Assembly (NCBI RefSeq): GCF_001891165.1 | Contig: NZ_LKKW01000009.1 | Coordinates: forward strand, 1 to 42,244 | Length of the DNA: 42,244 bases | Source of the DNA: Streptobacillus ratti | GTDB lineage: Bacteria; Fusobacteriota; Fusobacteriia; Fusobacteriales; Leptotrichiaceae | Reading direction: 5' to 3' | In this document: positions 1 through 42,244 of the stretch, in pieces | Layout: the number at the start of each line of letters is the position of its first letter | How positions within the stretch are numbered: position 1 is the first letter of the stretch | The notes under the pieces: generated by a model | Databases searched by the model: none | Told to the model about the DNA's origin: nothing | The model's input: only the letters and a program-made list of their open reading frames with translations | Translations under genes and position numbers: made by a program

Positions 1-35
1 TCTCTACTTTTTAAAAATTTTTCTATTGTTTTCAT
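1..35 (-). CDS. Start of a second copy of the 428-aa companion gene (partial)
   Basis: Only the first 11 codons are inside the window; the reading is MKTIEKFLKSR. This matches the first residues of the next gene (MKTIEEFLKSR) at all but one position, and 34 of 35 bases are identical to 1308-1342. The same AGAGG ribosome binding site precedes both starts. The gene therefore looks like a tandem paralogue of the putative CDI companion/immunity protein, 20 bases after that gene's stop and on the same strand. Function is inferred only from position beside the CdiA-like gene. Confidence 0.7.
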   Translation of the reverse strand, partial: MKTIEKFLKSR

Positions 36-55
36 TGCTTATACCTCTATTTTTA

Positions 56-1342
56 TTACATAAATCTCCATAAATTTACATAAAATTTTGTTTCATCTTT
101 TTTTACAACTTTTTCTTTTATCTCTCCTTTATTTGATAGCTCTTCTAAACAATAATGTAATTTTCCTTTTTCTAATTCTGTTTCATATAGCTTAGAGTAT
201 GTTAATAAATGTTTCCCATTTTTATATGAATAATAGATATTAAAATCTGTATTTCCATATTCATCTTTTACAAAGCCTATTACCTCAATCTCATCTCCAT
301 CAAATTCAAAATGTGAAATATCTTCATATTCTCCACTTGGTGTCTTGTAATATACTTCTTCTGATGAGTCTGATAAATAGATTATATAATCTCTAATTTT
401 TTCTTTATCTTTAATTATAGTTTTTCTTGTTGTAAGTTCTACTAATTCATATACTTTTATTTCTTCTATTGACATATCTAATTCTTCTAAATACTCATCA
501 AAATTAAAATTATCTTTTCCACTTAATACATGTGCTACATATTTATCAATTGCCTCTACTGGATTAAGTAATCTTTTAGGTCTTTCATAATCTCTATTTC
601 TTATTACATATATATCTCCATATTTTATATCTTCAAATACAAAAAAAGCATAATCATTATCATTCTTTTTTTCACTATATACATTAGTATTCATAAAAGT
701 ATATAGGTATTCTGCATTAGCATCTTCTGTATTTAAAAGTTTTGAAAAATATTTAGTATATGATTTTATTACTTCTATTCTTCTTTTCTTTTTAATTCCT
801 ATTTCTTCTAAATATCCATCTAAATTATCCCATTCAGATGATGATTTCGGTAAATTTCTAAATCCTGCGTCATATCTATCATATGGAAAGCCTATTCCTA
901 AAAATTCACAGTAATATGAATATGATAATTCTTTAGGTAAGGAAACACATCTCCCAAGTCTCCATTTTTCAAAATTTTTCTGACCTGGATTTTCACCATA
1001 GAATTTTCTATCTAAAATTAATGCTTTACCATTTAATTCAAAAGCTAAAAAATCCTCATATATTTCTGTTCCATATTTCAAATAGTTTTTATCATTTACA
1101 CCATACATTAAATTTTTTGCATCTTTTAAAACCTCATATGTTCTTGGTTGATATTCTTTAATGTATCTAAATAGTCTTTCTAATCCAAAATCATCAGATA
1201 AAGGAGTTATTAAATCTGTTGAATATCCTATAGTTCTGTCACGTGTATATATCATTTTTTTTATGTGTTCTGGTATTTCTGAGAAATTCCTACATATTCT
1301 GTATTTTTCTCTACTTTTTAAAAATTCTTCTATTGTTTTCAT
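56..1342 (-). CDS. Companion (possible immunity) protein of the CdiA-like toxin
   Basis: A 428-residue soluble protein with no signal peptide or membrane segment; I do not recognise the family. It starts 26 bases after the stop of the CdiA-like gene, the place where a CDI immunity gene normally sits. It is much larger than usual CdiI proteins (about 100-180 residues). Two stretches look alike: around residues 173-182 (NLDGYLEEIG) and 280-289 (NFDEYLEELD). Each follows a strand-rich segment with acidic and aromatic residues, so an internal duplication is possible. The second half, with GDIYVI, faintly recalls SUKH/SMI1-type immunity domains, but this is a guess. I chose the ATG at 1342 rather than the GTG just before it, because the paralogue at 1-35 keeps the ATG but has GCA instead of GTG. 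The AGAGG site is 8 bases upstream. Confidence 0.6.
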   Translation of the reverse strand: MKTIEEFLKSREKYRICRNFSEIPEHIKKMIYTRDRTIGYSTDLITPLSDDFGLERLFRYIKEYQPRTYEVLKDAKNLMYGVNDKNYLKYGTEIYEDFLAFELNGKALILDRKFYGENPGQKNFEKWRLGRCVSLPKELSYSYYCEFLGIGFPYDRYDAGFRNLPKSSSEWDNLDGYLEEIGIKKKRRIEVIKSYTKYFSKLLNTEDANAEYLYTFMNTNVYSEKKNDNDYAFFVFEDIKYGDIYVIRNRDYERPKRLLNPVEAIDKYVAHVLSGKDNFNFDEYLEELDMSIEEIKVYELVELTTRKTIIKDKEKIRDYIIYLSDSSEEVYYKTPSGEYEDISHFEFDGDEIEVIGFVKDEYGNTDFNIYYSYKNGKHLLTYSKLYETELEKGKLHYCLEELSNKGEIKEKVVKKDETKFYVNLWRFM

Positions 1343-1361
1343 CACTTATACCTCTATTTTT
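1308..1361. repeat. 54-bp direct repeat covering gene starts (other copy at 1-54)
   Basis: The ribosome binding site and first codons of the 428-residue gene are repeated at positions 1-54 with three mismatches. The repeat marks the boundary of a tandem gene duplication that continues beyond the left window edge. Confidence 0.8.
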
Positions 1362-1368
1362 TAAAATT

Positions 1369-4300
1369 TTATTTCTTATTATTAGTTAAACTATTGTTTT
1401 TTAATTCATTTATATAATCTTTTATATCCTTTTTAGCTTTTTTCTGTAAATTATCAATAAGATTTTTAGCATCTTTATTTATAGGTTTGCCTTTAAATGT
1501 TGTAAATCCAGGATAAATTTTTTCATCATTTGCTTTTACTACAGTTTTATTGTTTTTTGATGAATTTTGACTAGCTGTTATATACATTATATTTTTAGAA
1601 TAACGTTCAACTTTTTTCTTATCAGTAGCACTTAATAATTTATATTCATCTAATTTTTTTATTTCACTTAAAGGAAAAATATGATCGGCAGTTACATCTC
1701 CTTTAAAAGTTGATAAATCATATAAATATCCTGTAACAGAATCTACTACTGAACCTGGAAAAACACCAGCTTTATAACCTGGATTTTTAAAATTTCTTCC
1801 ATTTTCACTGACTCTATTAGCTTTAAAATCATCATATTCTTGAAAATAATTTTTATAAATATAGCCTTCTAATTCCTTATCTCTAAATTCTGATAAATTA
1901 ATTTTATTATTTTCCGATATTTTATTAATGATAGATTTTTCAGGTTTAATATTTATATTTTCATCTATTTCATTTACTAAATTAGTTTTACCATTTTTAT
2001 TTTTAGCAATAATTTCTGTAGATTTAATATTTATATTTTTATCTATTTCATTTACTAAATTAGTTTTACTATTTTCAACTTTCTTTTTAGCAATAGTTTC
2101 TTTAGATTTAACATTTATATTTTCATCTATTTCACTTACTAAATTAAACTTGCTATTTTTATCTTTCTTATTACTAATAGTTACTTCAGGTTTAATATTT
2201 ATTTCTTTATCTGTATTATCTAATGTATTGTTATTAATAAAAGTAGGCTTAGGTTTACTAAAATGTAATTTAATAAACTCATTAATATATTGTGTAGATT
2301 CAAGTGATATAAGATTTATTCCTTGAATTATAGAGCTTTTTTCTTCTAATTTATCTAGTGCTGTCTTTTTAAATTCATATGACTGTGTTCTTTCTTTAGT
2401 CGCTTCTATATATGCTAATTCATTATATCCTAATGAACTTTCTTTAAGTCCTAATATAATATTAGAAATCCCTCTATATGTATCATTTGCACCAAATAAT
2501 AAATTAGAAGAACCATGAGCAATTAAAGTTCCACTATAACTTATTCCAAATCCTGATGGTATCATATAAGCACCAGCAGTTAATGAAGTTGCTCCTCCAG
2601 CTATTCTACTTGTGCCTTGAATTGTATCTAGCAAACCATAAAGTATTTGTTGATTTTTATTACTATTAACAAACTTAGCGTCTTCTAAAGTAGCTCCTAA
2701 TCCTCTACCCACTTGTAGCCCTTGTCCACTATATATTTTTGAATAAAGGTCTATGGCAGGTATTTTAGAATTAATAGATTTAAATGTTACTGTATCTCCA
2801 CTATTATATTTCATTTGTAAATAATTTAAATATCTATTCTTATATTCAGATTTTAATATTTCATTAAAATATTTTTTTTCTTCTGAATTCATTGTAGTTT
2901 TAAATTCTAAGAGATTTTTAGGGGCGTCCATTTCAGAATCTTTTTTATACTTTAATTGACCATACATTACTGATGTTGGGTCATACATTTCATAGTTTTT
3001 CTTGTTCCTGTTAAATTTTTTCAATACTATATTTTTTAATTTATTTCTATTCTCTAAAGTATCTGAAACAGTACCTATATTTTCTAAAGTATTTACACTG
3101 CTTATTGAATCACTAATAACTTTATCAACTTTTGGTATATTAGAATCTACTTCTAATTTCTTTTTATCTTTATCTCCTTTTGTTATATAACTTGAATAAA
3201 TTTCTCCAAAAGTTGCACCTAATAATTTATTATCTACATTTTTACCTTGTTTATTTATTATTACTTCTCTTATTAATAATTTTTTAAACTCTAATTCACT
3301 TAAGTCTTTTAATAAATGTAGATTTTTATCATCTCCTACAAATCCTGTTATAGAGCCATTTAATTTATCTTTAACCTCTTTTTCTCTATCTTTTACTACA
3401 TCAGATTCTTTTTCAAGTTCTGATACTATTAACCCTAGACCTAATTTTTCTGATAAAGCTATTCTTTCTTCTTTAGTTTTTGCTGATAATTCATTTAATA
3501 AAGAAACTTCTTTAGAATATTTAGCTTCTATATGTTTATCCTTTATTTCTAAATATCCTCTATTTTCTCTTTCAGATATATCTATTAATTCATCAGTTTT
3601 AGTTCCTATTAAACTTAATTTATCTTTTATTGCTTTACCCGTAGATTTCAATTCTTCTTTTGCAACATTAATTTTATCTTTAAATGCTTCTGGATTTTTA
3701 AGAGCATTTATTACATTAGAATTTAAATCTAAACCATAGTCCCCTATTCTACCTTTTACACCTGATGTACCAGCTTTTAATGAAAAATCTACATTATATT
3801 TATTAGCTTTTTCTTCCTTTAAAGTTAAATTGTCTACTTTTAAATTAGACAAGTCTAAATTATTCTTATATACATTTTCATCTCTTTTAGCTACTAAATC
3901 TACTTCTGCATTACCACCTGTAGGTACACCAGTTGGCGATATAGAGATATCAAACCCTACTCCTACTTTATTTACAGTTTTTTCATCTTTTACTTCTTCT
4001 ATATTTAAATTAGATATATTTCCTTTTATAGAAGAATTTTTACTTATAACCCCTTTTAAAGAGGCATTTTTTACATTAATATATTCTTCATTTGAATTTA
4101 TTAATTCATTTAATGAATTTATTTTATCTTTTTTTACTTCATAACTACCTTTAGCACCTATATCAATATTACCTAATGAAATTTTAGCTTTTTCTGTATC
4201 GACTTTAGCACTTACTCCAATTTTTACAGAAGCATCAATTGTTTCTTTTTTGTTCTCTGCTACAAGTACATCTTTTTTTACATTTTCAACATTGTTATAT

Positions 4301-7300
4301 ACTACATTACTATCTTGTATTACTGTAGATGTATAGTTTACTTCTTTATTATTATTGAAAACTAATTTTTTACCTGATAATGTATTTCCTTTAACTTCTT
4401 CTTTATGAGATAATATTGTCTTGTTTGATAAATTTAAACTTAAATCAGTTCCGACATTTAGATATCCACTTATATTACTTTTTACTTCTCCAGTTTCAAA
4501 ATCTTTTGTAGTTGCAACTCTATTATCTACAGTTAAATTACCAGCTAAATTATTTACTGCTCCTACATATCCATTAGCTCCATTAGAAATAGCTTTATCT
4601 AAGCGACCCTCTAATACATTTCCTACAGCTTTACCCATAGTTAATATATCTCTTGCTACAGGCGAACCAACATTTAAATTTGTCCCTAAATTTATCCCTG
4701 TTATATTTTCTTGGCTATCTATCGTATCTTTTATGGCTCTAAAGTTAGCTTTATTTGAATTTATTTCTAATTCATCATATTTTAAGTTTACATTAGTTAC
4801 ATCAAATTCATTATTTACAACTGCTTTACCTTTTAATAATAAATTAGTATTATCATGTGTTTTTGAATCACTGATTATATTCTTATTTTGTATTTTTAAA
4901 CCTAAACCAGCATTTGAATCAACAGCACCTACACTACCACTAATATCTAATTTACCATAATATTTATTTTCTCTGACTTTATTATTTAATTCTTGTGTTT
5001 TTACATTAAGATTTTTAATAGTAGCATTATTTAATTCTACATTAGAACTTAATATATCCAAATTTTCTATGTCAGCTTTTTCTTTTACTAAGATATTTGA
5101 TTTAATATTCTTATTATATGAATTATCTTTTTTAATTATCTTATGATAGAATAAAGAAATATTTCCATCTACTTTTAAATTATCTTTATCTAAATTTCCA
5201 TTAACACCATCTACTAGATTAAAAGTTTCAACTTTTTGTTTTATTTTACTATTTATTACTCTTGATTGTATATTTAATTTATTTACTTTTAATTTATCTG
5301 CTTCAATATTTGAACCATCTACATTTAAAGTATCTGCCTTAATATCTTTTACTAATATATTTGAACTAGAGTTTTCTTCATACCCTATATTTGTATCTTC
5401 TTTGTATAAAATATTATTACTTTTTTTAATGTACTCATTATTAAGTATTTCTGATTTAACAGTTAAATTCTCAGCATTTAATGTATCAGATTTAATATCA
5501 GAACCCTTAATAACCGCATCAGTTTTATTTAAATTAATATTTTTAGAATTGATTGTTGTCTTATTATTTTTTTCATTTCTATATATTTCATTCTCTTTAT
5601 TTGAAGCTGTTCTTAATTCATTAGTATCTTTAGTCTTTTCTCCTGTAATCAATAGCTTTTGACTATCTATATCAACATTATTTTCTACATCTATATTTGC
5701 TGATGAAATAATAACATCTTTTGATTTAATATTTAAATTTTTAGAATTAATCATTGTATTATCTACATTTTCGTTATTTGATAATACACTTGCATGATTA
5801 TCTGTTAAAAGAGATTTGTTTGTTGTTTTTTCGCCTTTTATTTCTAATTTATCTGATGATATATTAATATCTTGTTTAGCTGATAATTCTCCTGAAAATA
5901 CTGTATTTTTAGCATCAATTTTTACATTATTCCCTTTAAGAGATGATTTTTTTAAGCTTTCATATTCATTTAAAAATTCTTTTTTATCACTTACTAAATA
6001 TGTTCTATTATCCTCTACTATTGATTTAACCAATACATTATCTGATTTAATATCTAAATCCTCAAGTGCTTTTAAATTGGCACCCTCTATTACTAAATTA
6101 TTACTTGATAACCTTATATTATCAAATAAAAGCTTTTGGTCTTTAATATTTAGATTCTTTGCATTAATTGATATGTTTGATTTTCTAGGCTTTTCTTCTT
6201 CTATTTCTTCATTTCTTTTATCTTGTATAGCAAACTCTTTTATTAAATATCTATTATTACTATTGTATTTTATATTATTTAAAAAGTATGGATTATTTAA
6301 AAAATTCGATAATTTTACATATTTTGGATTATCTTCTATACTATATTCTAATACCTTACCATTTATTTCTATCTTCTCTTTATTATTTACATATCTTTCA
6401 TCTTCTTCTCTTAAAGTCTTTTTACTCTCATCTTCACTATATGCTTTAAAGTTTACATTATCTGCACTAATGTTAATGTTTTCTCCTTTAATATGTGATG
6501 GAAGAGCTTTAACATTTACTTCTCTATCATTACCTAAATCTCTGATATATGTTGCATTATGTAATATATTACAATAAACTAATCCTCCAGGACATTTAAA
6601 AGACCCATCAAATATCATCTTTTCATAACCATCTTTAACAGTTACTTTTTCATCACTAATACTAGATGAATTATTGTATGTATTAGCCTTTATTTTATTA
6701 TCTTTATTTGCAATTATATGTCCATCTTTATTATTAACTGTGTCATCTGTATCTATATAAACATTATTTCCACTTAATACTGAAAAGCTAGTATTTGCAT
6801 CAGAATTTTCTACATATCCTTTTAGCAATATATTTTTTTCACTTTCCTCTAAATAGTTATCAGAATTTTGAGAATACATAGCATCTTTATTTAATTTTTT
6901 TATTTCTTCAATTTTATCTTTTTGTAATATTTCACTATCACTTAAATCAAAAAATATTCCTTTTTTACCTTCTCTACCTTTATTCTTTAGTATAATTTCA
7001 TGCTCTTTTAATACTCTCCAATCAAATTCTGTTTTATCTATTTTAACTACTTCATCATAGAAAGAAGATAAAGCATTATTTTTAGCTTCATTAGTTCTTG
7101 ATAATATTCCTGCATTGTATGACACATAAGTTTCTTTTAAAGTCTTTTTCCAGGCATCTATATTATCTATTATTTTATTATTTTTATCCTTATATCTAAC
7201 TTTAAAATTACCATAAGAATTAACTCTACCAACATTGTCTAAATTCTTACTCTTTATCTTTAAGTTATTGTCTGCATGTATTATTCCACCATTAATATTT

Positions 7301-8229
7301 GTAACTTTTTCTTTAGCCCTTAACTCTATATTATCACTTAATAAAATATTTCCATCATTTTTTATATTCCTAGCTTCTATAGTAATAGTGTTATTCGCTA
7401 CTATCTTATCCTTATTATTAAAATCTTCTTCTACTTTAACATTTAAATTTTCTGTCTTTATACTATCTATATTTGCCTGTACCTTTGACTCTAATGTTAA
7501 ATCTTTTGAATTTATTGACTTAACACCTATCCCCGATTTTGTTGCTACTATCTTTATTACATCTCCATGTACAGATCCTATTATTTCTGCACTAAGTAAT
7601 GTCCCATCTTCTCCTGCATAAGTCTTAACTAATAATTCTTTTGCATCTATATCACTTTCTGCCTTAAACTTATTTGCTATTATTTCTAACTTTTCTACAT
7701 TCTCTCTTGTATTTAATTCTTTTAATGTCTTAATATCTCCACTAGGAATACCATATTCTTTTAACTCTCCATTTTCTAATATAGGGCTTGCTCCTACTAA
7801 AGACATTTTATGTATATTTAAAAAACTTGCACCGTCTAATGTAATTCCATTTGGATTTGAAAGTATTACATCAAGTTTATCTTTACTTAATGCCTCAAGT
7901 ATTCCACTTAATTTACTTTCATTTATCCCTGTTACATTTAACAGTGCAAGTTTTGCTCTCTCTTCTTTTATATTCTTATTTCCATTTACTAATCCAGCTA
8001 TTCTACTTCTAGCTATATTTTTTGCATTATTTATTACTGCACCCTTTTCACTTACATTAAAATCAGTAAAAGTAGAGTAAGAAACTCCTTTAGGTGATGG
8101 TGTTGAAATATTTATTACATCTACACCATTATTGCTCTTTTCTACATATACATTAGTCGTGCCATCTACTTTAATGTTTGCAAACGAAAAAAGGCTAACC
8201 ATTAAAACTATACCAATAAATTTCTTCAT
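1369..8229 (-). CDS. CdiA-like filamentous haemagglutinin exoprotein with C-terminal HNH nuclease
   Basis: A 2286-residue two-partner-secretion exoprotein. Residues 1-20 are a signal peptide (MKKFIGIVLMVSLFSFA). The TPS haemagglutination-activity domain follows, with the NPNGI motif and a GASFLN segment. Then comes a long array of haemagglutinin-type beta-helix repeats rich in Asn, Lys, Ile and Asp (LNIKS, NVDIDS). Near residues 1865-1940 there is a hydrophobic, Gly-rich segment typical of the region before a polymorphic toxin. Three to four 26-29 residue repeats follow. The last ~130 residues carry DHIFPLSEI (His about 2183) and a later N-x-x-Y-I-T-A-S-x-N-S-S-K-x-N-K stretch, as in HNH/GmrSD-C-like nucleases. 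The likely role is contact-dependent inhibition by delivering a nuclease to neighbouring cells. The start at 8229 has AAGGA nine bases upstream; the ATG at 8238 abuts that site and is rejected. No TpsB/CdiB gene is adjacent, which is odd. Confidence 0.85.
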   Translation of the reverse strand: MKKFIGIVLMVSLFSFANIKVDGTTNVYVEKSNNGVDVINISTPSPKGVSYSTFTDFNVSEKGAVINNAKNIARSRIAGLVNGNKNIKEERAKLALLNVTGINESKLSGILEALSKDKLDVILSNPNGITLDGASFLNIHKMSLVGASPILENGELKEYGIPSGDIKTLKELNTRENVEKLEIIANKFKAESDIDAKELLVKTYAGEDGTLLSAEIIGSVHGDVIKIVATKSGIGVKSINSKDLTLESKVQANIDSIKTENLNVKVEEDFNNKDKIVANNTITIEARNIKNDGNILLSDNIELRAKEKVTNINGGIIHADNNLKIKSKNLDNVGRVNSYGNFKVRYKDKNNKIIDNIDAWKKTLKETYVSYNAGILSRTNEAKNNALSSFYDEVVKIDKTEFDWRVLKEHEIILKNKGREGKKGIFFDLSDSEILQKDKIEEIKKLNKDAMYSQNSDNYLEESEKNILLKGYVENSDANTSFSVLSGNNVYIDTDDTVNNKDGHIIANKDNKIKANTYNNSSSISDEKVTVKDGYEKMIFDGSFKCPGGLVYCNILHNATYIRDLGNDREVNVKALPSHIKGENINISADNVNFKAYSEDESKKTLREEDERYVNNKEKIEINGKVLEYSIEDNPKYVKLSNFLNNPYFLNNIKYNSNNRYLIKEFAIQDKRNEEIEEEKPRKSNISINAKNLNIKDQKLLFDNIRLSSNNLVIEGANLKALEDLDIKSDNVLVKSIVEDNRTYLVSDKKEFLNEYESLKKSSLKGNNVKIDAKNTVFSGELSAKQDINISSDKLEIKGEKTTNKSLLTDNHASVLSNNENVDNTMINSKNLNIKSKDVIISSANIDVENNVDIDSQKLLITGEKTKDTNELRTASNKENEIYRNEKNNKTTINSKNINLNKTDAVIKGSDIKSDTLNAENLTVKSEILNNEYIKKSNNILYKEDTNIGYEENSSSNILVKDIKADTLNVDGSNIEADKLKVNKLNIQSRVINSKIKQKVETFNLVDGVNGNLDKDNLKVDGNISLFYHKIIKKDNSYNKNIKSNILVKEKADIENLDILSSNVELNNATIKNLNVKTQELNNKVRENKYYGKLDISGSVGAVDSNAGLGLKIQNKNIISDSKTHDNTNLLLKGKAVVNNEFDVTNVNLKYDELEINSNKANFRAIKDTIDSQENITGINLGTNLNVGSPVARDILTMGKAVGNVLEGRLDKAISNGANGYVGAVNNLAGNLTVDNRVATTKDFETGEVKSNISGYLNVGTDLSLNLSNKTILSHKEEVKGNTLSGKKLVFNNNKEVNYTSTVIQDSNVVYNNVENVKKDVLVAENKKETIDASVKIGVSAKVDTEKAKISLGNIDIGAKGSYEVKKDKINSLNELINSNEEYINVKNASLKGVISKNSSIKGNISNLNIEEVKDEKTVNKVGVGFDISISPTGVPTGGNAEVDLVAKRDENVYKNNLDLSNLKVDNLTLKEEKANKYNVDFSLKAGTSGVKGRIGDYGLDLNSNVINALKNPEAFKDKINVAKEELKSTGKAIKDKLSLIGTKTDELIDISERENRGYLEIKDKHIEAKYSKEVSLLNELSAKTKEERIALSEKLGLGLIVSELEKESDVVKDREKEVKDKLNGSITGFVGDDKNLHLLKDLSELEFKKLLIREVIINKQGKNVDNKLLGATFGEIYSSYITKGDKDKKKLEVDSNIPKVDKVISDSISSVNTLENIGTVSDTLENRNKLKNIVLKKFNRNKKNYEMYDPTSVMYGQLKYKKDSEMDAPKNLLEFKTTMNSEEKKYFNEILKSEYKNRYLNYLQMKYNSGDTVTFKSINSKIPAIDLYSKIYSGQGLQVGRGLGATLEDAKFVNSNKNQQILYGLLDTIQGTSRIAGGATSLTAGAYMIPSGFGISYSGTLIAHGSSNLLFGANDTYRGISNIILGLKESSLGYNELAYIEATKERTQSYEFKKTALDKLEEKSSIIQGINLISLESTQYINEFIKLHFSKPKPTFINNNTLDNTDKEINIKPEVTISNKKDKNSKFNLVSEIDENINVKSKETIAKKKVENSKTNLVNEIDKNINIKSTEIIAKNKNGKTNLVNEIDENINIKPEKSIINKISENNKINLSEFRDKELEGYIYKNYFQEYDDFKANRVSENGRNFKNPGYKAGVFPGSVVDSVTGYLYDLSTFKGDVTADHIFPLSEIKKLDEYKLLSATDKKKVERYSKNIMYITASQNSSKNNKTVVKANDEKIYPGFTTFKGKPINKDAKNLIDNLQKKAKKDIKDYINELKNNSLTNNKK
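1921..2190 (-). repeat. In-frame tandem repeats before the toxin domain
   Basis: Three units of 26-29 residues plus a degenerate fourth lie within the CdiA-like gene. The core is K-x-N-L-V-N-E-I-D-E-N-I-N-I-K. DNA similarity between units is high, for example ACTAAATTAGTTTTA occurs twice. The units form a charged linker directly upstream of the HNH nuclease domain and could vary in number by slippage or recombination. Confidence 0.75.
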
Positions 8230-8259
8230 AAATACCATTCCTTTTTAACTTGTTGTTTA

Positions 8260-8289
8260 ATGATATCATGAATAGATTCCTTAAGTCAA
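8260..8289 (-). promoter_or_regulatory. Promoter of the CdiA-like gene
   Basis: On the minus strand, TTGACT (8284-8289) and TATCAT (8260-8265) are separated by 18 bases, one mismatch each from consensus at key positions. A start near 8253 would leave a leader of about 24 bases before the ATG at 8229. A second candidate, TTGACA (8328-8333) with TATATA 18 bases downstream, lies further upstream within the direct repeats. Confidence 0.55.
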
Positions 8290-8295
8290 TTAATA

Positions 8296-8352
8296 TCAAA
8301 CATATATAACAAAATATTTGTTTAGTTGTCAAACATATGTAACAAAATATTT
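8296..8352 (-). repeat. Pair of 24-bp direct repeats upstream of the cdiA-like promoter
   Basis: Copies at 8296-8319 and 8329-8352 match at 23 of 24 bases (core AACAAAATATTT). They repeat every 33 bases, about three helical turns, immediately upstream of the -35 box. This arrangement suggests an activator or other regulator binding twice on one DNA face. No regulator is identified. Confidence 0.6.
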
Positions 8353-8420
8353 AAAAAGTTTCTATATAAGTAGTTATATGAGAGTGTGAAAAAGACAGGT
8401 CTTCTATGATATAATAAAAT

Positions 8421-8457
8421 ACAGCACTTCAAATCTTTTATAGACTAGAAGTGCTGT
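8421..8457 (-). terminator. Terminator after the P1B ATPase gene
   Basis: A perfect 10-bp inverted repeat (ACAGCACTTC / GAAGTGCTGT) surrounds a 17-base loop. On the minus strand it is followed by ATTTTATT. It sits just after the ATPase stop codon and before the promoter of the CdiA-like gene. Confidence 0.7.
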
Positions 8458-8462
8458 TCTCT

Positions 8463-10850
8463 TTATAACCTCACATATCTCATTCTCATTGCATTTAAAA
8501 CTGTAAGTATCGTAACACCAACATCGGCAAACACTGCAACCCACATAGACATAAAATTAAAAATTCCAAATGTGATTATTATTAATTTTATTGAAATAAT
8601 GAATAATAAATTTTGAAAAACTATCATTTTCATTTTATTTGAAATTTTCTTAAGAACTGATATTTTAGTCAAACTATCTGTATTTAAAACTATATCTGCC
8701 GTATTTATAGTAATGTCTTGACCCATATTCCCCATAGCAACTCCTACATCAGCTACTGCAATAACAGGTGCATCATTAATTCCATCTCCTACAAACAATA
8801 TATGTTTATCTTCTTTTTCTTTAAGTAAAATATCTAATTTATCTTGTGGTAATAGATTTGAATATATTTTATCTATACCTAAAATATTCCCTACTTCTTT
8901 AGCAGAGTCTAAATTATCTCCAGTAAGCATTACTACTTCTTTAATACCTACATGTTTCATTAAAGCAATAGCTTCTTTTGTATCATCTTTTATTTTATCC
9001 TTAATGACAAATAAGGCAACAAAAATATTATCTATAGCAACATAAACTAAAGAAGAATTTTTGTCATTCATAAAATTTATTTGAGGTATATATATATTTC
9101 TATCTTCTAACATTTTTTTCTTACCTATTAATAAATCTCTATCTTCAAATTTAACACTTAATCCAAGTCCTGCAATCTCATCAATTTCTACTATTTTCTT
9201 ATTTTTAGAAAATTGATTTTTCAAACATATTTCATCATGGCTATGTGATTCACATTCACATTTTTCATTATCTTGTAATTTTTTAACATGATTTTTACAT
9301 TCATCACCATAATAATGACCTTTAGGTTCATGTTTTTCTATTTTAACATCTTTTGTTTTATAATGTTCTGAATAGTCATGGCAACAACCACAGTGTCCAC
9401 ATAAACTAATGTATTCATAAAATTTTTCTTCATCTTCTATACTATCAACTAATCCAAACTTTTTATTTATAAAAGAGATTATTGATTTTGCTATAGGGTG
9501 ATTAGAATTTTCCTCAGCCTTATATATATACTCATAAACTTCTTTTACATCTATATCTATTTTTTCTAAATCTTCAAAAACAGAATTAACCTTAAATTTT
9601 CCCTCTGTTATAGTTCCTGTTTTATCTAGGAAGACACTATCAATTTTATCTATATTATCAAATATATCTGCACCCTTAATTAATATTCCCTCTTTGGCTG
9701 CTCTACCAATACCTGAGAAAAAAGTAAGTGGTATAGAAAGAACCAATGCACAAGGACAAGCTATAACTAAAAGTACTATACCACTATATAGTGAGTCCAT
9801 AAAACTTATTTTCTTAAAGAAAAGTGGTGGAACTATAGTTATAAATATAGCTAAGGTAAATATTATTGGTGTATAATATCTTGAAAATTTAGTAACAAAT
9901 TTTTCCATTTTAGATTTATTATGCCCTGAATTTTCTATCATTTCCACTATCTTATATATACTACTTTCATCAAAGCTTTTACTTGCCTCAATTGCTAAAG
10001 TTTTAGTTAAATTTATCATACCAGCTAATACTTCATCATCTTTTTCAAAATATCTAGGAAGTGATTCACCTGTTATCATAGAAGTATCAATATCTGCACT
10101 ACCTATATATATCTTACCATCTAACAATATTTTTTCTCCTGGTTTAACATAAAAAATATCTCCAGCTTTAATTAAATTAACATCAACATCTACAAACTCA
10201 TTTTTAGTTTCATTTAAAATATGTACTTTATTATCATTTAAATCTATTAAACTTCTAATACCTTTTCTTGATTTTAAAACGGAATATTCTTGGAAATATT
10301 CTCCTAATGTATAAAATAGCATTACTCCTGTTGCTTCTTCATACTCTCTAATAAATATAGCTAATAATGATGCTACCATCATAAGTACCTTTTCATTAAA
10401 ACAATCTCCGTTTTTTATTGATTTAATAGCATCTTTAATAATAGGAAATGCAACTATAGCATAAGCAAATATGTAAAGAGGTACATAGTATAAATAAAGT
10501 TCTGAATCATATTTTAAATACATGTATAAATATTTATCAACAAATAGTGCAAAGATAAATAAAATTAGTGATATAAACATGTGTATTTTTTGATCTTTTA
10601 ATTCTTCTATTTCTTCTAAAAATTGAACTTCAGATTTATTCTCTAATTTAACATCAAAAGACATTTCCTTTTTTCTACCATATTTTACTAGTTCTTCAAT
10701 ACTATTTTCATTTTCAACATTAAAATCTACAACTAAACTCTTAGTTGAAAAATTTATACTCAAATTCTTAACATTATCGTGCGTTTTAAGATGTTCTTCT
10801 AACTTACTAGCACAACCAGCACAATCAAGCCCACATACTGTATATTTCAT
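8463..10850 (-). CDS. zntA: Zn/Cd/Pb-type P1B ATPase (ZntA/CadA-like metal exporter)
   Basis: A 795-residue inner-membrane ATPase that expels soft divalent metals. Visible in order: an N-terminal HMA domain with the metal site C-A-G-C, the TGES actuator loop, the transmembrane metal site CPCALVLSIP, the phosphorylation motif DKTGT, the SNHP nucleotide-binding motif and GDGINDAP. In the last membrane helix the motif ADVGVTILTVLNAMR is present. An Asp-Val-Gly there is typical of the P1B-2 (Zn/Cd/Pb) subgroup rather than of copper pumps. Residues about 482-540, inside the ATP-binding domain just after SNHP, form an unusual insert with 8 Cys and 8 His, beginning LCGHCGCCH. The ATG at 10850 was chosen because GAGGTG lies 8 bases upstream; the GTG at 10859 overlaps that site. 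The gene has its own promoter and terminator. Confidence 0.9.
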   Translation of the reverse strand: MKYTVCGLDCAGCASKLEEHLKTHDNVKNLSINFSTKSLVVDFNVENENSIEELVKYGRKKEMSFDVKLENKSEVQFLEEIEELKDQKIHMFISLILFIFALFVDKYLYMYLKYDSELYLYYVPLYIFAYAIVAFPIIKDAIKSIKNGDCFNEKVLMMVASLLAIFIREYEEATGVMLFYTLGEYFQEYSVLKSRKGIRSLIDLNDNKVHILNETKNEFVDVDVNLIKAGDIFYVKPGEKILLDGKIYIGSADIDTSMITGESLPRYFEKDDEVLAGMINLTKTLAIEASKSFDESSIYKIVEMIENSGHNKSKMEKFVTKFSRYYTPIIFTLAIFITIVPPLFFKKISFMDSLYSGIVLLVIACPCALVLSIPLTFFSGIGRAAKEGILIKGADIFDNIDKIDSVFLDKTGTITEGKFKVNSVFEDLEKIDIDVKEVYEYIYKAEENSNHPIAKSIISFINKKFGLVDSIEDEEKFYEYISLCGHCGCCHDYSEHYKTKDVKIEKHEPKGHYYGDECKNHVKKLQDNEKCECESHSHDEICLKNQFSKNKKIVEIDEIAGLGLSVKFEDRDLLIGKKKMLEDRNIYIPQINFMNDKNSSLVYVAIDNIFVALFVIKDKIKDDTKEAIALMKHVGIKEVVMLTGDNLDSAKEVGNILGIDKIYSNLLPQDKLDILLKEKEDKHILFVGDGINDAPVIAVADVGVAMGNMGQDITINTADIVLNTDSLTKISVLKKISNKMKMIVFQNLLFIISIKLIIITFGIFNFMSMWVAVFADVGVTILTVLNAMRMRYVRL

Positions 10851-10868
10851 TACATTCACCTCATTTTT

Positions 10869-10877
10869 ATTATACCA
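10869..10877 (-). promoter_or_regulatory. Extended -10 promoter of the P1B ATPase gene
   Basis: On the minus strand TGGTATAAT matches the extended -10 consensus TGnTATAAT. It is only about 18 bases before the start codon, so the 5' leader would be very short, beginning near the GAGG site. No convincing -35 box is seen. Confidence 0.5.
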
Positions 10878-10994
10878 TAGCTTAAAAATTATTGCTAGGA
10901 TTTTTTTAAGACTGAATAATTTTTTTTATATATTTTCTAGTAAATTAGTATATTAAAGGTTAATAATACTGAAATAATTTTAGAATTAATAAAA

Positions 10995-11012
10995 AAGGAG
11001 CAATTGCTCCTT
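10995..11012 (-). terminator. nagA terminator
   Basis: AAGGAGCAATTGCTCCTT is a perfect palindrome with an AATT loop. On the minus strand the stem runs into six T residues. Its 5' arm begins within the nagA stop codon, a compact arrangement also seen at secY in this window. Confidence 0.85.
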
Positions 11013-12162
11013 AATATCTTTGTAGTTTTCCTTTTGAAATTGTCCCCTCTACCCTATATTCTGAATTATAGAAAGTTAAATCTGCAATATATCCCTCTTT
11101 TACATATCCATATCTATCATCAACTTGAACAGCTTTAGCTGGATATGAAGTTGCCATACGTAAAGCCTCTTCTTCACTAATTTTAACTTCTTTAATTAAA
11201 TTTTTAATACCTGTAATCATATCTAGTGCTGACCCACCTAATGAACCAGTTTTAGGATCCCAACATTTTCCATTTTCATGTCTAACTAAATGTCCCTCAA
11301 ATATGAACTCTTTCATATCTGTTCCCATAGGTGATACTGCATCTGTAACTAAATACATATTTGATTTCATTACCTCTTTTACTACTCTTATTGATGGAAA
11401 ACTAGCATGTAAACCATCTACTATTATTCCACATTGTATATTTTTCTTATCTAATAAATATCCAACAACTCCAGGTTCTCTTGAGTCAAATCCACGCATT
11501 GCATTAAAGAAATGAGTAGCATGAGTAAAGTATTCTTTCTTTTCTTCAACTTGCTCATATGTAGCATTAGTATGACCTAGAGCAATATTTATTTTACTTT
11601 CTTTTAATACTTTCAAATGTTTAACTAAGGCATTTTCTGGAGCTATAGTAATTATCTTAACTCCCTCATATCCAACCTTAGCTATTTCATCTATTAAACT
11701 ATCATTTAATACTCTAATATAGTCTGGTCTATGAACACCTTTTTTCTCCACACTTATATAAGGACCTTCAATATGTAAACCTAAAACTCCAATTTGCTCT
11801 TTAGTATCTTTAATTTCATCTATTAATCTTAAAGCTTTTAATATTTTTTCATCTGGAGATGTAATTAATGTCGGTAAAAATGAAGTACAACCAAATCTTT
11901 TATTAGTTTCATTCATAATTTCTAATGTTTTTACAGTAATTTCATCGTTAAATAAAACTCCTCCACACCCATTAAGTTGTAAATCTATGAATCCAGGCGA
12001 TAAAACTTTACCCTCTATGTCTACTACTTCATGCTTAGACATTAACTCATCATTAAGTTCTGACACTGTTGTTATTTTTTCAATTTTATCTCCGCTAAGT
12101 ATTAATACATTTTCAGGAATAAATTTATCTCCATCAAATATTCTAGCATTTTTGATTATCAT
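11011..12162 (-). CDS. nagA: N-acetylglucosamine-6-phosphate deacetylase
   Basis: A 383-residue amidohydrolase that removes acetate from GlcNAc-6-phosphate, a cytoplasmic step in amino-sugar use and cell-wall recycling. Family motifs visible: the PGFIDLQLNGCGG strand, the metal-site GLHIEGPY with its Glu, LGHTNA, THFFNAMRG, VDGLHAS and the catalytic Asp in LVTDAVSPMG. The length matches the family. AGGAGG lies 7 bases before the ATG. It stands alone: no nagB or sugar transporter is next to it, so glucosamine-6-phosphate deaminase must be elsewhere if the pathway is complete. Confidence 0.95.
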   Translation of the reverse strand: MIIKNARIFDGDKFIPENVLILSGDKIEKITTVSELNDELMSKHEVVDIEGKVLSPGFIDLQLNGCGGVLFNDEITVKTLEIMNETNKRFGCTSFLPTLITSPDEKILKALRLIDEIKDTKEQIGVLGLHIEGPYISVEKKGVHRPDYIRVLNDSLIDEIAKVGYEGVKIITIAPENALVKHLKVLKESKINIALGHTNATYEQVEEKKEYFTHATHFFNAMRGFDSREPGVVGYLLDKKNIQCGIIVDGLHASFPSIRVVKEVMKSNMYLVTDAVSPMGTDMKEFIFEGHLVRHENGKCWDPKTGSLGGSALDMITGIKNLIKEVKISEEEALRMATSYPAKAVQVDDRYGYVKEGYIADLTFYNSEYRVEGTISKGKLQRY

Positions 12163-12307
12163 ATACCTGCCTCCTGTTTTTGTTCTATATTTATTTTACA
12201 TCTATTAACAAAAAAAATCAAGTTATGAAGTGAAAAATTTTTTCATTTTTTAATTTAATTTTGAAATTTTATTTCTCCTTTTTACTTTTCTATTCGTTCT
12301 TAAATCA

Positions 12308-12336
12308 TTGAAATAAATCATAAATAATGGTATAAT
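12308..12336 (+). promoter_or_regulatory. Promoter of the znuA-like unit
   Basis: TTGAAA (12308-12313) and TATAAT (12331-12336) are 17 bases apart, with TGG directly before the -10 box giving an extended -10. GGAGG stands just before the ATG at 12357. No Zur-like dyad was noticed around it. Confidence 0.7.
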
Positions 12337-12356
12337 CTATATACTTTGGAGGTAAT

Positions 12357-13250
12357 ATGAAAAAAATAATATTTAAATTAATTATGTTCCTTATATTAAT
12401 CACTAATGTATCTTTATCAAAACTTAAGATAGGTGTAAGTATGTTACCTTATTATTCTTTTACTAGTAATATAGTCGGAGATAAAGCTGATGTAATTCAA
12501 ATTCTTCCAGCTGATGTAGATGTACATGCTTACCAACCATCACCAGATGAAGTTAAAAAAATTTCTGGTTTAGATGTATTAATAATTAATGGTACAGGAA
12601 TTGATAACTATATGTATAATTTAGTTAAAGCATCAAATAATAAGAAGCTTGTTATAATTAACGCAAATAAAAATGTTGCACTACTACCTATAGCAGGTGA
12701 ACGTGGGAATACAAAATCTGTAAACACACATACATTCATAGCTATACAAGCAGCTATACAACAAGTAAACACTATAGCAAAAGAATTATCTAAAATAGAT
12801 AATAAAAATAGTAGTTACTATTTAAAAAATGCAAGAGAATATAATAAGAAATTATCAAATATTAAATCAAAAAAAATAAAAGAACTTTCTGAATTAAGAA
12901 AAGGAATTAATCTTACAGTAGCTACAACACATGGTGGTTATGACTACATCTTAGGTGAATTAGGTATAAAAGTAGGTGTCGTAATTGAACCAAAAAATCA
13001 TGGTAAACCTAGTGCTAATGATTTAAAAATAGCAATAGATTTAATAAAAGAAAATAAGATAGACATATTATTTGAATCAGATGGAAGTGCATCTCCATAT
13101 ACTAAAGCTGTGCAGAAAGAAACTGGTGTAGTTGTAGAACAATTACTGCATATGACTAACGGTAAGTATACTAAAGATGCTTTTGAAAAGGATATTGAAA
13201 AAAATATAAATAGAATAATCAACGCATTAAGAAAGGTGAAACAAAAATGA
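12357..13250 (+). CDS. znuA: ZnuA/TroA-type metal-binding protein of an ABC importer
   Basis: A 297-residue periplasmic solute-binding protein of cluster A-1, which captures Zn2+ or Mn2+ for an ABC importer. A signal peptide covers about residues 1-21 and there is no lipobox Cys. Likely metal ligands are His57 (DVHAYQPSP), His125 (NTHTF), His192 (THGGYDYILG) and Glu240 or Asp242 (FESDGSASPYT). The His-rich loop of enteric ZnuA is missing, so metal choice between zinc and manganese is open. The permease and ATPase genes are not in this window. The stop overlaps the next ATG (ATGA), so it is co-translated with the lipoprotein. Confidence 0.85.
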   Translation: MKKIIFKLIMFLILITNVSLSKLKIGVSMLPYYSFTSNIVGDKADVIQILPADVDVHAYQPSPDEVKKISGLDVLIINGTGIDNYMYNLVKASNNKKLVIINANKNVALLPIAGERGNTKSVNTHTFIAIQAAIQQVNTIAKELSKIDNKNSSYYLKNAREYNKKLSNIKSKKIKELSELRKGINLTVATTHGGYDYILGELGIKVGVVIEPKNHGKPSANDLKIAIDLIKENKIDILFESDGSASPYTKAVQKETGVVVEQLLHMTNGKYTKDAFEKDIEKNINRIINALRKVKQK

Positions 13251-13636
13251 AAAAAATATTAATTTTTACTGCAATGGTAATTGCTTTAACAAGTTGTTCT
13301 ACTATTATTAACGGGTCATCTCAACCATTAGATATTAGATCTAATTCAGGGAAAGAAATAATAGTAAGAGATGAAAACGGAAATATATTAAAACAAGGTC
13401 AAGGAACTTTATTCGTTAATTTAAAAAGAATGGATAATGAAGTAGGAGTTGGAGCAAAATACTTTATTACTTCAGGAGATAAAACTGTTGCAATATTACC
13501 TAAAATAAATACTTTATCATATCTAATTGGTAATATTTTTGTTCCTGGTGGACATTTAATAGATAAATATACAGGAGCAATGTTTGATCTTGTTGATGTT
13601 GACGGTAACAGATTAAATAGTATAGAATTTAAATAA
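13247..13636 (+). CDS. Small lipoprotein of unknown function
   Basis: A 129-residue lipoprotein with a signal peptide and lipobox LTSC (Cys17). The mature part is beta-rich and ends with a Gly-containing segment, PGGHLIDKYTGAMFDL. That segment recalls small bacterial lipoproteins with a Gly-Gly-x-x-D-x-x-T-G-A pattern. Overlap with the znuA-like gene and the tight gap to the next gene suggest all three act in the envelope, perhaps in metal acquisition; that role is inferred from context only. Confidence 0.75.
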   Translation: MKKILIFTAMVIALTSCSTIINGSSQPLDIRSNSGKEIIVRDENGNILKQGQGTLFVNLKRMDNEVGVGAKYFITSGDKTVAILPKINTLSYLIGNIFVPGGHLIDKYTGAMFDLVDVDGNRLNSIEFK

Positions 13637-13650
13637 AGGATGTTAATGTT

Positions 13651-14211
13651 ATGAAGAAATATGTAATTATAGGTTTATTATCTAGTCTTATAGCTATTTC
13701 AAGTACAGAAGTTACTATACTAGCCCAAGGTGGTTTAAGTGGATTTCAATCTGATAACTTTAATAGTAATTCTATTTTAAATGTTGGAATACATATTTCA
13801 TTAGGTAAGGTTATGAAATTAAAAAAAGGTAAATTAAATGTTAATCTTGGTACAGGTCTTGAGGGTGGAGTTAATAAAATGATTCCCTTTAGTAAAAATG
13901 CTACGGTATCACAATCAAGTTCTACTACAGGTACTGAAAAAATAGATTATGAAAAAGAAATAGCAAAAGTTCATCCATACATTTCTCCTTTTATATTCAC
14001 TGAATTAAATGGAGAAGTTATAGAAAATCTTAAGCTATATACAGGTGCTTCTATAGGTACTTTTCACTATATTATAAACAATAAATCTATTACTAAATTT
14101 TCTATAAAAGCAAAATTTGGTACTACATTTAAAGGTAATTTTACTAGTGAAATTGCTTTAGGATATCCTCAATATTTAACTTTAAGCTTAGGTTCAAAAT
14201 TTAATTTTTAA
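13651..14211 (+). CDS. Small outer-membrane beta-barrel protein
   Basis: A 186-residue exported protein with a signal peptide (about residues 1-19), alternating hydrophobic strands and a C-terminal Phe (GSKFNF), as expected for an outer-membrane barrel. A segment ELNGEVIENLKLYTGASIG resembles the strand pattern of the tandem barrel proteins at 40-42 kb, so a distant relation is likely. It is third in the znuA-like unit, 14 bases after the lipoprotein, and ends at a strong terminator. The substrate is unknown; a metal or small-solute role is conjecture. Confidence 0.7.
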   Translation: MKKYVIIGLLSSLIAISSTEVTILAQGGLSGFQSDNFNSNSILNVGIHISLGKVMKLKKGKLNVNLGTGLEGGVNKMIPFSKNATVSQSSSTTGTEKIDYEKEIAKVHPYISPFIFTELNGEVIENLKLYTGASIGTFHYIINNKSITKFSIKAKFGTTFKGNFTSEIALGYPQYLTLSLGSKFNF

Positions 14212-14224
14212 AATTTCATTATAC

Positions 14225-14258
14225 AAAAGGGGCTATATTTTTAGGAACAGCCCCTTTT
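14225..14258. terminator. Bidirectional terminator between the znuA unit and thiN
   Basis: A perfect 10-bp stem (AAAAGGGGCT / AGCCCCTTTT) with a 14-base loop lies between two convergent genes. T-rich tails follow on both strands, so it can end transcription from either side. Confidence 0.85.
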
Positions 14259-14260
14259 AA

Positions 14261-14929
14261 TTATATCTCAACTATTATTAACATATCTCCTTTTTTAACA
14301 CTAATCTTTGCTATATCATCTTTAATAACATTGCTAACTAATGACATATTTCTTGAAATATCTTTATTTTCCAAATTATAAACAAAACCCTCAAGAGTTA
14401 AACCCTTTAAATCAGAAAGTGGTATTAGTGAAAACTTTTTATTAGATTTACCTAATATTTTATCTTCTTTATCTACATAATACATTAATTCATTATTATG
14501 TGTAATGTATTTCATGTTTTTATTATTTGCTAATAATTTAGCATTAGCTATACTCATATCTATCCTACCACCAGTAGCACCAAATACTAGCACATCTTTA
14601 TCTTGATAAAAATCAATTTCTTCTTTTTCAAATCTATTATTCATACATACATCTTCTATTTTACATATATGTATTAAAGCTATAGAAAAATCTGTATAAT
14701 CTTTATCATTTGAATAATCATATATTTCAACATTTTTTGATTTATAGTAATCTAAAACTTCTAAATTAACTGAATCTAAATCCCCAACTATAGCATGAGG
14801 AATTATCCCATGTCTATATGCAAAATTAGCTCCTCCATCTGCACAATATATTTTTCTGTCTTTTATTAATTCAAAATGATAATCATTAAATTCAGGATAT
14901 TCTCCATTTAGAAATACACAATATTTCAT
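14261..14929 (-). CDS. thiN: Thiamine pyrophosphokinase
   Basis: A 222-residue enzyme that transfers pyrophosphate from ATP to thiamine, making the cofactor ThDP. Signature segments are CADGGANFAYRHG, VGDLDS (acidic metal and ATP site), KDYTDFSIAL and GATGGRIDMSIAN. The C-terminal beta domain is present (KGLTLEGFVYNL). It is the last gene of the gyrB-to-thiN unit and its ATG overlaps the pheT stop by one base (TAATG), implying translational coupling. Confidence 0.93.
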   Translation of the reverse strand: MKYCVFLNGEYPEFNDYHFELIKDRKIYCADGGANFAYRHGIIPHAIVGDLDSVNLEVLDYYKSKNVEIYDYSNDKDYTDFSIALIHICKIEDVCMNNRFEKEEIDFYQDKDVLVFGATGGRIDMSIANAKLLANNKNMKYITHNNELMYYVDKEDKILGKSNKKFSLIPLSDLKGLTLEGFVYNLENKDISRNMSLVSNVIKDDIAKISVKKGDMLIIVEI

Positions 14930-17349
14930 TAGCCTCTTAATGTAGCTCCAAAATCTTTAGTTAATTTATTAATAATTTTAGTCATAATATCGTTTATTTC
15001 TTTTTCTTCTAATGTTTTATTATCATCTCTCATAACTATGCTAATAGCAACAGACTTATATCCTTTTTCTATTCCTAATCCTTGGTATATATCAAATAGT
15101 TCTACTTTTTCTATTGAATTATCAATTTTTTCTATAGTTTTTAACATTTCTCCTACTAAAACATCTTCATTTACAACTAATGCAATATCTCTAGGAACTG
15201 ATTGATATTTACTTAACCCTTTGTATTTTATATTATTTGAAATATATTTCTTAATTAAATCTAAATATATTTCACCATAAAGTATATTACTTTTTTCTAC
15301 ATCCATATTTTCTAATACATCTGGGTGTAATTCTCCATAACTTCCAATAAGTTCTTTTCCTACAAATATATCTACACTTCTTCCAGGATGGTATGCCTTA
15401 TTTTCACTTCTTCTAATCTTATAATTCATAAATCTAAGTTTTTCAAATATAGCCTCTACTACACCTTTTAAATCATAAAAATCATAATTTTCTGGTTTAG
15501 CATTCCATATATTTTTAATTTTACTTCCAGATAATATTAAGGCTAAAGTTTCTTTTTCAAAAACCTGCATTCCATTTATTGTAACAGATTTTTCATCAAA
15601 TTTATTTACCTCTTGTTTAGTAAATCTTCTACTTACTTCAAAAAATCTAATATCATTTGCACCTCTATTGATATTATCTCTTACATTTTTAATAAGAGAA
15701 TACATTAATGTAGGTCTTAAAATACTAAATTCTTCTACTATAGGGTTTTTAATTTCTATAATATTTTCATTAGGAATTTCAAATAAGACTTTTTCTAAAG
15801 CATTTTTAGGTATAAAGCTATAATTAATTACTTCTCTCATTCCTAAATTAGACACAAGTTTTTTAATATCTGTTACAAATTTAGTAGTATCTTCTAATCT
15901 TTCCTTAGTAAGTTTTACTAAAGGCATTTCATTTTCTATACTATCAAATCCTACCATACGTATTACTTCTTCAAAATAGTCAAATTGATTGATTAAATCT
16001 TGTCTATGTGAGGGAGCAGTAAGTAATAGTTCTTCTCCCTTATCATTAATCTTAACTTCTAATTTTTCAAATATATCTAATATTTTATCTTTTTCTATTT
16101 CTTTCCCTACAAATCTATGTAATCTTGGAAGTGATAAAGTAGTAACTTTAATTTCTGGTTTAACTGGGTAATCATCATTAATATTACATACTATCCCACC
16201 AGCTATTTCTTTTACTAAACTAGTAATTCTATCTATTACATATTCCATATTTTCTGTATTTACTGCTCTTTCAAATCTATATGCAGATTCTGTTGAAAGT
16301 GCAAATTTTCTATTAGTTTTTCTAACCATGATATTATCAAAATGTGCAACTTCTATTAAAATATCTGTAGTATTTTCATCAACTTCAACTTCAGTTCCAC
16401 CCATAACACCTGCAAGTGCTACAGTTTTTTCTCCATTAGTTATTACTATATCTTCATTATTAAGTACTCTTTCTTTTTCATCAAGAGTTACAAATTTTTC
16501 ATCATTTTTTGCCCTAGAAACTGTTATTTTTTTTGAATTAAATTTATTAAAATCAAAAATATGATTAGGTTGATTAGTTTCAAGCATTACATAGTTTGAT
16601 ATATCAACTATATTATTAATACTTCTAATTCCAACTGCTTCTAACCTATTTTTTAACCATTCAGGACTTTTATCTACCTTAACACCTTTAATAACCCTTG
16701 CTAAATATCTATTTGACAGTCCTTTTTCTATAGATATTTCTATATCTTCTTTATCCTCAACAGTTACATTTACTTTTGGTAATTGTAATTTTTTAGAATA
16801 ATATACTGCAAGTTCTCTAGCTATACCTATATGAGATAAACAATCAGGTCTATTAGGTGTTATTTCAAGTTCAAATATTATATCATCTAAACCTAAATAT
16901 TCATTCATAGGTATTCCAAGTTTTGTATCCTGTGGTAATATCATTATTCCATCATTATCTTTTCCTATTTTAAGTTCTACCTCAGAACAAAGCATTCCAT
17001 TAGATTCTTCTCCTCTAATTTTTGCTTTTTTAATCACAAAACCTTTCTCAAGTTCGGCTCCAATTTGAGCCATAGCAACTATATCTCCAACCTTATGATT
17101 AGTTGCTCCACATAATACTTGTTGAACTTTTTCTCCATTATCAACCTGACATATACTAATATGGTCAGAATTAGGATGTGCTACTTTTTCTAAAACTTTA
17201 GCAGTTAAAACCTTAGTTAAGTGTTCTCCTTGTTTTTCTATTTTTTCTACTTCTTGTCCTATCATAGTTAAGGCATTTTCCAGCTCTTTTATATCTATAT
17301 TCTTGTCAAGATCTATGTATTCTCTTAACCAATTTAATGAAATTAACAT
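14929..17349 (-). CDS. pheT: Phenylalanine-tRNA ligase beta subunit
   Basis: The 806-residue beta subunit of the alpha2-beta2 PheRS that charges tRNA-Phe. Domains in order: an N-terminal fold (MLISLNWLREYIDL), the EMAPII-like tRNA-binding domain (about 40-150, with HPNSDHI and GMLCSE), the B3/B4 editing domain, the B5 domain, the pseudo-catalytic module, and the C-terminal FDX-ACB anticodon-binding domain (SVPRDIALVV). The length is normal. It lies 11 bases downstream of pheS and overlaps thiN by one base. Confidence 0.97.
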   Translation of the reverse strand: MLISLNWLREYIDLDKNIDIKELENALTMIGQEVEKIEKQGEHLTKVLTAKVLEKVAHPNSDHISICQVDNGEKVQQVLCGATNHKVGDIVAMAQIGAELEKGFVIKKAKIRGEESNGMLCSEVELKIGKDNDGIMILPQDTKLGIPMNEYLGLDDIIFELEITPNRPDCLSHIGIARELAVYYSKKLQLPKVNVTVEDKEDIEISIEKGLSNRYLARVIKGVKVDKSPEWLKNRLEAVGIRSINNIVDISNYVMLETNQPNHIFDFNKFNSKKITVSRAKNDEKFVTLDEKERVLNNEDIVITNGEKTVALAGVMGGTEVEVDENTTDILIEVAHFDNIMVRKTNRKFALSTESAYRFERAVNTENMEYVIDRITSLVKEIAGGIVCNINDDYPVKPEIKVTTLSLPRLHRFVGKEIEKDKILDIFEKLEVKINDKGEELLLTAPSHRQDLINQFDYFEEVIRMVGFDSIENEMPLVKLTKERLEDTTKFVTDIKKLVSNLGMREVINYSFIPKNALEKVLFEIPNENIIEIKNPIVEEFSILRPTLMYSLIKNVRDNINRGANDIRFFEVSRRFTKQEVNKFDEKSVTINGMQVFEKETLALILSGSKIKNIWNAKPENYDFYDLKGVVEAIFEKLRFMNYKIRRSENKAYHPGRSVDIFVGKELIGSYGELHPDVLENMDVEKSNILYGEIYLDLIKKYISNNIKYKGLSKYQSVPRDIALVVNEDVLVGEMLKTIEKIDNSIEKVELFDIYQGLGIEKGYKSVAISIVMRDDNKTLEEKEINDIMTKIINKLTKDFGATLRG

Positions 17350-17360
17350 ATTTCCTCCAC

Positions 17361-18377
17361 TTAAAATTGTTCTAAAAATCTAATATCATTTTCAAAGAAT
17401 GCTCTTAAATCATCTATACCATATTTAAGCATAGTAACTCTTTCCACTCCAAGTCCGAATGCAAATCCTTGATAAATTTCTCCGTCTATTCCTGCCGATT
17501 CAAGAACTTTAATATTTACCATACCTGATCCTAGTATTTCTAACCAACCTGTATTTTTACATAGTCTACACCCTTTTCCTCTACAAACACCGCATTCAAC
17601 ATCCATTTCTGCACTTGGTTCAGTAAAAGGGAAAAAGTGTGGTCTAAATCTTACATTTCTATCTGCTCCAAATATTCTTTGTACTATACTTTCAAGTGTA
17701 GCTTTAAAGTTAGAAAAACTAACATCTTTTCCTATCATTAGACCCTCTACTTGATGAAACATAGGTGTATGTGAAACATCATAATCTGGTCTATATACCT
17801 TACCTATAGAAATCATTTTAAAAGGTGGTTTATGTTCTTTCATATATCTAATTTGTACTGGAGATGTTTGAGTTCTTAAAATCACATCATCTGTGATATA
17901 GAACGTATCAGTTAATTCTCTTGATGGGTGTGTTTTAGGTATATTTAAAGCATCAAAATTTAAGTAAGTACTTTCAACTTCAGGCCCATCTACTATATCA
18001 AATCCCATCTCACTAACTATTTCTTTAATTTCAAATAAAGTTTTAGTTAAAGGATGTAAACTAGATTTTTCTAAAGATTTTCCCGGTAATGAAATATCTA
18101 ATGTTTCAGATTCTAGTTTAATTTTTTTAGCTTCTTCTCTTAATTTTAATAATTTTTCATCAAATTTATCTTGTAATTCAGTTTTAACTTCATTTGCAAG
18201 TGCACCAAATTCTTTTCTTTTTTCAGCTACAATATTTCCCATTTCTTTCATTATAGCTGTAAATTCCCCTTTTTTACCCAAATATCTTATTTTCATATCA
18301 TTAAAATCTTGTATAGAATCCAATTTTTCTATTTCTGATAACGCTCTATCCTTTATCAGCTTTAATTTATCTAACAT
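17361..18377 (-). CDS. pheS: Phenylalanine-tRNA ligase alpha subunit
   Basis: The 338-residue catalytic subunit of PheRS. An N-terminal coiled coil binds tRNA. The class II catalytic core shows motif 2 around FKMISIGKVYRPDYDVSHTPMFHQVEGL, and motif 3 is GFAFGLGVERVTMLKYGIDDLR. A Cys-rich CGVCRGKGCRLCKNTGW segment, common in bacterial PheS, is present. There is no T-box or Phe-rich leader ahead of it; the gene follows the membrane protein by 11 bases and so depends on upstream promoters of the gyrase unit. Confidence 0.97.
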   Translation of the reverse strand: MLDKLKLIKDRALSEIEKLDSIQDFNDMKIRYLGKKGEFTAIMKEMGNIVAEKRKEFGALANEVKTELQDKFDEKLLKLREEAKKIKLESETLDISLPGKSLEKSSLHPLTKTLFEIKEIVSEMGFDIVDGPEVESTYLNFDALNIPKTHPSRELTDTFYITDDVILRTQTSPVQIRYMKEHKPPFKMISIGKVYRPDYDVSHTPMFHQVEGLMIGKDVSFSNFKATLESIVQRIFGADRNVRFRPHFFPFTEPSAEMDVECGVCRGKGCRLCKNTGWLEILGSGMVNIKVLESAGIDGEIYQGFAFGLGVERVTMLKYGIDDLRAFFENDIRFLEQF

Positions 18378-18388
18378 TTTTCCTCCAA

Positions 18389-19717
18389 TTACTTAACCTT
18401 TTCTATTTTACTTTCTTTCAAGTTTTTCATTAATTGCTCTGTATCTTTTGTTAATTGTATCCCCTCTTTTAAATTTAACCCCTCTAATCCAACTATTTCT
18501 TTTTTATCTCTATAAATCACACCTAAGTATATTAATTTATATATCTCATCATTTTCTTCAAAATTAACTATATCACTAAAGCTTAACTCATCATATTTAA
18601 TTTTTTGAATTAAATAATATTCCACATTACCGTCTATAGCTTTCCCCTCATATATTCCAGTTAACTCATCATTAATACTATGTCTTGAGTATCTTTCATC
18701 ATATTTAAATAAATATTTAAATAGGCTTTTAACATCTATTTCATCTATAGATTTAACAATTTCAGGAACAGTTTTAATAGTTACTTTATCCTCTATTTTA
18801 CCAGTTTTAAGATTTAAAAATTCTTTGATTTCAGCATTAAAACTAACTTTAATATTTCTAGTTTCACCCTCTTTTAATTCTTCATCTCCTCTTTCAACCT
18901 CATAGTTTACTCCTTTTAAATAAAGGTTTCTAAAGTTAGGGTCAATATTCTTTTCATTAACTTTTCTCATATTAACACTACCAAAAAGATATATTTTATC
19001 ATTTTTATGTGTATAATTTTTAACCATATAATCAAATGGTTTAAATATCTTATTATCATATTTAATATATATATTCCATAATATTAACCCAGATATTAAT
19101 GTCATAAATAAGACAAATGTTGATATATTTAATTTTTTCCATATAACTTTATCTTCTTTACCTACTAATGTTCTTACATTTAAAATTATTGCAAGTACTG
19201 TAGATACAAATATTATTACTGTCAAAGTGTGTATTATATATTTAAAATCTAAAATATATTGTATTCTAGCCATTAAATAAAGTGCATAAGGTAATCCTTG
19301 CTCATATTGTTTTTCTGTTATACTTTTTAGTGCATAAAATAAATCTTTAGTAATGTATACATAATAAACAGAAGCTGTAATTACTACCCATATCATTATA
19401 GTTGATTCTTTAAGTAATTTATTAAATTGTTTTTTTACAATTCTAAAAATAACAAAACACGCAAAAGTGATTAATAAGAAAAGTAAAAATGTTCTATAAA
19501 TAGTTGCAAATACTTCTAAAGCTTTTAAATCTTCTGTCATAACAGATAATTTCTTAACTAAAGTTACAAAATCAGTTTGATTTGTAATTTTACCTTTTAG
19601 TTTATAGAAAATATCTCCAACTTTTGCCATTAATAATAATTTTATTAATAAACAAAAAGATAACAACCATAACATTACTGTTTCAAATATTTTACGTGGT
19701 TTTACTATATTATTCAT
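18389..19717 (-). CDS. Membrane protein of unknown function, five predicted helices
   Basis: A 442-residue protein that I cannot assign. Hydrophobic segments at about 13-31, 75-94, 106-122, 160-181 and 198-218 suggest five membrane helices. They are followed by a ~220-residue charged soluble domain with many Lys, Glu and beta-prone residues. No catalytic motif is visible. Its ATG overlaps the phosphoesterase stop by four bases (ATGA) and pheS follows after 11 bases, so it is embedded in a housekeeping unit and probably expressed constantly. Confidence 0.7.
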   Translation of the reverse strand: MNNIVKPRKIFETVMLWLLSFCLLIKLLLMAKVGDIFYKLKGKITNQTDFVTLVKKLSVMTEDLKALEVFATIYRTFLLFLLITFACFVIFRIVKKQFNKLLKESTIMIWVVITASVYYVYITKDLFYALKSITEKQYEQGLPYALYLMARIQYILDFKYIIHTLTVIIFVSTVLAIILNVRTLVGKEDKVIWKKLNISTFVLFMTLISGLILWNIYIKYDNKIFKPFDYMVKNYTHKNDKIYLFGSVNMRKVNEKNIDPNFRNLYLKGVNYEVERGDEELKEGETRNIKVSFNAEIKEFLNLKTGKIEDKVTIKTVPEIVKSIDEIDVKSLFKYLFKYDERYSRHSINDELTGIYEGKAIDGNVEYYLIQKIKYDELSFSDIVNFEENDEIYKLIYLGVIYRDKKEIVGLEGLNLKEGIQLTKDTEQLMKNLKESKIEKVK

Positions 19718-20166
19718 ATCATTTCTCCCTTAAACTCTAAAATGCCATTTTCTATTGTTGCATATTCATGATTGATTATAGCTCCTGGATTTATAAAAAC
19801 TATATCCCTATATTCACTTTTATGCTGTTTATGAGTATGCCCAAAAATCACGTAATTTGCATTTTTTTCCACCCCATATTTATATATACTATTCATATTT
19901 GATTTAACACCAAATAAATGTCCATGAGTAAGTATAACCTTACCCATAGACTCTATTTCTAACTCTAATGTTTCCTTAGTTTCATAATCATTATAATCAC
20001 AATTCCCTTTTACTATATGAAAAGGTATATCTACTGCATAAGACATCTCTATAGCATCTATGCTATGATCTCCAGCAAAAATTATTAATTCAGGATTTTC
20101 TTTTTTTATTACTTCATAAAAATATTTCAAATCTGTGTGTGAATCAGAGCATAGAAGTATTTTCAT
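19714..20166 (-). CDS. YfcE/MJ0936-type metallophosphoesterase
   Basis: A 150-residue calcineurin-like phosphoesterase. Metal ligands are seen in CSDSHTD, FAGDHS, KGNCDYND, LTHGHLFG and FGHTHKQ, the standard order for the small two-metal YfcE family, which hydrolyses phosphodiesters in vitro. The natural substrate is unknown. The start was placed at the ATG at 20166, since homologous proteins begin M-K-I-L-x-x-S-D-S-H and GGTGA lies 5 bases upstream; an upstream ATG in the same frame would overlap the previous gene. Four bases separate it from the preceding stop. Confidence 0.88.
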   Translation of the reverse strand: MKILLCSDSHTDLKYFYEVIKKENPELIIFAGDHSIDAIEMSYAVDIPFHIVKGNCDYNDYETKETLELEIESMGKVILTHGHLFGVKSNMNSIYKYGVEKNANYVIFGHTHKQHKSEYRDIVFINPGAIINHEYATIENGILEFKGEMI

Positions 20167-20170
20167 TCTA

Positions 20171-20935
20171 TCACCCCATATATATAGGTACTTCTGTTTT
20201 TTCAAATACTTTTAATCCAACTTGACCTGTTAATCTTTCAAATATTATTGAATACTTTAATACTCCCATTAAAATTAAATCATATTTAGGTACTTCTGAT
20301 AGGATTATAGAAACTTCATCTCCTGTTCTATCTATAATATTACATTTAGAACCAAATCTTTCAGTTAATCTATTTCTATCTTCAACATTTACTCTTAAAA
20401 CATCTATATCCTGTACACCAAATGTACTAAAATAGTCATATACTGTTCTATTTACCATAAATCCACCATCATTTAACATCAACACATTGTCAAATGAGTA
20501 TTCTCTATCTGTTATTGAAAGTATTAACATCGGTTTATAATGTTGTTTAAGTAAAGAATGTAAATTATCACTTATAGTTCCATTTTCTGTTCTACAAACT
20601 ACTAATAAATCATAAGCTTTTAATTCTTCCATAGCTACTTCTACTATTTCGCCATCTAATGAATATATTTTTCTAAAGTTACCCTTAGATATTTTTTCTT
20701 TATATTTCTCAAATACATCATCTTCAAGTTTTAAATAATCTTCTATCAATAGATTTGTATTAGCACTTACACCCATTCCTTGTATAGTTAGTGGGAAGAT
20801 ATCATATTTTCTGATATCTTTAATGTATACTACATCTTTTTCTATATGTGGATATTTTTCATCTAAAGATTTAGACAATTTTAAAAATTCATTAATTTCT
20901 GCCTCATTTGTAAGTAAAAACAAGAATCTTTTCAT
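20171..20935 (-). CDS. Universal stress protein (UspA-like)
   Basis: A 254-residue cytoplasmic protein built like a tandem UspA. Each half begins with a hydrophobic beta strand and ends with a YDLLVV or YDLILMG strand. The C-terminal GVLKYSIIFERLTGQVGLKVFEKTEVPIY matches the usual nucleotide-loop and last-strand region, though the glycine loop is weakly kept. The function is probably nucleotide-dependent stress signalling, but no partner is evident. I prefer the ATG at 20935 over the one at 20959 because AGGAG, overlapping the gyrA stop, precedes it. Confidence 0.7.
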   Translation of the reverse strand: MKRFLFLLTNEAEINEFLKLSKSLDEKYPHIEKDVVYIKDIRKYDIFPLTIQGMGVSANTNLLIEDYLKLEDDVFEKYKEKISKGNFRKIYSLDGEIVEVAMEELKAYDLLVVCRTENGTISDNLHSLLKQHYKPMLILSITDREYSFDNVLMLNDGGFMVNRTVYDYFSTFGVQDIDVLRVNVEDRNRLTERFGSKCNIIDRTGDEVSIILSEVPKYDLILMGVLKYSIIFERLTGQVGLKVFEKTEVPIYMG

Positions 20936-20948
20936 AATTATACCACTC

Positions 20949-23561
20949 CTATTCTTCAATTATTTCCTCTTCTTCAGAATTTTCAGCTGCAACTCTATCT
21001 GCTGAAACTAAATATTCTTTGTATTTAAGAGATTGTATTTTTACACCTTTACTATTTCTTCCTACTACTGGAAGATCTTTAATTTTAATACGTATTACTG
21101 TACCTGTAGTAGATATTGCAACAAGTTCCATATTTTCTGAATTTTCATCACTTGGATCTATTATAGTTGAATATACTACATAATGATTTTCACTTTCTTC
21201 TTTACTTCTTCTTTCAAGATTATAGTTTTTAACTCCTTTTCCACCTCTCTTGATAGTGTTGTATTCTGAAAGTAATGTTTTCTTACCTATACCAAGTGAA
21301 GTAACACTTAATACACTCATTTCCTCTACATTATTATCTGTATATATTACATCTGCTGATACAACTTCATCATTAGCATTTAACTTAATAGCTCTTACTC
21401 CTGCTGCAGTTCTTCCCATAGAACGTATATTTTCTTCTTTAAATCTTACTGCCATACCACCTTTAGTTGATATAAAGATTTCATCTTTTTCACTTCCAGA
21501 TGTTATTCCAACAAATTTAACTTCATCTTCATCATCTTTAAATGAAATAGCTATTTTACCGTTTCTATTTATCGTTTTAAATTCAGAAATCTTAGTCTTT
21601 TTAGCTATACCATTTCTTGTTATGAATATTAAATCTCTATTATCATTTTCTACTTCATCTACTGGTATTATAACTGAGATTTTTTCATTTTCATCAAGCT
21701 CTATAATATTTCCTATAAGTTTTCCTCTTGCTTGTTTACTTACCTCAGGTATTTCATAAACTTTAATAGAGTATACCTTACCTTTATCACTAAATACCAT
21801 TAAAGTATCTAGAGTTTTAGCTGTAAATAGGTCTTTTAGCACATCATCTTCAATAGTTGTAGTATTAGATACTCCTTTTCCACCTCTTTTTTGTGCCTTA
21901 TAACTATCAAGCGACATACGTTTAGCATATCCTCTCTTAGTTATAGTTACTATTACATCTTCGTTTTTAATTAAATCTTCTATATTAATCTCATATCTAT
22001 CATTTTCTATAGAAGTTCTTCTAGCATCTCCATATTTTTGTTTTATCTCTAATATTTCTTCCTTAATTATCGCATATTTTCTTTCATCTCTTGCAAGTAT
22101 ATCTTCAAGATCTGTAATAAATAGCATTAATTTATCATATTCTCCGTCTATTTCTTCTCTTGCAAGTCCTGTTAATCTATGTAATCTCATATCTAAAATA
22201 GCATCTGCTTGTATCTCAGTAAATGCAAATTTTTCTATTAATGATTCTTTAGCTAAGGCTCTTGTCTTACTTCCTCTAATAGTTGATATTATTTCATCTA
22301 TATGATCTAAAGCTTTTCTTAATCCCTCTAAAATATGAGCTCTATCTTTAGCCTTATTTAAATCAAATATTGTTTTTCTTGTAATAACATCATATCTATG
22401 TTCTAAATATTTTTCTAAAATTTCTTTTAGATTTAATATTTTAGGAGCATTATTAACAAGTGCAAGCATTATGATACCAAAAGTTGTTTGAAGATCTGTG
22501 AATTTAAGTAGCTTATTAAGTACTATTTCTGCCTCTTCTCCTTTTTTAATATCTATAACTATTCTTATACCCTCTAAGTTTGAAAGGTCTGCTAAATCAG
22601 ATATTCCAACTATTATTTTATCTTTAACAAGTTCACCTATTCTTTTAATTAAGTTTGCCTTATTAACCTGATATGGTAATTCTGTAATTACTATGCTCTG
22701 TCTACCTTTTTTATCAGTAATTATTTCTGTTTTAGCACTTACTCTTACCTTACCTCTACCTGTTTTGTAAGCTGAATATATACCCGATTTACCATATATT
22801 ATACCTCCTGTTGGAAAATCAGGACCTTTAATATGAGTAATTAATTCATCTATACTAATATCCCTATTATCTATTAAAGCAATTATACCATCTGATAATT
22901 CCCCTAAGTTATGAGGTGGAATATTAGTTGCCATTCCTACTGCTATACCCGTAGTACCATTTAAAAGTAAATTAGGTAATCTAGCTGGAAGTACTGTTGG
23001 TTCATCTAAACTTTCATCAAAGTTTTTTCTCCAATCTATAGTATCCTTGTTAATATCTGTCAACATTTCTTCAGCAATTTTAGACATTCTTGCCTCAGTA
23101 TATCTCATCGCAGCTGCACTATCTCCGTCTATAGAACCGAAGTTTCCATGTCCGTCTACCAACATATATCTAGTATTAAAATCTTGTGCCATTCTAACCA
23201 TAGAGTTATACACTGCACTATCTCCATGTGGGTGATACTTCCCTAGTACTTCTCCAACTAGTCTTGCAGACTTCTTATATGGACTATTATGACTCATTTT
23301 TAATTCATCCATAGCATAAAGTATTCTTCTATGTACAGGTTTTAAACCATCTCTTACATCTGGAAGTGCCCTTGATACTATAACACTCATAGAGTAATCT
23401 AAATATGATGCCTTAATTTCATCTTCTATATAAATTAATTCTTCATTAGACATTTCTGTTTTTCTCATAACTTCTTCTATAGCACTCTGACTATCTTGAT
23501 CTAATGTCGAATCTATATCTTCTTCTTTTATTTCATCTTCATTTTCAAATAAATCTGACAT
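20949..23561 (-). CDS. gyrA: DNA gyrase subunit A
   Basis: An 870-residue type II topoisomerase subunit that cuts and rejoins DNA. The catalytic Tyr154 lies in [10 protein letters not shown]. The C-terminal beta-pinwheel contains the GyrA box QKRGGKG, which separates it from ParC. An acidic N-terminal extension of about 32 residues precedes the usual start of the core, and the C-terminal tail is also acidic. In the quinolone-resistance region the sequence is HGDSAVYN: Ser115 equals E. coli Ser83, but Asn119 stands where E. coli has Asp87. It follows gyrB by 10 bases. Confidence 0.97.
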
Positions 23562-23571
23562 AACAACCTCC

Positions 23572-25554
23572 CTATATATCTAAGTTTCTTACATAATTTG
23601 CATGTTCTTCAATAAACTCTCTTCTAGGTTCTACTTTATCTCCCATTAATATTGAGAACATTTTATCTGCATATTGTGCATCTTCTAGTGTAACTTTTAA
23701 TAAAGTTCTAACATCTGGATCCATCGTTGTTTCCTTTAATTGATCAGGATTCATCTCTCCAAGCCCTTTATATCTTTGCACGTTATATTTATTTTTTCCA
23801 CTATTATCTACACCTAATTTTTCATCAAGCACCCTAGTTATATTCTTTAATTGATCATCAGAATACGCATATTTAACTTGTTCTTTTTTACCACTCTTAG
23901 TTGTAACCTTATATAACGGTGGTTGAGCTATATATATGTGTCCATTATTAATTAATTCTCTTAAATATCTATAAAAGAATGTAAGCATAAGTGTTCTAAT
24001 ATGAGCTCCATCTACATCGGCATCTGTCATTATTATTATCTTATGATATCTTAATTTTTCTATATCAAATCTATCTCCAAACCCAGCACCAAAAGCTGTA
24101 ATCATAGCTTTTATTTCTGAATTTTCTAATATCTTATGTTCATTAGCCTTTTCAACATTAAGTATCTTACCACGTAATGGAAGTATTGCTTGATATTCTT
24201 TAAATCTACCTTGTTTTGCAGATCCTCCAGCTGAATCTCCCTCGACTATAAATATTTCTGATTCTTCTGGATTTTTTGATTGACAGTCTGCAAGTTTACC
24301 TGGAAGACCACCTAAACTAAATTCATTTTTCTTAGTTACAAGATCTCTTGCTCTTTTTGCAGCCTCTCTTGCTTGTTTAGATATAGCTATTTTATCTATA
24401 ATAGTTTTACAATCTTTAGGATGATCTTCTAAATACATTTTAAGTTTACTTCCAAATACACCTGAAACTATACTTGTTGCCTCAGATGAACCAAGTTTTG
24501 CCTTAGTTTGAGATTCAAACTGTGGTTCTGGGAATTTTAAACTTAATACATAAACTAGACCCTCTCTTACATCTTCTCCCTTAAATTCATTTTTACTACT
24601 AGCTTCTCTAGCTAAATCATTAATAGTTCTAGTTAAAGCTGTTCTAAGTCCAGAAACATGTGTACCACCATCTGATGTATTAATATTATTAACAAAAGAA
24701 TATTCTATTGTAGATTGTGAGTTCTTATATATCATAGCTATTTCTACTTCTGAATATTTATCAGGTATAGGATTACCCTCATCATCTACTTCTCCCTCTG
24801 TAAGCATTACTCTATCTTTCATATATATTACATCTTCAATGATTTTATCTTCTCCTACAAGTTCTGTAACAAAATCAACTATACCACCCTCAAAGTGAAA
24901 AATTTCTTCCTTAACTTTTTCTGGTTTTCTTGAATCTATTAATATTATCTTTATACCTTGATTTAAATAAGCAAGTTCTTTAAGTCTTCTTTGTAGAATA
25001 TCATAATCAAATTGTATAGTTTCAAAAATATCTGCATCTGGTTTAAATTTAATTGTAGTACCATGAGCTTTAGCTGGTGCTTTCCCTATTTCTAAAGCTT
25101 CTGTGATTGCATTACCCTTTGAAAATATTTGTCTAACAACTTTTCCATCTCTAGTAACTGTTGCTTCTAATTTTTCAGATAAGGCATTAACTACTGATAT
25201 TCCAACTCCATGAAGTCCTCCTGAAAATTGATAGTTTGAATTATCGAATTTTCCACCAGCATGAAGTACTGTCATTACCACTTCAAGTGTTGATTTACCT
25301 GATTTATGAATTTCTGTAGGAATTCCCCTACCATTATCTGCTATTTCTATTTCTGAATCTGGAAGCATTTTAACTGTAATAGTATCACACACTCCAGCAA
25401 GAGCCTCATCTATACTATTATCTACTATTTCCCATACTAAATGATGTAATCCTCTTGAAGAAGTTGTCCCTATATACATTCCTGGTCTAACCCTTACGGC
25501 ATCTAATCCCTCTAATACCGTAATGCTTTCTCCACCATAATTTTTTTCTGACAT
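23572..25554 (-). CDS. gyrB: DNA gyrase subunit B
   Basis: The 660-residue ATPase subunit of gyrase. The GHKL ATPase domain shows [24 protein letters not shown] and GGLHGVG. A transducer domain follows, then the TOPRIM domain with VEGDSAGG and [16 protein letters not shown], then the C-terminal tail with [14 protein letters not shown]. The [12 protein letters not shown] region is of ordinary type. GGAGG precedes the ATG by four bases. It is the first gene of the long unit that runs to thiN. Confidence 0.97.
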
Positions 25555-25588
25555 ATTTCCTCCACTTTAATATATTTTTATTACTTAA

Positions 25589-25597
25589 ATTATATCA
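25589..25597 (-). promoter_or_regulatory. Extended -10 promoter of the gyrB-thiN unit
   Basis: On the minus strand TGATATAAT is a perfect extended -10. It would start transcription near 25582, about 28 bases before the gyrB ATG. The -35 region is weak. Being ahead of gyrB, it is the only clear promoter I see for the eight-gene unit. Confidence 0.6.
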
Positions 25598-25671
25598 CAT
25601 TTTATTGATTTTTACTAGCTTTTTAATGAATTTATACCTTAAAAATTATCATATATTTTTAATACATTTTA

Positions 25672-25700
25672 TTGAATAAAAAATATTAAAATGTTAAAAT
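25672..25700 (+). promoter_or_regulatory. Promoter of the TTG-start membrane-anchored gene
   Basis: TTGAAT (25672-25677) and TAAAAT (25695-25700) are 17 bases apart, with TGT before the -10 box. It is divergent from the gyrB promoter; the two -10 boxes are about 100 bases apart. Confidence 0.5.
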
Positions 25701-25718
25701 AAATAAAGAGGTGATATT

Positions 25719-26267
25719 TTGAATAATAAACTAAGATTTTTTTTATCAATTATTATACTTGTGGGTACCATACTTTTATTCAATAAATATGTAATTACTA
25801 CACAAAGTAATATAATTGCTATTGAAGATGTAAATAAGAAAATATTTAAAAATATTTTACTTGATAATGTTATAGAAGATTTTAATAAAAAATTTGGACC
25901 AACTAAATATGATATAAGTAAATTTGTAAATAGAGAAATAGAGTCTAATATATATTTTTATTCACAACTTTTTGGATATAGTGAATCATATTTTATAATA
26001 CAATACAATGATTTTGGAGTAACTCAATTAGTTTTCAATTTTTCAAATGTTAAAAAAGAAAATTTAGAAGACCTTACAGAAATCATTTCTTTACTAATAC
26101 AAATTTCTGATGGTGATATTGAAGAAGTTGAAGCTAAGACAATTATAGTTAATATGTTTAAAGAATTTAATAAAAACAAGGATACAGTAACCCTTGTATA
26201 TGATAATAAGCTAATATATGAACTAAATATATTTAATAATAATAGCATAAAATTTAGTATAAGATAA
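25719..26267 (+). CDS. Membrane-anchored protein of unknown function, TTG start
   Basis: A 182-residue protein with one hydrophobic segment at about residues 7-25, acting as a signal anchor, and a ~150-residue soluble domain rich in Asn, Ile and Glu. No family is recognised. Start is TTG: AGAGGTGA lies just upstream and no ATG is suitably placed. It stands alone between divergent gyrB and a convergent rqcP, with its own promoter and terminator. The TTG start and lone position suggest modest expression. Confidence 0.65.
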   Translation: MNNKLRFFLSIIILVGTILLFNKYVITTQSNIIAIEDVNKKIFKNILLDNVIEDFNKKFGPTKYDISKFVNREIESNIYFYSQLFGYSESYFIIQYNDFGVTQLVFNFSNVKKENLEDLTEIISLLIQISDGDIEEVEAKTIIVNMFKEFNKNKDTVTLVYDNKLIYELNIFNNNSIKFSIR

Positions 26268-26270
26268 AAC

Positions 26271-26309
26271 AAAAAGGTGATTAGAATTAAAATCCTAAAT
26301 CACCTTTTT
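26271..26309. terminator. Bidirectional terminator between convergent genes
   Basis: AAAAAGGTGA pairs with TCACCTTTTT, extended by further imperfect A/T pairs across a short loop. Runs of T flank both arms, so it can end both the plus-strand gene and the minus-strand rqcP unit. Confidence 0.8.
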
Positions 26310-26383
26310 ATATTTTTGTATAAACTATAATTAATATAATCTCATCATAAATTTTACTCTAAATATTTAATTTATCATTACCT

Positions 26384-26638
26384 TTATCCCTTAATTTCCT
26401 CTATTTTAATATAGTTTTCTATATCTTCTTTTCTTAATGACTCAGGGGGTAATTTTAATACATCAACCACAAAGTTTCTATTATAGAACTTTATTTCTAT
26501 TTTATCTCCATCTTTGACAGAATAAAGAGCCTTTTTAACATCTCCATTAACAGATACATTCCCAGAATCACAAAGTTCATTTGCAATAGTTCTTCTTTTA
26601 ACTACTCTTGTAATTTTTAAGAATTTATCAAGCCTCAT
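26384..26638 (-). CDS. rqcP: S4-domain protein RqcP (YabO)
   Basis: An 84-residue RNA-binding protein made almost wholly of an S4 domain: MRLDKFLKITRVVKRRT, then SGNVSVNGDVKKALYSVKDGD. In Firmicutes RqcP works with RqcH in adding alanine tails to stalled nascent chains on the 50S subunit. Length and sequence order match B. subtilis YabO. Its ATG overlaps the stop of the preceding lipoprotein gene by one base (TAATG). RqcH is not in this window. Confidence 0.9.
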   Translation of the reverse strand: MRLDKFLKITRVVKRRTIANELCDSGNVSVNGDVKKALYSVKDGDKIEIKFYNRNFVVDVLKLPPESLRKEDIENYIKIEEIKG

Positions 26639-27279
26639 TATTTCACTCCTCTTTCTATACTATTCATTACTCTAGCAGCAGCAAGTATATATGAATTAAC
26701 ATTAGTCTTTTTAATATTGTCATAAGCTTTAGCTAAAAATTCTCTAGCTGAATATCTATAACCCTTACTTTCTAATTTTTGTATACTTTCTATTGTTTTT
26801 TTCTTAATTTGTTCTTCATTTTCAACAACTTGTTCAGCTATAAACTTAACTATTTGAAGATCTGTTTCATCAAAATTTATTACAGTTTCTTTAGTTTTAG
26901 AAGATACAACTTCTAATACTGGCTCTACTTCTTTTTTAGGTTCTTCATCTTTATTTTTCATATCTTTAACAAGATGATTTGATTTAATAATACCTGCCTT
27001 TATTTCTTTTTCAGTTTTTGCTGGAGTTATTACTTGAGTCTTTTTAACTTCTTGTTTTTTCTCTTCAACTTTAGTTTTAACCTCTTCTACAACTTCTTTT
27101 GTTTTAACTTCAGTTTTCTCATTTTCTTCTTTCTTTACTTCTTCTTTTTTGTCTTTAATTTCTACATATTTAATATGATCATTTTGTGTAATTAAATTTT
27201 TTTCTTTTAAATATTCATCTAATGATGTACATGAAATTACAGTAAATAATAAAAAAATATAGCTAAAATATTTTATCAT
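26638..27279 (-). CDS. Lys/Glu-rich lipoprotein of unknown function
   Basis: A 213-residue lipoprotein. The signal peptide ends in the lipobox VISC (Cys about 17). A low-complexity segment rich in Lys, Glu and Val, probably coiled or extended, spans residues about 40-130. The last ~70 residues look helical (YRYSAREFLAKAYDNIKK). I recognise no family. The ATG at 27279 is preferred because AGAGGTGA precedes it; a further ATG upstream in frame lacks a site and lies upstream of the -10 box. It is coupled to rqcP by a one-base overlap. Confidence 0.7.
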   Translation of the reverse strand: MIKYFSYIFLLFTVISCTSLDEYLKEKNLITQNDHIKYVEIKDKKEEVKKEENEKTEVKTKEVVEEVKTKVEEKKQEVKKTQVITPAKTEKEIKAGIIKSNHLVKDMKNKDEEPKKEVEPVLEVVSSKTKETVINFDETDLQIVKFIAEQVVENEEQIKKKTIESIQKLESKGYRYSAREFLAKAYDNIKKTNVNSYILAAARVMNSIERGVK

Positions 27280-27298
27280 TTTAATCACCTCTTGATAT

Positions 27299-27349
27299 AT
27301 TCTAACATATTTTAGTTTACTTTTCAAAGTGTATTATTCATGATATAAT
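27299..27349. promoter_or_regulatory. Divergent promoters with overlapping -35 boxes
   Basis: Minus strand: TTGAAA (27322-27327), 17 bases, TAGAAT (27299-27304) with TG one base upstream, reading into the lipoprotein-rqcP unit. Plus strand: TTTTCA (27321-27326), 17 bases, TATAAT (27344-27349) with an extended TGA, reading into the ylmH-like gene. The two -35 boxes share five bases, so RNA polymerase can occupy only one at a time. Confidence 0.6.
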
Positions 27350-27366
27350 TTAGTAATATATTGTAT

Positions 27367-27391
27367 AAGGAGAGAATTTATGGTAGTCTAA
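27367..27391 (+). other. Ribosome binding site with three-codon mini-ORF ahead of ylmH
   Basis: AAGGAG (27367-27372) is followed 7 bases later by ATG-GTA-GTC-TAA (27380-27391). This strong site is out of frame with the downstream gene, whose likely ATG at 27409 has no site of its own. Initiation here followed by re-initiation 17 bases later is possible. Confidence 0.4.
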
Positions 27392-27408
27392 TACCATTAA
27401 TAATAAAT

Positions 27409-28149
27409 ATGAATTTAAATAAAGATGAATTTTTAAAAAAAATTGGCGATAATGAAATGGCTATAAAAGTTTTTAATGCTCTTTCTATGGCTTTAGAATA
27501 TCAAATTAGTGTATGTACTGATATATTTATAACCCCTAATGTTTATAAGAAAATAAGTGGAAAATATGATAATATCTATACATATATGAGAGGTTATGAC
27601 AGAAAACAAATCTGTTTTACACCTTATGAACCCGAATTTAATTATACTGTAATTGAAATTAGAATAAATAATAAATTTAGAGAATATACTCACAAAGATT
27701 TTCTAGGTTCTATTATGGGATTAAATATTAAAAGAGAAATGATAGGCGATATATTTGTAGAAGATAATATAGGTTATGTATTGATATCTAATAAAGTCTT
27801 AGATTTTGTGATAAATAATCTTAAATCTATAGGGAAAAATGATTGTGATATAACTCAAAGTGAAAGGAATGATTTTTCATATAATTTTAAAGATATTAAA
27901 ATCAATATTAGTTCTAATAGACTAGATAATTTCATAAGTGATATTACTAATTTATCGAGAAGTAAGGCAACTCAGTTAATAGAAGCTGGGCTAGTTCAAA
28001 TAGATTATGAAATATGTAAGGAAAAAAATAAGGAAATAAGGCATAATGATATATTAACCATAAGAAAATATGGTAAATATTTAGTGTCTGAGGAACTAGA
28101 AGATAGTAAAAAAGGTAAGAAAAGATGGATAATTAAAAAATATGAATAA
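27409..28149 (+). CDS. ylmH: YlmH-type S4-domain RNA-binding protein
   Basis: A ~246-residue protein related to B. subtilis YlmH. The N-terminal region begins MNLNKDEFLKKI, a middle domain contains KREMIGDIFVEDNIGYVLI, and a C-terminal S4 domain spans about residues 170-235 (SNRLDNFISDITNLSRSKATQLIEAGLVQID). YlmH proteins bind the 50S subunit and have been linked to rescue of stalled chains. The GDI motif and domain order support the call. The frame is open back to a TTG at 27361, but that codon falls within about five bases of the predicted transcription start and lacks a site. I therefore prefer the ATG at 27409, with some doubt. Confidence 0.85.
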   Translation: MNLNKDEFLKKIGDNEMAIKVFNALSMALEYQISVCTDIFITPNVYKKISGKYDNIYTYMRGYDRKQICFTPYEPEFNYTVIEIRINNKFREYTHKDFLGSIMGLNIKREMIGDIFVEDNIGYVLISNKVLDFVINNLKSIGKNDCDITQSERNDFSYNFKDIKINISSNRLDNFISDITNLSRSKATQLIEAGLVQIDYEICKEKNKEIRHNDILTIRKYGKYLVSEELEDSKKGKKRWIIKKYE

Positions 28150-28162
28150 TGTGAATTTAAAA

Positions 28163-28187
28163 AGAAGAAGATTTTTTATCTTCTTCT
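28163..28187 (-). terminator. Terminator of the ribosomal operon, overlapping the secY stop
   Basis: A perfect 10-bp stem (AGAAGAAGAT / ATCTTCTTCT) with a five-base loop. On the minus strand the first arm encodes the final Arg codons and overlaps the secY stop, and the second arm runs into TTTTTAAA. The plus-strand side lacks a good T-run, so it mainly ends the ribosomal operon. Confidence 0.85.
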
Positions 28188-29486
28188 AATATTATTAAAT
28201 CCTTTATACTTCTGTGTTGCCATATGAGAATCAATATTTTGTATTAATTCTACTGCTACTCCAACTAATATTAGTAGACTTGTTCCACCTAACATTACTG
28301 GAATATTTAATACATATCCAAACCATATATTAGGTAATATACCAAGTATAGCTAAGAATATTGCCGTACCAAATGTAATTCTTGTTGTAACATACTCTAA
28401 GAACTCAGACGTTTCTTTTCCAGCTCTTTTTAATGGTATACTTCCACCACTTTGTTTTAAACTATCTGCAATTTTATCTGGATCAAATACTATAGCAGTA
28501 TAGAAAAATGAGAATAAAATGATTAACACTGTAGTCAATGTTAAATATGCCCATCCTTTTGGTCCAAATATGTTTAATAAATATGCTTGTTTTGATTGGT
28601 CTTTAATAAGTGGTATTATAGCTGATGGTACAGCCATAATCATTGATGCAAAGATTATTGGCATTACCCCTGCTGTATTAATTTTAATAGGAAGATATGT
28701 TTTTCTCCCTACAACAGTAGGTTGTGTATTCCCAACACCTCTACTTGATTTACCAACATATTGTATAGGTACTCTTCTTTCTCCAAGTTGTATAAATACC
28801 ATTACTACTATAATTAATATAAATAACATTAATGAAGTATATCCAAGTGCAGAACCTTTATCTGATGTAGTTAATTCTACTATTGTACTTCTAACTACTT
28901 GAGGTAAGTTAGAAACTATCCCTAAGAAAATTAACATTGAAGTTCCATTTCCTATACCTTTTATAGATATTCTTTCAGATAACCACATTAAGAATGCAGT
29001 TCCCCCTGTTATTAATACAACTGTTGTTAATATAAATGTTGTTCCAGGTTCTCTAACTAAATTATTAGATTGTAAGATTAAAGCAAGAAATGCTGATTGG
29101 AATAATGTAGTCCCTATTGTTAAATATCTAGTCCATTGTGTAACTTTCTCTGCTTCTTTCCCACCTTCTTTTTGCATTTCTTCAATTCTTGGCCATAAAA
29201 CACCTAAAATTTGAAATACTATTGAAGCATTAATATATGGAGTTATTCCAAGTGAGAATATTGAAGCTCTTTGAACAGCTCCACCTGTAAATAGGTTTAA
29301 AAATTGAGCCAACGTACTTCCACCAGTAAAATCTCTAAACAATTCCATATTAATTCCTGGAACTGGAATATGCACACCAATTCTAGCAACTAAAAAACAT
29401 CCTAAAGTAAACAATACTCTTTTTCTAAGCTCACGTGTTCTTAACATGGCTTGAAATCTACCTATTACTGCTTCTTTAAATGTCAA
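28176..29486 (-). CDS. secY: Protein translocase subunit SecY
   Basis: A 436-residue channel subunit with ten hydrophobic helices. Typical segments: FRDFTGGSTLAQFLNLFTGGA (plug region), PYINASIVFQIL, GIGNGTSMLIF, GERRVPIQY, LPIKINTAGVMPIIFA and a basic C-terminal tail. It forms the SecYEG export channel in the inner membrane. I place the start at TTG 29486: GAGGTGA is five bases upstream, whereas the GTG at 29495 lies inside that site. It is the last gene of the operon; adk, map and infA do not follow. Confidence 0.95.
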   Translation of the reverse strand: MTFKEAVIGRFQAMLRTRELRKRVLFTLGCFLVARIGVHIPVPGINMELFRDFTGGSTLAQFLNLFTGGAVQRASIFSLGITPYINASIVFQILGVLWPRIEEMQKEGGKEAEKVTQWTRYLTIGTTLFQSAFLALILQSNNLVREPGTTFILTTVVLITGGTAFLMWLSERISIKGIGNGTSMLIFLGIVSNLPQVVRSTIVELTTSDKGSALGYTSLMLFILIIVVMVFIQLGERRVPIQYVGKSSRGVGNTQPTVVGRKTYLPIKINTAGVMPIIFASMIMAVPSAIIPLIKDQSKQAYLLNIFGPKGWAYLTLTTVLIILFSFFYTAIVFDPDKIADSLKQSGGSIPLKRAGKETSEFLEYVTTRITFGTAIFLAILGILPNIWFGYVLNIPVMLGGTSLLILVGVAVELIQNIDSHMATQKYKGFNNIRRR

Positions 29487-29540
29487 AGAAATCACCTCTA
29501 TTCTATAATTTTATGTAAACAGGAAAAAAGTAAGTTAAAC

Positions 29541-30077
29541 TTACTCTCCCTTAACTTCTTTAGCGTTTCCTGCTACATTTGCAAATGATTTGATTTCTAC
29601 TAATTCAACTGTTCCATTAAATTTTTCAATTGCTTCTTTAGCACCTTTAGATACTCTATGTGCTTTAACTTTTAAAGCTTTTTCTAATTCATAATTTCCA
29701 ATAATTTTTAATAATGAAGTGTAATTTCTTTCTCCATTTTCTTTAGTAATGAAGTTAGCATTTTTTACTACTCTTCTTTCTAATAATGTTTCTAAAGTTA
29801 CTTCTTCTCCATCATTAAATTTATCTACTATGTCTTTTAAGTTTACTACTATTATGTCTTTTTGGAATGCAGAATTTGAGAATCCTCTTTTAGGAACTCT
29901 TCTGATTAAAGGCATTTGCCCTCCTTCAAACGAAGCTGGTACGTATGTACCTGATCTTTGTTTTTGTCCATTATGACCTTTACCAGCAGTTTTACCCCAA
30001 CCAGTTCCATGTCCTCTACCGATTCTCTTTCTATCTCTTTTTGATCCTTCGGCAGGTCTTAATTCATTAAGATTCAT
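29541..30077 (-). CDS. rplO: 50S ribosomal protein L15
   Basis: A 178-residue large-subunit protein. The Gly/Arg-rich N-terminus (KRIGRGHGTGWGKTAGKGHNGQ) threads into 23S rRNA, and the globular C-terminal part follows after LIRRVPKRGF. It is about 30 residues longer than E. coli L15, from a small loop (ITKENGERNYTSL) and a longer tail. It sits between rpmD, four bases upstream, and secY. Confidence 0.96.
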   Translation of the reverse strand: MNLNELRPAEGSKRDRKRIGRGHGTGWGKTAGKGHNGQKQRSGTYVPASFEGGQMPLIRRVPKRGFSNSAFQKDIIVVNLKDIVDKFNDGEEVTLETLLERRVVKNANFITKENGERNYTSLLKIIGNYELEKALKVKAHRVSKGAKEAIEKFNGTVELVEIKSFANVAGNAKEVKGE

Positions 30078-30081
30078 TGAT

Positions 30082-30261
30082 TTAAACCTCCTCTACTTTA
30101 ACTAAATAAGAAATTAATTTAATTTTACCCTCTATATCAGCAGTCAAATTGTGTTCAACTGTTTGACCAATTTTTCTTAAACCTAAAGATTTAATTGTTG
30201 CGATATGGTTAGGTTTTCTTCCATTAATTCCTTTTACAAGTGTTATATTTACTTTAGTCAT
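30082..30261 (-). CDS. rpmD: 50S ribosomal protein L30
   Basis: A 59-residue protein read directly from the gap between rpsE and rplO. It begins [20 protein letters not shown], contains [17 protein letters not shown], and ends LVKVEEV. The L30 signature (the G-R-K/x-x-x-H start and the [10 protein letters not shown] helix) and the position after rpsE fix the identity. AGGAGG, near its own stop, serves the following rplO. Confidence 0.95.
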
Positions 30262-30279
30262 TAATTTATCCTCCTAGCC

Positions 30280-30777
30280 TTATCCTAAAATTTCTTCTAC
30301 AGTTTTTCCTCTAAGTTTAGCAACTTTTTCAATTGATCTTAATTTTTTTAATCCATCTAATGTAGCTCTTGCAACATTATCTTTATTTTTAGATCCTCTA
30401 ATTTTAGTTAATACATCAGTAACACCTACTAATTCTAAAATTTCTCTAGTTGCTGACCCAGCAATAACCCCAGTCCCTTTTGATGCTGGTTTTAATAAAA
30501 CTGATGTAGCATTAAATTTACCAATTTGTTCATGTGGTAAAGTTCCACCTTTTAATGAAACTGTTATCATACTTTTTTTAGCACCTGCAATAGCTTTTCT
30601 AATTGCTTCAGGTACTCCATTTGCTTTTCCTAATCCTATTCCAACTTTTCCGTTTTCGTCTCCAACTGCTGCTAGTACTGAGAATGAAATTCTTCTTCCC
30701 CCTTTAACAGTTTTAGAAACTCTACTAATTCTTAAAAGTTTTTCTTTGTATTCGTTAGTTTTAACTTCTTTTGCCAA
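30280..30777 (-). CDS. rpsE: 30S ribosomal protein S5
   Basis: A 165-residue small-subunit protein that helps decoding accuracy and mRNA unwinding. The N-terminal double-stranded-RNA-binding domain has [22 protein letters not shown] and [13 protein letters not shown]. The C-terminal domain has [14 protein letters not shown] and [17 protein letters not shown]. Length and order are standard. It lies between rplR and rpmD with short gaps. Confidence 0.97.
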
Positions 30778-30796
30778 AATAAATCCTCCTATCCTA

Positions 30797-31159
30797 TTAG
30801 AATTCTAATCCTGCTTCTCTTGCAGCGTCTGCTAATGCTTTTACTCTTCCAGTATAGATGTATCCACTTCTATCAAATACTACTTTAGTAATTCCAGCAG
30901 CTTTAGCTTTTTCAGCTAATCTTGTACCTATTAATTTTGCAGCTTCTACATTTGATCCATGTTGAACTTTATTCCCTTTTTCAATAGTTGAAGCTGAAAC
31001 TAATGTTTTTCCTGTTGTATCATCTATTAATTGTGCGAAGATGTTAGTTAAACTTCTATAAACAGTAAGTCTAGGTCTTTCAGGTGTTCCACTGATTTTA
31101 GCTCTTATGCTTTTATGTTTTCTAACTCTTGCTAAGTTTCTATCTACTTTTTTAATCAT
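30797..31159 (-). CDS. rplR: 50S ribosomal protein L18
   Basis: A 120-residue 5S rRNA-binding protein. The Arg/Lys-rich N-terminus ([21 protein letters not shown]) is followed by [15 protein letters not shown] and ends [26 protein letters not shown], the usual C-terminal signature. It is 12 bases downstream of rplF. Confidence 0.97.
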
Positions 31160-31171
31160 TTAAACTACCTC

Positions 31172-31705
31172 CTATCCTTTCTTACCTTCTTTTCTTCTTA
31201 TCTTCTCATCAGCATATTTAACCCCTTTACCTTTATATGGTTCTGGTGCTCTCTTAGCTCTTATATCTGATGCAACTTGACCAACTAATTGTTTGTCAAT
31301 TCCTTCTACAGTTAATTTAGTATTTCCTTCTACAGTGAAAGTAATACCCTCAATTGGAGCTATATCAACTGGATGTGAATATCCTAAAGCCATTGTAATT
31401 CCTTTACCTGCTGCAGCTACTCTGTATCCAACCCCAACTAATTCTAATTTAATTTTGAAACCTTCACTAACTCCAACAACCATGTTATTAACATTTGCTC
31501 TTGTAGTTCCATGTAATGCTCTAATATTAGGTAAGTCATTTGGTCTTTCAAAAGTTATTTCATTATTTTCAATATTTACTTTAATTTCAGAAGATAATTC
31601 TCTAGTTAAAGTTCCTTTAGGTCCTTTTACTGTGTAAACATTACCTTCATTTGTAATTTCTACACCTTTTGGTATAGTAATAGGTTTTTTACCTACTCTT
31701 GACAT
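31172..31705 (-). CDS. rplF: 50S ribosomal protein L6
   Basis: A 177-residue protein with two similar beta-alpha domains. It begins MSRVGKKPITIPKGVEI and contains GPKGTL and LGYSHPVDI. The C-terminal RNA-binding signature is ASDIRAKRAPEPYKGKGVKY. It follows rpsH after a 47-base gap, longer than most in this operon, with AAGGAGG before its ATG. Confidence 0.97.
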   Translation of the reverse strand: MSRVGKKPITIPKGVEITNEGNVYTVKGPKGTLTRELSSEIKVNIENNEITFERPNDLPNIRALHGTTRANVNNMVVGVSEGFKIKLELVGVGYRVAAAGKGITMALGYSHPVDIAPIEGITFTVEGNTKLTVEGIDKQLVGQVASDIRAKRAPEPYKGKGVKYADEKIRRKEGKKG

Positions 31706-31752
31706 TATTTTCCTCCTTATATGCGTAAATTTCCAGAAGTGTTTAGGCTATA

Positions 31753-32148
31753 TTACCAAATGTAACAAAGAACCTCTCCACCAACACTTTGCTTTCTGCA
31801 TTCTTTATCAGTTAAAACACCTTTAGGTGTAGTAACGATAGCTATTCCTAAACCACCTAATACTTTTGGTAAGCTTTCTACTGAAGAGTATACTCTTCTT
31901 CCTGGTTTAGAAATTCTTTTTAATCCTTTTATAACTTGTTCACCATCAACAGTTTTTAAAGTTACAACTATATCTTTTATACTTCCTTCTTCTTTGATTT
32001 CGTATTCTGATATATATCCTTCATTTCTTAATATATTTGCGATACTTTCTTTTATTTTAGAAAATGGTATTGCAACTTTATCGTGTTTTGCAATATTTGC
32101 ATTTCTAATTCTTGTTAACATATCTGCAATAGGATCTGTTAAGTGCAT
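31753..32148 (-). CDS. rpsH: 30S ribosomal protein S8
   Basis: A 131-residue primary 16S rRNA-binding protein. It begins [29 protein letters not shown] and ends with the signature [34 protein letters not shown]. In enteric bacteria S8 represses its own operon; no matching rRNA-like site was identified here. Confidence 0.97.
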
Positions 32149-32168
32149 GTTTGTCCTCCTCTCAAATA

Positions 32169-32456
32169 TTACCAGCTTGATTTTTTGATTCCAGGTATCA
32201 TACCTTCACCAGCTAATTGTCTAAACATTACTCTTGATATTCCGAATTCTCTCATGAATCCTCTTGGTCTACCATTTACTTGACATCTATTTCTATGTCT
32301 TGTAGGCGATGCGTTACGAGGCAATTTAGATAATTCAATAATTGCTTCTCTATCTCCTTGTTTAGCTCTTTCTTTTAACTCAGCTCTTTTTACTGCATAT
32401 TTATCTATAGTTTTTTCAATTTTTAGATTTTTTTGAACCATTGCTTTTTTAGCCAT
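32169..32456 (-). CDS. rpsN: 30S ribosomal protein S14 (zinc-free long form)
   Basis: A 95-residue S14 of the long form without the CxxC zinc ribbon. The conserved part is [38 protein letters not shown]. The zinc-free form fits an organism that must save zinc, and a ZnuA-like importer protein is also encoded here. No second, zinc-binding S14 is in the window. Confidence 0.96.
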
Positions 32457-32477
32457 AAATTCTTTTGCACCTCCTTA

Positions 32478-33032
32478 TTATTTTGCAAATGGCATTCCAA
32501 ATGCTCTTAATAATGCTCTTCCTTCTTCATCAGTTCTAGCAGTAGTTACGAATGTAATTCCCATTCCTAATACTTTATCAACTTTATCAATTTCGATTTC
32601 TGGGAAGATAATTTGCTCTTTTAATCCTAAAGTATAATTTCCTCTTCCATCAAATCCACGAGAAGAAACTCCTTCAAAATCTCTTACTCTTGGTAAAGTA
32701 ACACTTACTAATCTATCTAAGAATTCATACATTTTTTCTTTTCTTAAAGTAACTTTTGCACCTATTAATTGACCTTCTCTTAATTTAAATCCAGCTTCAG
32801 ATTTTCTAGCTTTTCTTGCAACTGGTTTTTGTCCTGTAATTTGTGCTAATTCTTTAACTGCTGTATCTATTAATTTAGGGTTATTTACTGCTTCTCCAAG
32901 ACCCATATTAACTATTATTTTATCTAATTTAGGTACTTCCATAATGTTAGAAAGTCCTAATTCTTTCATTAATGCTGATACCATAGTTTCATTGTATGCT
33001 TTTTGTAATCTAGGCATATATTTTGTAGACAT
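32478..33032 (-). CDS. rplE: 50S ribosomal protein L5
   Basis: A 184-residue 5S rRNA-binding protein with [41 protein letters not shown] and the C-terminal signature [26 protein letters not shown]. Length and context (rplX-rplE-rpsN) are standard. Confidence 0.97.
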
Positions 33033-33050
33033 TTAGGTATCCTCCTTCCC

Positions 33051-33434
33051 TTATATTTCTTGTCCTGATTTAACTGAAATTCTAACTTTTTTACCGTCTT
33101 TAATTTCATATTTTACTCTTGTAGCACTTTTAACGCTTTCATCCCATAACATTACTTTAGATGAGAAAATTGGTACTTCTCTTTCTACAATCTCACCTTG
33201 TGTGTTCATAGCATTAGGTTTTAAATGTTTTTTCTTAACGTTTACACCTTCAACTACTATTTTTCCAAGTTTAGGGAATACTTTTAATACTTTTCCTATT
33301 TTACCTTTATCTCCCATTTGAGAAGATTTATTGCTTCTTTTGTCATTATTACTTCTTCCACTAATTACTACAACTGTATCTCCAGTTTTAACATGTAGTT
33401 TTTTAGGAACTGATTTTATTTTAGATTTAATCAC
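33051..33434 (-). CDS. rplX: 50S ribosomal protein L24 with a 15-residue insert
   Basis: A 127-residue assembly-initiating protein with a KOW motif. The start is GTG 33434: AGGAGG lies 8 bases upstream and homologues begin near this point. Readings from further upstream would overlap rplN. The motif TGDTVVVISG is followed not by KDKGK directly but by about 15 extra residues (RSNNDKRSNKSSQMG) before DKGKIGKVLKVFPK. The rest (VEGVNVKKKHLKP, EVPIFSSKVMLWD) is ordinary. Confidence 0.94.
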   Translation of the reverse strand: MIKSKIKSVPKKLHVKTGDTVVVISGRSNNDKRSNKSSQMGDKGKIGKVLKVFPKLGKIVVEGVNVKKKHLKPNAMNTQGEIVEREVPIFSSKVMLWDESVKSATRVKYEIKDGKKVRISVKSGQEI

Positions 33435-33450
33435 AAAAAATTCCTCCTTC

Positions 33451-33819
33451 CTAAAGTACTTCTGGTGCAAGTGATACTATTTTCATAAAGTTTTTAGCTC
33501 TTAATTCTCTTGCAACAGGTCCAAAAATTCTTGTCCCTTTCATTTCCATTGATGCGTTAAGGATAACTCCTGCATTATCATCAAATTTTATATATGAACC
33601 ATCTAATCTTTTAACTTCTTTTCTAGTTCTAACTATAACTGCTTTTACAACGTCTCCCTTTTTAACACTTCCATTAGGTATAGCTTCTTTAACAGATGCT
33701 ACAACAACGTCTCCTATTCTACCGAATCTTCTTCTTGATCCACCTAACACTCTAATAACCATAATCTTTTTAGCACCTGTATTATCAGCAACGTTAAGTA
33801 TACTTTGTTGTTGAACCAT
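33451..33819 (-). CDS. rplN: 50S ribosomal protein L14
   Basis: A 122-residue protein at the subunit interface. It begins [27 protein letters not shown] and ends [12 protein letters not shown], both standard for L14. It is highly conserved with no insertions and is followed by rplX after 16 bases. Confidence 0.98.
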
Positions 33820-33860
33820 TTAATAGTTCCTCCTCCCATTTAATAATAATATATATTAAA

Positions 33861-34115
33861 TTATTTTGCCTTTTCTAAGATAGTAACAACTCTCCAGTTT
33901 TTATCTTTACTTAAAGGTCTAGTTTCCATTATTCTAACTTTATCTCCTACACGACATTCATTTAACTCATCATGAGCTTTATATCTTTTAGAAGTTTTTA
34001 CTCTCTTTTTATATAATTTATGCAGTTTCATTGTATTTTCAACAACTACTACTGTTTTATCCATTTTATCAGAAACTACGATTCCTTCTCTGACTTTTCT
34101 TTCGTTTCTTTCCAC
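33861..34115 (-). CDS. rpsQ: 30S ribosomal protein S17
   Basis: An 84-residue 16S rRNA-binding OB-fold protein with [20 protein letters not shown], the KRYKAHDE loop and [19 protein letters not shown]. It sits between rpmC and rplN; the 41-base gap to rplN holds only an AT-rich spacer and ribosome binding site. Confidence 0.97.
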
Positions 34116-34127
34116 GTGAGAATCCTC

Positions 34128-34319
34128 CTATTTTCCAGTTTTTTCTGTTAAGATTGTTTTCATTCTAGCTATATCTCTTTTTACTTTTCTAATTTGTGCT
34201 GTGTTTTGTAATTGTCCAAGAGTTTTTTGTAGCTTTAAATTAAACAATTCGTGTTTCAATTCTTTTACTTGTGATTCTAACTGATTTAAATCTAAATCTC
34301 TAACTTCTTTAACTGTCAT
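34128..34319 (-). CDS. rpmC: 50S ribosomal protein L29
   Basis: A 63-residue two-helix protein near the peptide exit tunnel: VKEVRDLDLNQLESQVKELKHELFNLKLQKTLGQLQNTAQIRKVKRDIARMKTIL in normal L29 order. Its ATG overlaps the rplP stop by one base (TAATG). Confidence 0.96.
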   Translation of the reverse strand: MTVKEVRDLDLNQLESQVKELKHELFNLKLQKTLGQLQNTAQIRKVKRDIARMKTILTEKTGK

Positions 34320-34741
34320 TACTTATCACCACCTACTTCTTTTCTTACGAATTTAACTTTGATAGGTAGTTTGTGTCCAGCTTTTCTTAATGCTTCTTTG
34401 GCTTTCTCTTCAGATACTCCTCCAACTTCAAACATTACTTTACCAGTTTTAACAACTGCTACCCAACCTTCAGCGTTACCTTTACCTTTACCCATTCTTG
34501 TTCCTTCAGGTCTTTTTGTATAAGGTTTATCAGGGAAAATTCTTATCCAAATTTTTCCTTCTCTTTTAAATGTTCTATTTATTGTAATACGGCATGCTTC
34601 TATTTGTCTTGAAGTAATCCAACCAAATTCCTTTGCAGCTAATCCGAAATCTCCAAACGCTACATAATTCCCTTTAGTTGCAATACCACCCATGCTTCCT
34701 CTAAATTGTTTTCTATATTTAGTTCTCTTAGGTATTAACAC
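34319..34741 (-). CDS. rplP: 50S ribosomal protein L16
   Basis: A 140-residue protein at the A-site tRNA elbow. It begins [19 protein letters not shown] and contains [38 protein letters not shown] and RMGKGKG. The start codon is GTG, sharing one base with the rpsC stop (TAGTG), so translation is probably coupled. Confidence 0.97.
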
Positions 34742-35400
34742 TATTTTGTTCCCCCTTCCTTCTTAGTAGGTAAAACTTCTCCATTAAAGATCCATACTTT
34801 AATCCCTAATGCTCCATATGTTGTATGAGCTGTTGCTGTTGCATAATCAACATCTGCTCTTAATGTATGTAATGGTACTCTACCTGATAAAGTCCATTCA
34901 CTTCTAGCAATTTCTGCTCCGTTTAATCTTCCTGAAGTCATTACTTTAATTCCTAATACTCCAGCTTTTTCAGCTCTTTGAACTGCTTGTTGTACTGCTC
35001 TTTTATACGCCACACGTTTTTCAATAGCTGTTGCAATACTTTCTGCTACTAATTGTGCATCTCTGTTAGGGTTTTTAATTTCTAAAGCTTTAACAAAAAC
35101 TTTTTTCCCTGTCATATTTTCTAATTTTGCTCTTAATGCTGTGATTTCTGCACCTTTTCTACCAATTAATACCGCAGCTTTTCCAGTTGAAACTATTATA
35201 GTTATTTCATTTTCAGAAACTCTTTCAATAGCTATTGAAGAAATTCCAGCTTGGTAGTAGTTTTTCTTAATATATTCTCTTATTTTTAAATCTTCATGAA
35301 AATTATTTAAATATTCTTTTCCTTTTTTGGCAAACCATTTTGAATCCCATGTTTTAACAATACCGATTCTCATACCTCTAGGATCTACTTTTTGTCCCAC
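34741..35400 (-). CDS. rpsC: 30S ribosomal protein S3
   Basis: A 219-residue protein with the KH domain ([25 protein letters not shown]) and the C-terminal signature [37 protein letters not shown]. It lines the mRNA entry channel. Length and neighbours (rplV upstream, rplP downstream) are standard. Confidence 0.98.
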
Positions 35401-35422
35401 AGACTTACCTCCTTATATACTC

Positions 35423-35755
35423 TTATTTTACGTCCACTTCAACAGTTATATGTGCAAGTGGTTTTCTTATAATATCTGCTCTACCCATTGCTCTTGGGTT
35501 CATTCTCTTTAATACAGGTCCTTTATCTATTAATACTTTTGAAACTATTAAGTTTTCAGGATTTAATCCTAAGTTGTGTTCTGCATTTGCAATTGCAGAT
35601 CTTAATGTTTTTTCTATTAATGGAGCTGCTTTTTTATTTGTAAATCTTAAAATGTTTAATGCGTTTAACGCATCTTTCCCTCTTATTACATCTGCTACTA
35701 ATCTAGCTTTTTGAGGGCTTAATCTTTGATAACGTAATTTAGCTATTGCTGGCAT
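35423..35755 (-). CDS. rplV: 50S ribosomal protein L22
   Basis: A 110-residue protein whose beta-hairpin lines the exit tunnel. It contains [46 protein letters not shown] and [27 protein letters not shown]. The hairpin has normal length, without the deletions or duplications linked to macrolide resistance. Confidence 0.97.
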
Positions 35756-35810
35756 GCGTTTTCTCCTTTCGTATAAAGTTATAAGATACTAATCTTTATT
35801 TATGTAAGTT

Positions 35811-36074
35811 TTATTTTTTCTTATCTTTACCATGTCCATGGTAAGTTCTTGTTGGAGCAAATTCTCCAAGTTTGTGTCCAACCATTTCCTCAGTTACATA
35901 CACAGGTATATGTTTTTTACCATTATAAACTGCAAATGTATATCCTATGAATTGTGGAAATATAGTTGATCTTCTTGACCATGTTTTAATAACAGCTTTA
36001 TTTGTTCCTTGTGCTTCAACTTTTTTGAATAAATATTGATCAGCAAAAGGTCCTTTTTTTAATGAACGAGCCAT
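35811..36074 (-). CDS. rpsS: 30S ribosomal protein S19
   Basis: An 87-residue protein of the 30S head: [71 protein letters not shown]. It follows rplB by 27 bases. Confidence 0.97.
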
Positions 36075-36101
36075 TTTTCCTCCTTACTTTATAACACTAA
36101 T

Positions 36102-36929
36102 CTATTTTTTTCTCTTTCTTACGATGAATTTATCTGAATTTTTCTTACCTCTAGTTTTCTTACCTAAAGCAGGTTTACCCCAAGGAGTAACTGGCGCTTT
36201 TCTTCCTATAGGTGATCTTCCTTCTCCCCCTCCATGTGGGTGATCTACTGGGTTCATTACTGATCCTCTTACGTGTGGTTTTCTACCTAAGTGTCTATTT
36301 CTTCCAGCTTTTCCTAAAGAAACTAATGAATGTTCAGAGTTTCCAATAACACCAACAGTTGCAAAACATTCTTTGTGAATTAATCTTAATTCTCCTGATG
36401 GTAATTCAACGTGACAATATGTCCCTTCTTTAGCTACAAGTCTTGCTGAAGTTCCTGCTGATCTTGCAAGTTGTCCACCTTTTCCTGGGATTAATTCAAC
36501 ATTGTGTATTAATGTCCCTACTGGTAAATCTTTTAACTTTAAAGCATTCCCTGGTTTGATATCTGCATTTTCTCCTGAAACTACAGTATCTCCTTTTTTT
36601 AATCCATTTGGAGCTAAAATATATCTTTTTTCTCCATCAACATAATGTAATAAAGCAATATTTGCTGTTCTATTAGGATCATATTCTATACTTGCAACTT
36701 TTGCAGGTATTCCTAATTTGTTTCTTTTCCAATCGATTATTCTGTATAATCTCTTGTGTCCTTTGTGTCTGTTTCTTCCTGTTCTGTGTCCATAGTTGTC
36801 AATCCCATAAGATGAATTTAATGGTTCAACTAATGTTTTTTCAGGTCTAACTTTGTCTAATTCTGTATTTACTAATATAGACATATGCCGAGTCCCACTA
36901 GTAATCGGTTTTAATTTTTTAATAGGCAT
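36102..36929 (-). CDS. rplB: 50S ribosomal protein L2
   Basis: A 275-residue core protein near the peptidyl-transferase centre. It contains [40 protein letters not shown] and the conserved C-terminal [39 protein letters not shown] with its essential His. It is the first gene of this transcript: upstream there is a leader and promoter, not rplW, rplD, rplC and rpsJ as in most bacteria. Confidence 0.97.
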
Positions 36930-36932
36930 ATC

Positions 36933-37043
36933 TTCCCTCCAATTTCTAAATTTTTTATGTACACCTTTACCTCGTGTGCACCTTGTAAGTGCATAAAAAT
37001 AAGGCGTAATTCGACCTATAATTTAAGCAATTTATCTTGCTAA
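36933..37043 (-). promoter_or_regulatory. Leader of the rplB-secY operon with small hairpins
   Basis: The ~110-base untranslated leader contains a 6-bp hairpin at 36978-36992 (GCACTT / AGGTGC with loop ACA). A weaker competing pairing at 36959-36981 shares the same GTGC bases. It contains an AAGGTG repeat. Such a leader could be a ribosomal-protein autoregulation site, but no known class is recognised. GGAGGG precedes the rplB ATG. Confidence 0.35.
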
Positions 37044-37059
37044 CTTAGTTAGTATATCA
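37040..37059 (-). promoter_or_regulatory. Extended -10 promoter of the ribosomal operon with overlapping dyad
   Basis: On the minus strand TGATATACT (37051-37059) is an extended -10. A 13-base palindrome CTAACTAAGTTAG (37040-37052) overlaps its downstream edge and the predicted start near 37044, as an operator might. The -35 region is poor. Confidence 0.5.
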
Positions 37060-37115
37060 TATTTGATATTAAAAATCTAGTCTTTTTTTACTTTTTTCAA
37101 AAATTTTTTTCATAA

Positions 37116-37148
37116 AAAAATCTGAAACTTTTTAAGTCCCAGATTTTT
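37116..37148 (-). terminator. Terminator after the EIIC-like gene
   Basis: A 15-bp stem with two G-T pairs (AAAAATCTG / CAGATTTTT core, three-base loop) follows the EIIC-like stop by five bases and runs into T residues on the minus strand. It isolates the rplB promoter from the upstream gene. Confidence 0.85.
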
Positions 37149-37153
37149 AATTA

Positions 37154-38203
37154 TTAATTTTCAAATTTATATATTTCAGGTTCATATATTTTAAGTACTT
37201 TTGTATATACAATATGTGAGATTAAAGCTACTCCAAAAGGAACTACAAGGTAAGCAATTAACACATATATTAATGCTTCTAATCCAGTTATTCCATTTAA
37301 AGCATAATCACTCATAGCTTTAATAGGTCCAACAAGCCCTACAAAACCAAATCCTGAACTTACTTTATCTCCAGTAACACCTAAAACTCTTACAACTAAA
37401 CCTGCTATAGAAGAAGTTGTTAAAATTGGTAAAAGCATTATAGGGTTTTTAACAATATTAGGCATCATCATTTTCATTCCACCCATACCAACTGCTATAG
37501 TAACTCCAGCCTTATTTACTGCCCAAGATCCTACAACTAATACTGCAGCTGTTGCTGATACTCCAATATTTGCAGAACCACTTGCAAGTCCTGATAATCC
37601 TATTGCTATACCTATAGCTACTGTAGAAATAGGAGATACTATAAGTATAGAAAATGACATAGCAATTAAAATACACATTAATATTGGTTGTAAAGTAGTA
37701 AATGAATTAATTCCATAACCTATAGTAGTTGAAATATGTTGTACATAAGGTAAAATTAATAATCCTAAAAACCCTACACCTACTCCAACTATTATTGGTT
37801 GTAAAACTATAGTTAATGAGCCTAATTTTTCTCCTAAAAGCATAGTAACATAAGCAGCTACCCCTGCAATTAACATAACATTAATTAAATCTCCTAACCC
37901 TATTTTTAAAACTCCATCTACTCTCATTAAAGCTCCTGATGCTATCCATGTAGATGACATCATTACAGCTGATTTCATTGGATTGAATCCAAATTGTAAA
38001 CCTACTAAAAATCCTATCATAGGTGCTACTAACCATTGAATATCAACACAAATTTGTCTTAAAACTCCAAAAATCGGATTAAATTGTGATAAATAACCAA
38101 ATAATCCTCCTAATACTGCATTAGGTATTAATCCAACTACTATACCTATAGCCGTACCATTTAATACTTTCATTATAAACTGTTTCATAGTCATATCTTT
38201 CAT
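37154..38203 (-). CDS. Orphan PTS EIIC-like membrane transporter
   Basis: A 349-residue, very hydrophobic protein with about nine or ten membrane segments rich in Gly, Ile and Val. It resembles the PTS_EIIC_2 family (for example WLVAPMIGFLVGLQFGFNPMKSAVMM, VGMGGMKMMMPNIVKNPIM, GFGFVGLVGPI). No EIIA or EIIB phosphotransfer domain is fused or adjacent, so phosphotransfer-driven sugar uptake is doubtful and a secondary transporter is as likely. It begins 6 bases after the PanE-type gene, so it may import that enzyme's substrate or a related compound. This is an inference from pairing alone. Confidence 0.75.
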   Translation of the reverse strand: MKDMTMKQFIMKVLNGTAIGIVVGLIPNAVLGGLFGYLSQFNPIFGVLRQICVDIQWLVAPMIGFLVGLQFGFNPMKSAVMMSSTWIASGALMRVDGVLKIGLGDLINVMLIAGVAAYVTMLLGEKLGSLTIVLQPIIVGVGVGFLGLLILPYVQHISTTIGYGINSFTTLQPILMCILIAMSFSILIVSPISTVAIGIAIGLSGLASGSANIGVSATAAVLVVGSWAVNKAGVTIAVGMGGMKMMMPNIVKNPIMLLPILTTSSIAGLVVRVLGVTGDKVSSGFGFVGLVGPIKAMSDYALNGITGLEALIYVLIAYLVVPFGVALISHIVYTKVLKIYEPEIYKFEN

Positions 38204-38209
38204 TATCTC

Positions 38210-39145
38210 TTATCCTCCAATTAAAACACTTTCTCTTCCATGTATTAAAATAGTTATTAAATCACAAAAACTTGTATCTAAACCATATTCTTTTCCTTTT
38301 TTAGACACGTAACCATTTAAATAGTCTATTTCTGTAAGTCTTCTTTTTTGAATTAAATCTTGGTGCATAGATGGGTAATGTTTTACTCCTTGAAATTCTT
38401 CTGTCGTAAACCAACAAACTAAATTAGTTATTTCTTCAACATTTAATATAGTTCCCTCTTTTTTAGCAACAGATGCAAATTCTTCAACTATTTTTCCTAA
38501 TAACTCTCTTGATTTTTCGATTTTACCTAATTGTAACATATTACAATCAAGTAAAGCACAACACGCATTCATAGTTCCATTAATACATGCCTTTCTCCAT
38601 ATAGAGAATAAGATATCCTCAGAATATACTGTTGGTAATCCTGAATTATTAATACATTCTACAACTTTAACTGCATTTTCTTTACCAGCTTCTGAAATAT
38701 TTTGAATTTCTGTTTTACCATAATTAGTTACTTCAAACATTCCAGCACCTTTCATACCAGCAGTTAAAACTGTAACTCCCATTAAAATTTGTTCAGGTTT
38801 AACAAATTCTTTTAATGTATCTATATGTCCTAAACCATTTAATAAACATAATACACTTGTTTTTTCAGAAATTAAATGTTTAATATCACTTAACATTTCT
38901 TTTAATTGCATAGATTTAGTAAATACTATTATTAAATCTGCACTTTGATTATAATCAGAGGCTAAATATGCTTCTGCTTTAATATTTTCCTCTACTCCAA
39001 TATTTTTAAAATTGATTCCATTTTTATTAATAGCATCAATATTTTCTTGCCACAAATCTAAGAAAATTACTTCATTCCCTGATTTTTTTAACATAGACCC
39101 ATAGGTTGCCCCCATAGCCCCAGTTCCTGCGATAATTACTTTCAT
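38210..39145 (-). CDS. panE: Ketopantoate reductase family protein (PanE/ApbA)
   Basis: A 311-residue NADPH-dependent reductase of the 2-dehydropantoate reductase family. The N-terminal Rossmann fold starts MKVIIAGTGAMGATYG (GxGxxG). The C-terminal helical domain has WRKACINGTMNA with the catalytic Lys and SMHQDLIQKRRLTEIDYLNGYV with the conserved Asp and Glu. PanE makes pantoate for coenzyme A, but many paralogues act on other 2-keto acids. Here it is coupled to an EIIC-like transporter and not to panB or panC, so the true substrate is uncertain. The ATG at 39145 is fixed by an in-frame stop seven bases upstream; the strong GGAGAGG site lies unusually far away, beyond a palindrome. Confidence 0.85.
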   Translation of the reverse strand: MKVIIAGTGAMGATYGSMLKKSGNEVIFLDLWQENIDAINKNGINFKNIGVEENIKAEAYLASDYNQSADLIIVFTKSMQLKEMLSDIKHLISEKTSVLCLLNGLGHIDTLKEFVKPEQILMGVTVLTAGMKGAGMFEVTNYGKTEIQNISEAGKENAVKVVECINNSGLPTVYSEDILFSIWRKACINGTMNACCALLDCNMLQLGKIEKSRELLGKIVEEFASVAKKEGTILNVEEITNLVCWFTTEEFQGVKHYPSMHQDLIQKRRLTEIDYLNGYVSKKGKEYGLDTSFCDLITILIHGRESVLIGG

Positions 39146-39155
39146 ACTTTAATTA

Positions 39156-39171
39156 TGTGATAAAAATCACA
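39156..39171 (-). promoter_or_regulatory. CRP-like palindrome/hairpin in the panE leader
   Basis: TGTGATTTTTATCACA on the minus strand is a perfect 6-bp inverted repeat and fits the TGTGA-N6-TCACA pattern of CRP-family sites. It lies downstream of the promoter, between GGAGAGG and the ATG. It may act as a DNA operator or as an RNA hairpin that brings the ribosome binding site within about 10 bases of the start. Confidence 0.5.
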
Positions 39172-39201
39172 CCTCTCCTTTCAATTTTTATCTCAACTAT
39201 G

Positions 39202-39231
39202 ATTATATCATTAAAAAAAAGTATGTTGCAA
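39202..39231 (-). promoter_or_regulatory. Promoter of the panE-EIIC unit
   Basis: On the minus strand TTGCAA (39226-39231), 18 bases, then TATAAT (39202-39207) preceded by TGA (extended -10). The predicted leader is about 50 bases. Confidence 0.65.
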
Positions 39232-39270
39232 CAAAAAAATGAAAATTATATTCAACATTTTTCAAAAAAC

Positions 39271-39645
39271 TTAAAATACATAATTACTCAATATTAGATT
39301 TTTATTAAAACCCTCCAATTTTTTCATTATCTCTATGTATTTTATAATATACTCTACTTTCAAGTTACCTATTTCTTTATGCAACGCTTTCTTATATATT
39401 ATCGCCTGTTTATGAACTCTAATATACGATAATTTATTAAGATTTAATTTTGGATATTTTTCAGGATCTATTTCTATATCATATTCTGGATTAAAATATT
39501 GTTTTTTAGTTATTGTTGAAACAGGCAATATTATGCAATCATTATCAGTTTCTCCTATAACTAAAACTGGTCTTTCTTTAAGTCCTTTTCTTTTAGTCCC
39601 TATATCAAAATAAGGAAAAAGTGCAATAAACATTTTACCTATCAT
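39271..39645 (-). CDS. PemK/MazF-like toxin
   Basis: A 124-residue small protein resembling PemK/MazF endoribonucleases. It has GKMFIALFPYFDIGTKRKGLKERPVLVIG (the RPVLVI strand with likely catalytic Arg25) and CIILPVSTITKK with Thr/Ser residues where MazF has its catalytic Thr. The C-terminal half is helical. Such toxins cut mRNA at short motifs. Its start overlaps the upstream Panacea-domain gene by four bases (ATGA), the usual layout of a toxin-antitoxin pair with the antitoxin first. No clear terminator follows. Confidence 0.75.
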   Translation of the reverse strand: MIGKMFIALFPYFDIGTKRKGLKERPVLVIGETDNDCIILPVSTITKKQYFNPEYDIEIDPEKYPKLNLNKLSYIRVHKQAIIYKKALHKEIGNLKVEYIIKYIEIMKKLEGFNKNLILSNYVF

Positions 39646-40130
39646 TTTTCATCTCCCTCATAATCTTTAAATTCATCACAATACATGTCCCAATAAGTAT
39701 CATAAATTCTTTCTTTTTTCTCAAAAATTAAACTTACATCTATATTATTTACACCCCTTTCATTTTCTAATAATCCTTTTCTTGCAATCTTCCACGCTCT
39801 TTCTTTATGTGTTAGATTAATAAGTTTACTTGAAGAATAAAAACCATATTTAACTATAACATTATTAATTATATACTTATTAAAAGTTTTTAAATTACAT
39901 TTTTTTCTATAAATTCTCCTATTCTTATACTCATTCCTTACCTTAATAGATACTGGTCCTAATCTCCAAGCTTTCATTTTTTCACTAAATAATAAATTTC
40001 CTGTATAAAGTATAGATTCTTTTTGTGTGAAATATATAAGCTTTTGTAATTTTAGTTCATCTATATTTTCTCCATATATTTCCCTATATCTTTTTGCAAT
40101 AAATCTCGCAACCTCAATAATTTTTTCCAC
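39642..40130 (-). CDS. Panacea-domain antitoxin (SocA/DUF4065-like)
   Basis: A ~162-residue protein with the Panacea fold: ARFIAKRYREIYGENIDELKLQKLIYFTQKESILYTGNLLFSEKMKAWRLGPVSIKVRNEY. The L-x-L-Q-K-L-x-Y motif and the F-x-x-x-x-x-A-W-x-x-G-P-V segment are diagnostic. These proteins neutralise many unrelated toxins by direct binding. A charged C-terminal extension (about 110-162) may be the toxin-specific part. Start: an ATG at 40151 overlaps the -10 box, so I prefer GTG 40130 preceded by GGTGG, but this is uncertain. It is coupled to the PemK-like toxin by ATGA overlap. Confidence 0.8.
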   Translation of the reverse strand: MEKIIEVARFIAKRYREIYGENIDELKLQKLIYFTQKESILYTGNLLFSEKMKAWRLGPVSIKVRNEYKNRRIYRKKCNLKTFNKYIINNVIVKYGFYSSSKLINLTHKERAWKIARKGLLENERGVNNIDVSLIFEKKERIYDTYWDMYCDEFKDYEGDEK

Positions 40131-40149
40131 TACATCACCACCCATTAAC

Positions 40150-40178
40150 ATTATATCCTATAAATTAAAAAAAGTGAA
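40150..40178 (-). promoter_or_regulatory. Promoter of the toxin-antitoxin pair
   Basis: On the minus strand TTCACT (40173-40178), 17 bases, TATAAT (40150-40155). The start would be near 40143, which argues against translation starting at the ATG at 40151. Confidence 0.5.
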
Positions 40179-40216
40179 TAGTTTTTAAATATTTTTTTAT
40201 TTTATTTTAATAAGTA

Positions 40217-40245
40217 CAAAAAAAAACAGAAACAAATGTCTCTGT
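40217..40245 (-). terminator. Terminator of the outer-membrane protein operon
   Basis: ACAGAGAC pairs with GTTTCTGT (one G-T) around ATTT, followed by nine T residues on the minus strand. It lies about 40 bases after the stop of the last barrel gene. Confidence 0.85.
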
Positions 40246-40287
40246 CAAAAAATATATTTTTTATTATAAATCCCCATTTTAATTACC

Positions 40288-40821
40288 TTAAAAAGTATAA
40301 CCCAATTCTAATCCTGTTATAACTTTATCTTCATAACCACCAAATAAAGCAATGTTATATTTATTTAATAATTTAATCCCTAAAGAACTTTTATATACTG
40401 GAGCAACATTCGCTTCCACTTTTTTATATATAATTCTACTTTGACTAACAAATATTCCCATTCCTAATTCTACTCCACCATAAACTTTAATATTATTATC
40501 AATAGAATAATTAACTTCTCCTTTAAGTCCTAAATTAATAGCAGCTCTTCCATATAGATTAGACTCATTTTGACTACGTGAAAACCCTCCTGCTAAAGAA
40601 ACTTTTGGTCCAAATGTAAAATCTACTTTTTTAGACACCTTTTTTTCATATTCTACCATTGCACCTACAGAAACAAAACCATAATGACTATATCCTCTAA
40701 GACTTTCTTTATTTCCTATGGCATAATAAAAAGCTCCCTCAAGCCTATATCTTTCATCTGCATTTTTGGAAAAACTCATCAAACTTATAGACATTAAAGT
40801 TATTAATAAAATCTTTTTCAT
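40288..40821 (-). CDS. Outer-membrane barrel paralogue (third in array)
   Basis: A 177-residue exported protein with a signal peptide (about 1-19, SLMSFS), then RYRLEGAFYYAIG, the conserved strand KKVDFTFGPKVSL, GEVNYSIDNNIKVYGGVELGMGI and the C-terminal GLELGYTF. The terminal Phe and alternating strands mark a small outer-membrane barrel of eight strands or so. It is the most divergent of the three complete copies; the conserved DFTFGPK and NIKVY-GVELG strands place it in the same family. Function unknown: adhesin, porin-like or antigen. Confidence 0.7.
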   Translation of the reverse strand: MKKILLITLMSISLMSFSKNADERYRLEGAFYYAIGNKESLRGYSHYGFVSVGAMVEYEKKVSKKVDFTFGPKVSLAGGFSRSQNESNLYGRAAINLGLKGEVNYSIDNNIKVYGGVELGMGIFVSQSRIIYKKVEANVAPVYKSSLGIKLLNKYNIALFGGYEDKVITGLELGYTF

Positions 40822-40843
40822 CCTTTTTACTCCTTAATTCTTA

Positions 40844-41461
40844 CTAAAATGTATATCCTAATTCTATTCCAAATAGTCCCTTAGGATTTGTAGCATAATT
40901 TCCTACATAAAGTCCTACGTTATATCTATCTCTTATCTTAATCCCTCCAGATAGTTTACCTATAACTGCTACATCAAATCTTAATTTGTAAGAATTATTA
41001 TAATCTTTCAAATATATTAAATAACCAATTCCAGTCCCTACTTCTAATCCACTATATATCTTAACCTTTTCTTTAACTTTATAGTTAAAATCAACTTCCA
41101 TTCCTAAAATTAAGCTAGGTGTTATGCTTGTTAGTTCTGTTCCATTTAATACACTATCTAAAAAAGAAAGACTTGTAGTAACTTTAGGTCCAAATGTAAT
41201 ATCAAATTTTTTATTAATATCTGCTTTCCATTCTGGCAATATTGCTATAGATAATGTTGTTGTTTTTAAACTTCTACTATTTGTTTTGCTAAAAACTCCT
41301 AAAGATCCATCTACTCTATATCTTGGTCCAGTTATTTTAACACTTTTATTATTAGAGTTTGTAGTAGAAATCCTATTTTTATTTTGTTTTGGCTTATTTA
41401 CCTTACTTGGAAATGAAATTAATCCAGCAATAAATATTATTAATAATAGTATTTTTTTCAT
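40844..41461 (-). CDS. Outer-membrane barrel paralogue (second in array)
   Basis: A 205-residue exported protein of the same family. After the signal peptide (about 1-17) there is an extra Lys/Asn/Ser-rich spacer (KVNKPKQNKNRISTTNSNN) absent from its neighbours. Then come GPRYRVDGSLGVF, EWKADINKKFDITFGPKVT, VDFNYKVKEKVKIYSGLEVGTGIGY and the C-terminal FGIELGYTF. It begins 16 bases after the preceding barrel gene, with AAGGA before the ATG. A 37-base stretch is identical to that gene, pointing to recent duplication or recombination. Confidence 0.72.
   Translation of the reverse strand: MKKILLLIIFIAGLISFPSKVNKPKQNKNRISTTNSNNKSVKITGPRYRVDGSLGVFSKTNSRSLKTTTLSIAILPEWKADINKKFDITFGPKVTTSLSFLDSVLNGTELTSITPSLILGMEVDFNYKVKEKVKIYSGLEVGTGIGYLIYLKDYNNSYKLRFDVAVIGKLSGGIKIRDRYNVGLYVGNYATNPKGLFGIELGYTF
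41184..41220 (-). repeat. 37-bp identical block shared by adjacent barrel genes (other copy 41794-41830)
   Basis: The block encoding NKKFDITFGPK is identical at 41184-41220 and 41794-41830, and similarity continues for about 20 more bases. It provides a substrate for recombination between the two genes. Confidence 0.85.
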
Positions 41462-41477
41462 ATGTTATTCCTTTCTC

Positions 41478-42011
41478 TTAAAATGTATATCCTACTTCTA
41501 AACCTAATATCCCTTTAACATTTCCTGTATAAAGTGCTAAATTAACTTTTTCATCTAATTTTATTCCTAATGCAACCTTACTTATTGATGTAATTTCAGG
41601 TCCATGTACATGATTATCATCACTTATGACAAACACTCTAAATCCTAAACCTACCCCTGCTTCTACAGAGGCATATAACTTAACATTATTTTTTACCTTG
41701 TAATTAAAATCTACCTCTCCACCTAATATTGCACTAGGTTTTACTACAGGTATATTAGGCATATAAAAATTAGTTTCAACATTTAATGTCCCCTTAGGTC
41801 CAAATGTAATATCAAATTTTTTATTAATATTTACTTTCCATTCTTGTAATAGTGAAATAGAGTTTGAAACAGATTTATATGTTCTTAAATTATTGTAATT
41901 TTTAAAATCCATAGCTCCTACTGCTAACTCTACTCTATATCTTGGTCCACTAATATTAGATGCAAAGGCACTTACTCCTATAATTGATAATACTAGTAAT
42001 AACTTTTTCAT
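41478..42011 (-). CDS. Outer-membrane barrel paralogue (first in array)
   Basis: A 177-residue exported protein with a signal peptide (about 1-17, GVSAFA), then GPRYRVELAVGAM, EWKVNINKKFDITFGPKGT, GEVDFNYKVKNNVKLYASVEAGVGLG and the C-terminal LGLEVGYTF. It is the best-expressed position of the array: a near-consensus promoter lies about 30 bases upstream and AGGAG stands 8 bases before the ATG. Family and function are as for its neighbours, an outer-membrane barrel of unknown ligand. Confidence 0.72.
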   Translation of the reverse strand: MKKLLLVLSIIGVSAFASNISGPRYRVELAVGAMDFKNYNNLRTYKSVSNSISLLQEWKVNINKKFDITFGPKGTLNVETNFYMPNIPVVKPSAILGGEVDFNYKVKNNVKLYASVEAGVGLGFRVFVISDDNHVHGPEITSISKVALGIKLDEKVNLALYTGNVKGILGLEVGYTF

Positions 42012-42042
42012 TTATTATTCTCCTATTTTTTATTTTCAATCT

Positions 42043-42070
42043 ATTATACCCCACCATATATTTTTGTCAA
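42043..42070 (-). promoter_or_regulatory. Strong promoter of the barrel array
   Basis: On the minus strand TTGACA (42065-42070) and TATAAT (42043-42048) are both perfect consensus boxes, 16 bases apart. High expression of the three-gene unit is expected. Confidence 0.8.
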
Positions 42071-42146
42071 TGATTTAATGTGAAATTTTATTACAAATAT
42101 TTAATATATTATTTTCACCTTAATTATCTTTACTTAAAAAGGAAAA

Positions 42147-42186
42147 AGATGATTTAAAATCTTTTTTGTTAAACTTTAAATCATCT
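42147..42186 (-). terminator. Terminator of the partial fourth barrel gene
   Basis: A perfect 12-bp stem (AGATGATTTAAA / TTTAAATCATCT) with a 16-base loop, followed on the minus strand by a T-rich tail. It separates the partial gene at the window end from the array promoter. Confidence 0.8.
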
Positions 42187-42192
42187 ATATTC

Positions 42193-42244
42193 TTATATAA
42201 ACTTATACAACAGTCCTAACTCTAATCCATTACCCATATTACCT
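42193..42244 (-). CDS. C-terminal end of a probable fourth barrel paralogue (partial)
   Basis: The last 16 codons read GNMGNGLELGLLYKFI before a TAA stop. GLELG matches the C-terminal strand of the three neighbouring barrels (GLELGYTF, GIELGYTF, GLEVGYTF). The rest lies beyond the right window edge. Confidence 0.55.
   Translation of the reverse strand, partial: GNMGNGLELGLLYKFI

What the first reader, a model, noticed from the sequence alone, without database searches (positions are those of the whole stretch)
1..1342. Tandem, oversized companion genes behind the toxin
Where a small immunity gene is expected there is a 428-residue gene, and a second copy starts 20 bases later with 34 of 35 bases identical at its start. 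Each copy keeps the same ribosome binding site. Inside the protein, NLDGYLEEIG and NFDEYLEELD suggest an older internal duplication. A large, duplicated, non-secreted companion family would be an unusual immunity solution, or a different component of the CDI system.
Basis: partly seen in the sequence, partly recalled or inferred. Interest (0 to 1): 0.6.

Follow-up and report, generated by a model that had tools for sequence, protein, structure and literature searches.

The report
Oversized, duplicated immunity gene beside toxin
Behind a large secreted protein that seems to carry a DNA- or RNA-cutting toxin for killing rival bacteria, this Streptobacillus genome has a family of unusually long, duplicated genes that are most likely the antidote, and a sister species keeps the antidote although its own toxin gene is gone.

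Summary
The gene and the start of its tandem copy are real: a 428-aa ORF at 56-1342(-), and 20 bases after its stop a second start codon, with 34 of 35 bases identical and a shared ribosome-binding site. Position 1 is a contig end, so copy 2 is cut by the assembly. The claimed internal duplication is not supported. A third copy starts at the end of contig C25, behind a TpsA stub. S. moniliformis has two complete copies (88% and 69% identical). Both lie behind TpsA stubs, with no toxin in that genome, yet they are under purifying selection. Distant relatives (32%) in Leptotrichia lie without any TpsA beside Tdi1 and YezG immunity genes. In another Streptobacillus, the slot in front of TpsB holds unrelated membrane or secreted companions, at one locus beside a lipase-like toxin end. 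The window's toxin end instead has an HNH nuclease-like motif and is basic; its companion is acidic and cytosolic. Best reading: a new CdiI-type immunity family in a Burkholderia-order (A-I-B) CDI-like locus, kept as orphan immunity elsewhere. It is longer than published BcpI proteins (44-301 aa). Its fold is unknown; the models failed. Binding and protection are inferred, not shown.

The parts
56..1342 (-). Companion gene, copy 1 (428 aa, pI 5.3, no signal peptide or membrane segment); proposed immunity gene
1..35 (-). Start of companion copy 2, cut by the contig end; 34 of 35 bases identical to copy 1
36..54 (-). Ribosome-binding region of copy 2, shared with copy 1
1343..1361 (-). Ribosome-binding region of copy 1 (AAAAATAGAGGTATAAG)
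1369..8238 (-). TpsA/CdiA-like exoprotein gene, 2289 aa, N-terminal TPS domain
1372..1899 (-). C-terminal toxin-like region (176 aa, pI 9.4) with HNH-type motif DHIFPLS...NIMYITASQNSSK
1894..2212 (-). Imperfect repeats of about 78 bases in the linker before the toxin-like region

Best explanation
The 428-aa gene encodes the immunity protein (CdiI role) for the nuclease-like C-terminus of the adjacent TpsA, in a contact-dependent-inhibition-like locus with Burkholderia gene order: TpsA, immunity, then TpsB. The acidic cytosolic protein would bind the basic HNH-like toxin when siblings deliver it and block its active site or substrate site. Tandem duplication gave at least two copies here and there is a third behind a TpsA stub. 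Elsewhere the gene is kept as orphan immunity after loss of the toxin (S. moniliformis) or inside an island of immunity genes (Leptotrichia). Shown: the copies, positions, homologues, stubs, neighbours, selection and charges. Inferred: toxicity, binding and protection.
For: Position: the gene starts 26 bases behind the TpsA stop. The S. moniliformis locus reads TpsA stub, companion, TpsB (ShlB, PF03865 E = 1e-14). In the window's own genome the corresponding flanks are present: C25 ends in stub plus companion start, and C29 begins with the last codons of TpsB. Slot logic: in another Streptobacillus (G003) the genes upstream of TpsB are unrelated companions, those measured all with a strongly hydrophobic N-terminal or membrane segment; at one locus (C112) the TpsA end is lipase-like. 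The companion here has none, and its TpsA ends in an HNH-type motif found nowhere else among about 303,000 residues of six-frame translation held here. Charge: companion pI 5.3, toxin region pI 9.4. Retention without toxin: S. moniliformis has no match to the toxin region but two intact copies with dN/dS 0.28-0.32 against the window gene. Guilt by association: Leptotrichia homologues lie in an island with Tdi1-type genes (PF08906, E = 2e-20) and, in L. hongkongensis, a YezG-like gene (PF04634, E = 6e-35), with no TpsA near. The companion follows the toxin end, not the TpsA body: G003 TpsA proteins are 72-76% identical at the N-terminus but G003 has no homologue.
Against: The intact toxin with this companion is seen only once. 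No family database, PDB sequence or usable structure ties the protein to a known immunity fold. It is longer than published BcpI proteins (44-301 aa, PMC3415462). The toxin activity rests on a motif. TpsB beyond copy 2 is not in the assembly, and no VENN-type pretoxin model matched.
Confidence: 0.74

Rival explanations
1. The companion is a cytosolic accessory of the two-partner system (a chaperone or modifying enzyme for TpsA export), not an antidote.
For: Same operon position, large size, no known immunity fold; Burkholderia loci can carry an extra gene (bcpO) in this region (PMC3415462).
Against: G003 TpsA proteins, 72-76% identical at the N-terminus, have no homologue; S. moniliformis keeps it under purifying selection with only TpsA stubs matched; Leptotrichia homologues lie without TpsA among immunity genes.
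Confidence: 0.1
2. The companion is an immunity protein, but for another toxin: an orphan immunity gene that ended up behind this TpsA by recombination, while the true antidote lies in the missing sequence between copy 2 and TpsB.
For: Orphan immunity genes are common at CDI loci (PMC9086364); S. moniliformis and Leptotrichia keep homologues with no toxin found beside them; the sequence behind copy 2 is missing.
Against: It is the first gene behind the toxin end, 26 bases from the stop, and its acidic, cytosolic character suits a basic nuclease.
Confidence: 0.12
3. The protein contains an acidic DNA-mimic domain (DMP12-like, residues 273-383) that works on DNA-binding proteins or on the nuclease by mimicry.
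For: Weak Pfam match PF16779, E = 0.034; acidic C-terminal part, pI 4.8.
Against: 14.6 bits against a cut-off of 27; not seen in the other four members.
Confidence: 0.04

Closest known systems
BcpI/CdiI immunity proteins of Burkholderia-type CDI loci (bcpAIOB / cdiAIB)
   Same: Gene order A-I-B; immunity gene directly behind the exoprotein gene; variable between loci; cytosolic partner of a nuclease-like C-terminus.
   Different: 428 aa against 44-301 aa, mostly about 100 (PMC3415462); gap of 26 bases against 11 or less in nearly all Burkholderia loci; no (E/Q)LYN or VENN boundary detected; tandem copies; Fusobacteriota.
Orphan cdiI genes and polyimmunity loci
   Same: Immunity genes kept without their toxin; islands of unrelated immunity genes, as seen for the Leptotrichia homologues (PMC9086364, PMC3482391).
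   Different: In Streptobacillus the remnant beside the orphan is the TpsA N-terminal stub, not a toxin C-terminus as in the orphan CdiA-CT/CdiI modules described in PMC9086364.
EsaG tandem immunity paralogues of the S. aureus type VII system (PMC9484751)
   Same: Tandem copies of an immunity gene against a nuclease toxin, with conserved blocks that allow recombination between copies.
   Different: Unrelated secretion system; no sequence link was tested; only 35 bases of copy 2 are visible here.
SUKH (SMI1/KNR4) two-domain immunity proteins of Leptotrichia
   Same: Similar length (about 365-420 aa) and, in one genome, tandem arrays.
   Different: Profile comparison with the companion family gives no signal.

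Membership tests
CDI system (two-partner secretion, Burkholderia order A-I-B) | CdiA/TpsA exoprotein with N-terminal TPS domain | tested here: met
   PF05860 E = 1e-23 at residues 21-298; TIGR01901 E = 1e-12
CDI system (two-partner secretion, Burkholderia order A-I-B) | CdiB/TpsB partner in the same locus | tested here: inconclusive
   Present behind the companion in S. moniliformis and in G003 behind other companions. In the window's own genome only the last TpsB codons appear, at the start of C29; whatever follows copy 2 is not in the assembly.
CDI system (two-partner secretion, Burkholderia order A-I-B) | Variable C-terminal toxin region behind a conserved body | tested here: met
   C-terminal 176 aa unmatched in 95 other Fusobacteriales genomes, while the N-terminal 433 aa match G003 and S. 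moniliformis at 64-80% over the longer hits; a G003 locus has a lipase-like end.
CDI system (two-partner secretion, Burkholderia order A-I-B) | Pretoxin boundary motif (VENN, (E/Q)LYN or similar) | tested here: not met
   No pretoxin model matches the protein and no VENN or (E/Q)LYN motif stands before the toxin region (read from the sequence); a repeat linker stands there instead. Boundary motifs vary between groups (PMC9086364).
CDI system (two-partner secretion, Burkholderia order A-I-B) | Contact-dependent inhibition of bacteria lacking the immunity gene | not testable with these tools
   needs a competition assay
CdiI/BcpI immunity protein | Gene directly behind the toxin-bearing gene, in the same direction | tested here: met
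   26-base gap, same strand
CdiI/BcpI immunity protein | Binds and neutralises the cognate C-terminus | not testable with these tools
   only charge complementarity (pI 5.3 against 9.4)
CdiI/BcpI immunity protein | Size within the published BcpI range (44-301 aa, PMC3415462); a usual, not a strictly defining feature | tested here: not met
   428 aa; 427, 433 and 487 aa in homologues
SUKH / SMI1-KNR4 immunity superfamily | Sequence-profile match to SMI1_KNR4 (PF09346) | tested here: not met
   No Pfam match; no PF09346 match in this genome; hhalign against single- and double-SUKH sets gives probabilities of about 3% or less
DMP12 DNA-mimic protein | Match to PF16779 over its curated cut-off | tested here: not met
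   14.6 bits against a cut-off of 27, E = 0.034, in one of five members only
HNH nuclease (toxin region) | DH...N...N/H core motif | tested here: met
   DHIFPLS...NIMYITASQNSSK; only match among about 303,000 residues of six-frame translation
HNH nuclease (toxin region) | Match to a curated HNH-family profile | tested here: not met
   No HNH profile in Pfam, NCBIfam or PADLOC matched the region

The most novel reading that the evidence does not exclude
The protein is a two-part antidote: an N-terminal and middle toxin-binding region joined to an acidic C-terminal domain (residues 285-428, pI 4.8) that mimics nucleic acid and occupies the nuclease's substrate site. It would then be an oversized immunity fold unrelated to those described for CDI and able to cover several nuclease toxins.
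Probability: 0.1. Interest if true: 0.65.

Novelty: new member of a known kind. Interest (0 to 1): 0.45.

Why it matters
It adds an undescribed, unusually large immunity family to CDI-like systems. It also gives a Fusobacteriota case of the A-I-B gene order, in which the gene between TpsA and TpsB seems to change with the toxin end. The genus offers a natural series: toxin plus antidote, antidote without toxin, and other companions. That makes the retention of orphan immunity between related species directly testable.

Tried and rejected
SUKH membership: rejected by profile comparison. DMP12: too weak. Internal duplication: rejected. Wider homologues: none in the 96 Fusobacteriales searched apart from Streptobacillus and Leptotrichia, none credible in 389 genomes sampled across the domain, none in the GTDB contigs beyond L. 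hongkongensis, none in viral contigs or plasmids. Weak hits in G029 (phage capsid) and G035 (aminotransferase) were read and dropped as chance. PADLOC hits of the Leptotrichia homologue are short and weak. The toxin region has no plasmid or PDB relative.

Full report
WHAT IS THERE. The window is the beginning of contig C9 (G000, 1.43 Mb in 146 contigs). Minus strand: a 2289-aa TpsA-like exoprotein (1369-8238) with a TPS secretion domain, then 26 bases, then a 428-aa gene (56-1342), then 20 bases, then a new ATG whose first 35 bases match the first gene at 34 positions and share its ribosome-binding region. The contig ends there, so the second copy is real at its start but cannot be read further. 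The proposed internal duplication is within chance.

COPIES IN THE SAME GENOME. The start sequence occurs once more, at the very end of contig C25, behind an 84-aa remnant of a TpsA N-terminus. C25 and C9 end at the same base of the shared sequence, which suggests that both run into one collapsed repeat (inference). Contig C29 begins with the last codons of TpsB followed by the regulator gene found at that place in S. moniliformis, so a companion body and TpsB probably lie in the C25-C29 gap. No second full body and no complete TpsB was found in the assembly. C25 is 99.4% identical to S. moniliformis over 1.3 kb, against about 90% at the neighbouring regulator gene, which suggests recent exchange at this locus (inference).

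SISTER SPECIES. G001 has a chromosome of 1,662,578 bases, the size published for S. moniliformis 9901T (PMC3035246). It has two full copies: one behind an N-terminal TpsA stub and in front of TpsB (L024), one behind a 157-aa TpsA stub (L025). A third TpsA stub (265 aa) is followed by a TpsB fragment. No match to the toxin region was found in that genome. The copies are 88% and 69% identical to the window's protein with dN/dS 0.28 and 0.32, so the protein is still maintained.

THE SLOT. In a third Streptobacillus genome (G003), with TpsA N-termini 72-76% identical at the best-covered loci, the genes in front of TpsB are different: a 317- plus 173-aa pair at C112 and a near-copy at C92, three genes at C242, two membrane proteins at C287. 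All of these carry a strongly hydrophobic N-terminal or membrane segment. At C112 the TpsA C-terminus is lipase-like. G003 has no homologue of the 428-aa protein. The window's TpsA instead ends in a basic region (pI 9.4) with an HNH-type core, DHIFPLS...NIMYITASQNSSK, and its companion is acidic (pI 5.3) and without any hydrophobic segment. The gene in the slot thus seems to match the compartment where the toxin would act. Compartment and toxin activity are inferred from sequence, and only one G003 locus shows both a readable toxin end and its companions.

DISTANT RELATIVES. Three Leptotrichia genomes (one is L. hongkongensis) have a 32% identical protein of about 487 aa (broken in L. hongkongensis) in an island with Tdi1-type immunity genes and, in L. 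hongkongensis, a YezG-type one, with no TpsA. This is the polyimmunity arrangement described in PMC3482391. No relatives were found elsewhere.

HOW IT PROBABLY WORKS. A sibling delivers the TpsA C-terminus, and the cytosolic 428-aa protein binds it and blocks the nuclease. Tandem copies could widen or raise protection, and recombination between near-identical copies could reshuffle them, as argued for EsaG (PMC9484751). All of this paragraph is inference.

COMPARISON. The gene order is that of Burkholderia CDI loci (PMC3415462, PMC9086364). The protein is larger than the published BcpI range and matches no known family. The TpsA lacks a recognised pretoxin motif, so I call the locus CDI-like rather than a tested CDI system.

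LIMITS. The intact toxin with this companion is seen once. Structure prediction failed, probably for lack of homologues. Neither toxicity nor neutralisation is shown.

Noticed in passing
L023 (G000:C25:10000-20684), 9389-10685: 1.3 kb at the end of C25 (acid phosphatase, TpsA stub, companion start) is 99.4% identical to S. moniliformis while the neighbouring regulator gene is about 90% identical: likely recent exchange between species.
   Followed up: partly
L089 2869-4472, L024 8521-10260, L025 9462-11276: S. moniliformis 9901T has three TpsA N-terminal stubs; two of them break off at almost the same place (after NPNGIT...FLN), each followed by a companion gene, which suggests a preferred recombination point.
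   Followed up: partly
L094, L118, L119, L120, L126 and other G003 contig ends: Another Streptobacillus genome carries about ten TpsA/TpsB loci or fragments at contig ends, with membrane or lipoprotein-like companions in the slot in front of TpsB.
   Followed up: partly
L024 7386-8495: The TpsB is short (369 aa) with only a partial, sub-threshold POTRA match; possibly a reduced form of the usual transporter.
   Followed up: no
window 1894-2212: Imperfect repeats of about 78 bases in the TpsA gene just before the toxin-like region, where a VENN-type boundary would be expected.
   Followed up: no
L061, L075, L084 (G032:C1:1775645-1784115): Leptotrichia has tandem arrays of SUKH proteins of about 365-380 aa; other Leptotrichiaceae have related two-domain forms.
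   Followed up: no
window 39642-40151: 169-aa protein that reads like a SocA/Panacea-type (DUF4065) antitoxin domain; recalled from memory, not tested.
   Followed up: no
window 40288-42011: Three tandem paralogues of small outer-membrane-protein-like genes (177-205 aa).
   Followed up: no
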